DNA of 64,000 bases from Moesziomyces globuligerus (Eukaryota > Basidiomycota > Ustilaginomycetes > Ustilaginales > Ustilaginaceae): NCBI GenBank assembly GCA_030849465.1, contig JARVLF010000015.1, positions 1,116,001 to 1,180,000 on the forward strand, written 5' to 3'. This document shows, piece after piece, positions 1 to 64,000 of the stretch. The translations under genes and the position numbers were made by a program. Each line of letters begins with the position of its first letter. Position 1 is the first letter of the stretch. The notes under the pieces were generated by a model that saw only the letters and a list, made by a program, of their open reading frames with translations, ran no database searches and was not told the origin of the DNA.

Positions 1-156
1 CGAGCGTTTTCGACCGCGCACAGAGCGGCGGTGGCGCGTTGGACCCTATCTGGCCTTGCACCGCCCCGTCTCGCCAACCTCCACCCGCACGACCACCACC
101 ATCATCGCCGCAGCTGCGCTCAACTTCACGCGCATCACGTTGCAAGTCGTTTCAAC

Positions 157-1812
157 ATGAGCGCAGCCACCTCCCCGCCGACACAACACGGCGGCCGTCA
201 GAAGAAGAACAGCATCGGCAGCTGGTTTTCAAAGAAGTTCGGTCGCAGGCCAAGCGAGGCCGCTCAGCCTTCGCACGACTACTCGGCAGGGAACAGTGCG
301 GGCGCTCGCAGGGGATCTGCGAAAGACGGCCGCCCTCATAATTCCAGTGCGATCGCAGGCACGCTGGTTCCAGCCAACGCAGACGCAGATGCGCAGCAGT
401 CGCAATTCTCGTCCGCCTTTGCCTCGAACGATGCGCACGGCCTGGCAAACACGCTTACCGTACCTGCCAACGCCGGAGCAACGCAGGGAAGGCTGACGCC
501 ACCTCCGCAGCTCGACGGCATCCCCACCCAGGAGCCCCTTGGCGCGATCGATCTGCCCAGGTCGCCCCGCCCTGATGCAGGTGCTCAGCCGAGCCGCCAT
601 CAAGCAACCGGCTTGGCACCAACCTCTGTCGCCGAAAAGCCGCTCGCTCCGGCACCCGCAGGCGTGGCTGATCACAGATCGGCTCCTTTCAGTGAGGCGC
701 CTGTTGTGGCGGCTGCGCCACCAATCCCTGGTGCTGTGATCTCCAACAGTGCCACTCCCTCGACCGATGCGATCGCGCCGACCACGGACGATGAGAGCAG
801 CTTCGATGGGCGCGACTCGATCGGCAACCGCACCATGGATACCTCCAAGAGCCGCGCCAGCACCAAGCCCACCACGCTCATGAGCCTCGACACGCGCGAG
901 ACGACAGTGCTCCCCACCACTCACATCGCCCAGCCGCGTCGAAGCGGCGGAGACGACTCCTTTGGCCACCCTCATCGGCTCAGCGCCGGCCCGCGCGAGA
1001 ACACTGCCATCCACTTTGCATCTCCAACTGCCTCGCGCAGCGGCAGCGGACAGATTACTGGCGCAGCCTCCGCTGGCGACGGCACTAACGCCTTCATCAC
1101 TGTTCCGTCGCATTCGAGGCCTCATCCGAACAACAACCCTCACCCCGCGGCGCAGCCAGCCGACAACGCCAGCATCCTCACGCTAGCCTCCTCTACCGCG
1201 GGCATGAGTCTCGGTGGAGCCACCAGCAGCCGCGGCCACCACCATGCACCCAGCCTGGGTGGAGCCAGGAGCATCGGTGGCAGCCTCATGGGCGATCGCA
1301 GGAATAGCAGTGATACGTACGCCTCGCTCAAAGCGCTGCCTCCACTGAGCAGGCGCGGCAGTGACGAGTCCTCCCGCACCCGCGAATCGGTCGCCGCGAG
1401 CTCCACTGGCCAGAATTCGCACCAGGCCATGTTCGTGGGTGTAGCGGCACCCGGCGCTCCGATGGACCGGGTGAGTCTGCACAGGACGCCGTCCCAAAAG
1501 ACGGTGGCGACCCAGCTCTCCGTGCCCCTGTCGACGTCCGCGTCGAATGCTGCGCTGAATGCGTATGCAAAGAGCGAACATACTGCCAACGGCAGTCAGC
1601 CGCACCTGGGAGCAGCGCCCGCAGCAACGCAGCGCACGGAAGAGCAGAATGACGCGGTCATCACGCCCGCGGCCTCACCGAAACTGCTCAACGAGCCCAC
1701 TGCAAGCACGATCGCAGACGAAATCAAGACTCAGCACGCTCATCCTCGCGCACCCGAGACCGAAGCCAAGACGGAGAGCCTCGCAAGCACCGCTGTCGTC
1801 CCTGGACCTTGA
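157..1812 (+). CDS. Uncharacterised Ser/Pro/Ala-rich protein
   Basis: Single open frame of 551 aa counted from the first good ATG at 157; the frame is open further upstream but only from a GTG at 31. The product is low-complexity, rich in Ser, Ala, Pro and Thr, and begins with a basic patch (KKNSIGSWFSKKFGRR, about residues 14-29) that could bind membranes or nucleic acid. I recognise no catalytic or structural domain. There are many SR/SP-type sites that could be phosphorylated. It ends 92 bp from the convergent stop of the Ski2 gene. Function unknown; likely a disordered cytoplasmic or cortical protein, which is inference only. Base composition resembles that of the neighbours. Confidence 0.75.
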   Translation: MSAATSPPTQHGGRQKKNSIGSWFSKKFGRRPSEAAQPSHDYSAGNSAGARRGSAKDGRPHNSSAIAGTLVPANADADAQQSQFSSAFASNDAHGLANTLTVPANAGATQGRLTPPPQLDGIPTQEPLGAIDLPRSPRPDAGAQPSRHQATGLAPTSVAEKPLAPAPAGVADHRSAPFSEAPVVAAAPPIPGAVISNSATPSTDAIAPTTDDESSFDGRDSIGNRTMDTSKSRASTKPTTLMSLDTRETTVLPTTHIAQPRRSGGDDSFGHPHRLSAGPRENTAIHFASPTASRSGSGQITGAASAGDGTNAFITVPSHSRPHPNNNPHPAAQPADNASILTLASSTAGMSLGGATSSRGHHHAPSLGGARSIGGSLMGDRRNSSDTYASLKALPPLSRRGSDESSRTRESVAASSTGQNSHQAMFVGVAAPGAPMDRVSLHRTPSQKTVATQLSVPLSTSASNAALNAYAKSEHTANGSQPHLGAAPAATQRTEEQNDAVITPAASPKLLNEPTASTIADEIKTQHAHPRAPETEAKTESLASTAVVPGP

Positions 1813-1904
1813 CCTTCCACCTCCTCATCCTGAATCAAGGTGCGTTGCAATCCGCGTGGCCTGTTTGCGTCTGTGAGCATTCTAAGTGTACGCGTGTGAA
1901 GAGG

Positions 1905-4900
1905 TCAGAAGTACAAGCTGGCTGCAAAGACGATGTCGCGGCGGATGCGAGCCTGGGCGGCCTGAATCTTATCGCCGAGGTCGCGGTCGCCAATGACGCG
2001 GGCGGCGTCTCTGATCTCGCGGCAAGTTTCGTCGAGGCGGGTGATGACGCGGACGATGGAGCCTTCCTGAACGTCTGTCATGGCGGCGATGGTGGCAAAG
2101 TCGGTGCCCTTGGCCCACTCGTACACGACATTGACCAGGGCGATCTTGCTGGGCGTGGTGAAGTCTTCGGAAGCGAGGCTGTTGGCGAGTTGGACGGTCG
2201 AGACGCGTTCGGCGACGGCGAGGATCTGCTCGTATCCCTGAGCGAGGCGCGGGAGGAGTTCGGGGATATCGTCCGTCTTTTCCTGCGAAACAAAGATCGA
2301 CAGAAGCGCAACCAGTTCCTCGGGTTCGTAGTCGACGAGCACGTTCTCGAGGATGAGCTCGGTCAGCACGAGCTCGTTGGCCGAATTCACCTCGCATGCA
2401 ACGCGACCTTTGAGCAGCACCGACTCGGTGACCGGATCAATGTATCGCAGCGTCTTGAGCACGCTGACGCGCTGGTGGTAGTCCGGCAGCAGCTCCAGAT
2501 TCTCGTCCGACTGCAAGCGCAGCAACCGCTCGAGCTCCAACGTCACCTCCTTGTAGCGCGCCACCATGCCGTAATTCGCCCCAAAGGACGCGTCCGAGAG
2601 CAGCGAGGTGTGCTGCTGCGTCTTGAGAGCGTACGAGTCGCGCGCACGCACGGCCTCCTGGAAGTCGAGTCGGCGTAGCTTGGTCCACTCGGCCTCGCGC
2701 ACCGCAGATGCAGCGCAAAACTCGGCACGCACAGCAACCAGCCCCTCGAGCGCGCGGTTCATGGCACTCATCCGATGAGCAGTGATGAGCGGCACGTCGA
2801 GCTTGACCGTCTGGTCGCTCACGAGCGCGATGCTGCGGAGCGGCACCTCGCGCAGATCGTAGACGAGCTCCTCCTCCACCGCCGTCACGCGCGGTGGCCA
2901 CAGAGGTGGCACACCCGCATCGCCTGCGGCTGCATGCTGATCGAGATCGCCGCGCTTACGCGCCGGTGTGACGGCGGCGAGCACGAGGAGCTCGCTCGGC
3001 GACACCTGCCGCACGATCGCGCCAACGTCAAAGTCGAAATGCGCATCGCGCAGCACGACGACGCGACCAGCACCGAAGTTCTTGGCACCCTGCTGGTGGC
3101 CGAGCGCCAACTCGAACAGGGACTGGTTGGAAGCGACCACAGCAGCACAGAGGTCGTAGTACGTCGCGAGTTGCTCGTCGAGCTCCTTCGGCTGCGGATG
3201 TGGGATTCGCGCGAGCTGGCGTTCGAGCTCTTGCGCCTTGCGCTGTTGGTCCGGCAACATCTTCTGCGCCGCGTTCTCCGAGAACGACCGCTTGATCATT
3301 TCCTCCACCTTGAGCGCTTCAACGCGCAGCAGATTGAGGATCATGTTGTACGTCAGACGGAACTGCGACTGCAGCTTGGTCGGCTGCCCCAGCAGCATCT
3401 TGTTCAGCACCGCCGTCTCGGGGAGTTGGTCGGCAGCATTGATGATGACCACGCCCGTGGGATCGAGTCCACGACGACCAGCTCGGCCGGACATCTGCGT
3501 GTACTCGCCGGGCAGCAGCTCGCGGAAGCCGTGTCCATCGTGCTTGCGGATGCTCGAAAACACCACCGATCGCGCCGGCATGTTGACGCCCATGGCAAAC
3601 GTCTCGGTCGCGAACAGCACCTTGACCAGCCCGCGCTGGAAGAGCAGCTCGACGATCTCCTTGACGATCGGCAGCAAGCCGCCATGGTGCACGCCAATGC
3701 CGCGGCCCAGCAGATCCCGCATCCGCTTGATCTGAGGCAGCTCCTTGTCGCTCCCCTTCAGCCGAGTCAGCGATTTTTCAATGACGATGTGCACCTCCGA
3801 CCTGTCCTTGGCCGTATTCAGGTCCGTGTTGGGCATGCTCGTCGCATACTCCTCGCATCGCTTCTTGGAAAACACGAAGACGACGCAAGGGAGCAGGTCC
3901 TTCTTGCGCAGATGGCCGACCAGGTGGATCCATAGATTCTTGTCCAGGCCGGTCCGCACCGTCGTGGTTCCAGGGAATCCGCCACGCCCGCCTGCAGCAC
4001 CTCCTCGGCCCCGAGCTGCTCCACGTGCGGGTGTCATACCACCGCGACCGCCCCTTGAGTTGGCGCCTGCCGCGCCTCCGCCCCGGCCACCACGTGCTGC
4101 GCCTCCAGTCGCCGCGGCGTTGGCCTCGCGCTCCTTCTCCTGCTTGCGCTTGAGCGCCTCACTGGCATCCTTGATCCCCGATCCGAGGAATTGTGAGCGA
4201 GCATCGACCACTTTGAACATCTCCTTGCCCGCGTACAGGAAGTGTTCGAGCGGCACGGGTCGTTTGGGCGTGCTGATGACGTAGATGTCCTTCTTCTTGG
4301 TGCGACCGACCCAGTCGGCGAATTCCTTGGTGTTGGGCACGGTGGCCGAGAGCAGGATCAGGTTGATGTGCTGCGGGCAGAGGATGATGACCTCCTCCCA
4401 AACGACGCCTCGCTCCTGGTCGTTGACGTAGTGCACCTCGTCGAAGATAACAAACTCGACGTCGCGGATGAGGTCGGCGCCGCGGTAGAGCATGCTGCGC
4501 AAGATCTCGGTGGTCATGATGAGGCAAGGCGCTTCCGGGTTGATCTGGACGTCTCCAGTCAGGATACCGACGTTGGCAGCGCCGAAGGTCTGCTTGAAGT
4601 CGCGGTACTTTTGATTCGAGAGCGCCTTAATGGGCGAGGTGTAGATGCAGCGCGTCATGTGCTTCTGCGCGAGCGCGATGGCGTACTCTGCGACCACCGT
4701 CTTACCCGCACTGGTGTGGGCCGCAACGAAGACCGAGTCGCCCTGCTCCAGATGATAGACCGCCTCCTTCTGGAAGGTGTCAAGCTCGAAGGGGAATGCG
4801 TGGGCCATTTGGGGAACGAGCTCGTGGAAATTGGTCAGCTGCTGGTTGACGTCGACGACATGCGCCCAATCGCGCTTGGCCTCGATCTTGGCACTGCGTC

Positions 4901-5777
4901 TCGCATGTGCCAGCGGCTGCGGTCGCTCGACAGGCAGCAGCTCATCGAGTTCGGCGTCTTGCGCGCTGCCGGAGGGTGCGCCTGCAGCATCTCCGTTGAT
5001 CTGGGACCGGCCAGACCGGGACGCGCGGGCGCCCGGTCGTTGCTGCTCGACGGTGCGGTATACGGGGATGGGAGCCAAACCCAGTCCCACGTCTAGAGCT
5101 TGCGATGCATCCTGTACTTTGGCAGAGGGAGGAGCATCATCGTCGAGGTCAGCGCCGTCCTCAGGCACTTCCTCATTGGGGTCGATGAAGGAGCGGGAGA
5201 GGCCAGGGGCTTTTGAGCGCAGACCTCTGCCCGACCTGAGCGTGTCTTCCATTTCGGCGATTTGCGAGCGCATGGTATCCGAAAGACCGTTGGCATCTGC
5301 ATCGGCGTCATCAGCAGCGGACTTCATGACCTCGTTCTCCAGTCCACCGGGAGCGAAGGGGACGTAGGCCGACTTGCCGCGCACGAAGTTACGGGATGCG
5401 GCAGGCTTCCTAGCCATGGAGGCCGAAGATCTGGAGTCGAGGAGTGGCGTGGACGTGTGCGACACTTCGCGGTACGAGACGATGCGGCCCTCCAGACCCG
5501 CACGAACAAACTCGAGCGAGTGGAGCGATGTGCTTGGCTCGGCCCAGAGCATGTGGTCGAGCTTGGGTTTGCGCGGCCAATGCACCTGTGCCCGTGTCAG
5601 CTCGGGAGCCGAGAGCGAGGTTGACGGCGTCAGGAAATCATCCACCAGCGCTTGCGTCGTATCGACACTGTCGACCGCAGGAAGGTTGGGCTTGTCACCG
5701 CCTGTGCTGCGCATAGCTGCGACGGCGCGATTGTACGCATCGACCGTATCCATCTTGCCGTCTGTGCTAGCCGCCAT
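1905..5777 (-). CDS. SKI2: Ski2-type DExH RNA helicase (Ski complex)
   Basis: 1290-aa helicase, close to the length of yeast Ski2 (1287). Ski2 is the motor of the cytoplasmic Ski2-Ski3-Ski8 complex that feeds mRNA to the exosome for 3'-5' decay. Visible in order: the Ski2 N-terminal segment (LEFVRAGLEGRIVSYREV, about residue 95); Walker A AHTSAGKTVVAEYA (about 350); DEVH box in FDEVHYVNDQERG (about 445); SATVPNT; an RGG-rich insert (about 548-600); GVHHGGLLP and QMSGRAGRRGLDPTG of RecA2; and a C-terminal DSHCT-like domain. The start is the ATG at 5777; the frame extends to a TTG at 5876 but lacks an earlier ATG. Transcribed divergently from the DUF952 gene with 333 bp between them. No intron is needed. 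Mtr4 is the alternative, but the N-terminal motif and the RGG linker favour Ski2. Confidence 0.93.
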   Translation of the reverse strand: MAASTDGKMDTVDAYNRAVAAMRSTGGDKPNLPAVDSVDTTQALVDDFLTPSTSLSAPELTRAQVHWPRKPKLDHMLWAEPSTSLHSLEFVRAGLEGRIVSYREVSHTSTPLLDSRSSASMARKPAASRNFVRGKSAYVPFAPGGLENEVMKSAADDADADANGLSDTMRSQIAEMEDTLRSGRGLRSKAPGLSRSFIDPNEEVPEDGADLDDDAPPSAKVQDASQALDVGLGLAPIPVYRTVEQQRPGARASRSGRSQINGDAAGAPSGSAQDAELDELLPVERPQPLAHARRSAKIEAKRDWAHVVDVNQQLTNFHELVPQMAHAFPFELDTFQKEAVYHLEQGDSVFVAAHTSAGKTVVAEYAIALAQKHMTRCIYTSPIKALSNQKYRDFKQTFGAANVGILTGDVQINPEAPCLIMTTEILRSMLYRGADLIRDVEFVIFDEVHYVNDQERGVVWEEVIILCPQHINLILLSATVPNTKEFADWVGRTKKKDIYVISTPKRPVPLEHFLYAGKEMFKVVDARSQFLGSGIKDASEALKRKQEKEREANAAATGGAARGGRGGGAAGANSRGGRGGMTPARGAARGRGGAAGGRGGFPGTTTVRTGLDKNLWIHLVGHLRKKDLLPCVVFVFSKKRCEEYATSMPNTDLNTAKDRSEVHIVIEKSLTRLKGSDKELPQIKRMRDLLGRGIGVHHGGLLPIVKEIVELLFQRGLVKVLFATETFAMGVNMPARSVVFSSIRKHDGHGFRELLPGEYTQMSGRAGRRGLDPTGVVIINAADQLPETAVLNKMLLGQPTKLQSQFRLTYNMILNLLRVEALKVEEMIKRSFSENAAQKMLPDQQRKAQELERQLARIPHPQPKELDEQLATYYDLCAAVVASNQSLFELALGHQQGAKNFGAGRVVVLRDAHFDFDVGAIVRQVSPSELLVLAAVTPARKRGDLDQHAAAGDAGVPPLWPPRVTAVEEELVYDLREVPLRSIALVSDQTVKLDVPLITAHRMSAMNRALEGLVAVRAEFCAASAVREAEWTKLRRLDFQEAVRARDSYALKTQQHTSLLSDASFGANYGMVARYKEVTLELERLLRLQSDENLELLPDYHQRVSVLKTLRYIDPVTESVLLKGRVACEVNSANELVLTELILENVLVDYEPEELVALLSIFVSQEKTDDIPELLPRLAQGYEQILAVAERVSTVQLANSLASEDFTTPSKIALVNVVYEWAKGTDFATIAAMTDVQEGSIVRVITRLDETCREIRDAARVIGDRDLGDKIQAAQARIRRDIVFAASLYF

Positions 5778-6110
5778 AGCTGTGACAGTAGAGCAGTGCG
5801 AGGAAGTCTGGCCACTTTGAGCGTGGAAGACTGAGCAAGACGCTTGAGGTGAGCGCAATGGTGATAGAAACGGCAAAGGATGCTACTTGTGCGAGCGCTC
5901 CTTTCTCGCGAGTGCTTTGGTGAAATCGCCGCACATCGAGTGGAGGCGAAGACTCGAGAGACTGACATCTGAGCTGAAATTCGGAAATCGGACCGAGCGT
6001 CGAGAAGATTGTGCTTCGTGCGGAGAACCCCGCGCTTTTCACTCGAAGTGTGCCGACTCTGTTGCTTGTCGGCCCAGCTAGCTCTTTGTCATCCTACCCT
6101 ACCCATCAAA
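5778..6110. promoter_or_regulatory. Divergent promoter region, SKI2 / DUF952 gene
   Basis: 333 bp between two divergent start codons. It must hold both promoters. I see no obvious TATA box and no other gene. Confidence 0.4.
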
Positions 6111-6650
6111 ATGAGAGACCCTACGACCTGCACCGTGCTCTACAAGATCCTGACCCCGCAGGAGAAGGAAGCACTTCCTGCCACCAACTGGGCCGGAACC
6201 GCTCTCGACGTAAGTGTCCCTCGGGTCGAATCCTCTGATCATTCGCCTCTATGTAGCCAAACTGACGCGACCCATGCTACAGACCAAGGATGGCTTCATC
6301 CACCTCTCCTCGGCGGACCAGCTTGCTGGAACACTCGAGCGCTTCTTCAGTGCTGCCGGCGGCTGCGGCGACACCCTGTACCTCTACACGTTCGACCGAG
6401 CCACGGTCGACAAGCCGCGGGACTCGCCCATCAAGCTCCAGTTCGACCCCGCCGTTGGAACGGTCTTTGGCCACATTTACGGCGTAAGCACTTCTCACGG
6501 CGCCCATTATCGCCGCGCAGCTACTTATCCCTGCTTGTACCGCTTTTGTATCGACAGAACATCAACCCTGAATCGGATTTCTCCGGTCCCATCGAGATCA
6601 AGCGCTCCAGCTCCACCGGTCTCTTCGAGCTGCCTTCGCTCCAGTACTAA
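6111..6650 (+). CDS. DUF952 family small protein (3 exons)
   Basis: Predicted 130-aa protein from three exons: 6111-6209, 6283-6483 and 6558-6650. The introns have GTAAGT/CTACAG and GTAAGC/GACAG borders. The spliced product starts MRDPTTCTVLYKIL and contains GFIHLSS, the FIHLS core of DUF952, then FGHIYG, which is the usual second conserved block of this family. The whole protein is one domain, typical in length. The biochemical role of DUF952 is unknown; it is widespread in bacteria and fungi. The start has a good context (CAAAATGAG), and phase is kept across both introns. Divergent from SKI2. Confidence 0.85.
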   Translation: MRDPTTCTVLYKILTPQEKEALPATNWAGTALDVSVPRVESSDHSPLCSQTDATHATDQGWLHPPLLGGPACWNTRALLQCCRRLRRHPVPLHVRPSHGRQAAGLAHQAPVRPRRWNGLWPHLRRKHFSRRPLSPRSYLSLLVPLLYRQNINPESDFSGPIEIKRSSSTGLFELPSLQY

Positions 6651-6788
6651 GCTGCATCACCGCCTCAAGCAGACGCCTCAAAGTGATCGCAAAACATGCT
6701 CAGCACGTTCGTCTATGGAGTCCGATGGTATGAGGGTCATATTCTATCGTGAGAGTCGCAGCAGCTTGGTGGATTTGAAAGGACGGCC

Positions 6789-7930
6789 TCACTTTTTGTT
6801 TTCGGGATGCTCGTCCTCAGCGTTGCTCTCGAGCTGCTCGAGCTTGTTCTCGGTCGCGCTCTTCTCCACTTGGAGGCGCGCACGACGCAGATCGGCGCGG
6901 ACCCATTCAGGAAATTCCATGCGCTCCATCAGCAGGGGGATGTGGTGAGGCAGAAACAACATCCGGTCATCCTCGACTGCAGGAGCAGTCGTACTTTTCG
7001 CTTCGCCAGATGCCTCTGTAGGTTTCGAAAGGGCTGGAGGAGCGGTCTCGGCGAAGATCTCGTCGAGCACCTTGCTCTCAGTGGGCTCTACGCGGCCCTG
7101 GCTGATCAAGGTGGAGAGATACTGGGAGGACTTGTAGGCTGTTAGGAAAGGAAAGATGTACCGTTGCGCCAAGAGTCGCGGACCCGTGTCAGCTAACGCG
7201 CGGCGTGGGTTGGAGTCGGAAGGAGCGGTTTACGACGTACCCTTCCAATGGCTGAATGCTCTGTAGACCAGGTAGAAGAATGGCAGGTTGGGAACCACCG
7301 CTAGAAAGAAGAAGCGAGCGAGCAAAGCATGTCAGCGCCTCGGCGTCAAAACTCGATGCAGTCGAGTGGGACGAAGCGACACTTACGAACGAGCGCAAAT
7401 GGAATGGTGATGGGCATGCCCACGACACAATACCAGAAGCGACGGTAGTGATGCGGCGTGCGGTGCTCAGTCAAGTTCTTGAGGCTACTGAGTAGCCTTT
7501 GTGGGTCGAGGAGCGAGGGTGGGTAGAGCAATGGGATGTGGTCGAGCTTTGGGATGCCGGTTTCGGACGCCGACTCGTCGGCCGCCTTCTCTCTCGACGC
7601 GATGCGATGAGGACCCATGGCAGGATCGATGCCCTTGAGCGCCCATTCTTGGTATTCGATACGGTCCATGAGGCGCTCGCCGAGCACGTACGTCCTGCGC
7701 TTCCAGTCGAACGTGCTCTTCTGATCTGTGCGTCCAAGGTCGATCCAGAAGGCCGAAGCTTTATTGAGGAGGCGTGTGGTAAGCGGTGGTTTAGCTGCAT
7801 CGTTCTGCTGTTTTGCTGCGGCAGCAGCGGCTGCTTTCTCTGCTGCTCTGGACGCCGTTTGTGCGACAAAGGTCGAGATGGGGTGGGAGGTCGGCCTCGC
7901 CCTCGCGAGGGGTACTGCTATGAGCCGCAT
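6789..7930 (-). CDS. Mitochondrial K+-H+ exchange-related protein (3 exons)
   Basis: Predicted 317-aa protein. Exons on the minus strand: 7930-7387, 7300-7241 and 7138-6789, with GTAAGT...CTAG and GTACGT...ACAG introns. The junctions restore the block FALVPVVPNLPFFYLVYRA followed by SHWKAYKSSQYL, which matches the Mit_KHE1 family (yeast YDL183C, about 320 aa). Members of that family are inner-membrane proteins tied to mitochondrial K+/H+ exchange and volume control. The N-terminus is basic and hydroxylated, consistent with import. There are hydrophobic stretches around residues 170-200 and an acidic/basic tail ending in ENKK. Start at the ATG at 7930. Tail-to-tail with the DUF952 gene. Confidence 0.87.
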
Positions 7931-10492
7931 TCTCGGTGAAGTCGAGGGTGGAGTTCGTCAAGGGGTTTTGCTTGCGCTGCGGAGCGATGCTAGGGGCGCG
8001 CCGAGAGGATATCGACCGTGACTCGCGAGTGAGCGAAGAAGACGGTGTGAGTGGTGGATGGAAGAGCCGACCGATGCAAGACCACAGCGTTCCGACTAGG
8101 CTAAGTTGAGTGACTGTTGCTGCAGGACGCGACTTGAAATGCACGTGCAACACAGCATCTGCCAGACGTGCAGTTCCAGCTGGACGTCGTCATACTCACA
8201 CTGTACTCTACTCTCACTGCTCTGCGCTTGCGGAAATGCCGCGACGCGGCCTGAATTATTTTCGGAAGAAACTGTTCGGGCTGAACCTGTGCTGACGGCA
8301 GTGAGGCTCTGCAAGCATGTGGAGACGCTGTAGCTCGGATCTCGGGTCTCACTTGGCCCTGGGGTGCAGCTCAGCACCAGTGGCGATACTGCCGCACGGC
8401 ATCCACACAACATCGACATCCATCGTCGACCATAGAGGATTGTGGATTCGTTCCTGTCCGCACATATTTTGGGGAAGGCTACCTGCTTCGCACTTTGGTG
8501 CAACACTTTTCGAATCGTCCAAAGAGCCGTCAGGCAAGCTGGGCCATGCGCTGTAAAGTACATCGACTTCAAACCGCTGTACGGCAGTTTCTGCATTAAT
8601 AACCAAGCACCCAGCTGAGCTGGTGCTTTGTGATGGCTACCGATTAAGCAGAGGGAGCGTTCTACGAAGAACGTTAAAGTGCGAGTCTACTTCGGGTCAT
8701 ATGGAGGATGATTACGGCCAACCGGTTCAGTCACGGACGCACCCCTACATAGTGCTCTCATTTGTGCGGGCCGCCTTGAGCTCTCCGTGGCTTTGCACCT
8801 CACTGAGCTCAAGTATGGTCCCGTAGTTTGGTGACTGTCGCTCCTCATTTTGTGAGAACAGTGATGTACTTGTGTGCCTCGAGGGGCCTGCAGCCACTTG
8901 TCTGGCAATCTTTGCGTCACGCCTGTTTAAGCCTTTCTTCTGGATCAGTCGTTAGCCCTTGCTTCTTGTTAGGAACTCATATCCATTGCAGTCAATGTAA
9001 TGTATTCCGTCTTCTAACACTGCCAAGATCCGCCGTTGATGGATTCGAAGGATACATTTCGGCCTCGTCATGCCACGTTCGGCTCTGGAGCAGCGTTGCA
9101 TGAGAAGGCATATAAGGAAATCAATCAAGCTCCTGTAGCTCAAGTGGTCGCACAAAAGCCAACAGGCGCAAGCACTAGGTCATACAGGGATTAGAAGTAT
9201 TTGTGCAAGACTACAACCATCGCCTCGTGTGGACGGATCCAGGGCTCCAGCTAGGCGAAAACGCGCTCTCGACTGGCACGTTGCGAGAAGGATGCGATCT
9301 CGACGATCTGGTAGAGACATCGTGCTTTCGACTTGCGCTTCAAGTAGCAGGACATCTTGCTTCCTAGCTTGGCTGTGCTTCTTAATTGGCGATCAGAGAG
9401 CACGATCAAAGCGTCGCTACTCCAGGGCACGGATAGCGATCCTTTCTTTTCTTTTCTCCTTTTCTTCGCTTTTCTTTTCGAAAAATCGACGGCTGGCAAT
9501 TTGGAGCTCTGAGAGCGAGCGGCTGAGCGAGCCACATTTCGCATGCACTCGTTCCATGCATGCGGGCAAACGTGCAGTCGAGCCAGTCGCGGGTCTCTGG
9601 TCGAGCTGCCGGCGAGATTTTCTGCTCACACCCTCACCTCGCGACCCTGGCATGCGCTCGCGCATTCATCGGCGGCACCCTGACAGAGTCACAAAGTGTG
9701 GGTCTCGCCAGAGCGGCGTGTGCGGCCAGTCGGTCGGTCGAATTGGAGACGCGCGAAACATGGCCGTGCCTTGAACCCTGTCGCAGAGATAGACTCGCAC
9801 CCTAGCCTGCCGCCCTTCGCCCTTCGCAGCGCGTGTGTTGGCCACGATCCGCCCGAGTCCAGCTGGCATTTTTTGGGTTGGTTGGCTGCGCACGCTCCCT
9901 GGCAGCCCTTGCCTTCCGTCCACACCCATCGTTATCCGTCGCACCATTTCCACCACCCCACCCTGTCCCTCCCATCCACCGCCTCCCATCCTGTTCGAAT
10001 CGCTCGACTCCGGTCCCTCGACAAATCATCCTCGCCCACTGTACACCGCTGCGCTCGCAAGCGACTCGTCCCCGTCCAACGAGTCGCCCTTTTTTCGAGA
10101 TTCAGCTGGCGTCTCGCCCGGCTGGCGTAATTTCAACTTGTCGTTCGAAACACCACAATTGCACCGCGCCTCGCCTCGGTACCGCTCAACTGCGACGCGA
10201 CCTTCACCACTTTTTCCCGTCTCGCCCCTGCGCGTCATCTTGGCGATGACCATCTCTTCGATGCGCAGCTTCGGTTGACCATCGACCGTCAAATCACCGC
10301 CAGCGCATACACCAGCCTCGTCGGCGGACAATTCCGTCCTCGGAGCCACGGCGTCGTCAATCTCGTGCCTGGCATCTTCTTCGTTTTACAATTGGGCAGG
10401 ACCATTTCTAGCATCGCGATCCCGCTTCCCACGTCCTCTGCGCAACCTGCTCCGTGCTTCAAGCCCTTTGCGTTATCCGCCAAGCATACAAG
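7931..10492. other. 2.56-kb gene-free stretch upstream of the SET gene
   Basis: No open frame here resembles a known protein, and none is long enough to trust. The first part (about 8.1-9.2 kb) is lower in GC and has an imperfect hairpin around 8606-8631. The second part (9.4-10.45 kb) is strongly pyrimidine-rich on the plus strand, including a TTTCTTTTC run at about 9445-9480, as in long leaders of regulatory genes. It probably holds the two divergent promoters and a long 5' UTR of the SET gene. Confidence 0.5.
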
Positions 10493-13400
10493 ATGCCTCC
10501 AACACGCACGTCGTCTCGATTCAGTCTCGCGTCTTCGGCCAGCTCTGCGTCCGACGGTTCGCCTTCCATCAGATCTCAAAGAGCGGCCGCACACGAGACT
10601 CCGACGTCTGCCAAAAGGTCTGCAGTCCCATCGATCTCTGCCGCTCTCTCTCGCTCGATCAGGACCTCGCCAGGACCATCAACGCCGCAAAACCAGTCTG
10701 GCAAAAGCCCCTCGGCGAAATCGAACCCAGTCGGGAACAACTATGACGACCCAATTATTGTGCTTGACAGCGACAACGAGTCGGAGCCTTCCACTCTCTT
10801 GGACGGCAACCTCAGCAGCGCACGCGTCTCGAGGCGGGCTGTGACTCCGCTCCCGAGCATGTCGCCCTCCTCCACCAGCAATCCCGATGATATCAGATCT
10901 ACGACCACCCTCGATCAGTCTTACGCCACCTCGCTCACTAGCGACTTTCATCTTGTTTCGGACAGCACTCTCTCATCCATCAGCTCTGACGACTCGGACA
11001 GCGACGCTCCGGCCAAAACAGTCCCTCGCGCCGCTCCTGGTACGACTCCCCAGAGGCGATCTACGCGGCCTATGCGCACCGCTAGCGCTACCTCAACGCC
11101 CGCACCGCGTTCATCCGGCAGTCGCGATCCACCGAGTCAGACGCCTTCCGAAACACCCACACCTAGCCGCAGATCCGCCCGAATCGTGTCATCCGGATCA
11201 AGCGTGCAGAAGGCGCTGCAAAGGCGAGACGAACTGGACGCCAAATTGCTCGCCAGCGGTGTGCGCAGGAAGCCAGAGTCTCCCGAGGCGCTGTCGACAC
11301 CGCCGCTCAAGCGGGGCCGTAGTGGGTACAGGATCCCGGCATCAGAAATCAGCCACTTGAAATCGCATCTTTCCCCTTCAGCGTTGTTGCCACCATCAGT
11401 CGAGTCTACCATCCTGCTTTCGGATTCGGGTTCTTCTCGTCGAAGTGCGCGACTGTCGCTGCCGTCCACCTTGGCTGCGTCTCCATCGAATCCCACTCAC
11501 ATCAGGAAGGGTGCGATCGACGGTGTGACAGCGCATGCTCCGTCGCAGGAGCCACAGCGTAAATCGAGGTTGGGTCGACAGTCTCAAGGAACCACTTTGT
11601 CGACAAGTGTCACGCGCAATGCGGCCCCTCCCGAGCAATCTGCCGCGTCGACATCAAAGATGGACAACCGCCTCGATGACCGCGCCACCAGCACCAACAT
11701 TCCAGCCGTGGCAACCCCGCCTGTCAGGCGCCGTCTCGACCGGCCAGGAAACTACGACGATACCGAGGAGCTGACAACTCGTCCTGTCTCTGATGTCGGT
11801 GCCTCCACGCGCTTGACCAAACGCAATTTGTCCGACCTGAGAAAGCTTGCTGATGCCTCTGCTAATCCGGCGCACGGAGAGGAGACAGAAGAGCCATCTG
11901 GGCGCAAGAGAGGCAGATCCCGCAAGTCCGTCGATCTGCGACCCGAAGTCGCCGTTGCTAGTCCGGTCAAAATCGCGGGCGCGGGGCCCATCTCACGCCA
12001 GGAAGCGATTGAAATGCTCGATGACAACGTCAGCGAGCTCAGCGATACTAGTGACCAAACGACTCAATCTCCCGCGTCCTCCCAGCAAGTGCCGCCACCT
12101 CGCCGACGCGGGAGGCCGCCCAAAGACCGCACGTTGGAGACAGGCAGTCTCAAACGTGTAAGTCGAGCAGAGAAGAACGGCAAGAAGTACCACGTCTCTG
12201 GTCTGTACGCCGGCGAGGCCGAAGCCACGGCATCCGTCCCCTCGAATCAGCCGGCAGAGGCGCCGAACGCGATCTTTCCGCTCCCGATACACTTTGGCGC
12301 CCAGCTTCTCGTCGAAGAGCGCGACTTTTGTTTGCCTCGCCCGATCCACCAGACGATGGACCAACTGCGGGAGCGCGTGCATGCCAAGCGCAAGCCTCCC
12401 CGATTCCAGCACATCAGCAAGAACAAGTACTATTCTCGGCCAAAACTTCAGGGTGAAGTGCCACTGTGCAGCTGCAAGCCGGGCAGTCGGTGCGCTTCCG
12501 ACTGTATCAATCGCATGCTGATGTTCATCTGCGATCCCAGAACGTGCCCAAACGGAAGCAGCTGCACCAACATCAGTCTCGGTCGCCGCCCTGGCATCAA
12601 GACGACCGTGGCCTACTACGGGCGGCGTGGATTCGGACTCAAGACGCTCGAGCCCGTCAAGAGAGACGACTTCATCGACGAGTATCGAGGCGAGGTCATC
12701 AATCTGAGCGAAGCTGCTAAGCGTGTGACAGAAGAATACAAGGCGACAGGCAACTACTACCTACTCGACTACGATTCTGCTGCCGGAGAGTTGCTCGATG
12801 GCGGGCGCAAGGGCAACATCACCCGCTTCGCAAATCACTCGTGCGATCCTAACTGCCGCATCGAGAAGTTCATCATCTGCGGCACCGACGAAGCTCTGTC
12901 GGCAGAGTTCCAGATCGGCCTGTTTGCCAATCGCGACATTGAGGCGGGCGAGGAGATCACCTACAACTATGGCTGGGCTGCTTTTCAACCCCGTGATAAC
13001 ATCACCGGAGCTCCAACGGCTCAGGTCCCGACCGAGCAATGCTTGTGCGGAGCTGCCAACTGTTCGGGAATTCTCGGCGGCAAGAAGGCTCCGGTCACCA
13101 AGGCCACGGCGGCAGACATGGCCGCTGGCTCGCGCAAAAAGGCCGCCAAGGGAAAGGGTAGAGGCAAAGCCAAAGGCAAGAGGCGAAAGACAGCGCAGAC
13201 TGCTTCACGCACTCGGCTGCGCGCAATGACTCCGATGATGAGTGCTGCTCGCTTAGCAGCCGCAGCGATGCCGGGATCGGCCCGCTTGACTCCCGCAGCT
13301 TCCAGGACTCAGAGCAGGCGCGAAGAGACGCAGGCGAACCTCATCACAAAAATCGTCCTCAAACGCAGGGAGCGTTCGGCGCGTATGGCAGTCGACGCCT

Positions 13401-14668
13401 CTGCATCCAATTCCGACCAAGTCTCACGGAGTGATGCTACCAGGGACGCTTCAGCCGGAGAGGAGAGGACGACAGGAACGCTCAGGGCGAAAGACGCCGT
13501 GGCGCGTGTAGTTGAAGTTGGCGTCACGGCTAAAGCAAAGGCACCAAACGAACTTCGTCTTCCTTTGGCGACGCCAGCTCGGTATGGAGCTCAAAACGTA
13601 CCGAATGCGCCTGCCGGAACCTCAGCATCGAGCGCAGTGACTCAGGCGAACACCACGAAGCACGCCTTCTCATCCGCTACCGTCGCCTCGGGATCTGGTA
13701 AAGCCTCGAGTGCAATCCCATCCGCGAGCACTGCGAAGCGTGCGCCAGCAACAGAAGTTACGGTTGCTTCAGGATCTCGCAGCGTGCAGCCGGCGCTCAG
13801 CAACGCAACCGACAACAACACCAGCCCGACGAACTCTCGGATGCTGCTCGTGCAAAGACTTGCTTCATCGCGGCTTGCAAACAATTTTATACGACCCGCG
13901 ACGGTGGCCCGTGGCACCAAGGACCGGAGGTGGTCCGCAGCCCAAGCCATGGTCTCGGACAACGAGGACGAGTCATGGGATCATGACATGTCGGATTCCG
14001 AGGACCGAGGATCGGATTTTCAGAGGCGGGACACCGAAGCGCAGCCGAGTCCTGCTGATCCTAAGACTGCGCCCGCTCCCAAGAAACGCGGGCGCCGCAA
14101 GCTGCAACTGACTCCCGAAGAGGCGGAGCGGCGAACGGTCGACCGACGTGCAAGAAACGCGTTCCTGGCGCGTGTGCGCCGTGCTTCGAAGCGGGGCATC
14201 GAGATCAACGATCCCACGCAGCATCCGCTCAAGAAGATCAGCATCCCATGCACAGCCGCGCCGGAGAACACATACATCCCCGACCTGCCCTCGTCGCTAG
14301 TGACGCTTGGGATGTCGACGGGAGACGCACGCCGGGCGCGCAACGCGTTCCTTGCGCGAGTGAGAAGAGCCGTCAAGCGTGGCTATCCAAAGGATGTCGC
14401 GATCAAGCTGGCGGCCAAACCGCTACCCGGAGACGAAACGCGAGACACGCCAGTGATGCGAGCGCAGCGTGCGTACCAGGAGCAGCTCGAGCGCGAGGCG
14501 ATCGATGAGCTCGCGGCCTCGACCAGCGCTGGACGACGCGCTGCAGACAACGCGCGAGGGAATGCCGAAGGCCAGTCCACCGCCTCAACCGCGGACGGCT
14601 GGGTCGACGAGTCCTCTTGGACAGCTGCACAGGTACCTGGGCCCCGAAGTGCGCCTTCCTCGTCGTGA
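10493..14668 (+). CDS. AWS-SET-postSET histone lysine methyltransferase (Ash1-like)
   Basis: 1391 aa from the ATG at 10493. The long Ser-rich N-terminus carries an AT-hook-like RRRGRPPK (about 535). Then come a Cys-rich AWS domain (about 655-695, CSCKPGSRCASDC and following), a SET domain (about 700-832) with GFGLKTLEPV, RFANHSCDPNC and EITYNYGW, and a post-SET CxCxxxxC in CLCGAANCSG (about 848-858). AWS-SET-postSET is the architecture of H3K36 methyltransferases (Set2, Ash1/NSD). No SRI or WW domain of Set2 is visible, so Ash1-type is the better guess. The basic C-terminus has two copies of RRARNAFLARVRRA (about 1217 and 1279). Nuclear, chromatin-acting by inference. Confidence 0.88.
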   Translation: MPPTRTSSRFSLASSASSASDGSPSIRSQRAAAHETPTSAKRSAVPSISAALSRSIRTSPGPSTPQNQSGKSPSAKSNPVGNNYDDPIIVLDSDNESEPSTLLDGNLSSARVSRRAVTPLPSMSPSSTSNPDDIRSTTTLDQSYATSLTSDFHLVSDSTLSSISSDDSDSDAPAKTVPRAAPGTTPQRRSTRPMRTASATSTPAPRSSGSRDPPSQTPSETPTPSRRSARIVSSGSSVQKALQRRDELDAKLLASGVRRKPESPEALSTPPLKRGRSGYRIPASEISHLKSHLSPSALLPPSVESTILLSDSGSSRRSARLSLPSTLAASPSNPTHIRKGAIDGVTAHAPSQEPQRKSRLGRQSQGTTLSTSVTRNAAPPEQSAASTSKMDNRLDDRATSTNIPAVATPPVRRRLDRPGNYDDTEELTTRPVSDVGASTRLTKRNLSDLRKLADASANPAHGEETEEPSGRKRGRSRKSVDLRPEVAVASPVKIAGAGPISRQEAIEMLDDNVSELSDTSDQTTQSPASSQQVPPPRRRGRPPKDRTLETGSLKRVSRAEKNGKKYHVSGLYAGEAEATASVPSNQPAEAPNAIFPLPIHFGAQLLVEERDFCLPRPIHQTMDQLRERVHAKRKPPRFQHISKNKYYSRPKLQGEVPLCSCKPGSRCASDCINRMLMFICDPRTCPNGSSCTNISLGRRPGIKTTVAYYGRRGFGLKTLEPVKRDDFIDEYRGEVINLSEAAKRVTEEYKATGNYYLLDYDSAAGELLDGGRKGNITRFANHSCDPNCRIEKFIICGTDEALSAEFQIGLFANRDIEAGEEITYNYGWAAFQPRDNITGAPTAQVPTEQCLCGAANCSGILGGKKAPVTKATAADMAAGSRKKAAKGKGRGKAKGKRRKTAQTASRTRLRAMTPMMSAARLAAAAMPGSARLTPAASRTQSRREETQANLITKIVLKRRERSARMAVDASASNSDQVSRSDATRDASAGEERTTGTLRAKDAVARVVEVGVTAKAKAPNELRLPLATPARYGAQNVPNAPAGTSASSAVTQANTTKHAFSSATVASGSGKASSAIPSASTAKRAPATEVTVASGSRSVQPALSNATDNNTSPTNSRMLLVQRLASSRLANNFIRPATVARGTKDRRWSAAQAMVSDNEDESWDHDMSDSEDRGSDFQRRDTEAQPSPADPKTAPAPKKRGRRKLQLTPEEAERRTVDRRARNAFLARVRRASKRGIEINDPTQHPLKKISIPCTAAPENTYIPDLPSSLVTLGMSTGDARRARNAFLARVRRAVKRGYPKDVAIKLAAKPLPGDETRDTPVMRAQRAYQEQLEREAIDELAASTSAGRRAADNARGNAEGQSTASTADGWVDESSWTAAQVPGPRSAPSSS

Positions 14669-15323
14669 AATCGAGCTTTCTTCATTTCTCTCCTTCTCCA
14701 TTGAGTCTAGCCTGATGCAAAGAAAGGCTGAAGCCGCTATCTCGGACTGTGCCGGAATTGGCTCTCGTGAGTCCTCCGGTCTCCGCGACCGAAAGATATT
14801 CGAAGAGCAAATTTGGTACTTCTGTCGGGCTAACAAAGTGTGTATTTTGGCGCGTGAAGCCTTCACCCGCATCTGGTCGGGCTGGATGGATGGAGTTCGA
14901 ACGGTCAGGCAAGGGCGCGGGGACGAGGCGCCCGTGCTTTGCCTGAGCGATCCACGATCCACTCATAAAGGCTGCAGAGGGTCCGGTCGCCACCTCTCGG
15001 ATCCGCTCTCCTCCTAGAATTTCCCTCCCATCCCTCTACGAGCTCATTTTCGGAACCGCAACAACCCCGCATCCTCGCCCGCTCCGCATCGACGCCCGCT
15101 CCTGCTCAGCTCGAGGCCGTACTTTGCCGCCGTCAGCGCGCTGCCTCGTCGCCAACCGCGACGCAATCGTCTCCGGGCCGTGGCCTCGCGCACCGCCGGA
15201 GCGCTTCGTCTCGCGGTCGCCATCGCATGTGCGTGGATCGGTCGCAATCTACCGCCGCGAGGTCATCGCCAAAGTGTCATCGATACGTGCTGTCTGCAGG
15301 GCATCGTATAGCGCAAGGAGGAG
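14669..15323. other. Intergenic region, SET gene to Zn2Cys6 gene
   Basis: 655 bp between two same-strand genes. It should contain the end of the SET transcript and the promoter and leader of the zinc-cluster gene. I see no further gene or RNA in it. Confidence 0.4.
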
Positions 15324-18110
15324 ATGGACGTCGATGCCAGTGAGTCAAAGCGAAACAGCCAGGTCGACATGGAATCATACGCGCAGATCGACAAGACCGG
15401 GTCTCACGCAGGAATGAGCGAAGCGAGTGAAGCCGGCAGGCAGGCTTCGACGTGGCAGCATGCGGCCGGATCCAACCAGAACGGCGAGCACATCCAGACA
15501 AGCTCGGCAGTAGATGCCGAGCGTAATTCGACCGCATCGGATGCCCCAGGGCAAGGCTCGGCAGCCGCAAGCCCAGCGCAGAGGGCCTTGGACGCCGCTT
15601 CATCATCGATGGCTGAGCGCGACCTTGATGTCGGCGAAGTCGGACGCAACAGCAACATCGGCAACGGCAGCGCAGAGGCTCTGGCCTATCGGTCGCCTGG
15701 CGGGGCGCCCTCCGCATCGACCTCTCCCAGTCGTAGCGGACCCACCATCCTAATGGCCTCGCGCAAGCAGAACAGCGCGTGCGACGCATGCCGTAGTCGC
15801 AAGGTCCGCTGCAACCGCGACCCAGGCGAGGCCAAGTGCAACCACTGCAAGGCCAAGAACATCGAATGCACCACGCTCTACGTGCAGTGGGCCACTTCGT
15901 CCTCCAAGCGGCCCGTCAAGCGCGCGCGCACGTCGCTACTCGCCGTCTCCGATGACGAGAAGAAGGAAGTTTCGAAACCTCCCGAGATCGCTGATGCCGT
16001 TGCAAACGCACGAGACCGTCTCATGAATGCCCTTTTCCAAAGAGATACTGAGTATGCGCCCGTGGACAACCATGTCTACTACTATAACATCTTGCCGTGC
16101 AACACGCCAATCTCTGCCAACGGCTACAGGACGCGCAACGTCATGCCGTCCGCCTACCTCCCGGGTCCCAAACCGGCAGCAATCACGAATGCAGAGCTGC
16201 ATCTCCTCGACCGACAGAGGCGCGAGGACTTTGTCAATGACCTTGTCGAAACCTACTTTAGCGTAGTGCACGCGCGGCTGCCGCTGCTGAACCCACAGAC
16301 CTTCCGTAAGCGCTACTACGAGCGCAGCAAGGAGCTCGGAGGTCCTCCGTCGGACATTACGCTTGCCATCGTCATGGCTTGGGGCGCCAAATTCAGCGAA
16401 AACCCGCTCATTGCTCAAGACCGTGCCGAGAGCGCCAGCGAGCTGCAGAAGGCGTTTTCGCAGGCGCAGTGCGCTTTGCTAAAGGGCGAGTCCGACAAGG
16501 CCGATCAGATCACGGGCATCAAAGGAGGCATCGAACAGCCCATCCTTACCGTGCCGGAGGAGCTGCGCACGCAGGGACGCAATCGCATCGCCGACCACCT
16601 CACCTGGCGAGCGCAAGACATCATGGACCGCCTCCGTGTAGCTCGTGTGGCCACCCTCGAAAATGCGCAGGCCTGCCTCCTGATGGAATCCATGCTGCAG
16701 CATCCATCGGTCTACTTCAACGGCAATCCCAACATCTCAGGGACACCCGTCGCCGCTCCGCACCGGAGCCTGCTCGAGTATACCAACGGTCACTGGTACG
16801 TGATCGCGATCAAGCACATGCTCGACCTCGGCATTCACTGCAAGGAGAAGGTCATGACGATCAAGGATCCAGCGCTGCGCGGCGAGACGCTCTTCGTGTG
16901 GTGGCTCGCATGCATCGCTGACTCTGCGTCGGCGCTGTACTTCCAGCGACGCTGCCTCATCTCGTCCGAAGACTATAACAGCGACCCGCCCGTGGCGGAT
17001 GCGGACAACAAGAAAGTCGCTCCGCATCCACTCGATAGTATCGATTCGTACCTGGCCTTTTTCGGGTCGATGCATGACGCAGTGAACTTCCAGCGCATGA
17101 TGTCGAGCATGCACTTTGCGCCTCGCAGCCACATCGAGGGAGTTCCATTTGCGAAGATTGCCGAAATTGCGGAATTGCTCAAAAAGTGGCGCGCCGACCA
17201 CCTCGAGAAGGTGGGTGTGCCGCTGCCGCACTGGCCGCCCCACTGGGACTACATCGCGGCGGTCAGCGCTTGCACGAGCGATATCAACTATCACGCCAAC
17301 TGGATCTGCCTCTGGCGTCTGGTTGACGAGATGGGCATCCTGGGTACCGACCGGTCTGATGCTACATCGCCGATCCATCAAGAGCGGCTCAAACGCCGGA
17401 GCGCTTCCGAACGCGAGCCTGCTCCGCGGGAGGATGCACCCGATCCCGAACGCGTGCAGGCTGTGCTGGCGACGATCCAGGAAGAAGCGCTCAACAGCGC
17501 GCTCCGCATCGCTGGGCTGACCGAGATCCTGCGCAGCAACCAGTACCTGCGGCTTGACCCGGCCAACTCGCTTCAGAGCCTCGAAATGGCCGCGCACATG
17601 CTCATCCGCTTCCAGCGCTCCGAGGTCGACATCATCGTCGCCGGCTTCCGTCAGTACGGCCTGTCGTACGAAGATTGCTTCGACAAGGCGGACCTGATGG
17701 AGGATATGGCCGCGGCCTACAACGCACGCGCGCGCACCGACCCGCACTTTGTTCCCGGATCGGCGCTCGGGCTGGCCATGGACCGCGATGCAAGTGCTGA
17801 GCAGAACGGCATTCCGGAGCTGGCCATCGCAGCAGCGGCGCTCTCGAATGCGGCTGCTTCCGCAGACTCGTCGGCGCATTATGCATTCGAACCACAACAG
17901 GCTCAGCAGCCGCAGAACGTCGACGAGGGCCAAGACGCCAAGGACGCTGGCGATACCTTCGAGTCGATCTTTCATACCCCCGCAGATGCCAACGGTGCGA
18001 CCGGCGCCATCCAGGACGACAGTGCCCAGCGTCCCGAAGGGATTGCAACTCAACCTGATGCGGCTCACGCGATTCACACTGACCCTGTAGCCGGCGCAAC
18101 GTCGATCTAA
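15324..18110 (+). CDS. Zn(II)2Cys6 fungal transcription factor
   Basis: 928-aa protein from the ATG at 15324, one exon. A binuclear zinc cluster lies at about residues 151-180 with spacing CX2CX6CX8CX2CX6C (CDACRSRKVRC, then KCNHCKAKNIEC). A fungal-specific regulatory domain follows; its hallmark start is ETYFSVVHARLPLLNPQTF (about 311-329), with the MAWGAKFSENPLIAQ block after it. The C-terminus is rich in Ala and Gln, as in activation regions. Such factors usually control carbon, nitrogen or secondary metabolism genes through CGG-type sites; the target here cannot be deduced. Nuclear by inference. The next gene, malate dehydrogenase, converges on it. Confidence 0.9.
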   Translation: MDVDASESKRNSQVDMESYAQIDKTGSHAGMSEASEAGRQASTWQHAAGSNQNGEHIQTSSAVDAERNSTASDAPGQGSAAASPAQRALDAASSSMAERDLDVGEVGRNSNIGNGSAEALAYRSPGGAPSASTSPSRSGPTILMASRKQNSACDACRSRKVRCNRDPGEAKCNHCKAKNIECTTLYVQWATSSSKRPVKRARTSLLAVSDDEKKEVSKPPEIADAVANARDRLMNALFQRDTEYAPVDNHVYYYNILPCNTPISANGYRTRNVMPSAYLPGPKPAAITNAELHLLDRQRREDFVNDLVETYFSVVHARLPLLNPQTFRKRYYERSKELGGPPSDITLAIVMAWGAKFSENPLIAQDRAESASELQKAFSQAQCALLKGESDKADQITGIKGGIEQPILTVPEELRTQGRNRIADHLTWRAQDIMDRLRVARVATLENAQACLLMESMLQHPSVYFNGNPNISGTPVAAPHRSLLEYTNGHWYVIAIKHMLDLGIHCKEKVMTIKDPALRGETLFVWWLACIADSASALYFQRRCLISSEDYNSDPPVADADNKKVAPHPLDSIDSYLAFFGSMHDAVNFQRMMSSMHFAPRSHIEGVPFAKIAEIAELLKKWRADHLEKVGVPLPHWPPHWDYIAAVSACTSDINYHANWICLWRLVDEMGILGTDRSDATSPIHQERLKRRSASEREPAPREDAPDPERVQAVLATIQEEALNSALRIAGLTEILRSNQYLRLDPANSLQSLEMAAHMLIRFQRSEVDIIVAGFRQYGLSYEDCFDKADLMEDMAAAYNARARTDPHFVPGSALGLAMDRDASAEQNGIPELAIAAAALSNAAASADSSAHYAFEPQQAQQPQNVDEGQDAKDAGDTFESIFHTPADANGATGAIQDDSAQRPEGIATQPDAAHAIHTDPVAGATSI

Positions 18111-18384
18111 ACACCACGTTCAATACACTAGGGAAGTACCACAGCACATCTCCTGATCAGAGCACTAGTCTCGCTCAGCGTCGGAACGCACGCGTGACTG
18201 AAAGAGAAAGAGTGGGAATTTTGGTGGCATTCATGAGAAGAGGATCCCGATAAGACTGGGGGGAGAGCATCGACATGCAATCGCAGGTCGAAAGAGAACA
18301 TGAGGAAGGCGCAACGAGGATCTGCCGCGTGCTCGCCATGATCACGCCCCACCCAGCCTAGGCATGGCTGCTACCAAGGTGCAT

Positions 18385-19419
18385 CTAGGGGGAGGAAGCG
18401 AACCAGTCCACGCCCTTCTTGATGTTCTTGGCGAGCTCGGGGATGGCAGCCTCGAGGAGCTTCTCCTCCTCGGCGGAGACCTTGCCGACGGGGTGGATCT
18501 CCTCGACACCGTCCTTGCCGAGGGTGACGGGGGTGGCGAAGAAGGTGGCGCCCTGGTCCTTGTAGAGGGGCGACTCGACGTAGGCGCACTCCTTGACGCC
18601 CTTCTCGCCGTTGAGGGCCTTGAGGAGCGAGTCGGAGAAGACGGCGGCGGCGTAAGCCATGGAGAGGGTGGCGGAACCGGCACCGTCCTTGGCCTTGACG
18701 ACCTCGTCACCGCCGAACTGGATGCGGTGTACGAGCTTCTCGTACTGCTCGCCCTTGGCGACGGCGTCGCCGCCGTTGGCCTGGGAGAGGAGGGGCACGA
18801 TGGTGACACCCGAGTGGCCACCGACGACGGGGACGATGGTGTCGGCGGGCTTCTTGCCCGAGATGCCGGAGAGGAAGGTGGAGGCACGGGTGACGTCGAG
18901 GGTGGTGACGCCGTACAGCTTCTTGGGGTCGTAGACGCCGGCCTTCTTGAAGACCTCGGCGACGATGGGGACGGTGGAGTTGACGGGGTTGGAGATGACG
19001 AGGAGGTGAGCCTTGGGGGCGACCTCGGCGGCCTTCTTGGCAAGATCGCGGACGATGGAGGCGTTGGTGTTGAAGAGGTCGTCACGGGTCATGCCGGGCT
19101 TACGGGGGACACCGGCGGGGATGACGATGACCTCGACGTCCTTGAGCGCCTCGCCGAGCTGGTCGGCCTGGTAGCCGGTGGTGGTCGAGGGGGTGTTGAC
19201 GTGCGAGATGTCGGCGGCGACACCGGGAGCGAGACGCACATCGTAGAGACGCAGGTCGGTGACGAGGGGGTTCTGCTTGAGCAGCAGCGAGAGCGGCTGT
19301 CCAATACCGCCCGAAGCACCGAGCACGGCGACGGCGCGGTTGGCCGAGGCCGAGGACGAGAAGAAGCGCGGAGCCTGCGCGGCGGGCAGAGCCGATCGGA
19401 GAGCCTGACGAGCGAACAT
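18385..19419 (-). CDS. MDH1: Malate dehydrogenase, mitochondrial
   Basis: 344 aa from the ATG at 19419. NAD-dependent oxidation of malate to oxaloacetate in the TCA cycle. Residues 1-28 form a mitochondrial presequence ([20 protein letters not shown], then SSSASANR). The NAD fold follows: [23 protein letters not shown] with the substrate-binding arginines, [14 protein letters not shown], and catalytic His in [15 protein letters not shown]. Codon use is strongly biased to C/G-ending codons, which fits high expression. The same bias leaves a long open frame on the opposite strand that I do not regard as a gene. The open frame continues upstream of the ATG from an alternative start at 19566, but homology begins at 19419. 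Divergent from eL8. Confidence 0.95.
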
Positions 19420-20652
19420 GGCGATAACCAATACGAAGGGATAAGATCGGAGATCAAAGGAGACGTGATGGAGGTAGCTCGGAAACGTGGCCGGCCCATC
19501 ACCACCGGCAAGTCCACGCCGATGGCACCAGCAAGGGGCGCTGGGCGCGGACAGAGTCACACACACTCACACTCAACCGACGACGCACGAGCGAAGAGAT
19601 GACGAATTTCCTCAGCGCTGCTCAACGGAAGCGCTCGGAGACCGCAACTCGCGACTCGCAGAAGATTCAACTTTTCGGGCAGGCCAGCGCAACAGCCAGC
19701 CGCGCGCACCGCCAGATCGCCCGAGTGGAGTTGCGCTCCAACTTGGTGCTGTTGGCCTTCGGTCGAACCAGACACTCGGAAATTGCCCCGAGCGCGCACG
19801 CCCGCGGAAGGATCAGGAAGAACATCTCTCGCCTTTCTATTGTTGGGCCCAAGCTGCTCCTCCTCGGCACCACTTCGGTGTGTCTGCTTTCGCACGGAAT
19901 CGTCGCGGCATCGGGCGCGCATAGCTCAGGTCGCTGATCATCGTATCTCTGTTAACCCGTCGGTCGTGCCGCCGTTGTGCTTGAGCATGACGCTGAAGCA
20001 GATCTCCGGCCCGGTCGGCATGCAGTGAGATGTCCGTGAGAAGGCCTCCGTCGATGTGGCCCTCATACAGCACTTTCCTCCCGTGAACGAGCGCTGCACC
20101 CGGCACAGATTTTGGCGTTTCACGCTACTGTACACCGAGGTCGCTCGAAAATGCATCCGATTGTCTCCGCGACCCAGGACTTTTGGTCTGTGATGGCTGT
20201 CTCAATAGCGGCGCCCTCATCTGACTCGATGGGAGCGCTCACGAACCATCTCATCAAGGGTGCGGAGAGAGATCGGCGTCGCGGCATATTTTCCGTCCAC
20301 TGTTGAAAGCTGCTCTGCATGGCCCGCGATCAAGCTTGGCCGATGCCGCTTGGCCGAAGATCAAATGGAATGATGGTCAGAGTTGAAGAAATGACATATT
20401 CTGGTTTGTTAGGCCGCGTTCTCTGCCGCATTACTGCTCTGGAGCCAGCACGTGACCTCGGCCGAGCCTAAATGCAAAATTTCAGATCGCGCGCAACAGG
20501 ATCAGCCAATCTCCAGCAGCCGTCCAGCAAGCTCAGCTCGCGTGCTTGCCCCTGGTCGCCGCTGGCGAGAGCTAAGTCATGAACGCTACCGCCGCCCTCT
20601 CCTTCTTGCTCCCCATCATCACCCTCCCTCAAGACCGTTGATATCAGCCAAA
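19420..20652. promoter_or_regulatory. Divergent intergenic region MDH1 / eL8
   Basis: 1.23 kb between the start codons of two highly expressed genes on opposite strands. A plausible shared regulatory region. The small open frames in it resemble nothing. A pyrimidine-rich stretch (CCTCTCCTTCTTGCTCC, about 20597-20614) lies just upstream of the eL8 ATG, a common feature of fungal ribosomal-protein promoters. Confidence 0.45.
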
Positions 20653-22195
20653 ATGGTACGCATCTCAGCACATGGCCAACACGGCGCCATGGACAACAGT
20701 AGATGCGGGATCTGAGGACATGATGCGGTGCTCCAACCAACCCACGCCAACAGCAGCACCACAGCTGCCGCATTGGCTGTACTCGACATCGCGCATCCGT
20801 CCTTGCATCGCATCGGGAACAACAACACTTCCAGCAGATGATCGACGAACGGAGACGCTGCTTCGAGAGCAACGTGCCACTCTACCAGGTGTCATGATGC
20901 TCCGATGGCGCCTTTCACTCTCCTCTTCGCGACTATTCGGCTCTCGCTTTGCATCGCGGTGCCCTTGCCGTGGAACGGTGAATCACTCACGAACGGCAGA
21001 ACACAATGTCGCCTTCGCGTCGTGTCCACCGGACCTTCAGTACTTTGGGGATGAGGCGCTCCGCGCTGTCTCTCGCGCTGCACACTGAGGCTCTGGTCAG
21101 CTCTCGGACCATTTGGTCTCGGGAGGTCAACCCTTGTCTCCAGATCGTGTGGCGCTTGAGCAGCCGGTCGCCTCTGTAGAGCACCGAGTCTGTCTTCAAT
21201 CCCGCTGCCTTACCAAATGTCTGTCGCCTTTCGCGCTTCAAACATGGCACAGGATGCTGACTCGTCTCAATGACCCCCCTTTCTCTTGCGCTTCACGTTC
21301 CCTCCCCCTTGATGTGTTGCGTGCCGTGTTTGCTTTGACTTTCTCCCCTCTACAGCCCAAGGCCAAGACCGGATCCGCCAAGAAGCCCGCTGCCGCCCCC
21401 TACTCCAAGGGCAAGGCTAGCAAGGCCCCCAAGAACCCTCTCTTCGAGAAGCGCCCTCGCAACTTCGGCATTGGCCAGGACATCCAGCCCGCCCGTGACC
21501 TGAGCCGCTTCGTCAAGTGGCCCGAGTACGTCCGCCTCCAGCGCCAGAAGGTCATCCTTAACCAGCGCCTGAAGGTCCCCCCCGCGATCGCTCAGTTCGC
21601 CAACACCCTGGACAAGAACACCGCCACCAACCTCTTCAAGCTCCTCAACAAGTACCGCCCCGAGTCCAAGCAGGAGAAGAAGGCTCGTCTCGATGCTGCT
21701 GCCAAGGACATCGCTGACGGCAAGAAGGCTGATGCCAAGGCTGACAGCAAGAAGCCCCTCTTCGTCAAGTACGGTCTCAACCACTGTGTTGCCCTGATCG
21801 AGGCCAAGAAGGCTGCCCTTGTCGTCATCGCCGCCGACGTTGACCCCATCGAGCTCGTTGTCTTCCTGCCCGCCCTCTGCCGCAAGATGGGCATCCCCTA
21901 CGTCATTGTCAAGTCCAAGGCTTCCATCGGTGCTCTTGTCCACAAGAAGACCGCCGCCGTCGCCCTGATCCAGGAGGTCCGATCCGAGGACGAGCGTGAG
22001 CTCGCCAACGTTGTCTCGGCCGCCAAGGCCAACTACCTCGACAAGGCCGAGGAGATCCGCCGCCACTGGGGTGGTGGACACCTCTCGCAGCGATCCAACC
22101 ACAAGCTCGCCAAGCGTGCCAAGATCGCCGCTCTCCAGCCCAAGCCCGTCGCTGTTGCCGCCCCCGCCGCTGCCGCCGAGGACGACGAGGAGTAA
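20653..22195 (+). CDS. 60S ribosomal protein eL8 (L7a/L8)
   Basis: The main exon, 21356-22195, encodes [10 protein letters not shown]... to the stop: 279 aa, plus Met from a proposed first exon ending in ATG at 20653-20655. The intron would run 20656-21355 (700 nt, GTACGC...CTACAG). eL8 is a large-subunit ribosomal protein with an L7Ae-type RNA-binding fold; the core [20 protein letters not shown] is clear at about 137-156, followed by [10 protein letters not shown] and [12 protein letters not shown]. Length 280 aa is slightly above the usual 256-266 because of an Ala-rich tail. Very strong preference for C-ending codons fits high expression. The coding exon is certain; the ATG at 20653 (context CCAAAATGG) is inferred from the acceptor phase and from the fungal habit of an intron directly after the start. 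Confidence 0.85.
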
Positions 22196-25100
22196 GCGTT
22201 TTGCACGTTTGCTCTTCCTCCCCTTGTGCTACTGGGCGCGTGCCCTCCAAAAGCTGGTTCCCCGATCCTTGGGAATCGACACCCCTTTTTTTCTTCCTGG
22301 CCGATGTCATGTTCGCTCGCTTTCGCTTGCTTGGTGAATGGATCGTGATACCGCGCCCACTTTCTCGACTCGAGGCGGCGGTCGGTGGCTCGGATGTACC
22401 GATGCGCCTACCTCTGCTCCGTTGCTCGTTTTTGTGCAGCCAGCTGACACAGCACTGGCTCGCACTCTGTACAATACCCTTCGAATCGTTCATCTTGCTG
22501 TGCCGTCGAAGCGTATGTCCGAGGATGAGCCGATCATGTGAGAAGACATTCGTGCAATTGGTTCCGAGCTGGATGGAGTCAGTCTGGTCTCGGGCGTAAG
22601 TCTGGGCGCGGAAGTCGGAGGCGCCGAGTATTGGCGTCGTGGACGCCTTCGCAAGACCCCGATAAAGAAGCTGGAAGCAAGCCGATGGACGCTCAGATGC
22701 AGCGTTGCAGCGAAGCATGGAGAGACGCACAGACCGCTTTCACAGTTATTCCTGCACAAAGAAAAAAGGAAAGAGAAAACGAAATCGGTCCTTTTTTTTT
22801 TAAATAGCTCGCAGAATCGGCCAATGCTTCCAGGCGCAGAGAGCAGGATTACGAGCTTGCCCATTCAGGCCGTAGGGATACAGTGAGTCGGACATCTATG
22901 AGACACGGCATCGGGCTCTCTGAGGCAGTAGAGATGGTCTCGTGCTGATAAAGCGACTCACCCTGCTGAAGAAGGGAGCGACTTTCTTTAAAAAAAGACC
23001 CTTTGATAAAAAAAAATATTAAAAGAAGAAGCCGACGCACCTCCACATGTCTCAAGTCGGACGCGTGGCTTGACGCGAAAGCCTTCATGCTTGGCGAAAA
23101 GGGAGTAGGGTGGGATCAGCGAACAAGAAGAAACCAACACCAAAACTTAGAACGCCGAGCGAAGATCCGAGGCGCCGGAAGCAAGCTCGGTGTTCGGAGC
23201 TTGTGACTGTTGCCGGAGGTGTCATACGTGCACGACGACATCGAGACTTTGCGGCTACGGCGTCGGGGCGAACCTTATCGTGGGCCCGTGGCGTCCGAGG
23301 GTCGAATGGTGCAAGGAGGATGGGCCCGGATGGCTGCGGCTCATGAAGTGCGTCCTGTGCAATTTTTATCCAAGGAAAACGCGACGCATGAAGTGAAACG
23401 AAGCCCGGCAGAGGATTTTGCGCCCTCGGCTACAATGCACGCGGATGCGCCGCAGCGGGGACGAGAGGCGGACGAGGCCAAGGTCAGATCAAGCGCAGGA
23501 CGAAGCGCAGGACGAAGCGCAAGGGTCCGAGCGAGCTGGTCGGAGGAGTAGCTTGCGACACAACCGTTGCTCCGACGAGACGGAGGTTCGTCGGGAAGGC
23601 CGAACTTGAAAGCGAGCTTTGCCAACACGGCCGGGCGCAGTGGCAGCTCGAAACGGCTTTCACCATGCCGGCAAGTGTTGCACAACCCTCTCGGCGCACG
23701 ATGGTGGGAGCACCGATCGAGCACGCGTCCCGAGCGTCGCATCCGGCCGGATCATGCCGTCGACCGCGAATGACAGCAACGTGTTGGCTCGAGCTCGGCG
23801 TCCGTCCAAGCGCGGCTCGACCCAAGCTGCTTGGCGGCCGTGCAAGGCGACGCTGGTGGCGACAGCGGTCAGGTTGGAAGCATCTGTGGAATTGAGTTGT
23901 TCGCTTGGCACCAATAGTCTACGAGCTACTTTCAAGAACCGGCACTGGTCCCTCGCGATTTTCAGTGCGCTCGAGCCTCGGAGATTCCGCACTGATCCGT
24001 GGGCGTCGCCGTGCTCTCACACACCGGCCATCTTCTCCAGCTCGGGGGCTCCAGTTTGCGCCAACTCGCCCGTCGGACAGTGTGTGTATCGAAGCCAATG
24101 GCCGATACGGTATTGCTTCCGGGCTGCCCTCTCTCTCCATCCCCACGGCACAATGGGCTCCGCCGTTCTCCCTCGTGACCTGGGCTGAGCGGCCGCGGCG
24201 CATCGGGACACATCCGAGCGCTGAGAAGTACGGCTGCATCGCCACAATGCCACATTGTGACTGCCCTTTCATGTCTGCAGCCTGATCGGCGCAGGTTTGA
24301 CGCCGGCCGTACCAACCTTGATCTTGTGATTATTTGACTCTCCCTGCCTTGCGCACCATGGCTCCGGATAGCCTCGGCTCGTCCCCCTTTCCCTTGCATC
24401 ACGGCTCCACTGTGCTGCGGCTCACGACTTGAACCTCCTCAGCTCTTCGGATACTTCTCGCGCAACTCTCTTCTGGCTCCCGCCGCGCAGTCTCTTCCTC
24501 GTCCAAGGCTGTGACGATTCGAGACAGCAGCACAATGATTCAACAGTGCTGGCTTCCAAGCTGACCGGACCGTTGGTTGGCCAAATGAGGTTTTTTTTCT
24601 CCTCTCGCCCTGCAGCCTTTTTTTCTGGCCAATAAGTTGGCTTTCTTTTCTTTTTCTTTTCTTTTTAATCCTTTTAGCGCTGATGCACCCGACTGCTTGC
24701 CTGTGTGCGTGTGATATTCTCGCCGGCCCAAACCAGCGAGGCAGCAGCTGGCAGTATCCCGTCTGCTGTGTTGCATTTTCTGGACGGGCTCATCCGCAGT
24801 CCCCAGTGAAAGAGCCCGTGAGAGGCAGTGTAGCCTGGCTGCTGCCTGGCTCCGCTTGACCGGCCCACTTGCCCTGCATCTTTTCCTCTTCCCACTAAGT
24901 CTCCTTCTCTTCTCCCCTCCGCCATATAACCGGGTGCTCCTTTCGCCGTCAGCGAGACGGTTCGCACCACATTCGGTCTCTCGCACACTACCCCGAAGAA
25001 GCGGTCATCGGTGACGCTGCTTGCTCTTACCAGCGCCTTTGACACGTAGCAGTCCATCCCCTCATCAGTTGCCAGAGCGACTCTCCCACACCACACACCC

Positions 25101-25728
25101 AGCTGGCGCACGCTTGCAACAGCGGGAGTGCACACTCGAGGCACCACAACCAGGCGCGGACCGTCTGACGTCTCGCACGCTCAGCTCAGTAGCGCTGCTC
25201 CACTCGCCTCGCCTTGCTGACGCCGCCTCGGTGTTGGCTAGTGTCAGGCTCATCCCTCTCGCCTCCGAGCTTGTCAAAACGTCTGCTGACGGAGCCTTGG
25301 CATACCGCGCTCTGCCACGCGCTGCTCTGGAAGTGACGACCTCAAGCTTGTTCCGCATCTCCGTTCCCAAACTCTGGCCGACTCACGCCTCTTTACGATC
25401 CTCACGACGTCCCACCATCCCCACCTTCCCCTCTTCGCTGCCTTCACACAATCTCTCTCTCCTCTCGTATCTGATCCTTCGTACGTACATGTCGAACCGC
25501 AAATTACTCTAAGGGCCGCACCTCAAGATCACTGGCCTACGCATCCGACCGATCCGGTTGGCGGCGACTGCCCCTGGGCCTGAATCCGCATTCCGCACCC
25601 TGGCGGACGGTGTCGCATGCTTGTTCTCCCTGCCTTAGGCTCAGCAATCGCAAATTTCGACGCAGGGAGCCTACTCTCTTCGCCTCCAGTCGCTCGATCC
25701 CTGGTCGCAGGTCGGCCTCGAACTCAAG
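22196..25728. other. 3.5-kb gene-free stretch
   Basis: No convincing gene. It contains an A-rich, low-GC patch at about 22985-23030, a 12-bp tandem repeat (AGCGCAGGACGA-like, about 23492-23522), a TTCTTTTCTTTTTC pyrimidine block at about 24640-24676, and a long CT-rich leader at 25375-25500. Short frames in all phases lack homology to anything I know. The right part is probably promoter and long 5' UTR of the CENP-B-type gene. Confidence 0.45.
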
Positions 25729-28545
25729 ATGGAGGCATCCACCCACTTCAACGACGTCACAAATCTGACTGCATCCCCGCGCAGCAACGTCGCCAACAAT
25801 CACGCGGCCATCATCGCGAGCCAGTCTGCTCACCCAGACGCTGCTCAGCAAGCTCACACAGGCATTTCGTCGGATACTGGACACGACGCTAGCTCGCAGC
25901 ACATGCTCATGAAGCAGAATCCATCGGGTCCCGTTTTTGGTTCTTCGCATCTCGCAGGTAGCTCGGGCCCTGGCGACAGTGTTTCCGGTGCTCCCAGCAG
26001 CATGCAGGACGTCGATGGCTCGTGCCAGATCCAACAGCTCGATGCGAGCGCGCCGCTTTCAAGTGCGGAGGTCCAGGTCCAAGGCTCCGAATCCGAACCC
26101 GCGTCTCTTGCGCAACGATATGGCGAGGCTCTCCATGCTCACTTAGGCAACGTGCCAATGCCCACAGTCACTCACGACTACTTCTTCTCTCCTGCGGACA
26201 GCTCAGACCATCAAGCGATGGTCCAGGGCCATTCAGGATCAAACAAAGACCAGTGCGATGCGCAGGTGCTCCACGATCCGTCTCATGGCAACCCGATACA
26301 GCCAAAGACCGAGCTTCCCACCGTGTTTGAACACCAGCATCAAGTCAAATCCTATCTTCCGTCACCTCCCATGCGAAGTCACATGACACCGCAACCGGAC
26401 TCTCGCTCGTTTGACGCCAGCACGCGATCCACCGAGGGTCGCCACGTGTTCTCGCATCGACCGAGCCACAGTCTTGGCCAGGCGGGCGCTTTCATGACAG
26501 GCCTGCCTGATCGTGACATGTTTGCACACAGCCACGTCAGCGCTCCTGTATCGCCTTCCGATGGCATCAGCTCCGGTGCCTTCGCCGCTTTGTTCCAGTA
26601 TCCTGGCGCTCGCCACGAGATCGGTCTCGGAATGACCGAGCACGGTCATCCTTTCGATCAGAGTGCAGCCCAGGGTCTCTCGCGTTCAACAGGCCACCTG
26701 CCGAAGTCTTGTGCCCCCTCTGTTCGTTCCGCCTCGCCCTCAACTAGCATGGCTTCGACCTCCATGACCTCGATCTCACCTCTGGGAAGCGCTCGCATCA
26801 ATCCCGATGGCTCCTTCACTTCTCAAGAGACTTCGTTCGACAGCATCTCCAACGCTGCGTCTGGCTCGTTCAGCCGCGCCTCATCCACCTCAGAGGAGAA
26901 CTTCTACCAAGAGCTAGGCTCGCTGGGCCTCGCATCTTCGTTGCGCATGACGAAGCAGAAGAAGAAGCTGCGCAACATCGATCGCAAGATGATCTGCGAC
27001 TATTCCGTCGCCAATCCGATGGTCAAGCAGGATGCTATCGCGAACGTGTTTGGCATCGAGCGCAGCACAGTCAGCAAGATTCTCAAGCAGAAGGAAAAGT
27101 GGCTGGCGATCGACCCCCAGAGCGATGCAGCACGCATTGCCAAGCACAGGGCTGTCAAGTTCCCTGCTGTCGAGGACCGTCTGACCAGCTGGGTCGCTGC
27201 GCTCAAAACTCGCGGCGAGCCCGTACGTGATTCTACCATCCGGCAGGAGGCTCTGCGCATCGCGCGCGAGCTGGGACTCGGCGAAGACAAGTTCAAGGCT
27301 TCTGGAGGCTGGATCGAAAAGTTCAGAGAGCGCAACCAGATCCCTAAGCCGCAACCCGGCGATGCTGCAAGCGCAGCTTCGAGCGCGGATCAAGATGGGA
27401 CGACCGCGTCTGCGTGCGCCAGGACCTCCGCTGATCCTGCAGCTGGCTCCGGGACGCCAACAGAGGCATCGGTCATGGCATTCAATGGTGCGATGAACGA
27501 TGACAGCACCTCCGAGGCGCAGTCGCGAACCACACGACGCCAACCTACGCGCAACAGCAAGGTCAAGGGCACCCCACAGAAGCGCTCGCGAGACGACGAG
27601 GAGAAAACGCGGGCGATCTTGAGTATGTCGCCTCTGAACCACGACCTTTCTCGCATGCACTTCAATAATGGCGCTCCAGTTTCGTCTATGCCGGATCCCG
27701 CCTTCTTTCGACCCAACCTGTATAGCCCTTGCCCGGCTGCTCCTCAGTTCATGGCCAACAACAATCTTGCGTACGGCGGCCACTGTGTTCCCTCGTCGAT
27801 GCCGCTGGCCGAGGACGCAGACGAATCTGAACGCAAAAGGAGGCGCTCCGGGCAGCACTTGGATGCCGATCAGAACACCATGGGTCTTGGACCTGCGATC
27901 GACTTCCAGTTTCCTCCGCCAGGAGCTCCAGGATGTTCTTCGGAAGGCATCACACCCGGTTCGCCCTCGCATGGCCAAGGCCAGGCAGACCCGGGCGCAC
28001 CGACCGCAAGTCCTCGGGGTCGCCGCAGTGTCGGGAAGTCCTCTACCGAGACCAGCGGCCGTGGCCGTGCTCGCCGGGGCAAAGGTCGCCTCTCGGGCGT
28101 GAATCATGCGCCCCAGACTCCTTCGCCTCTATCGATGTCGCCGGCCGACGCTCGAGGAGTGGCGATGCTGCAAGGACTCAATGCAGCTGACGCCGAGCAG
28201 ATCACGGCGGCCACGCTAGAGCGTATCCGTGCACTGCAGAACTCGGGCGACAAATCTTCGATCGTGACAGCGGAGCAGGCAAGGCAGTCGTTGGAGCTCG
28301 TGCTGCGTTTCTTGAGCGAACAGCCGAGCGACTTCTTACCTGCCAACCACTTTGTCGTCTTTGGCCATCTGCAGGCGAACATCGAACAGAAGATCCGAGA
28401 TCAGGCGAAGGAGAGTCCTTCTGCCGCAGAAGGTTCTGGTCCCCTGCACGCTGGGAACGGTGCTTCTCCTCATGGACCAGCAGGTCCTGCCACCCCGAGC
28501 GACGCTGTCGGAAGTGCCAGCGACACCACTTGCAACCTGCCCTGA
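25729..28545 (+). CDS. CENP-B-type HTH DNA-binding protein
   Basis: 938 aa from the ATG at 25729. A Ser-rich N-terminal half is followed by a psq/CENP-B N-terminal helix-turn-helix at about 411-460 (QDAIANVFGIERSTVSKIL) and a second HTH of CENP-B/Tc5 type at about 480-540 (DSTIRQEALRIARELG, then GGWIEKFRERN). No DDE transposase domain follows; instead there is a disordered region with basic patches (RRRSVGKS-like, RGRARRGKGR) and a short C-terminal helical segment. This layout suggests a transposase-derived DNA-binding protein now acting as a transcription or chromatin factor, as with yeast Pdc2 or fission yeast Abp1/Cbh proteins. Target unknown. It has a very long leader, typical of regulators. 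Confidence 0.85.
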   Translation: MEASTHFNDVTNLTASPRSNVANNHAAIIASQSAHPDAAQQAHTGISSDTGHDASSQHMLMKQNPSGPVFGSSHLAGSSGPGDSVSGAPSSMQDVDGSCQIQQLDASAPLSSAEVQVQGSESEPASLAQRYGEALHAHLGNVPMPTVTHDYFFSPADSSDHQAMVQGHSGSNKDQCDAQVLHDPSHGNPIQPKTELPTVFEHQHQVKSYLPSPPMRSHMTPQPDSRSFDASTRSTEGRHVFSHRPSHSLGQAGAFMTGLPDRDMFAHSHVSAPVSPSDGISSGAFAALFQYPGARHEIGLGMTEHGHPFDQSAAQGLSRSTGHLPKSCAPSVRSASPSTSMASTSMTSISPLGSARINPDGSFTSQETSFDSISNAASGSFSRASSTSEENFYQELGSLGLASSLRMTKQKKKLRNIDRKMICDYSVANPMVKQDAIANVFGIERSTVSKILKQKEKWLAIDPQSDAARIAKHRAVKFPAVEDRLTSWVAALKTRGEPVRDSTIRQEALRIARELGLGEDKFKASGGWIEKFRERNQIPKPQPGDAASAASSADQDGTTASACARTSADPAAGSGTPTEASVMAFNGAMNDDSTSEAQSRTTRRQPTRNSKVKGTPQKRSRDDEEKTRAILSMSPLNHDLSRMHFNNGAPVSSMPDPAFFRPNLYSPCPAAPQFMANNNLAYGGHCVPSSMPLAEDADESERKRRRSGQHLDADQNTMGLGPAIDFQFPPPGAPGCSSEGITPGSPSHGQGQADPGAPTASPRGRRSVGKSSTETSGRGRARRGKGRLSGVNHAPQTPSPLSMSPADARGVAMLQGLNAADAEQITAATLERIRALQNSGDKSSIVTAEQARQSLELVLRFLSEQPSDFLPANHFVVFGHLQANIEQKIRDQAKESPSAAEGSGPLHAGNGASPHGPAGPATPSDAVGSASDTTCNLP

Positions 28546-29460
28546 GGCACCGATTAGTGGCCAGGTGCGGGATGAGCTTGCCCTGCTCTACACCGGCCAT
28601 ACGCGCAGTGATTACGGTCAATGCCGCAGCTGGGTCGACATTGCTCCCCCCCCCCCCCCCCCTTTCTTCAAAACTTTGGTGGCACGATGCGGCCACACGG
28701 TCCTTTCTGTCTACCACGAGCGCGAACGTCGTTGCAGCTACGCTGCATTTGCGAAGATGCGCACCCAAAAAGGCTATCAGAATCTGTAAGCATCTCAGTC
28801 TCTCGTCTCGAGTATCATAATCAGCATCACAAGCCCGCGATTCCCCCCACATCTGCATGCCTTTCTTAATTTGCATGCTCGATTTCTCAGCATCCATCCA
28901 TCCTTCCCTTCGTCCATCCATTCAGCATCGCATCGAACCAATCCAGCATTTCAGGCAGCGTCAAAGGCCGGGCTCGAGAGTGTGCATGTCACGATCAGCA
29001 TTGAACTGAGCTTGAGACAAAGGCACGGCGGGCATGCTATCTAGATGGGCGGTTGCAGCAGCCGTGCTTCTGGCGAGGACGGGCGGTGCATGAACAAGAT
29101 TGAGGGTTGGGCGACTTGGTGAGCGGCGAAGCGGTGCAGACGGTAGCCACACCAAGACGTGCACACCCGCACATCTCCGAAGTTTATTTTATTTATCTTT
29201 ATCCTAATTTTTTCTCGCAGAGATGCGGGGCAACGTCAGAGTCTCTGGCGTAAATGCGGCGGCGATTGCGGTGTGGCGTGACGTCGAAGGTCGCCGCCCT
29301 CCCTGTTGGAGGTGGTGTCGGTCCACGTTCTAAGGTGCGCCGCTCACCGACCCAGCCGAAGATATATAACCCTCCACATCTCGTATCGAGGTACTTCCGG
29401 TACCCAGAGCCTCCTGATCCACCATCTCATTTCAAATTCAAAGACGATACGATAGCTACG
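28546..29460. other. Intergenic region with a 17-nt poly-C tract
   Basis: 915 bp. Holds a run of 17 C at 28646-28662 and an AT-rich patch at about 29180-29212. The MAPEG promoter must lie in the right part. No other gene seen. Confidence 0.4.
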
Positions 29461-30095
29461 ATGACGGTGTTCTCTGGATCCAGTGGCCTTTCGAGTGTGC
29501 CCAACTACTCGTACTACGCGCTTCCTGCTGCATGGATTCTGGCCTTCCTGCCGCACGCTTATGCCGCGGCGGCATCCAAGGGCCAGTTCAAGAACAGCCA
29601 TCCGCGCCAGCTGCTCCACGATCTCATGGCCAAGAAGGTCAAGACCGACACGGACCAGAAGATCATCCGCGCCGAAAGCGCCCAGCTCAACGGGTGAGCC
29701 TCCACCATTCTCCAAACTTGCCGTCTTGAAGCCTGTGTCCATAATGCTGACTCTGTTATCGCTTCTAGCTTCGAGAACCTCGGCCTGTTCGCAGCCGCTA
29801 TCGTCGCGGGTAACATCGCAAAGGTCCCCAACAGCCAGCTCAACTCCCTCACCGCCACCTACCTCGTCAGCCGTGCCGTCTTCAACCTGTAAGTGCAAAT
29901 CCGGGTCAAAAAGTGTCTACGCCAATCGGAATCGCGCACTGACCACCACGTTCACTTGCACTCATCACGGCATGCTTCAGTCTGTACATCTTCGTCACTG
30001 ACGAGTCCACCGCCGCGCTTCGCAGCGCAAGCTACCTCACCGGCGTCGGCGTCATCTGGACGCTTTTCATCAAGGCCGGTCTGCGCTCGATCTGA
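29461..30095 (+). CDS. MAPEG family membrane protein (3 exons)
   Basis: Predicted 155 aa. Exons 29461-29693, 29769-29888 and 29981-30095; introns have GTGAGC...CTAG and GTAAGT...TTCAG borders and keep the frame. About four hydrophobic segments: residues 18-36, 85-100, around 110-122, and the C-terminal YLTGVGVIWTLFIKAGL. The MAPEG signature is seen across the first splice junction (RAESAQLNGFENLGLFAAA). MAPEG proteins are membrane-associated enzymes of eicosanoid and glutathione metabolism; the many fungal members of this eukaryotic-microbial type have no assigned substrate. Convergent with the tartrate dehydrogenase-like gene, 81 bp apart. Confidence 0.85.
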
Positions 30096-30176
30096 GCTCA
30101 CGTCGGTCACATTATCCTGCCATCCAATTCTAGAAATCAAGTAAGGATTCCTTCTTGACGATCCTAGGTTGGTGAT

Positions 30177-31256
30177 TCAGACTGAGGAGACGGCTTGTGC
30201 GATAGCATCGCCGAGTTTCTGTGTCGTTCCCTGACCCTTCATATCTGGGGTGAGGACGTTGGAATCCGAGGTGCCGAGAACGGCGTCGATAGCCTTGAGC
30301 ATAGCTTCCGCGGCCTCCTTTTCGCCAAGATGAAGCAGCATCATCTGGCCTGCCCAGATCATGCCGACCGGGTTGGCGATTCCTTTGCCCATGATATCTG
30401 GTGCCGAGCCATGCACGGGCTCGAAGAGACTGGGGAATTTGCCCTCTGGATTGATGTTGCCGCTGGGAGCGATGCCGATCGTGCCCGTGACTGCGGGTCC
30501 GAGATCGGACAAGATATCGCCATGCAAGTTGGAGCCTACCACGACATCGAAGTAGCTCGGCTTCTGAACAAAGTGGGCCGAGAGGATATCGATGTGGAAC
30601 TGCTCGGTCTTGACCTCAGGATACTCCTTGGCCATCACCTTGAAGCGCGAATCCCAGTAGGGCATGGTGATCTTGATGCCGTTCGACTTGGTTGCGCTAG
30701 TGAGCTTCTTCCTCTTTGTCGTCTTTGCCAGTTCGAAAGCGTACTTCAGAATGCGATCCACACCGATGCGGGTCATGATGGTCTCCTGGATCACCGTCTC
30801 GCGGTCGGTGCCCTCAAAGATCTTCCCGCCCACCTCCGAGTATTCGCCCTCGGTGTTTTCGCGCACGATCCAAAAGTCAATATCGCCCGGATTGCTCAGC
30901 GGACTCGGAACGCCCTTGACCAGCCGACACGGACGCAGGTTGACGTACTGGTCGAAATGGCGTCGCATCTGCAGCAGCGATCCCCACAGCGTCACATGGT
31001 CCGGGTGGCGAGCCGGATCGCCCACCGCACCAAAAAAGATCGCATCGAACGGCTGCAGAAGCTCGACCCAGTTGTCCGGCATCATCTTGCCATGCTTGTC
31101 GTAGTAGTCGCAAGAGGCAAAGTCGAACGTCGTCAGCTCGAGGTTAAACGCGAACCGCGCCGCCGCCGCCTGCAGAGCCTTGAGCCCACACGGCATGACT
31201 TCTTGACCGATCCCATCGCCGGCGATCACGGCGATCTTGTATGTTCGACCTGGCAT
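30177..31256 (-). CDS. Tartrate dehydrogenase / D-malate decarboxylating dehydrogenase-like
   Basis: 359 aa, one exon, ATG at 31256. It belongs to the isopropylmalate/isocitrate dehydrogenase family: GDGIGQEV at the N-terminus, LLQMRRHFDQYVNLRPCRL for substrate arginines, a RENTEGEYSEVGG block, SNLHGDILSDLGPAVTGTIG with metal-binding Asp residues, and FEPVHGSAPDIMGKGIANP for NAD. The FGAVGDPARHPDHVTLWG segment and the overall length fit the tartrate/D-malate dehydrogenase (TtuC/DmlA) branch better than LeuB or IDH. Expected reaction: NAD- and Mn-dependent oxidation with decarboxylation of D-malate or tartrate-type acids. Substrate choice is inferred. No mitochondrial presequence, so probably cytosolic. 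Confidence 0.85.
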   Translation of the reverse strand: MPGRTYKIAVIAGDGIGQEVMPCGLKALQAAAARFAFNLELTTFDFASCDYYDKHGKMMPDNWVELLQPFDAIFFGAVGDPARHPDHVTLWGSLLQMRRHFDQYVNLRPCRLVKGVPSPLSNPGDIDFWIVRENTEGEYSEVGGKIFEGTDRETVIQETIMTRIGVDRILKYAFELAKTTKRKKLTSATKSNGIKITMPYWDSRFKVMAKEYPEVKTEQFHIDILSAHFVQKPSYFDVVVGSNLHGDILSDLGPAVTGTIGIAPSGNINPEGKFPSLFEPVHGSAPDIMGKGIANPVGMIWAGQMMLLHLGEKEAAEAMLKAIDAVLGTSDSNVLTPDMKGQGTTQKLGDAIAQAVSSV

Positions 31257-31656
31257 CGTGCAGTCCTGTGCGTCTGTGGAAGGTGGCTGGATGGGGAGAC
31301 CTGGGCTCGGTTGACGAAGGGAAAGATGGTATTATAAGCACGACGGATGAGGCTCCCACTTTGAGTGTCCCACAACGGCGTGGGGTAACAACCGTGCGTT
31401 GGTTGCCGACTAAATTACCGGCGGCGAAGGCCGATTTCGATTTCTTCCCGGCTGTTGAGTCACTGTTTGGTGACACAGCTGACGGAAAAATTACCTGAAA
31501 GTCGGACCCGAGAAAGTCGAAGAATTTGATGGTTACCGGCCACGAGCCTTCTTCACCCCATCATCCGCAACCCTCTCAGCAACCTCATCAACGTCGAGAC
31601 CGTCTGCGACTTCCTTTCAGGTTGGTCTACAGTCGAACACGGACACGCTACTCGAG
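31257..31656. promoter_or_regulatory. Divergent promoter, tartrate DH / uL13m
   Basis: 400 bp between divergent starts; no gene inside. Slightly AT-richer near 31320-31345, close to the dehydrogenase start. Confidence 0.4.
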
Positions 31657-32265
31657 ATGTCGCAATTCGTAGGCAACGTAAGTACCGCATGCTTGCAGCA
31701 CTCTGCATGATTCGGTGATGAATCCATGCTGACCTGTCCTCGCTCCTGCTCGATCCCGCAATGCTCTGCATGTCGCTTGCATCTTTCTCGTCACGACTCT
31801 CGATGGATCCGTTCCGATACACAGACATCACTGGCATTCGCGCGCACATGGCACGCTGTGAGTGCCAAGGACCGAGTGCTCGGACCGCTGGCCGTCAACA
31901 TCGCCAAGCTGCTCATGGGCAAGCACAAGCCGATCTACGACCAGTCCAAGGACCTGGGCGACTACGTTGTGGTCACGAATGCCAAGCAAGTCGTCTCGAC
32001 CGGTCGCAAGGCCGATCAGCGCGTGTACCGCCACCACACCATGTTCCCCGGCGGACTCAAGGAGATCACGTACAAGGAGATGATGGAGCGCAAGCCGGAC
32101 GAGATCATCCGCAAGGCCGTCAGCGGCATGCTCCCCAAGAACACCCTTCGCGACCGCAGACTCGAACGCCTGAAGATCTTCGATGGCGAGCAGCACCCGT
32201 ACGCGCAGAACATCATCCAGCGCTACGTCGAGACTCCGGCACCAACGCAGGCCCGCAAAGCATGA
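31657..32265 (+). CDS. Mitochondrial 54S ribosomal protein uL13m (2 exons)
   Basis: Predicted 153 aa from a 21-nt first exon (31657-31677, MSQFVGN) and exon 31825-32265; the intron is 147 nt, GTAAGT...ACAG. uL13 family features: ARTWHAVSAKDRVLGPLAV, LMGKHKPIYD, GDYVVVTNAKQV, KADQRVYRHHTMFPGG and AVSGMLPKNTLRDRRLERL. The short length and the GGLKEITYKEMMERKPDEII block match bacterial-type/mitochondrial L13 rather than cytosolic uL13 (about 200 aa). Part of the mitochondrial large subunit. The first exon is short but its phase and ATG fit well. Confidence 0.88.
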
Positions 32266-32773
32266 TCCGTTCCAACCCTCCGCCCCGAGACCCGAGTGCA
32301 GTGCGGACACGACGGTCGTTTCATAGCTGGCTTTGGCGCGGCTGTGGATGATCGCGTCCGCATGGCTTCGAGCTTCGAACATCGTATAGACCCCCTGCAT
32401 CCTTTCTTCGCCAGGACTCTGCGGCGCGTACGCAGGGTTCGTGTACTTGTATCGTCATCTCTGCCCATCCGTTAGGGAATCTCAAAATGTACCGCATCAC
32501 TCATCGTCGTGCCTTTACTCAAGCGTCTCTCTCGAGTAATCACCTTGCCGTGCGTGACTTGGGGGATGGTGCGCTTGTGTTGGCCGGAAAGGTGCGGTGG
32601 GGGGAAAATGCCGGATCTCGGCCTGTTGCGGAGTGGAGAATTTGAGGCGCTCAGCGCCAGTGTTGGATTCGCTGCAGGGTTGTCGGGTTGCAATTCTGAC
32701 ACTTTGCTTTGCAGACAACCGTGTTCGCCACCACCATCTCCACCGTTGCGGGTGCTGGGCAACAGTGCCAGGC
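32266..32773. other. Intergenic region
   Basis: 508 bp between two same-strand genes; no other feature seen. An upstream exon of the next gene cannot be excluded because a possible acceptor (GCTTTGCAG) lies at 32706-32714. Confidence 0.35.
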
Positions 32774-33139
32774 ATGCTTCGTCCTCTTGCACCGCGCACG
32801 TTCGTCTCGGTGCGCACATTTACCACCGCCCCGACCACGTCCATCTGGAACACCTGGAACCGTTTCTTCAAGTCCACACCCCCCACACCCGCAGCACCTA
32901 CACCGCCTCAACCGTTAGCATCAGCTTCAACCCCAGTACCGCCAACGCCGGTCCTGCCTGCCAAGACCGAGACCGAGACCGCGGCTCCAATCAAGGGCCG
33001 CATGCTCGACCGCGACCGCGAGCTCCTCGCCAAACTCCTCGACCGCGACGGCGGCTCCGCCGCCATCCCCATCGTCAACGGCAAGTACGCCGAGGGCCTC
33101 GGGCCCGAAACCAAAAAGAACATGTTCCGCCTCATCTAG
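32774..33139 (+). CDS. Small probable mitochondrial protein
   Basis: 121 aa from the ATG at 32774. The N-terminus (MLRPLAPRTFVSVRTFTTAP) is Arg/Ser/Thr-rich without acidic residues, as in mitochondrial presequences; a Pro/Thr-rich linker follows. The C-terminal 45 residues (from MLDRDRELLAKLL to KNMFRLI) look folded and are the likely conserved part. I do not recognise the family; a small mitoribosomal or respiratory-complex subunit is possible. Convergent with the large coiled-coil gene, 124 bp apart. Confidence 0.6.
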   Translation: MLRPLAPRTFVSVRTFTTAPTTSIWNTWNRFFKSTPPTPAAPTPPQPLASASTPVPPTPVLPAKTETETAAPIKGRMLDRDRELLAKLLDRDGGSAAIPIVNGKYAEGLGPETKKNMFRLI

Positions 33140-33263
33140 TCCCCTCCACCTCTTTGATACCTGCATCGCACAATGTACCACCACCCACAGGTCAACTCAG
33201 TCCCAATCACTCCTTTCGGCCTCAGGCAACGACGCGGCAAAGTCTAGGATTGCAGCGACACGT

Positions 33264-36200
33264 TCAAGATCTGCGCTGCACCGCACTTTGCGGTAGCTGT
33301 TCGGCGTACAGCGACACGAGTGGCGGCATAGGTGGACGGTGTCTGGAGCTGACCTTTACGGTCTGTGCCTGCCCAGGCCGCTGCACCTGTGCCTGGGCAT
33401 GCGCATGCATCATCTGGACCTGCTGAGCCTGCTGAGCCTGCTGAGCCTGCATGTACGCATGTGCATGCAGACTCGTCATGCTCATCGAGTGCCTCGGGTC
33501 CGGGACCAGGAACGCCGACTGGCTCGCTGCCATCATCGGGGACGCGATGGGCGACGCCATGGGGAGGTGCTGCATCGACGTCGCATGATGCAGCTCGCCG
33601 GCCGGCATCAACGACGTGCGCCTCTGTGAGATCTGGGGCGACGTCGGCAACGCCCCCATGCTCCTCTGGTGCGGGATCGCCATCGGCGGCGCCAACGAAG
33701 CCATGGAGCTCTGCCTATGCAGCTCCGCCAACGGCGAGGCTGTCGCCGACGCCCTCAGCCTCGGACTCGCCACGGGCGACACGGGCGACACGGGCGACAC
33801 GGGCGAAACCGCCTGCTCCGCCGTCGGCACCACCGAGCTCCTCGACCGCCGCTGCGTCTCGTGCTGGGAGTACAGTATCGACGGCGACCTTGGCGTGCCC
33901 GCCGACCCCTGCAGCTTGGCCAGCGCTGCATCCTGCTGCATCATCCTCGCATCTCCCGCCAGCACCGGCGAGCTCGGCGAGCTGCTCGGCATCTTGACGC
34001 CGGGTCTGTGCTGGCCCAGGAGCGGATTGCCCGCGCCATAGTTGGGCTCGGCGAGGAGCACCGACTGGCGCGTGAAGCCGCGTCGGTCGCGCGCCTCCTG
34101 GAGGATCTTGCGGTTCTTCTCCAGCCTCCTCGCCTCGGCCGCCGCCTTGCGCTCCTCGTACGCGCGCTCGGCCTCCATCCTCCGTGCCTCTTCCTCCCTC
34201 GACTTGCGCTCCTCCTCCTCGCGCTCGCGCTCCTGCTCCTTGAGCCGCAGCTGCGCCACCTCGCTCTCGAGCTGCTGGATGCGCTCCTTCTCGGCGGCTC
34301 GATGTGCGCGGAACATCTGCAGCTGCGCCAGCGGCACCTCTTCGTCGCTGCTGTCCTCGTCCCTCTCTGCCTCCTCGCTCGCCTCGGGGATCGAGACCGC
34401 ACTGCCGTTCGCATGCGCCATCCTGAGCGACGGCATGCCCTCCGAGGCCGAGCGCGCCGCATGCGACGATGGCGCCGCCCTCTGCGGCGACAGCAGCTGC
34501 TGCTCGCGCGGCGCCATCCACGGCGGCAGCCGCTTCGGCCTCCCCGAAGGCGAGGCGAGCGGCGACTCTCTCGGCGGCCGCGTCGAGGCGTGCCTGCTCG
34601 GGCCCTCCCACACGGCCGACTCGCTCACCGACTCGACGCGCGTGGCGCGCTTGGACTGCATGTCGCGCGGCCTGAACTTCTTGGTGGCGGGATACTTGAG
34701 CCGCCTCTCCTCGTGCACCGACGGCAGCCCGGCCAGCACGCGGATCCTGGGCGAGAACGACACCGCGTGGCTTCCCCACGCTGACCCGCGCCTTGCCGAC
34801 GTTCGAACCTCCTGGACAGTAAGTGCGAGCTGCGCGGTCGGGCCTACGAGCACCTCGCCCGGGGCGAACTCGTCGGCGGGCATCCAGACTGCGGTCCTTG
34901 CGACGAAGCTCGGGCGGTGCGCCCACGTAATGATGCCGTTCTTCTCGCCTTGCGCGTGCACCCTCTGTCCCGGCTCGAGCTGCACGATTCCGCTCAGCCG
35001 GCGGCTGGCAGCAAGCCCGTCGAGCGAGCCAAGGGAGGCGTCGTGGGGCGCGGCCATCGGCGGCTTGGCCAGCGCTTCGGGGCTCACCATCTGGCGTTGG
35101 CGAAGCGCCTTTCCGATCTGTTCGGCTGCGATGCTGGCGCTGCCGTAGCGGCGCTGGAACCACGAGATCTCGACCTCGTCCTGGATCCGCAGCCGGTCGC
35201 GGCGGAGCTTGCGCATCACCTCGGTGCGCGCGAGCGCCACGTGCAGGCTGCGCGAAAAGGCGTGCGTGCTCGAGTGCTCGCGCAGCTTGGACGCCGCGTT
35301 GACCGAGCGTGGAAACTTGAGGTCGTCGTTGGCGTACAGCGTCTCGCCCGCAGCAATCACTGGGACTTGCGCTCGCGCCTCTGCGTCTGCCGCCAAGGTG
35401 GCCGCCAGGTGCACGTGTACTTTGAGCAATGTACAATTATAGAGCGCCTTCTTAGCCGCACTGTCGAGCCCCGCGGGCCGCACCGCGATGCTGCCGGAGC
35501 TCTCGTCGGCTTCGTTGTTTGGCGATCGTGTCTGCGCCTTGGCGAAGGACGACGGGAAGCGGGCGGCCTCCGTTCTTTGTTTCGACGCCTCCGCCGCCTC
35601 GGGCATGGGTGTCGCAGGAGCTGCCACCTGATCGTCCTGCTCCTCGTCGTTGCCGTACTCATCTTCGGACTCGGACTCTTCGCCAAAGAGGCCCTTGCGG
35701 TACTTGCGGTGGACGACGACGTAGGCTGGCTTGGGCGTCTCGGTGGCAAAGTTGCGAGCAGCGTCCTGCGTCAGGATCACGCGCCCGTCCGACGTGCGGC
35801 GCGGTGGCGGCGGCGCGGGGAATGAGAGTGTAAAGCTCGAGGGGCTTGAGGTGCCTCCCGCGATCTGACCGAGCGAGCTGGATCGCGTCGGCAAAGGAGC
35901 AGCCCTTCCGCCACGGAACGAGGGCGTTTGCATCAAGGCCTCGCCGTCGCCGTCGCCAAAGTTGAGCACGGCGCGCAGGAAGTCCGAGTCGGCCTCTTCC
36001 TCGATGACAGCTGGGATCTCGCGTCGGCTGAGCTGGCCGCCAAACCCGACTGGGCTCGCTACCGCGCTCGGGAGGCTTGGCAGCGCGACCAAGCCGAGAT
36101 GCGAATGCGTGCTGCTCGAGCCGTGTCCCTGGCTGGAGCTGGAATCGAACGTGTTCTCTCGTCGCGTTTCATGGATGTTGCTGAACGCGCCCTGCTTGGA

Positions 36201-36815
36201 CTTGGGGCTGACACCGGCGAAGCTATCTGATGGTGCACGCAAGCTTTCGGTCTGAGCGAGGTTGGCGCTGGATGGAAGCCCGGCAAAGTTGGCGAAAAAG
36301 TCCTTTTGGCCGTTTGAGAGCCAGACGGGCTGGACCGGAGGCGGTGTGGTCGGGGTGAGCGGTGGCGAGTGGGCGCCCGTGCTGGACGATGAGGCCGACT
36401 GGGAGCGTGAGGTCAAGATGGGAGCGGCCTTGAGGTTGGAGCTGGAGCGGTTGAACAAGCGGCGGCCTAGTCCGCGGAGAGTGCCGACGCCGTTCTTGAC
36501 GGGAGCCGAGGCGTCCTTGGCGCCCTTGGAATCGGACCGCTTTCGTGATGCGGAGGGTCGGGCGTAGTCGGCATCGCTCGAGGCGCTGAGCTGGGTGGTG
36601 CGCGACGAGGTGGGGTCGAAGTAGCCGTGGTTGTGGCCGCGCGACGAGCCGCTGTGGCTCTGGCTGTTATGCATGCTGGCGCTGCCGGGGCCCTCGGCGT
36701 CGTAGCCGTCGTTGCTGCTCGAGGTGAAGGAAGCCACGCTACTGTTCTTGCGTCCGAAGGTGGTGGAGCCCACTCCGGACCGCGCCGGCGGTGGTCGCTG
36801 CGGCTGGAGAAACAT
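33264..36815 (-). CDS. Large Ser-rich coiled-coil protein, function unknown
   Basis: 1183 aa from the ATG at 36815; the frame stays open upstream to a GTG at 37157, so an upstream start or exon is possible. A long Ser-rich N-terminal half is followed by a more ordered block at about 450-680 (starting ALYNCTLLKVHVHLAATLAA, with IQDEVEISWFQRRYGSASIA later), then a charged coiled coil at about 838-912 (Glu/Arg heptads such as EEEERKSREEEARRMEAER). The C-terminus is low-complexity with SPV repeats, an AQQ repeat and Met/His-rich stretches. No family recognised. The ordered block resembles no enzyme I know; a scaffold at cortex or cytoskeleton is a guess. Confidence 0.75.
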   Translation of the reverse strand: MFLQPQRPPPARSGVGSTTFGRKNSSVASFTSSSNDGYDAEGPGSASMHNSQSHSGSSRGHNHGYFDPTSSRTTQLSASSDADYARPSASRKRSDSKGAKDASAPVKNGVGTLRGLGRRLFNRSSSNLKAAPILTSRSQSASSSSTGAHSPPLTPTTPPPVQPVWLSNGQKDFFANFAGLPSSANLAQTESLRAPSDSFAGVSPKSKQGAFSNIHETRRENTFDSSSSQGHGSSSTHSHLGLVALPSLPSAVASPVGFGGQLSRREIPAVIEEEADSDFLRAVLNFGDGDGEALMQTPSFRGGRAAPLPTRSSSLGQIAGGTSSPSSFTLSFPAPPPPRRTSDGRVILTQDAARNFATETPKPAYVVVHRKYRKGLFGEESESEDEYGNDEEQDDQVAAPATPMPEAAEASKQRTEAARFPSSFAKAQTRSPNNEADESSGSIAVRPAGLDSAAKKALYNCTLLKVHVHLAATLAADAEARAQVPVIAAGETLYANDDLKFPRSVNAASKLREHSSTHAFSRSLHVALARTEVMRKLRRDRLRIQDEVEISWFQRRYGSASIAAEQIGKALRQRQMVSPEALAKPPMAAPHDASLGSLDGLAASRRLSGIVQLEPGQRVHAQGEKNGIITWAHRPSFVARTAVWMPADEFAPGEVLVGPTAQLALTVQEVRTSARRGSAWGSHAVSFSPRIRVLAGLPSVHEERRLKYPATKKFRPRDMQSKRATRVESVSESAVWEGPSRHASTRPPRESPLASPSGRPKRLPPWMAPREQQLLSPQRAAPSSHAARSASEGMPSLRMAHANGSAVSIPEASEEAERDEDSSDEEVPLAQLQMFRAHRAAEKERIQQLESEVAQLRLKEQEREREEEERKSREEEARRMEAERAYEERKAAAEARRLEKNRKILQEARDRRGFTRQSVLLAEPNYGAGNPLLGQHRPGVKMPSSSPSSPVLAGDARMMQQDAALAKLQGSAGTPRSPSILYSQHETQRRSRSSVVPTAEQAVSPVSPVSPVSPVASPRLRASATASPLAELHRQSSMASLAPPMAIPHQRSMGALPTSPQISQRRTSLMPAGELHHATSMQHLPMASPIASPMMAASQSAFLVPDPRHSMSMTSLHAHAYMQAQQAQQAQQVQMMHAHAQAQVQRPGQAQTVKVSSRHRPPMPPLVSLYAEQLPQSAVQRRS

Positions 36816-39285
36816 TCTGCAAGTCTTCCAGGCGGAACTTGGTGGAGTCGGGCGATGTACTGGGGAGAGGAAACGATGTCGAAGAAGCCGCTTTGCGTCG
36901 CCGATGAGACTGCTGCGGTCTTGCGGATATGGGCGAGATGGAGCGTGCCCTGCTGATGAAGGTGATGAGTGCGGGCTGAGGAGATGAATTGAGTCCGGGC
37001 TGAATTGAGCGTGGTTGCTTGGACCGCCTGGTGGTGGGGCCGTGTCTGGAGACTTTCCGGGTTGCACTGCGTCGAGGCGAAGAGATGACCAAGACAGGCG
37101 TGTGCCACTCAATTCCCACCTCGTATGAAGGGCGGTGCTGGAGAGATGAAAGGACACGATCGCAAGAAGTTGGAAGACGTATGAAGGAGGGAACCTTAGT
37201 CAACCAGACGGCGAAGGGAAGGGGGGAGGCAGGATTAGGGACCAAAAGCAATGCAGACGCACGCTACAAGCTCGACTGCAAGGGCAGGAGGGGTGAAAGC
37301 CAGGGCCCAAGCCGGATGTGCTCGAGGGCGGTGGAGTTGGAGCGAGGATCGAGGCGAGCAATGATGCCATGTCAGGGCGTGGCGGGAACGACGAGCCGGA
37401 CAGCAATAGTTTTTGGGCCTGTCGGTCCGTCCATAGCCGCCTGATCTCCCAACGTGGGCAAGTCGAGACGGGCTCGATGTGCCGTGTCTACCATGGTGTG
37501 GCTCCGCAGCGCGATGCGAGAGGGCGCACGGGAGCGGCACAAACAGCGGATCTCACGGGAAGCAGCGGTACAGTACGCGCCAGCCACCTTGGAAGCCATG
37601 CAAGGCGAGGCAACGCAAGGCGAGGCAACGCAAGGCGAGGCGTTGAGCTGTCAGCGCTGGCTGGGCTGAAAACAGGCCAGGCGGGGCGACAAAATCTGCC
37701 AAAATCGGCGTCATCTAACCGTCTACTGCACAGTACAGTACAGCAGGTGATTACAGTACTGTCGACGCAGCTGAGGTGGCGGGATGGGCTGCGATCTGTG
37801 CCGACGCTCATGCTGCTCATGCTGCTCATGCTGCTCATGCGGCTGCATGCAGGACGAGCACGAGCTGGACCGACGGTCAGATGCACGCAAAAGCAACGTT
37901 GGATTGGCCAAATCCAGTGGCTGGCTGCCAAGCGAGCAAAAGGGGAGAGGAGCGGAATGCCAGACGGATGCATCGCTGGTCAGGGCAGCGGCCCAGGCAC
38001 TGGAGCAGCTGCTCACAGGCAGCTAGGACGACAGGGGCCCGAGTGGCCAAGCGAAGCATCTTGGCGAGCGTGTTGCGCAGCCGAGGATCTTCAACGTGCT
38101 TCTGCTCCTCCAGCCGCGCTCGATTCGACACTGGCGCAGCGCCCAAGCAGAGCGTGACAGTCGGGGCGACACGAACGCTGAGACAAATTGCGCAGTGCCC
38201 ATTCCTAGGGTCTCGCTTCTCAGATGGAAATTGCAGGTCAGATGAAATTCAGCTCACGGTGCTCTTGATCGAGCGTGCCTGCTGCGACGAGGCGAGCCTC
38301 TCGGCAGGCGTCGGCAGGGCTCCGAAAGCTGATATGGCTCGCGACACACGAGACGAGGCTCTCTACTCGCAACATGTTCGCCACTTGTCGCGAGCAAACG
38401 TTCGATCTGGAGCGAGGCGCACGTTTCGACGATCCACTCGCGATCATCACTTTTCACCGGCCCAAGCCACGATGGGGAGACCAAGAGCCAACATCGACGA
38501 GCGCCACCCGATTCGGCCCCGCTCAGCCGCACTACCGACCACGTTGACTCGCCTAGCCTCACGCCTAGCGGCGTTTGCTGCTGCACGTCGACTCGCCCAC
38601 TGCTGTGCTGCGGTCCTCTCGATGCCTTGGCCGTGCCTGCAGGGCCCGCTTGGATGGTCTTGAGGCTTGAGGCGTCCGTGCTAGACCGGCGAGCTTTCTT
38701 TCAGCGGGAAAGGGGTTCAAACGTACCAGTGGCGCAGCGGACAGGCGAGCGGATTCGATCGAAGGCGTCCATTCGTTCTTGCGAGCTAGCCAGCCGCCTA
38801 TCCTCGCATGGCGCCCCCACCGCAGCGCCATCCGATGACACGACCATGCAGGTGTCATGCAGACCTCTGCAGCAGACTTGCAACCGCGCATTCCACGTCG
38901 ATCTCCGCTTTCTTTTTTTTTTTCAACCAAAACGTCGGCGGAGCGCGCGCCCCCGCTCTCTCCTCTTTCAGGGTCCAGTGTTTCACAACTCAGATCGCCA
39001 AACCACGGTCGGAGCCCGATTCGGGCGGGCGAAAGTGATGACTCTGGTTGTCTCCGATCCTGCCGGCCCGCCATGCTCGTCCGGCATCTCGTGCTTCCCG
39101 CCCTCGATCGTCTCTCGGTCCAAGGGGCGCACCGTGGAGATGCGTGCGAACCGCTGCTCATCACCTCCATCCACTTCTCGTCTTCCTGAAGTTTCGCCGA
39201 CAGTCATGTGAAAAATAATACGCGATTTAAAGGGAAATCATTTCACCTAGATTCATTCAAAAAAGGCAAAAAGAAATCCAATTGT
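36816..39285. other. Gene-free stretch between coiled-coil gene and tRNA 3' half
   Basis: About 2.5 kb without a recognised gene. It has three 15-bp tandem units (GCAAGGCGAGGCAAC, 37600-37641) and a 9-bp tandem repeat (CTCATGCTG, 37807-37842). At the right end, on the minus strand just past the tRNA 3' half, lie T-runs (TTTCTTTTTG and TTTTTT, about 39256-39275) that would be the Pol III terminator of that tRNA. Confidence 0.45.
39256..39275 (-). terminator. Pol III terminator of the split tRNA-Ser
   Basis: On the minus strand two T-runs (five and six T) lie about 10-30 nt past the discriminator base of the tRNA 3' half, the usual place and form of an RNA polymerase III stop. Confidence 0.6.
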
Positions 39286-39330
39286 CGACACCCGTCGGAT
39301 TTGAACCGACGCAGGCAGAGCCTATAAGTT
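39286..39330 (-). tRNA. tRNA-Ser(CGA), 3' half (disrupted gene)
   Basis: On the minus strand: nucleotide 38 (39330), 3' anticodon stem ACTTA (39329-39325), a long variable arm AGGCTCTGCCT typical of class II tRNAs, T arm GTCGG-TTCAAAT-CCGAC (39310-39294; perfect B box GGTTCAAATCC), acceptor strand GGGTGTC (39293-39287) and discriminator G (39286), as in serine tRNAs. Its partner, the 5' half, lies 6 kb away at 45382-45418. ACTTA pairs with TAAGT there, and GGGTGTC pairs with GGCACTC (two G-U pairs). The halves were separated by insertion of the Crypton element into the intron. Confidence 0.88.
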
Positions 39331-39343
39331 AACCCGTCACAGT

Positions 39344-39349
39344 GGACGG
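39344..39349. repeat. Left 6-bp direct repeat (GGACGG) at the Crypton insertion
   Basis: GGACGG at 39344-39349 is repeated in the same orientation at 45373-45378. Joining the flanks with a single copy gives a tRNA gene with a normal 22-nt intron, so this is the target-site or recombination-core repeat. Confidence 0.8.
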
Positions 39350-39953
39350 TCGAATTGATATTCAATTGTTATTCGACGCGCTCGAATGGAGGTCCGGATC
39401 ATGGACCCCAGTGGAAAAAACTGGTGAGTTTGGTAACGTCGCGGTGGTGTTGGTTGTTAGACCTGATCGCGATGAACACTCTCCTTGATACATACATGCT
39501 CATGCTGACTGCTCGTGCTCGCGCTCATTGCGCTCATTGCAGCCACACTGCGCACTCCAAAGACCAAAGACCTACAAGCGATGTATGTATTACGAATGAA
39601 CTACATGAAAGAGAAGTCCAAAGCGCAAAGAAGGCATCCTTGCTCAGATGTGTTATGTGTATAACGTCAAGCTGCGCTCGCGCTCGCTCGACGTTCGTAG
39701 TGTTGTATATCATCATGCAAAGGATACCTTCCGCGCGCTAGAGACGGGCAGCCTGGGCGTAGGAAGACATTGTGGGACATGCGCACTGAGCGTCACAAGC
39801 CTCTGAACTCGTTGTGCTGCCCAGAAAAAAGTGTCGTGCGTGTCTTCATCGCCCAGAGTGTGTTCTCGAGCCAGCCTGTATGTTCTCGCACTTACCGCAT
39901 AGTCACCACAATGGACACAGTGTCTTCAAGTCGATCCGTCCTTTGCCCAACCG

Positions 39954-41992
39954 ATTCAGAATGGACGCGATGTGAGGGACCACAAGCTTGAATGGACGCG
40001 ATGTGAGGGACCACAAGCTTGAGCGTCTTCTCGTTCGAGTTGACTTGCTGTGAAGTGCTGGTCAGGAGGCGGTTGGCGAGATCGTTGAATGCCTTGGACT
40101 GGAAGACGACGTGCTTGAAGAGAAAGTGTTGAGGGAACTTCTGTCGAATGAAGACGGCATCCTGTATGGGGATGGGGCGAAGCTCCACCAGCAGCTCGAG
40201 GAAGCCAATTGCGGCCATGTTGCCGCTCTTGTTCTGCTCCGTTGCCTTGGCCTTTTCCTCGTTGAGCTTGACGGTGGCAAGGGGGAAGATCGCATCTAGC
40301 AGAGACTCGGGCACTGGCACGTTGAGAGCAGGCCAAAAGTCGTGTCCATCGTCTGAAAAGCTGACTATCGCCCGCAACCAAGCGAAGGCGTCAGGTGTGC
40401 TAGCGCTTGCTCAGAACGGATGGTGGACAGTAAGTCCGCACATCGTGATCATCATCGCAGCAGCAGCGCAAACCCAACGAGTCAGGCGGAGGTCCAACGA
40501 ATCAGGCGGAGGTGGAGGTCGCCTTGAACGGAAATGATGCTGTGATGCCAGTCGGAAGGCCTTGCCCTGCGCCTCGTATGAGATGGGATTGGCTGCGCTT
40601 TGGTTGATAGAAGGAAAAAGCTTGATGTCGTACCAGGTTTTGTTGGACGTGAAGTCCGGGAACTGCTCCTCGATGCTCTTGCTCTTGTTCGAAGGAAGTC
40701 GACGTTGTCCAGTGAGAGTATCGTGATCCTTAAGAAAAAGTCTTGTCGTGGCGTGTGTGTACTTACCAACCAAGAAGAGAAGAGAGCTGCAGGCGTCAAG
40801 AATGTTGGGTACCGAGTCCATATTGTCGTTTGTCGCTATCAAGGAAGAGTTGCTGGTTGCTATCGAGAACGAGGACCCTTGTGTGCAGACGAGCAAGCGC
40901 AAGCTCAGCAAGTAAGGGCTTTGCCCAGCGGGCGTGATGGCGTGATGGCAAGAACATCCTTCGCTGGCGGATGCTGTCGTGCTTGCACTCGAGTCCTTCG
41001 TTCGCCGGTTTGATGAGTTGGTCGGCATGCAAGATGCCGTCGAGCAGCGTGCCTTTTCCACAATCCACGTACGTTTCCTTGTGCTTCTTGGCTTGCTGCA
41101 GACGCAGTGTCTGCGTCAGGGTTGCAACCGGGCCACTGCGCGGATTGGGGTGATTGTTGATCCCCTGGTGGCACTGGGTCTTCCATAGATCGACGACTGC
41201 GGCAATGTAAAGGTTGATCGATGACAGGACAAGCCCATCCGCAGTGCCGAGACCATCCGCAGCGCAATCGTTCGCAGTGTCGTCCAGCCCATCTGCGTTT
41301 TCGACGCCCTCGAGGGCTAGATCAGTCGTCACACGCGAGCTTGATGCGATGGCAGGCGTGAGCGCGGAAGAAGACGCATTGCTGATGGTGGACGAAGGTG
41401 GTGGGGTCGGCAGACTTGGTTGGGAGGGAACAGGGATCGCGCTGGCCGGCGATAGCGCGGTGTCGGTGGATGGCGATGGCGTCGGTGGCGGTGTTGAGGA
41501 AGGGGGAAGCGACACAATGGGCAACGGAGTGCCACTCTTGCTGGACCGTGGTGGCTTTCGTTGGTGCTGGGAGTTTCTCTTCTTCACGACGCAGTCCTGA
41601 CCAAAAATTGGAAGAGATCGATCGCATGACCGTGTTTGCTCCGTGAGACAGTATGATGGCGCAGGTAGAGAGTGCATTGACAAGGTTGTTAGTCATGATC
41701 TCGCAAAGCATCTGGGTGCCACAAGTACTTACGGGTTGGGTGGAGTATCGTGCCACTCTTGCTTCATCCGATTGTAAGGCTTTCTTGTGTTGGTGGGACG
41801 TATCACATCGTGTTGATCTTGAACGAACTGGAGAGACCCGGCCAAGGAAGCGCCGGGTTGTCGTAAAGGAAGTCCGAAACTCTGCTGCGGCGCTCGATGA
41901 GCGGATGCGGATGCAGGAGCTGGTGTGGCCTCCGGCGCGTATGGAGTGCTTGCCACGCGCTTGCGCGGGTGGCTAGGGCGCTGGGCTGGCAT
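39954..41992 (-). pseudogene. Second Crypton recombinase copy, degenerate and mosaic
   Basis: Homologous to the intact recombinase gene, but broken. Blocks nearly identical to it: the 5' leader and exon-1 start (41992 to about 41755, MPAQRPSHPRKRVASTPYAP and on), the Pro/Ser linker and N-terminal core (about 41570-41010), KSKSIEEQFPDFTSN (about 40690-40560), and a C-terminal piece (about 40350-39960). Between them are stretches that differ greatly, with stops and frame changes. The Arg box is altered, and the HxxR and Tyr block plus the whole GCR1_C-like region are missing, so no active recombinase can be made. The end has an exact 31-bp tandem duplication (39960-40021). Confidence 0.82.
39960..40021. 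repeat. 31-bp exact tandem duplication
   Basis: Two identical 31-bp units (39960-39990 and 39991-40021, each starting AATGGACGCGATGTGAGGGA). The intact Crypton copy has the unit once (about 43006-43036), so this is a local duplication at the end of homology of the broken copy. Confidence 0.9.
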
Positions 41993-42288
41993 GGAAGTTG
42001 TTGTTCGATGGCTAGACGCGTTGGAAAGGGTGAGATTGGCGGTGGTGCAATGGGTGATGATGGTAGTGTGGAGGATGAGACCAATGGCACTTCGAAAACG
42101 TCCCTTTGTAACTCAGCCACGCGCACGGACGCGTATGCGCCTCTGTATACACCTTCAACAGGTAAGACAAGACCGTTCACCATCGTCGTCATGATCAACA
42201 ATACAGGCAGTACAGCAACACAGACAATGCTTCATTGGAACGCGTGGCATTCAGAGTGTGATGTAACCGTAATGAATTGCTAGAAGTC

Positions 42289-45015
42289 TTACTCGGCGGA
42301 GCGTTGTCCCATGCTCTGTTCCAAGCTCTCGGCCAGAATCTCCATGGCTATCGGCACGAGGTCATAGTCGATGTCAACGGTGGTGGGCAGAGCCTGAGGA
42401 AGACTCTTTTTCTTGATGGCCTCTTGAAGACTGTAGAGCGACTGGTTGGGAAGCGATAACATGAAGGTGTCGAGTTGGGCGGCAACGGCGGTGGGCGACA
42501 TGTTCTGCGCCTCTGCGCGGCGCTGTATCTCCTGAAGGATGCCCAGACGACGCTGGAAGAACCTGCGATCACTGTCACTGTGGCCTTCCCACTTGTGCAG
42601 CGGATGCTCGTACACCGACTTGAGCGACGGCCGATCTTCGATGCCTTCGCTATACTCCTGCCACAGCATTGAAACCGTCTTGATCTTGCGGTCCGGAGCA
42701 ATGTACTTGTAGCCCTCAGAACCAGATGTGCTGGTGGGCAGAGACGGCACCGATGACACCGATGTGGGTGGAGTGCGAGGGCCTTCCGAACTTGACGACG
42801 TTGAGGGTTGCGATGCGGAATCTATGGCCTCATTGGCCGACTGCCCCATGTTCACGTAGCCGTTCGCCATCGCCCGAAGCACTCTACGTGTAGCTAGCGA
42901 TTCCCTACTGACCGTCTCTTGGATTGCTGCCGAATCCTCCTTGCCCGCAGCGGCAGTGATCTTGAGTTCCTGCTTGATGGACGACATCTGTGCAGTCAGA
43001 ATGGACGCGATGTGAGGGACCACAAGCTTGAGCGTCTTCTCGACCGGGTCAACTTGCTGTGAGGTGCTGGTCAGGAGGCGGTTGGCGAAATCGTTGAATG
43101 CCTTGGACTGGAAGACGACGTGCTTGAAGAGAAAGTGTTGAGGGAACTTCTGTCGAATGAAGACGGCATCCTGTATGAGGATGGGGCGAAGCTCCACCAG
43201 CAGCTCGAGGAAGCCAATTGCGGCCATGTTGCCGCTCTTGTTCTGCTCCGTTGCCTTGGCCTTTTCCTCGTTGAGCTTGACGGTGGCAAGGGGGAAGATC
43301 GCATCTAGCAGAGACTCTGGCACCGGCACGTCGCGAGCTATCCAAAAGTCGCCTCCTTCTGCTGAAAAGCCGGCTAGTGTTCGCATTGTCTGTCGAGGAA
43401 GCTGAGTGAGATAGCAGTTTGCCACTGCACTCTGCTCCCATCGACCCGAACGCCGGATATCGTCCACGTTTGCGCCTCCAAGCTCGGCCATCCTGGCGCC
43501 TGTCGAGCGCATCAAGTGCGTCACCTTGGACGTCTCAATACCTTGACGCACAAACGCCGATCGAAAGGCCTTGGCCTGCGCCTCGTATGAGATGGGATCG
43601 GCTGCGCTTTGGTTGATAGAAGGAAAGAGCTTGATGTCGTACCAGGTTTCGTTGGACGTGAAGTCCGGGAATTGCTCCTCGATGCTCTTGCTCTTGTCGA
43701 GAAGTGGCGGGGCACCCAGATGGAAGCGACAGAAGAGCAGGAATGCCAGCCCGCCAATCGGACAGAACTCGACATTCTTGTTGCGAAGCATGCCAGCCAT
43801 CTCCAGCCGTCCTCCTTGGTTCGTCTTGCCATTCCTGAGAGTTGCGATGAGCGCCAAGCACCGAGAGTGTGTGCTGTCGCTATCCAGGACGATCGTGTGC
43901 AGATCCGCCAGCTCCAGTTTCCGGGCATTGTCGCCACGAAGAAGGGCAAAGTGCGACATCAGCATCATCAATCGATCCCGGATACCCTCGAAGGTGGCGC
44001 GCTCGAATCCGTCGTTCGCCAGTTTGATGAGTTGATCGGCATGCGAGATGCCATCAAGCAGCGTGCCTTTTCCGCGATCCACATACGTCTCCTTGTGCTT
44101 CTTGGCTTGCTGCAGACGCAGTGTCTGCGTCAGGGTTGCAACCGGGCCACCGCGCGGATTGGGGTGATTGTTGATCCCCTGGTGGCACTGGGTCTTCCAT
44201 AGATCGACGACTGCGGCAATGTAAAGGTTGATCGATGACGGACCAAGCCCATCCGCAGTGCCGAGACCATCCGCAGTGCCATCGTTCGCAGTGTCGTCCA
44301 GCCCATCTGCGTTTTCATCGCACTCAGTGGCGGGATCAATCGTCACACGCGAGCTTGATGCGATGGCAGGCGTGAGCACGGAAGAAGATGCATTGCTGAT
44401 GATGGACGAAGGTGGTGGGGTCGGCAGACTTGGTTGGGAGGGAACGGGGATCGCGCTGGCCGGCGATAGCGCGGTGTCGGTGGATGGCGATGGCGTCGGT
44501 GGCGGTGTTGAGGAAGGGGGAAGCGACACAATGGGCAACGGAGTGCCACTCTTGCTGGACCGTGGTGGCTTTCGTTGGTGCTGCGTCTTCTTCTTCGTCA
44601 GGACGTAGTCCTGAAGGAAAAACGCGAGCTTTGCTTGAGTGACCGTATACCTGTATTGCGATGAAAAGCAGCACTTTGTCAGTAGTCATGTCGTTGAGGA
44701 TTGTCTCGTATGAAAGTGCACTTACGTGAGCGGTGCTCTAAACTCATAGTCAGTCTGGCGATCGCACCAGTCGTACCACTCTTGCTTCCTTCGATCGTAC
44801 GCCTTTCTTGTGTTGGTGGGACGTATCACATCGTGTTGATCTTGGATGAGCTGCAGAGACCCGGCCAAGGAAGCGCCGGGTTGTCGTAAAGGAAGTCCGA
44901 AACTCTGCTGCGGCGCTTGATGAGCGGATGCGGATGCAGGAGCTGGTGTGGCCTCCGGCGCGTATGGAGTGCTTGCCACGCGCTTGCGCGGGTGGCTAGG
45001 GCGCTGGGCTGGCAT
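42289..45015 (-). CDS. Crypton tyrosine recombinase with GCR1_C-like domain (2 exons)
   Basis: Predicted 883 aa. Exons 45015-44726 and 44650-42289; the 75-nt intron is GTAAGT...ATACAG. The N-terminus has the fungal Crypton start DVIRPTNTRKAYDRRKQEW and, across the splice, VTQAKLAFFLQDYVL. After a Pro/Ser linker comes the recombinase core: catalytic Arg in HFALLRGDNARKLELADL (Arg about 335), HLMRSTGARMAEL giving HxxR (His about 475, Arg about 478), and nucleophile Tyr in AVANCYLTQLP (about 510). A GCR1_C-like DNA-binding domain lies at about 752-810 (TVSMLWQEYSEGIEDRPSLK, then RRFFQRRLGILQEIQRR). No internal stop. Related to Crypton elements; DIRS and Starship recombinases lack this C-terminal domain. 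The full catalytic set and the clean frame suggest recent activity. Confidence 0.88.
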
Positions 45016-45215
45016 GGAAGTTGTTGTTTGATGGCTAGACGCGTTGGAAAGGGTGAGATTGGCGGTGGTGCAATGGGTGATGATGGTGGTGCGGAGGCTG
45101 AGTCAAATGGCACTTGCAAGACGAAAGCACCGACACACACCAACACCAACAAAGTGGGCTGTACAACGTGCATCAAATGAGACCCTTAAATGTGGGCTCT
45201 AAAATGTGGAGGTAG

Positions 45216-45248
45216 AATAACTCAAGTTATTGGAGTGTTAGGCTCCAA
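45216..45248. repeat. Adjacent short palindromes in the Crypton 5' region
   Basis: AATAACTCAAGTTATT (45216-45231) is a perfect palindrome around a 2-nt centre. It overlaps TTGGAG...CTCCAA (45230-45248). Both lie between the recombinase gene and the right end of the element. They could be recombinase or host-factor sites. Confidence 0.6.
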
Positions 45249-45356
45249 ATAACATCAGTTACGCAACCAATAACTCTCAAATTTGGAACTGATTTGGCGG
45301 GGAAAATTCGCGTGTGTGGTCCGGATTGTGCTGCAATTTGCTGCAGTTTCTCAGAC

Positions 45357-45367
45357 GGTCCGGACCG
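45357..45367. repeat. GGTCC-C-GGACC inverted repeat at the right end
   Basis: Inverted repeat of 5 bp around one base, ending 5 bp inside the right border of the Crypton. A related GGTCCGGA lies at 45318-45325 and again near the left end at 39391-39398. Confidence 0.55.
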
Positions 45368-45372
45368 GCAGG

Positions 45373-45378
45373 GACGGA
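45373..45378. repeat. Right 6-bp direct repeat (GGACGG) at the Crypton insertion
   Basis: Same-orientation copy of the repeat at 39344-39349; it marks the right border of the inserted element inside the tRNA intron. Confidence 0.8.
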
Positions 45379-45381
45379 TAA

Positions 45382-45418
45382 TCGAGACTTACCCCTTAAC
45401 CACTCGGGCAGAGTGCCT
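45382..45418 (-). tRNA. tRNA-Ser(CGA), 5' half (disrupted gene)
   Basis: On the minus strand from 45418: acceptor GGCACTC, T8-G9, D arm CCC-GAGTGGTTAA-GGG (A box region TGCCCGAGTGG), anticodon stem TAAGT (45392-45388), then loop C-T-CGA with anticodon CGA at 45385-45383 and T at nominal position 37 (45382). The intron begins after this, the canonical 37/38 site. The acceptor sequence and the class II layout match yeast-type tRNA-Ser(CGA), which also has an intron. Position 37 is T where A is usual. With 6 kb between the A and B boxes and T-runs in between, a functional tRNA is not expected. Confidence 0.88.
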
Positions 45419-45610
45419 TAGATGGAAGCTGGAACAAGCATTGCATACATGACCTATGTGACTGGGTTTTCCCTCGACCCTTCGAGTGGAGGTTTGGTAC
45501 GGATCAAGAAGAATCGAGCACGAGCCGCTTCTTCCCACATCACCACCGAGGTCGCTTTCCGACGTTGACCCACTTGCATCCTTCGGTGGCCAGGAAGTGA
45601 GCGAAGTGGG

Positions 45611-46633
45611 ATGGCAGCATCTTCACTGCTGACGCTGCGGTATGCGAGCCTCGATGATGTGGCGCAAGATCTGGACATGGTGATCCAGTCTTCGCCGGCC
45701 GATCAGTGGTCCTGGGACGGCGCCAATGCCGACGAGGAAAGTGCCTGGTCGCGCTTCGTCCATGATCCGAGCTCTTTTCAAACCAATGGTGCTTCAGAAG
45801 CTGGGTCCGGCATTGCCGGTCTGTCTGGCAAGATCCAAGTGACGCCGGCCGTAGCGCTGTCCTTCTCGCTTCTGGCTCGGGCCGGTGCACTGGATGCGTC
45901 GGTGGTGGAGGCGGCCGTGGACGTGTCGGCGCCCACTGTCGCCAGCGAGGACATGGCAGCGATCAGAGGTGCGCTTATATCTCGCTCTCAGGCGTGGGCA
46001 GACGATGCAGTCGAGTCGCTCTTCCTATTCGACCTGCTCACCACCGCACAGGAGTGTGCAACGTCGGCGGATCTGGGCCCGTCCAATCCAGGCGAGCACC
46101 ACGACGATCCCGAGTCTGACGCGCATCTGCAGCAGGCGGGTACAGCTGCTGGGTTGGAGATGTCGCGCGCGCTCTTCTGGTCGCACCACCTCAAGGCGCC
46201 GTCGAAGCTCAAGGACTTCAACAACTGGTGTCCCGAGCTGCGCGTCTGGGGGATCGTGCGTGTCGGCTATCCAGGCTACCTGTGCTTCGAAGGCGAGGCC
46301 TCCGCAGTAGACGAGATGGTGCGTAGAGTCAAGGGACTCCAGTGGCACGCCATCCAGCAGCGCGTCAACGAGACGTGGACGTGGTCCGCCTCGTCATCAC
46401 CCGACCACGGAGCTGCCGATCTCGAGCCACTGGAACGTGCGCTCCTGTCGTGCGCGCTGGCTAGGAATCATCCTGCGAACGCACAGCAGACGGGCAAGGT
46501 CAGGACGGGATGCCAAGTCATCGAGTCGCTTGGAGACCTCGTGCAACGTCTGCGCGACTGCGGCCTCGACAAGGAAGAAATCTCGGACGCTCTTGGTGTT
46601 CGTATCAGTGCAGGCCAAGAGCCGGATTCGTAA
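45611..46633 (+). CDS. RWD / DUF1115 domain protein (RWDD2-like)
   Basis: 340 aa, ATG at 45611, no intron needed. The N-terminal 1-140 region has the start and size of an RWD domain (LRYASLDDVAQDLDMV). The C-terminal DUF1115 block is clearer: ALFWSHHLKAPSKLKDFNNW (about 197-216), ELRVWGIVRVGYPGYLCFEG (about 219-238), then VDEMVRRVKGLQWHAIQQR. This is the layout of RWD domain-containing protein 2 (RWDD2A/B). Molecular function is unknown; RWD domains mediate protein contacts, for example with GCN1 or SUMO/ubiquitin enzymes. Starts 193 bp from the tRNA 5' half, so its promoter region borders the Crypton insertion. Convergent with the metalloprotease gene. Confidence 0.8.
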   Translation: MAASSLLTLRYASLDDVAQDLDMVIQSSPADQWSWDGANADEESAWSRFVHDPSSFQTNGASEAGSGIAGLSGKIQVTPAVALSFSLLARAGALDASVVEAAVDVSAPTVASEDMAAIRGALISRSQAWADDAVESLFLFDLLTTAQECATSADLGPSNPGEHHDDPESDAHLQQAGTAAGLEMSRALFWSHHLKAPSKLKDFNNWCPELRVWGIVRVGYPGYLCFEGEASAVDEMVRRVKGLQWHAIQQRVNETWTWSASSSPDHGAADLEPLERALLSCALARNHPANAQQTGKVRTGCQVIESLGDLVQRLRDCGLDKEEISDALGVRISAGQEPDS

Positions 46634-46708
46634 TACAGGCCCACACACTCCACAAGCCATCGGAAAGGGAAATAGGGCTGATTTGCTTTTCGCTGCTGCT
46701 TCGAAGAC

Positions 46709-48166
46709 TCAAAGGGAGCGGTACTCGTTGCTGAGTGCCGCCATGCGCACTGCCTGGCCTTCGGTGAACTCGGTCAGGCATGCATCGCTCGAGTAACTGT
46801 CATCGAAAGGGTACAAAGGGGGATCGTCAGCGAGCCCGATCTTGCACGTCTGAAATAGGCTGCGTCAGGGAAGATACTCACTCCATGTAGCTATTCGAAG
46901 TGATCGGGATGAGCAGCGTTGGGAAAAGCCGCAGTGCGTCAGCAACAGCTCGTTTGGGCAGGAGCACTGGAGCTGGACTTACTTGTGGATGGAGTCTGGG
47001 CCGCCGCCTTGGCAGCTGTCCTGTCCGGCCGGGCAGCCGCTGGTCGCGAGGCTCTGGGGCGGGGTATCGTCGACAAAGTCACCCGGAGAAGCGCAACCGC
47101 CCTGGAAGACGTGGTAGAGCCCGAGCCAATGGCCGACCTCATGCGTGACGGTCTTGCCGAGGTTGTAGCCCGTCTCGCTACCGCCGGGGACGGTCGAGTA
47201 CTGGAAGACGACGCCGTCGTCGTTGAGATTCTGGATGTTCCAGGGGAAGGAGCTGTATCCGAGCAGGCCGTTGTTGAAGTCGACGCTGTACAAGTTGAGT
47301 GTCTTTTCGTCGCCGCTCCTGAGCTGAGCCTTCATCTGGTCCTGGAGCGATGAATCGGGCGAGACGTTTTGGAACCAGACTGCGTTTTCGACACGATCGG
47401 TCGCATTGAGCTCGAATTGGAAGCCGTACGACTTGTAGTCTTGGTTGAGCGTCTGGATCTGATCGTCGATCATAGCATCGGTCAGATTGCCGGCACGGCC
47501 CGAGTGGATGACGTGCCAGACCACCTGCACCGTCTTGCTCTGTTCGGAGAGCAGCTTGGCGTCCGTCAACGAGCGAGCATCCGTCGAATTACGGCCGGTT
47601 GTCTTGGCCTGACGTTGCTTGCGGATCTTGGCCAGGCGTCGACGCTCGGCGGCGACGAGGTTCTGCGAGATCGCATCGATCGTACCGTTGGTATTGGCCG
47701 CCTGCGCACAGAAGCGCGTCCGCGGCTGCTGCAGCAGCTTCAACACCGCCTTGGCCGCGTCGTTCTTGCTGCTGCTCTTGGAGACCTGGCTCGACGAAGA
47801 TTTGCCTGACTCCGCCGGGCTCGACGAGCCGGATTTGTCGCTGTCCTTGCTGCTGCTGCTGGAGTCGTCCGGCTTGATGGGCCCGCCTTCGCCATGCGAG
47901 ATAGCTACGATCGGCGCATTGCTTTGCTCTGACTGTGACTGCGCTTTATCAGCCATTGCCTGAAGTGCTTTGAGCACCGCAGGCGGGTCGGCATCGGGTC
48001 CCGTCGACCGAGCCTGAGCAGGAAGGACGGGGAACGCCTCACTGCCGCCATCGGCGTGCACGGGTCTGGCAAGAGCGTGACCGTTGCCGTGCAGCTGCAG
48101 CTGCTGCTGCTGCAGCAAGAGCAGCGCCAGCGACACGGTCGGAACAAGCTGTAGGAAGGGCAGCAT
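46709..48166 (-). CDS. Secreted M43B-type zinc metalloprotease (3 exons with micro-exon)
   Basis: Predicted 426 aa. Exons 48166-46983, 46890-46882 (9 nt) and 46796-46709. A signal peptide (MLPFLQLVPTVSLALLLL, then a Gln run) and a long Ser-rich propeptide-like region precede the peptidase unit. Zinc site HEVGHWLGLYHVFQGGC at about 342-358 (HExxHxxGxxH), a GDFVDDTPPQ loop, and, only after splicing in the micro-exon, HNYMDYSSDAC containing the Met-turn. This fits the pappalysin-type M43B/MEP1 extracellular proteases of fungi. Expected to act outside the cell on proteins; in plant-associated fungi such enzymes may serve nutrition or virulence, which is inference. GT-AG borders hold for both introns (GTAAGT...ATAG, GTGAGT...ACAG). 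Confidence 0.88.
46882..46890 (-). other. 9-nt micro-exon encoding the Met-turn of the metalloprotease
   Basis: CTACATGGA, bounded by ATAG on the 5' side and GTGAGT on the 3' side. It supplies Tyr-Met and the first two bases of Asp in HNYMDYS, the conserved Met-turn of M43 enzymes. Skipping it keeps the frame and deletes Y-M-D. Confidence 0.75.
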
Positions 48167-49914
48167 CTTGTCTGTCTAGAGTGGATGGTCTTGAGGCCTG
48201 CTCTGCAAAGTCGGGTGAGAATGAGTAAGTCTTGGCTGTCTACCTATATACGGGAACTACTTTCGGATCTTTGGTGCAGGTCTGCGGGTCGAAAATGCAA
48301 GGACCGTCGGGCGGTATGACGAATGCGATGCGAGTCTACAGAGCTTGGGGACTGTCGGAGCCGGATGTTGTACAGAAGCAGCAGTGCGTGTGCAGAGAGA
48401 GAGCGAAGCTCGACCGGCGAGCTTGTTAGGGGCTTATTGAGGGTCGGATGAGTGAGCTACGGCGCTGACGATCCAGATCGGAAGCCACACTTTAGAGATA
48501 CAGTGGGCGGAGCGGAGCAGACCTATCAAAGGCTTGCTGCAAGGTTGAGCGATGGCGACGAGACAAGTGGGCGATATGCGTAGCGGTACAAGACGAAACG
48601 GGACGGTAGACTCAAGGTTTGAGAAAAAGGAAGAGGAGCTCCGCAGCCCGTGCCGCTCTTGCGTTCTTTATGAGGAGCGGAAGGATGCGGGGTGTCTCAC
48701 TGCTTCACTGCTTCACTCCGGACGAGGTAGCGGACCCTGTCGAGCGCCTCCTTCACCTGTGGACTGAGGAGGCTCTCGATGCAGCAAGGTCCTGAGAGCA
48801 ATAGGTCGGAGCGGACTGCTTCAGGAACGCGAGGGAGAAGTTGAACGGGGCTGGCGAGATCTTGCTCATGCAGCGGTGGATCTCGAACGCTCCGAGGAGG
48901 GTCACTCCGAGATTCGATCGTGTGGAGCAGTCAGGAGCGGCAAGGTGAAGGGGGTCACTTCCTTGTTTCGGCAGGATCTACGAGCGGCGGAGCGTCGGCA
49001 CGATGAGCGAAGCGTCCGCCTATGCCAAGGGACTGCTGCCGATCCGCGAGCACGACACCGACTCGCAATGCATGGTAGCCGCCCTGCCATCCCAAGCCAA
49101 GGTTAGGCGCAGTGTGACATGTCAACCTGCGCCAAGCGTAGCTCGTCGGCCTCGGTTGGCGCCAGATCTTAATCGGGATCGGGTGGCTCGCGCACGAATG
49201 CTAATCGTGATGTGGAGATGGCCGTTTCGAAAATTTGCTACAGGTGTTAAGACGTTGGTCAGGTCCGGAGGCTCGGTCCGGCGCGTTCGAGCTTGGATGA
49301 GGCAGCGGCGCTGGAGGCCGCGAATTGACCGCACCGGCGAGACGCCCGACGCACCGACGCTTTGGAGCGGCGTGGGCAAGGGCCAGGGCCCTTCTCGAGC
49401 GTGTCGTGCGTTTGGCCTCGGTTGCCCCACGTTGACCAGGCGCTCAAGGAGAGCATGGCAAGAGCCTTGGCCTCATCCCACCTTTCCAAGTCGCCTTCAT
49501 CCCTCGCATCCCGGCCATCATCTTTCGTTCTGGCATTTCCCGGACCACTTGTCCGGTTGAACTGTGGAATCAGCTCTTCTCAGGTGAGTAGGCGTTCCTG
49601 CCCCCGCGCTCGGTCCGACACGCACCGCTCCACGCCTTTTCTCTCCGCGGTCCCTCCTGGCCGGCCGGACTGTAGCTCGTTGCGCCTTGTCCCGGTTGAG
49701 GCGCCTGCGTCCAGTCTCCGGTGCGTTGAGCGCCGTGCTGTAGCGACAGCCTCGGCCTCCTCCGTCCATATCATCGACGCTGACCACCGTTCCTTCCCAC
49801 TTGCCCTCATCACTTCACGCTCGCGACCTGAACAACTCGCCTCCGTACGCTGTTGACACCACCGACTCTTCACTCTTCTCTTGGACGTCGGATCCGCATC
49901 CACCTGAACGCACG
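48167..49914. other. 1.75-kb divergent intergenic region
   Basis: Lies between the metalloprotease and polyol dehydrogenase starts. I see no gene. The right part (49560-49910) is pyrimidine-rich and probably leader. It carries both promoters. Confidence 0.4.
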
Positions 49915-51321
49915 ATGGCACCTGTTGCTGTGACCGAGTCAGCACCCACGCCTGCGGTGGCGACCAAGCTCAACGGCGCGAGCACCGAGATGAACGGCGG
50001 CACCTCGTCGGGTGCGTTTGGACGCAACACGTCTGCGGTGTTGCACGGTGCCAAGGACCTGCGGATCGAGGAGCGCGCCTATGTTGCGCCGACGGGCGAT
50101 GAGGTGCAGGTGCGCGTGCGCGCCACGGGCCTCTGCGGATCGGACCTGCACTACTACCTGCACGGTCGCAACGGCGACTTTGCGCTGCAGCATCCCATGT
50201 GTCTCGGCCACGAATCTGCGGGCGAGATCGTTGCTCTCGGTCCCGATGTTGCTGCCGCCGCGGGGTTGGCGGTGGGAGACCGCGTGGCCATCGAGGCAGG
50301 AAGGTTCTGCGGCTCGTGCGCAAAGTGTCGCGAGGGACGCTACAACCTGTGCAAGCAGATGCGCTTCGCCTCTTCGGCCAAGACGCATCCGCACCTCGAC
50401 GGGACGCTGCAGAAGTACATGAACTGGCCTTCGTGGCTGGTGCACAAGCTGCCTGCGAACGTATCGCTCACCTCGGCGGCGCTCTGCGAGCCGCTCTCGG
50501 TGGTGCTGCAGGGGATTCGAAGGAGTCAGTTGCAGCCGGGTCAGAGCGTTCTCGTGTACGGCGCGGGCGCGGTGGGTTTGCTGGCGTGTGCAGCTGCCAA
50601 GGCTTCAGGTGCTGGGTTCGTCGCTGCGGTTGATATCGATGCTGGTAGGCTCGAGTTTGCGGCTGCCAACGGTTGGGCTGATGCGACCTATCTGCTGCCA
50701 CGCCCTGCTGCTGTCGAATCCGAACCGGAATCGCTTGATGCCAAAACGCGTCGTGCTGTCGAAGACAAAATCGCCATCTCCTCGGCCTCTTCTTCAGCCC
50801 AAACCCTTCTCTCGTCGCTTTCAACTCCATCGAGGGGTAGGTGTGATTATCCGGCTCAGGCTGCGCCGTTGGATCTGCAGAGTGACGGATTCGACGTCGT
50901 GTTCGAGTGCACGGGCGTACCCGCATGCGTACAGACGGGCATCTTTGCCACCAAAGCAGGAGGCAAAGTCGTCCTCATCGGCATGGGCAATCCCATCCAA
51001 ACCCTACCCATCGGTTCGGCGAGCCTACGCGAAGTCGACATCCTAGGCGTCTTCCGCTACGCAAACACCTACCCCACTGCCCTCGCCCTCCTAGCAGGCG
51101 GAACCCTCCGCGCACAAGGTGGCGGTCAACACGCACAGTACCCCACCCCCAACCACACCGAGGGCTCCGCATCCGCCAAGAAGATGGGCGGAATCGAAAA
51201 CCTCGTCTCCCACTCCTACCCCCTCACCCAATCCGCCACCGCGTTCCAAACCCTCGCAAACGGCAAAGACATCCACGGCCGTGGCGTCGTCAAAGTCTTC
51301 ATCACCGACGATCAACCCTAA
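49915..51321 (+). CDS. Zinc-dependent polyol (sorbitol/xylitol) dehydrogenase
   Basis: 468 aa from the ATG at 49915 (the frame opens earlier at a TTG). Medium-chain dehydrogenase/reductase of the sorbitol/xylitol dehydrogenase group: catalytic zinc site GLCGSDLHYY and HPMCLGHESAGE, structural zinc loop CGSCAKCREGRYNLC, then ALCEPLSVVLQGIRR, Rossmann motif YGAGAVGLLACAAA and Asp in AAVDIDAGRLEFA, which favours NAD over NADP. Expected reaction: NAD-dependent oxidation of a polyol to a ketose. It is about 100 residues longer than usual, with an N-terminal extension of about 40 residues and two low-complexity inserts (about 264-320 and about 402-427). Exact polyol unknown. Convergent with the Ulp-type gene, 137 bp apart. 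Confidence 0.88.
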   Translation: MAPVAVTESAPTPAVATKLNGASTEMNGGTSSGAFGRNTSAVLHGAKDLRIEERAYVAPTGDEVQVRVRATGLCGSDLHYYLHGRNGDFALQHPMCLGHESAGEIVALGPDVAAAAGLAVGDRVAIEAGRFCGSCAKCREGRYNLCKQMRFASSAKTHPHLDGTLQKYMNWPSWLVHKLPANVSLTSAALCEPLSVVLQGIRRSQLQPGQSVLVYGAGAVGLLACAAAKASGAGFVAAVDIDAGRLEFAAANGWADATYLLPRPAAVESEPESLDAKTRRAVEDKIAISSASSSAQTLLSSLSTPSRGRCDYPAQAAPLDLQSDGFDVVFECTGVPACVQTGIFATKAGGKVVLIGMGNPIQTLPIGSASLREVDILGVFRYANTYPTALALLAGGTLRAQGGGQHAQYPTPNHTEGSASAKKMGGIENLVSHSYPLTQSATAFQTLANGKDIHGRGVVKVFITDDQP

Positions 51322-51458
51322 ACACCCCCCCAACCCTCCCCCCCCACACACCCCTTGTCATTCGTCTCGCTACCGTCTCGTTGCACAATACTGGTAAAAA
51401 ACAACACCACACGCTGTTCGAGATCGACTCGTCATGTGAATGGAAAAATTTTTTACGA

Positions 51459-54400
51459 CTAGAGTTGCTCCACCGCTGCTGCTGACGACGAGGCCGAGGG
51501 CGTACTGACGGCTCGAACGGGCGAGTCGACACTGGAATCGTCGTCCGTGTCGGCACTCGTGTGTGAGTGGGTGCGCGCGAGCGACGCGCTCACGTCCGGC
51601 CAGCGCAGCTGCGCGTCCAGCGGCTGGACGAGCATCGAGGATCCGAAGCGCGTCGGCGTGCTCTGCTGCCGCGCCAAGTCCGCCGAGCCCGGCGCATCCT
51701 CCTCGGTCGGCGGCGGCACAAACGGATGATACACCGGCGTCTTCCCCTCGACCTCGGCCGTCCCATCTCCCGCCTCGGACGACTCGGCCTGCTTGCCCCT
51801 CAGCGTCGCCTGCTCCAGGATCTGGTCGAGCTTCTGGCTCTCGTGCGCGTCCTGACCGTTGACTCTCTCGAGCAGAAGTTGCTCGATGTCCGAAGCGCCA
51901 CTGCTCGAGCCGAGCGCGCTGGCTACATCGCCGTTGGCCGCCGCTCCGTCCTGCGCAGACGCAGATGGCGCTGTCGGCTCTTGCGACCTCGGCGCACTGC
52001 TGCGCGCGGGCTCGACCTCGGCCGTCGCAGCATCCGCGGCGTCCGGAGCATCCCGACGTGCATCGTGCTCCGGCTCTCGAGACTTGGAGCGCGTTGCCAC
52101 GCTCACGTCGACATCCACGTCGGCCTCCTCGTCGGAAGCTACGCGGTCCTGCTTGATCGCCGCGCGCTCGCGCTTCTGCAGCTCGTGCAGCCTCCACAGC
52201 TCCGAGAGCTCCTCGGCCTTCTGGCGCCAGAACATGCGCTTGCCGCTCACCTCGCCCGCCTCCCACTCGGACTCGACGTTGCGCTCGTCCTCGCGCTTGT
52301 GCTGCTCCCGCACCGCCGGCCCGCGCTTGCTCACCGTCTGCCGCCTCGACTTGCCTTCCACCACCACCTTGAGCAGCCGCTCCGGATGCCGGAAGAAGCG
52401 GTCAAAGTAGTGCAGCAGGTAGATGCCGCAGTCGCAAAAGTTGGGCTGCTTCGGCACGTGCGCATCAAAGTGGTCCGGCTTCGGCAGCAGCTTGGACAGC
52501 GCCTCGTCCGCTCGCCTTGCCGCGGCGTCCTCGGACGACGGCCGCACGTCCTGCACCTGGATCTTGCGCGCTGCGGCCTCGTCTGGCCGAGCAGTCGGAC
52601 TTGCTGCCGACAATGACGCAGCAGCCGTATCCCCGACTGCGCCCGCAACGTGCGCTTCGGGCTGTGCATGGTCGCGTGCGCGCGTGGGCCGACGTGCGAC
52701 CTTGCCCGCCGAGCTTGCCTTTGCGTCGTGCTTAGCAGCCAGGCTCTGGAGCAGCGTCGCCGAAATGCGTTTCTTGTCCAGTGCTTCCAGGCGCAGGTAG
52801 TCGAACAGTCTGTTTCTGACTTTGCTGTGTCCGCCTCCCAGACTGTCGAATGTGATGACCAGCGTCCGGTTGAGGTCGACGTCGCCGGACGCGGGCGCAT
52901 TCCTGGACGGCGTGCTCGCGCGCGAATCCGGGTCTAGGTCCATCGGTGTGGGTTCTGCATCCGTCGCTGCTCGCAACGGCACGAGCAGCGGCGGCAGCGG
53001 CGGTGTCTCGACGTCCGAGCTAGCGCTCCGTACCACCTCCGCTTCTCGCAACGCCCCTGCACCGGGATGGAGCCGCGCCCCTGCGTCGTCTGGAGACAAT
53101 GATGCAGATGCCTTCGGCGCCGCCATGGTCGCGGACGCCACATTCTCCTGTTCTGGCCCGCTGCCGCCCTCCTTGCCGCGGTCTCGGTCGTCCGTGCTGG
53201 GTTCAGCCAACATCAGACCAGGATTGACAATGATCGCCAAGTACCAGTGGTAATCTTCGTTGATCGGCACAACAATGTACTTTTTCGAGAAGAGGTCCAC
53301 CTTGGACGTCCACTTGCGCAGCTTCCGGTAGGTGACGTCAACCGCCGCTTCGTCGAGAAGCTTGAAGAAGAACGTGTTGAACACGTAGATGCTGCTCGCA
53401 AGCTCGGGGTCGCTCGTGCGGATGTCTTCGAAGATGACCTTCAGCCCAAACTCGATGACAGTGTCGTTGAGCAGCTGGCCGTCGTAGAGCCGATCGTAGT
53501 CGGAGCGGAGCAGCGTCACGGCTCCAATCCCCTCGTACGGGTACTGCAACATGGGCTCGTGCGCGGCTACGTTGCCCTGCGATCGCGTCTGCACCCTGGA
53601 GCCTGTATAGGTCGTGAGCTTCCCCCTCGATACATTGGGCGATGTCAGCTCGGGCGTCCTTGGGGGCGTCGATGAGATGTCCGGCATATCCACGTCGACG
53701 GTCGCCCTCGCCTCGGATTTTGGAGACGGAGGCTGGATGTCGAACACCTTCTTGCGCGACCAAACACTGCTCTCTGAGTCGACTTGCGACGAGCGGCGTT
53801 CGCCGGGTGTGATCAAGGTTCGTGCGGCTCTCTGCGGGGTGATGACGGGCAGCGCTTCGATCCGCGACGTTGAGGCCCGGTTGGGCCAAGGACCCTGCCT
53901 GGTCGCTTTGACTACCTGAGTCTTTGTTGTAGCAGCGGCCTGCAGCAGGAAGGAAAACTTGGCGGGTTCCGCTTCGTTCTGAGCCATGCACGCCTTCATC
54001 AGATCGATGGCTTTCTTGAAGTGTGCGAGGTTTGTCGGCTCGTCTTTTGCGATCAGACAGACCTCGGCAGCGCCGCCGGAGGCGCGAGGGTCGAAGGTGG
54101 GGAAGGGGCCCTGCAATCGTGAAGCGGATCCAGAGCCGGTTCGGAGGCTCATGGACAGGATGCCATGCTCCTGTACCTCTGAGCTGATAGCTTCCACGCT
54201 GCGGATGTCGGCGTAATCGATCTTCAACTTGTTTTCGCCAGCCAGCCTGAGCTGGAGGAAGCGTCTCTGGAAGACCGCCTCGGTCGCCTGATTGGACAGT
54301 GATCTCCAGATATCCGCCACGACGATGCAGTTGAGGGGAACACCGTGCGGGAAATGGCTGGCGTCGGGGCTGGGATCGGATGAGGTATGGAGCTTGTCGG

Positions 54401-55361
54401 TGCGCCTGCGTTTCGAAGAGTGCGAAAGATCGCTGGCGTGCACGGTCTCGGCAGAAGGGACGGGTTGACGACTCGAGGTATCAGGATGGCCTGCGGAGCC
54501 ATTGGCGAGGTGTCGTGGAATCTCGGGCGAGGGGTTCGGCGAAGGAGCCTTGCCCTTCATACGAGAGACGATCTTGGAGGGTGAGCGTTGGATGGAGGGA
54601 CCTGAATGAGAAGTCGGCGTGCTGTGATTGGCATTGCGGGCTGATCGGCGTTCATCCTCGTGCGGTTGTTCGAGCCGCACGGGACCTGCTGGACGCTGGT
54701 CGTTGCGGCGATAAAAGGAGTCTGGATCTGCGGCCGAGGATTCCAGCGCCGCCTTAGTTTGTCTGTCCTTTTTCGCTTGCAGTGCGCGACTGATGACCGC
54801 GCTGTTGGCAGGTGGTACAGCGGGGCCGAGCGACGAGACGGGCTGAATGTCATCGTCCGAGTCATCCAGGTTGATGACCTCTGTCTCGCGTTGCGATTGA
54901 GACCGGGTTTTGCGACGCGGAGAAGGTGCGGGATCGTGAGCCTTGGCCTTGCCCTTGTCGAGATGAGAGTCGCCTTGCGCGAGGGCTATTGTGAGGCATG
55001 TCGAGGACGTGGAGCTCTCCTGGAGCGGGGAACGAGACGGATTGGCTCGTTTGAGGCTGTCTGAGCGAGACCCGGTGCGTCTAGCGGTTTGGGGCTCGTC
55101 ATGAAGATTGTTCGCATACTCGAAGCGAGGGCCCGACGCGAACTTGCTGACGCGGGGTTGCTGTGGTTTGGAGGCGGAGGAGCGATGGCGAGAAGGAGAG
55201 GGGTGGTCATCGGGCTTGCTTCCGTCCTGAGGGATGTCGATCTTGGTCGCGGGTCTTTTGGCGGTTTGGTGCGCATTCTGGGAGCGGGATGACGCGGAGA
55301 CGCCGTGAAGCTGTGCGAAAGTACGGCGTTCGGCCGCGGTGCCAAGCAGGTCATTGACCAT
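51459..55361 (-). CDS. Ulp2/SENP6-7-like SUMO protease
   Basis: 1300 aa, ATG at 55361. C48 cysteine peptidase split by inserts: YDRLYDGQLLNDTVIEFGLK (about 620), the FNTFFFKLL block, catalytic His in NEDYHWYLAIIVNPG (about 705), catalytic Asp in TFDSLGGGHSK (about 836), and Gln/Cys in VPKQPNFCDCGIYLLHYFDR (about 967-986). The 120-130-residue low-complexity inserts between His and Asp and between Asp and Cys, and the long disordered N- and C-terminal regions, resemble Ulp2/SENP6/7 rather than Ulp1. It would cut SUMO chains from nuclear proteins. The N-terminal region contains an acidic hydrophobic VINLDDSDDD patch, a likely SUMO-interacting motif. No intron needed. Confidence 0.9.
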   Translation of the reverse strand: MVNDLLGTAAERRTFAQLHGVSASSRSQNAHQTAKRPATKIDIPQDGSKPDDHPSPSRHRSSASKPQQPRVSKFASGPRFEYANNLHDEPQTARRTGSRSDSLKRANPSRSPLQESSTSSTCLTIALAQGDSHLDKGKAKAHDPAPSPRRKTRSQSQRETEVINLDDSDDDIQPVSSLGPAVPPANSAVISRALQAKKDRQTKAALESSAADPDSFYRRNDQRPAGPVRLEQPHEDERRSARNANHSTPTSHSGPSIQRSPSKIVSRMKGKAPSPNPSPEIPRHLANGSAGHPDTSSRQPVPSAETVHASDLSHSSKRRRTDKLHTSSDPSPDASHFPHGVPLNCIVVADIWRSLSNQATEAVFQRRFLQLRLAGENKLKIDYADIRSVEAISSEVQEHGILSMSLRTGSGSASRLQGPFPTFDPRASGGAAEVCLIAKDEPTNLAHFKKAIDLMKACMAQNEAEPAKFSFLLQAAATTKTQVVKATRQGPWPNRASTSRIEALPVITPQRAARTLITPGERRSSQVDSESSVWSRKKVFDIQPPSPKSEARATVDVDMPDISSTPPRTPELTSPNVSRGKLTTYTGSRVQTRSQGNVAAHEPMLQYPYEGIGAVTLLRSDYDRLYDGQLLNDTVIEFGLKVIFEDIRTSDPELASSIYVFNTFFFKLLDEAAVDVTYRKLRKWTSKVDLFSKKYIVVPINEDYHWYLAIIVNPGLMLAEPSTDDRDRGKEGGSGPEQENVASATMAAPKASASLSPDDAGARLHPGAGALREAEVVRSASSDVETPPLPPLLVPLRAATDAEPTPMDLDPDSRASTPSRNAPASGDVDLNRTLVITFDSLGGGHSKVRNRLFDYLRLEALDKKRISATLLQSLAAKHDAKASSAGKVARRPTRARDHAQPEAHVAGAVGDTAAASLSAASPTARPDEAAARKIQVQDVRPSSEDAAARRADEALSKLLPKPDHFDAHVPKQPNFCDCGIYLLHYFDRFFRHPERLLKVVVEGKSRRQTVSKRGPAVREQHKREDERNVESEWEAGEVSGKRMFWRQKAEELSELWRLHELQKRERAAIKQDRVASDEEADVDVDVSVATRSKSREPEHDARRDAPDAADAATAEVEPARSSAPRSQEPTAPSASAQDGAAANGDVASALGSSSGASDIEQLLLERVNGQDAHESQKLDQILEQATLRGKQAESSEAGDGTAEVEGKTPVYHPFVPPPTEEDAPGSADLARQQSTPTRFGSSMLVQPLDAQLRWPDVSASLARTHSHTSADTDDDSSVDSPVRAVSTPSASSSAAAVEQL

Positions 55362-56546
55362 GACTCGGCATCTGTCAAAGCAGAGGATGCAGCCGATCGG
55401 AGGGCCGCGGAGAGCGGAAGCAGCGATGCGGATGTCTATGCGACGTCAGGAGAGACGCGCGTAGAGAGTGTGTACATGTCCCAGACGCCAGGTGGACGGT
55501 CCGACGGTGATTGCGGGGCTCCGATGCGGAAGGATGGAGGTGATGGTGGAGGTGAGGAGGATGGCCTCGAAGATGACGCGGTGACGGTAGGTGGCCGTTG
55601 CGGAAGCACGAGTGAGTGGACCCTGAATTGGTGGTGGAGGTGCGCAACGGGGCGATCGACTCGAGTCGGCGGCGTGGCGAAGGAGGGGTGAATGCGGGAA
55701 GCTGCGGGAACGCGAGTGCGGACTGAAGTGTGTCGCTGTTGCAGATGAAGAGGGGGTTGTGTTTGATGGCGGAGAAAAGTGCAAGCCGGAGAGATTGCGA
55801 GTGCGATGGGCCGAGTGCGAATGGAATGCTGCTTGTCGAATCGAGAGCGCGACGCCGTGGAAGCGGGCTGAGTCGAGCTTCGAGCGTCGAGCTTCGAGCT
55901 TTGAGCGTCGAGCGTTGTCGAGCGCTGAAATGCAGACGAGGCTGGCAAGTGCACTGCAGCTGTGACTTGGCAAATTCACTCGAGTGCCTTGCAGCTAGCA
56001 AAAAGAAAGGAATCGCCTCCAGGCCAAGCTCTCTTTTCTTCCCGCGCTACTGTAGCTTGCTGAAGCACACAGTGACCAGGCCGACTCTCAGGGTCCTCGG
56101 TCCCGTAGCAACTCGCACCGCTCAGGCAACAAGGCAACAAGCGTCTTCTCCACGTCGCCTCCGTGCACCCGTGGATGTGAGCTAAAAGCGTGTGGGCTGC
56201 AGATAGGTGGGGTCGCAAGAGGCCCAGCTGTTTGCGCCGAGTTGGGGCCTGCGCAAGAAACACCCCAAAAGCCCGGCAGCAGTGTGCAAGCTTTTTCCAA
56301 AGTCACACCTCCACATGACACTTGGCACCCGCACCGCCGCACTCGCACGTCGCCACGTGCTTTTCTGTAAGATCACAACTGCCTGATACAACAGCCGGAT
56401 GTCTTGTCACATATTTCATAGGTACCTTGCTCGTTGATAGAATCATTTTCGCATTGCGGTTACAAGATGGTGCGCCCAGCACGAGTGGTCCGACGTTGAT
56501 CCTGGCCAGAATGGGCCGAAGGAGCCGAAGGAGCAACCCCGCTTGC
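55362..56546. other. Intergenic region with GAGC-rich short repeats
   Basis: 1.19 kb between the SUMO protease start and the end of the aldo-keto reductase gene. Contains a run of TCGAGC/TTCGAGC short repeats at about 55872-55925. The overlapping open frames on both strands are low-complexity and resemble nothing. No gene called. Confidence 0.4.
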
Positions 56547-57599
56547 TTACCAGCCGAGGTCGATGCCCCACTGTTGTGACGATTGGAAAGAAGAGATAGA
56601 GAGTAGGGGATCAGTCTTGTGCATCCAATCCGGTGAAGCTGGGCAGTCTCGAGCCCGGTGCTTGCGCAGCTGCGCGGGGTTGTACACGAAACGGATACTT
56701 ACGTTAGGCTTGACGAGGCGGACCGCCTTGCCCTCCTGCTTGTGCAGCTCGTTGAGCTGGAGCATCTCGTCGTCGGTGAGCGTGATGAGCTTGCCGTTGG
56801 TCTCGATGCGGCTAGGGGTGACGCTCTTGGGCAGTGCTACGACGCCCCTCTGCGCGGCCCACGAGATGACCACCTGCGCAGGGTCGGCGCTGTGCGCCTT
56901 GGCGATCGACTGCACCAGCGAGTCCTGCAGCACGGGACCACCGGACGAGCCCAGCGGCGAGTAGGCCTGCATGAGGATGCCCTTGTCTTGGCAGTACTTG
57001 ACCAGCTCGTGCTGGGGCAGGAAGGAGTGCAGCTCCACCTGGTTGGCCGCGGGAACGATCTTGGCCTTGGCGAGCAGCTTCTCGAGGTAGGGGACGCTCC
57101 AGTTGGAGACGCCGATCGCCTTGGTCTTGCCCGTGGCGGGGAGCTTCTCCATCAGCTCCCACGTCTGCTCGGGCGACCAGTCGTGGTCGATGGCGCGAGT
57201 GCCGTCTGGGTTGAGCGGGATCTTCTCGCCGCCTCGCTTCTCGAGCGGCACGGGCCAGTGCACCAGCAGCAGATCCACGTAGTCCAGACCGAGGTTCTGC
57301 AGCGACTCGTCCAGGCACGCCTCGGGCTGGCGGTGGAACGTGCACCACACCTTGGTCGTCACAAAGAGCTCCGAGCGTGGCACACCCGCCGCCTTGATCC
57401 CCTCGCCGACTTCAGCTTCGTTGCCGTAGACCCAGGCACAGTCGATATGGCGGTAGCCGCCTCGAATAGCAGCCTCGACGGCCTTGGCGACCTCACCGGG
57501 GGGCGATTGCCAGGTCCCCAGACCCACGACGGGGATCTCGGCGCCCGTGTTGAGCTTGTAGGTCTTCTGACCCGGGGCGGCAGATGGATATTGCGACAT
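56547..57599 (-). CDS. Aldo-keto reductase (2 exons)
   Basis: Predicted 306 aa: exon 57599-56703 and a short exon 56570-56547 coding WGIDLGW and stop; intron 56702-56571 (GTAAGT...ACAG). Classic AKR: VGLGTWQSPP at the N-terminus, catalytic Asp and Tyr in HIDCAWVYGNEAEVG, Lys in VTTKVW, His in LLLVHWP, and the NADPH-binding end ALPKSVTPSRIETN. Length and sequence fit fungal AKR3-type reductases (glycerol dehydrogenase/GCY1-like), which reduce aldehydes or ketoses using NADPH. Without the splice the frame would read through an unrelated tail; the spliced end VKPNWGIDLGW is the typical AKR C-terminus. Start from the ATG at 57599. Confidence 0.9.
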   Translation of the reverse strand: MSQYPSAAPGQKTYKLNTGAEIPVVGLGTWQSPPGEVAKAVEAAIRGGYRHIDCAWVYGNEAEVGEGIKAAGVPRSELFVTTKVWCTFHRQPEACLDESLQNLGLDYVDLLLVHWPVPLEKRGGEKIPLNPDGTRAIDHDWSPEQTWELMEKLPATGKTKAIGVSNWSVPYLEKLLAKAKIVPAANQVELHSFLPQHELVKYCQDKGILMQAYSPLGSSGGPVLQDSLVQSIAKAHSADPAQVVISWAAQRGVVALPKSVTPSRIETNGKLITLTDDEMLQLNELHKQEGKAVRLVKPNVSIRFVYNPAQLRKHRARDCPASPDWMHKTDPLLSISSFQSSQQWGIDLGW

Positions 57600-58293
57600 G
57601 ATGCTTGAGCTTGGACGTTGACCTTGCTTGCTTGGAAGTCTGTGAGGTTTCGTTCCTTGCTGTCTCGATGATCGTGGCAGTGAGGAAGGAAGGTATGATT
57701 GGCAAGGGATGTCTGGTGCATTGCTTCGCAGGTAGACGAGATACCGCTGATCCTTCTGTCGGCGTCTCCGAACCTTCTCGCGCACGCACCACTCGAAAGT
57801 GGCGCCTGATGCATGGGCTCGAGTGGGCACGACCGAGTCGAGGTCGACGTGGGCCACTCGCAGATGGCCGTTTGGTTGCCGGCCACGCTCCGAGCTTCGC
57901 AACAACCGGCTGTCCATTTCGGACCGTGCTGCCGAAATTGCCGTTGCAATCGAGGCCGATTTGTTTAAATTTTCGTCAGATCGGGGACGCGGCGATGAGA
58001 GAATGCCGAGCGGCAATCTTGCTTGAGCGTCTCGCCCCACGTCGAGACCTGCGCATATCCTTACACGAGGCGACGTCCGCTTTCAGCTTTGACGTCCGCT
58101 TGATGCCAGGATGAGTCTGCCACAGACGAATGCGCTTGCATGCCTGGTCCGAGCAAGATAAGAAAGCCAAGCTGGCGGCGAGCACGGAAAGGGCCAGGGA
58201 TGTGGAAGGACGGGGAGCGGATGCGGACGGAGCGAGCCAGGCCGAGCCGAGAGGCCAAGCGGAGGGAGCCGACGTCGGCTGAATGATTCGTGT

Positions 58294-58313
58294 GGGGGGG
58301 GGGGGGGGGGGGG
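58294..58313. repeat. 20-nt poly-G tract
   Basis: Uninterrupted run of 20 G on the plus strand; a G-quadruplex-capable and slippage-prone site between genes. Confidence 0.95.
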
Positions 58314-61029
58314 AAAGGTGGGCCGGGACGGGCGATGTGGGAGAAGGTGTGGCAAGGACTTGCTCGGGATTCGACGTGTTTCACGGGCGACATCCCGCGC
58401 GGCGCTCGGCGCCAAACGCGGCTGGGCGTGGACCAAGGTCAGTTGACCTGATTCGCCCACCGTGTGACTGCGCTCAACATCTTTCTTGACATCGAGGTTC
58501 ACTCGACAGTGGCTACTGGATGCTGCTACTGGCTCGTCGATACATATCGAAGGGGTCTGCCTGTAGAGGACACATGGAGCAGCGCTCGCTCGTTGTGGGA
58601 ATGGTTCGGATGCCAAGCTCACGATCGGCACGAGGCTGAGAGACCCTGAAGCTGGGGTAGCTGGGATTGCGGAGGGCGAGCAAATCAGGGTCGCCTCGGC
58701 ACTGGGCTCGATGCTGTGACGTTAACCTGGCGCGTCATCGTCAGTGGAGCACGCGTCACCTCGGCTCGCTTGGAGGCCAGGCCAGACACCGCGGGCGACT
58801 GGATGCAAACAATTTACCCCAGACCCTCGTAGAGCGGGCGCGTACCTGTACCTCGCTGATCCGCAGCCGTCTGGTGGCTCTATTAGATTGGCATGTTGGA
58901 GCTTGATTGGCTGCGCTGGACCGAACGGCGTTTGCGTCTCGTTATCCAAGCGAGGTTGCGGGTTGGCTCTGCTGTAACACCATCGGCCTGCTGCTTGCCA
59001 ACCATGTCGTCACCGAGACCTGCAGCCGGCATGCTAGCATGCCGTGCCATGCCGTGCCGTCTGACCGCGACATAGTCGAGCATCGCGACAAGAATCGAGC
59101 GCCAGGGACGTCGAATCGCATCGGTTGGACAGAGCGCATATGCGGAGGCTCATGCAGAACCGGCTCGTGCAGCGATGCGGATCTTTGCGGGGGTCGCTCG
59201 CACTCGCCGGTGAGGCCATCGCATCAGTGGGATGGTCGAGACTGGCATGGAGGTGGCCACGCGAGCATCGTGCTTTTGAGTGTGCCTGCAGCTGGCAGTC
59301 GTGAGGAATGCTTGCGCGACGCGAAGCACCGGCGGTCATGCCCAGAGGCGTGAGATGAGGAGGGTTGCGACCGCGACGATCGGGCAACCGAGCGGCCGAG
59401 CACCGAGCACCGAGCTGGAGCCGACCAAGACGTGCACGATGCGAGCGCGTACAACTGGGCGGCGGAGGATTGGAGGCACCAACCTCGCCGGTCTCTGCGC
59501 ATTATTGGAAAGCACAGGGCAAACAAGCAGCGTTATGCGTGCTCGTGAGCAAAGAAAGCTGCGGGGAAGTGGAAAGGAAAGATGCGCACGCTGGTCCGAC
59601 ACAGCGGAGCGGCAGGCTCCGGGCTGGGTGGGAGGCGCGGACGCGGATGGATCATGTCGGCTGGGCGCGCCTGCCCATGCCTCTGTTTTTCCAAGTCCGG
59701 TGCGGCGTGCTCCCAAGCGTCCGGCATGTTGGAGTTGAACGTCTGCAATCCTAACGCATCGGCTCCACCGTCCTCGCCGCACACAGCACCCGCCACAAGG
59801 CGACGTCGTGTCCATGTTGCTCCACGATCGGTCCTCGCGCGCATTGCAATTGGTTTGGATCGGTAGGCTGGCAACTTGTCATCGTCTGGGTGGGCGGTGA
59901 TTACGCCGGTGTCGATTCGGTCGACCGAGATTGGAGCGAGGCTCGATGCAGCTGGCAAATTTACAGTATCGTAGCTCAGAATGGCAACAGAGGCACGAGG
60001 GAAAAGGCGGGGTGAAAAAAACGATGGGCGAAAGGGCAAAGCGTGGCGATTGGGCAGTGTGGAGCCATCGGCATTCTCTCGGTGGGTGCAAGACAATGTG
60101 GGAGAACGTTTAGGGCGGCAGACACTAACCCGACGCGGGTTCGAGGTGGGTCACACGCGCATGCCTCATCGAGTGCTCCCGCGTACGCGCGTACGCGCAT
60201 CCGCTGAGCCTGTCGAGCGCGCCTGTGTGGGGGCAATAGGCTCGCTACCATGCGCAGAAGCACCGTCTCTCAGCGGAGCGAGCGAAACAAGCTCGACGCA
60301 GGCTGGTATAGGAGTAGGAGAAATGGTGCGGCTCACCGGCTCGGCTCGGGCCTCACCCGCGAGCGCGTTGCGTTGGCCGAGGTGGCGGTGAATTTTGCCG
60401 GTGAGTTGAGCCGGTCGTGCCGATTCACAATTGCCACGCTCACGGCTGTCGAGCGCGGATGGCTGCCATTTCTCACGCGCCAGACCCACACTCACAGTGC
60501 CATTTTCGAGTTTCCTTTTTCCTTTTTTTTTTCCGATGAATTTTCTTTCCCTCGAGGCAGCGGCTGAGCGCGGCGCGACCGAGGTTGGCTCTTAAAAATC
60601 ACTTAGCTCAGGCTGCCCAGCAACAGAGCGGCAAGACGCAGATCCATCCGCTCCCGCTCTCACGCTCTGCTGCTCGTGGGCCGGTCAACCTTTTGCGCTT
60701 CGTCGGTTCGCCCCAGCCTCGCTCAGCCTAGCTCAAGCCTGGCTGACTGCCACGCTCCTCCTCGGCTCATCTTTGCCTTGGCCGTACGCGCACCCATGCC
60801 TCGTCTATCCTCGTCCATCCACCCCTTCCACATCCTACCACGCCACCCTCATCCTACCACCTACCACATCCTATCTCTCCACCCTTCATCGCCATCGTCT
60901 TTCATCGCCTTCATCTCCCATCAGCCCACCGCATATCGCTTTCGTCGAGTCTCGCAACGCCAATTGACAGACCATCTGCTCGCTCGCCTCGAGCTCAGCA
61001 TCCACCACCACCACTTGATCCGCCGAGGA

Positions 61030-61050
61030 ATGGCGTTTCGCTTGCTGTAA
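61030..61050 (+). promoter_or_regulatory. Possible 6-codon upstream ORF
   Basis: ATG GCG TTT CGC TTG CTG TAA, ending one base before the in-frame ATG at 61052 of the next gene. It could tune translation. If transcription starts before 60796, an earlier in-frame ATG makes this upstream ORF longer (84 codons). Confidence 0.35.
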
Positions 61051-61051
61051 C

Positions 61052-64000
61052 ATGCACCGCGGTGCTCTGCCCGACCCTTGCTTCCACCCGTCTGCCCAAC
61101 AAGCACATCCCGTGGTCGCCTCCCCACACAGCTTCACCGCCATGCCTTCCTCGCTCCCAGATCCCGTCCTGGCTCTGTCCATGGACAACGTGCTCAAGCT
61201 CAACGACCTCAATCTCGATCAGCTCGCCAACCTCTGGAATGGTTAGTCGTCCCGTACTTCGGCCCTCCTTTGCCCCTCGCACACGCACCGCTGACATGCT
61301 TTGCCCCTTTCGCACATCTCATCAGTCTTCACAAAGTGCAAGGAGTCCTTGGAATCTGGCCGTCGTCTCGAGAACCTCTCCTGGCGACTCTGGTTCCGCG
61401 AGGCCCACATCCTCCCACCCGACACCTCGCTCTCGGATCTCACCGACTTCACGCCACTGGATACCCCGCTCATCAGCCGTGCCAACAGCATCGCTGGCAG
61501 CTACAGGCCCACGCCTCTTCACGCTTCAGCCGCGGCTGCCAATGCTCTCTCAGATCCCGAGGATGGCAACAGCTCCGACTATTCTACCGACAGCCAAGAT
61601 AGCCATGCCCAACACGCAGCAGCTGGCCCATCCGCCCCCACATCCACCCCGGTCAAGAGGCGCGTCAAATTGACTCGCAGTCGCCCCTCCACCCCATCTT
61701 CCTCCAGCACGGCGACCGCTACGGCGACCGCTACGGCGACCGCTCCGGCGACCGCTACTGCGTCTCGATCCGCCGCCATCTCCCCTGCCGCTCACCAGTC
61801 GCAGCGCATCGCCGAGTCCGTTGCAGAGCGCACCAGCCGTGCCTTGACCAGTGCCTCCCGCCGCACCAACCTCGCCGACATCGATGCCGACTCGCTCAGG
61901 CGAAAGCGTGGCATCTCGTCCTCCTCCGCTTTCGGAAGCAAGGCACGCGTCAAGCAGCGCAACCAGGACGGCGCACAGCGTCGACGCCCGCTCAGCTTCC
62001 AGGCCGCGCTCGAGAACCTCGTCCTCACCAGCCGCGCCGACAACTTTGCCTCTCTCCGTGGCAAGCAGGGCAGCATGCCTCAGCTCGGCGCGCACATGGG
62101 TGCCAGCACCGGCGCCCTCGATGCTCCTCGCGGTCGATATGGCCGCGACGCTGATGCCGACGAGGCCGAGCGCAACAGCGCGCCTGCCGAGCTCAGCCCC
62201 ATCCAGACCTCCAACATCTCCCAGGCCGCCCTCGCATCCCAGCTGCGCAACGCGCTCGAGCCTCCTCCAGCAGACGCAAAGGTGCTGTCTCTCTCGCCCA
62301 AGGCGACGGCCGACAAGGCCCACGACGAGCACTGCGACGCACCCGAGACTCGCGGCCCGCTTTCTCCCACCAAGATGTCCGTCGCCCTCGCCCCCACCGT
62401 TGGCGCCATTTCCAGGCGTGGATCCCAGACGCTCCTCTCGGAAGCTGCCAATGCCGCAGCAGCAAAGCCAGTGTCTGCTGAGCAAGAGACCGTCGCGCCC
62501 ACGACTGAATCGCAAGCCATGCCACCGCCCCAGGGTCTGCCCAAGCCCACGCCCGCTGCGTCTGCCTTCAAGAAGCAGAACGGCAACGATGCTCAGGACA
62601 CCCCAGCACCCGCATCGGTCGACGAGCGTGCCTCGAGCTACGTCGAACCGCCCGCTTCCACAGGCATGACCCGCTCCGAATCCGCCTCCAGCGCCTCGAC
62701 GCAGGCCTCGCAACGATCCCACGCTCACGGCGGAGCACGACGCACGAGCGACGCCAAGATCCGTGCAAAGCATTCCACCGCCCTTCACGCCGGACACCGT
62801 TCCAAGTCGGCAACAGGTCTCCACCGCGGCGCCAAGCACAGCAAGAGCTCGGACAAGATCGCCGGTGCTCCCGCTCGCCCGGGCCTGCGCCACAACCTGC
62901 TTTCCGGTCTCGCCATGACCCGTGCCGCTCCCGAGCCTGCTCCGACACACGCAGTGGCACGCAAGCCCGTGCCCACCGAGGCCGCCGTCGCCAAGGCCAC
63001 CACTTCGGCCGCCAAGAAGGCGCCGGTCAAGTTCACCATGGGCGGCGACGAGACCGACTCGGAAGAGTACGAAGACGAGAGCGACGACGCCGACGACGCG
63101 ATCCAGCCGGCGCCCTCGGCACGTGAGGAGAAGGCCTCGAGCAAGCCTGCCGCCTCCGGTCCAGGGAGCAAGGACGCCGACGAGATCGTGGAGGTCGAGG
63201 GCGAGGGCGAGGGCGACGACGACGGCTGGTCGAGCGATAGCGAAGCCGAGGAGCAGGAGCGACGCGCACGCCAGGCTGCCGAGGCGGAGCGCCGAAGGCG
63301 GGAGGAAGAGGAGCGACACCGAAGCATGTTCCAGAAGCAGCCGCTCCGCTCCAAGTCGGCCGCCGACGTGCGACTGCTCGCGCCGCACCAGGTCAGCGCG
63401 GGTCCCAGCCCGCCGACGCAGCCGGTGCGCGGTCTGCTCAGCTCGCTCTTCCACCCGGACGAGCAGCACTCGCCTCCTGGCCAGCTCGCCGGCCGCCCGC
63501 ACGCCTCGGCGGCCGACTTGAGGACGCGCATGTCCATGTCGTCGCGCCAGGGCGCGGGCGAGCCCGGCAGGTCGCCACCTGCTGTGCGCCGTCGTGCGCA
63601 CCGGGACAGCAGCGACAGCACGAGCCAGGCGCCGCGATCGTTGCGCGATGCAGGCCTGGCCGGACTGACGGGCCTCAAGACGAGCAAGAGCGCCGTGGCG
63701 CTGCCTCTGCTGGACACGCACGCCACGCGCTCGTCCACGGCAGGCAAGGCGAAGCAGGAGCAGGTTGCGAATGGCGGTAGCAGCCACCACTCGGATGGCA
63801 GCGCCAGCAGCCCCGACTCGCCCGTCGCAGCCTCGTCGTTCAGCCGCCCCGGCAGCATTGCGCTCGCTCGACTGCACGCGTTGAGCAACATGAAGGCGCA
63901 CTCGAAGCGCGACACGTCGTCGAACGGAGCTGCGGATACCCAGACGCCTGCACACTCGCGCCGCCACATGTCCGAGGCGGACGTGCAACTGGAGCGCGAG
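61052..64000 (+). CDS. AreA/Gat1-type N-terminal domain protein (3' end outside window)
   Basis: Two exons visible: 61052 (or 61142) to 61241, and 61326 onward, still open at the window end; intron GTTAGT...CATCAG. The splice joins LNLDQLANLWN to VFTKCKESLESGRRLENLSW, giving the short domain found at the N-terminus of fungal GATA nitrogen regulators such as AreA/Gat1 and of related proteins without a zinc finger (LWxxFxKxK...RLENLSWR). The rest seen is Ser/Ala-rich with KRRVKLTRSRP, an acidic block KFTMGGDETDSEEYED (about residue 620), and RSKSAADVRLL, resembling Mks1/DUF3295-type regulators. No GATA finger appears before the end of the window. Two in-frame ATGs, 61052 and 61142, are possible starts. 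Likely nitrogen or retrograde signalling; inference. Confidence 0.72.

Follow-up and report, generated by a model that had tools for sequence, protein, structure and literature searches.

Related elements and their targets

Many bacterial integrases of phages and genomic islands are tyrosine recombinases that use tRNA genes through a short identical core, and some of them are known to cross over within the anticodon loop. Bacterial elements that integrate there usually carry the missing end of the tRNA and restore the gene. The Starships of Pezizomycotina are giant cargo-bearing elements with a DUF3435 captain, a fungal tyrosine recombinase that is related to those of Cryptons. Cryptons were reportedly first described by Goodwin et al. 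in 2003.

According to the main text of Kojima and Jurka (2011, PMC3212892), CryptonF elements combine a tyrosine recombinase (YR) with GCR1_C and mostly have 6-bp terminal repeats, while many CryptonS share TATGG termini. The word "tRNA" occurs 0 times in that main text. For some CryptonV, microsatellites are given as targets in the passages of PMC8869645 on this group. Beyond these two statements, the passages give no target choice for Cryptons. Dada elements, which are DDE transposons, have their insertion sites in tRNA genes, both around the anticodon and in the A box (nucleotides 8-13), and this specificity is stated to be confirmed for many families in the parts of PMC8869645 and PMC3706591 that treat Dada. 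The passages on Cryptons in a review of yeast transposons describe Cryptococcus elements with a 4-bp repeat and mention no tRNA link (PMC7175516). Many cryptophyte polinton-like viruses have tyrosine recombinases, and the part of PMC12220804 on their surroundings gives no tRNA genes within 1 kb. None of the titles and abstract openings that literature searches listed describes a Crypton in a tRNA gene.

The element analyzed here was found in the window (the whole stretch of DNA that was analyzed, 64,000 nucleotides, C15:1116001-1180000) of a genome of 18.5 Mb in 24 contigs, which its size and its type of transposon mark as probably fungal. It resembles CryptonF in having a single YR gene with a GCR1_C end, no long terminal repeats and 6-bp direct repeats. 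It differs from CryptonF as described in the main text of PMC3212892 in that two of its four copies split tRNA genes. A further difference is that the unit holds a second, incomplete version of the recombinase gene. With Dada it shares the presence in tRNA genes, here at the anticodon loop (Ser) and at D-loop bases 19-24 (Ile). It has, however, a tyrosine recombinase rather than a DDE transposase and only four copies, and its D-loop bases are not those of Dada. Two unrelated enzyme classes, the DDE transposase of Dada and the tyrosine recombinase here, thus both strike the anticodon region of tRNA genes. As in bacterial elements that integrate into tRNA genes, there is a tyrosine recombinase and a short core, and the parallel to such integrases that the first-pass annotation had drawn was right. 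Unlike the bacterial elements, the Crypton does not restore the split tRNA: at both tRNA sites, the element sequence that follows the core is CCGTCCCTGCC, which is not the tRNA's own 3' sequence. At 6014 bp, without recognized cargo and without a DUF3435 match in the Pfam scan, it is also unlike a Starship. Overall, the base-level evidence is good.

The four copies and the split tRNA-Ser(CGA) gene

In the window, a tRNA-Ser(CGA) gene is interrupted by a Crypton-type transposon with a tyrosine recombinase (Table 1). The copies of this transposon were located by a genome search with both junctions and the recombinase as queries. Besides the copy in the window, there are three complete copies (C5:200917-206930, C9:430018-436031 and C23:338465-344478). 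All four have the same length, and 0 mismatches were found in six of six pairwise comparisons, although this zero divergence could partly be the assembler's consensus. The left end reads ATAATC-AATTGTTATTC in three copies and ATATTC-AATTGTTATTC in the copy on C15, and the right end, GGGACGG-ATAATC, is common to all four. The core ATAATC consequently flanks three copies at both ends, while the C15 copy has ATATTC on the left and ATAATC on the right.

Table 1. Coordinates of the element, its predicted gene and the split tRNA gene, in positions of the window.
Feature	Position	Strand	Remark
tRNA-Ser(CGA) 3' part, A38 to discriminator G73	39286..39330	-	ARAGORN on joined flanks; identical to C3
Residual intron of the host tRNA, 27 nt (30 nt when three core bases are counted in)	39331..39357	-	Aligned to the C3 intron (31 nt)
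Left core ATATTC (tRNA sense GAATAT), taken to be the version of the original target	39358..39363		C3 paralog has GAATAC there
CryptonF-type element, 6014 bp	39364..45377	-	Four copies, 0 mismatches
Partial degenerate recombinase duplicate, without GCR1_C match	39956..42100 (limits approximate)	-	Inside the mobile unit
Recombinase, predicted exon 2 to stop	42289..44650	-	Spliced product 884 aa, NDC10_II (tyrosine-recombinase-like) and GCR1_C
Recombinase, predicted exon 1	44726..45015	-	GTAAGT donor, 75-nt intron, frame kept across junction; prediction only
Right core ATAATC (tRNA sense GATTAT), element's version	45378..45383		Same 6-mer at both ends of C5, C9 and C23
tRNA-Ser(CGA) 5' part, bases 1-34 (through anticodon base C34)	45384..45417	-	ARAGORN on joined flanks; identical to C3:385383

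When introns are allowed, ARAGORN calls the flanks joined with the left core tRNA-Ser(cga). In tRNA sense, this core (GAATAT) spans anticodon bases 35-36 and A37 and continues for three bases into the intron, which places the crossover in the anticodon loop. The right core also supplies anticodon bases 35-36 but has a T at position 37, and the flanks joined with it are called Thr(cgt) with a different intron placement. The target core prior to insertion was probably GAATAT. Without the element, the intron has 30 nt and is at the canonical 37/38 splice site when read by eye (ARAGORN: 30 nt at 38/39). In support of this reading, an intact paralog (C3:385383-385495) is identical in both tRNA halves and has a 31-nt intron that starts with TAC (read by eye). 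When the genome was searched with the 36-nt 5' half, allowing up to three mismatches, exactly two sites were obtained, on C15 and at C3:385383; the insertion therefore took one of two tRNA-Ser(CGA) genes.

In its present state, the gene on C15 would have T37 and a 6-kb intron, and four consecutive T follow about 110 bases into it. Such a stretch of T should stop RNA polymerase III, and the gene is most likely dead. Neither ARAGORN in bacterial mode nor Rfam at gathering scores gave a tRNA in the window, as would be expected of a split gene. The start of an ORF on the opposite strand (45611-46633; Prp3_C-domain match, 1.1e-6) and the 5' end of the interrupted tRNA gene are 193 bp apart.

The first-pass annotation had proposed a Crypton inside an intron-containing tRNA-Ser(CGA) gene, with its recombinase gene between the halves. 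Both statements are borne out, by the ARAGORN call on the joined flanks and the intact paralog on C3 in the one case, and by the domains of the recombinase (see below) in the other. It had given the halves as 45418-45382 and 39330-39286 on the minus strand. The halves and the strand are correct, while the first base is 45417. The boundary, which had been placed at GGACGG direct repeats, had to be revised. The right GGACGG (45372-45377) is found in all four copies and is thus the element's own last six bases, and the left one (39344-39349) belongs to the host intron. Consistent with this, the suggested search for other copies yielded three that lack GGACGG repeats, and the same copies gave ATAATC. 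Removing the element with one GGACGG would leave a gene with T37, whereas with the corrected join position 37 is an A, as it is in the C3 gene; the intron has 30 nt rather than the proposed 22. Nor is the crossover core in an arm of an intron hairpin, as it overlaps the anticodon and base 37; the first arm of CCGTC/GACGG begins only at the ninth base after the core and was rejected as crossover site on that ground. It had also suggested asking whether the flanks of other copies are tRNA introns. The copy on C9 is in a tRNA-Ile gene, but those on C5 and C23 are not inside a tRNA gene, so that a strict rule with a tRNA intron as attachment site is not supported.

The recombinase gene and its duplicate

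The element fits CryptonF by the features of its predicted protein and of its ends. Pfam assigns NDC10_II (9.9e-53) and a C-terminal GCR1_C (4.2e-12) to the recombinase. A Phage_integrase match (0.005) is short of the Pfam cut-off and spans the HxxR...W...Y stretch. Under this match, HLMR, GRW and Y were read by eye in the putative recombinase, which we take to belong to its catalytic pattern (R, HxxR, H/W and Y in tyrosine recombinases). In the five element ORFs scanned, there was no Pfam match to a reverse transcriptase or DDE transposase, only to recombinase-type domains. The direct repeats are short (6-bp cores). Among inverted-repeat pairs of at least 14 bases, the region 39150-45500 contains two, one being internal and the other a palindrome at the right end, so there is no terminal pair. 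The sequence GGTCCGGA occurs at 39391, 42690, 45318 and 45357 (plus strand), three of these positions being near the element ends, and could be a motif to which the recombinase or its GCR1_C domain binds.

The partial, degenerate tandem duplicate (39956-42100) corresponds to 42996-45120, in blocks that are 94-97% identical, with a spacing of 3009-3023 bases. It contains a TGA, and GCR1_C is found once per element copy. Because all four copies carry the duplicate, it most likely predates their spread. A search of PDB sequences with the recombinase gave nothing at E <= 0.1, and no relatives were found in viral and prokaryote contigs. A structure model was discarded (mean pLDDT 33.6). A lone GCR1_C-type fragment near a contig end (L023, C24:1814-2260), which shares 41% identity with the recombinase's C-terminal part, is a probable relic of another Crypton family.

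Insertion and the choice of targets

(a) Very probably, a recently mobile CryptonF with one tyrosine recombinase was inserted by core recombination into one of the two tRNA-Ser(CGA) genes. A single recombinase with a GCR1_C DNA-binding end would move the element, which would be excised as a circle carrying the core GATTAT. The formation of circles has been proposed for Cryptons (main text of PMC3212892). The circle's GATTAT would recombine with a similar chromosomal 6-mer, on C15 with the GAATAT that extends from the anticodon across base 37 into the intron. One junction would keep the target's core there, and the other would receive that of the element. The insertion would kill the C15 copy of the tRNA, the function being covered by the C3 copy. 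Since a staggered-cut duplication leaves equal copies of the target, the unlike cores on C15 fit better to recombination of differing cores, although the mismatch could be a single later point mutation. An assembly error that joined the element to tRNA halves might also be considered, as four identical 6-kb repeats are typical material for short-read misassembly. It is highly improbable: there are four loci with differing flanks, the junctions are exact at each of them, all have the same 6-bp core (of the eight ends, one has a single mismatch), and at two of these loci, removal of the element and one core gives tRNA genes with exons that match intact paralogs.

(b) The copy on C9 is in the D-loop of a tRNA-Ile gene, with the core at bases 19-24 when counted along the gene. 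The joined flanks form an intron-containing tRNA-Ile, and the unbroken target, AGTTGGATTATCGC, is found in the D-loop of three intact tRNA-Ile(AAT) genes (on C5, C21 and C11). ARAGORN names the joined gene Ile(gat) via a different intron placement and the paralogs Ile(aat). The target is an exact native match to GATTAT. A site with one mismatch to this D-loop (C3:79243) gave no tRNA call. On C23, a tRNA-Phe(GAA) gene (C23:344626-344726) ends 141 bp from the core; the site looks intergenic (ORFs were inspected on one flank). The C5 copy is in the upstream region of an ORF (at least 270 aa), at a distance of about 200 bp, and ARAGORN, with introns of up to 200 bases, found no tRNA within about 9.9 kb on each side. 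The joined C5 flanks were examined with ARAGORN alone. A hidden gene for a known RNA was considered for this site and rejected: Rfam (E <= 5, 8.1 kb around and inside the copy) gave three matches, all of them sub-gathering and within the element. Compared by eye, the joined ends of the element and the four sites have little in common except GA[T/A]TAT, with C as the next base in three of the sites.

(c) A preference for tRNA genes is suggested by these four insertions (two inside tRNA genes, one at 141 bp, one far from any found), not proven (n = 4). Its main rival is open chromatin combined with a 6-bp core. The recombinase would then have no tie to tRNA genes and would use any 6-mer resembling GATTAT that lies in open chromatin, such as gene flanks and promoters; hits in tRNA genes would be due to their openness and to the exact 6-mer in tRNA-Ile. 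Taken jointly, these statements are about evenly balanced between right and wrong. Promoters and tRNA genes tend to have few nucleosomes, which is in line with this reading, as are the two copies outside tRNA genes, the exact native target on C9 and the abundance of GATTAT. The 6-mer occurs 859 times in the genome on both strands (reversed control pattern: 299), about seven of these sites having been created by the insertions themselves. This exact count replaced an estimate (about 2300 per genome) that came from a sample of 127,780 bases; probabilities based on that estimate or on an even genome spread mostly favour a tRNA preference more and were set aside. Against open chromatin alone speak the first 100 GATTAT places listed, of which one is in and one within 150 bp of a known tRNA gene, compared with two of four insertions inside tRNA genes and one of four at 141 bp; the reference here is an incomplete set of 14 known genes on C1-C5 (62 of 289 candidates scored). 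So do the statistics, from which C15 was left out because it had brought the finding to attention: two of three remaining insertions in or within 150 bp of a tRNA gene have a probability of about 0.001-0.003 at a rate of 2-3%, with the distance limit chosen afterwards and the same incomplete tRNA list.

(d) Alternatively, the recombinase or a partner may have a preference for tRNA genes or for chromatin bound by Pol III, and the core would determine the exact base. We regard this as a real possibility but lean slightly against it. It would account for two of four copies in tRNA genes and another one close by, and for the use of a mismatched core on C15 despite hundreds of exact ones. It is weakened by the sample of four, by the C5 copy, which is distant from any tRNA found, and by the insertions inside tRNA genes when C15 is omitted (one of three; probability 0.03-0.06 at a rate of 1-2%). 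On the furthest-reaching reading, which is somewhat less likely than not, a CryptonF lineage adopted tRNA genes as preferred landing sites, in the anticodon loop and in the D-loop beside the A box, without restoring the gene and tolerated through spare tRNA copies. If a tRNA preference is true, this would be a eukaryotic parallel, with a tyrosine recombinase, to the attachment sites in bacterial tRNA genes. With the core GATTAT and the tRNA targets known to the base, two paralog sets and four identical copies, the element provides a test system.

(e) Genes for 5S rRNA (L061:2152-2270, L058:699-817 and L062:1205-1323) are about 2, 9 and 8 kb from the copies on C9, C5 and C23, respectively.
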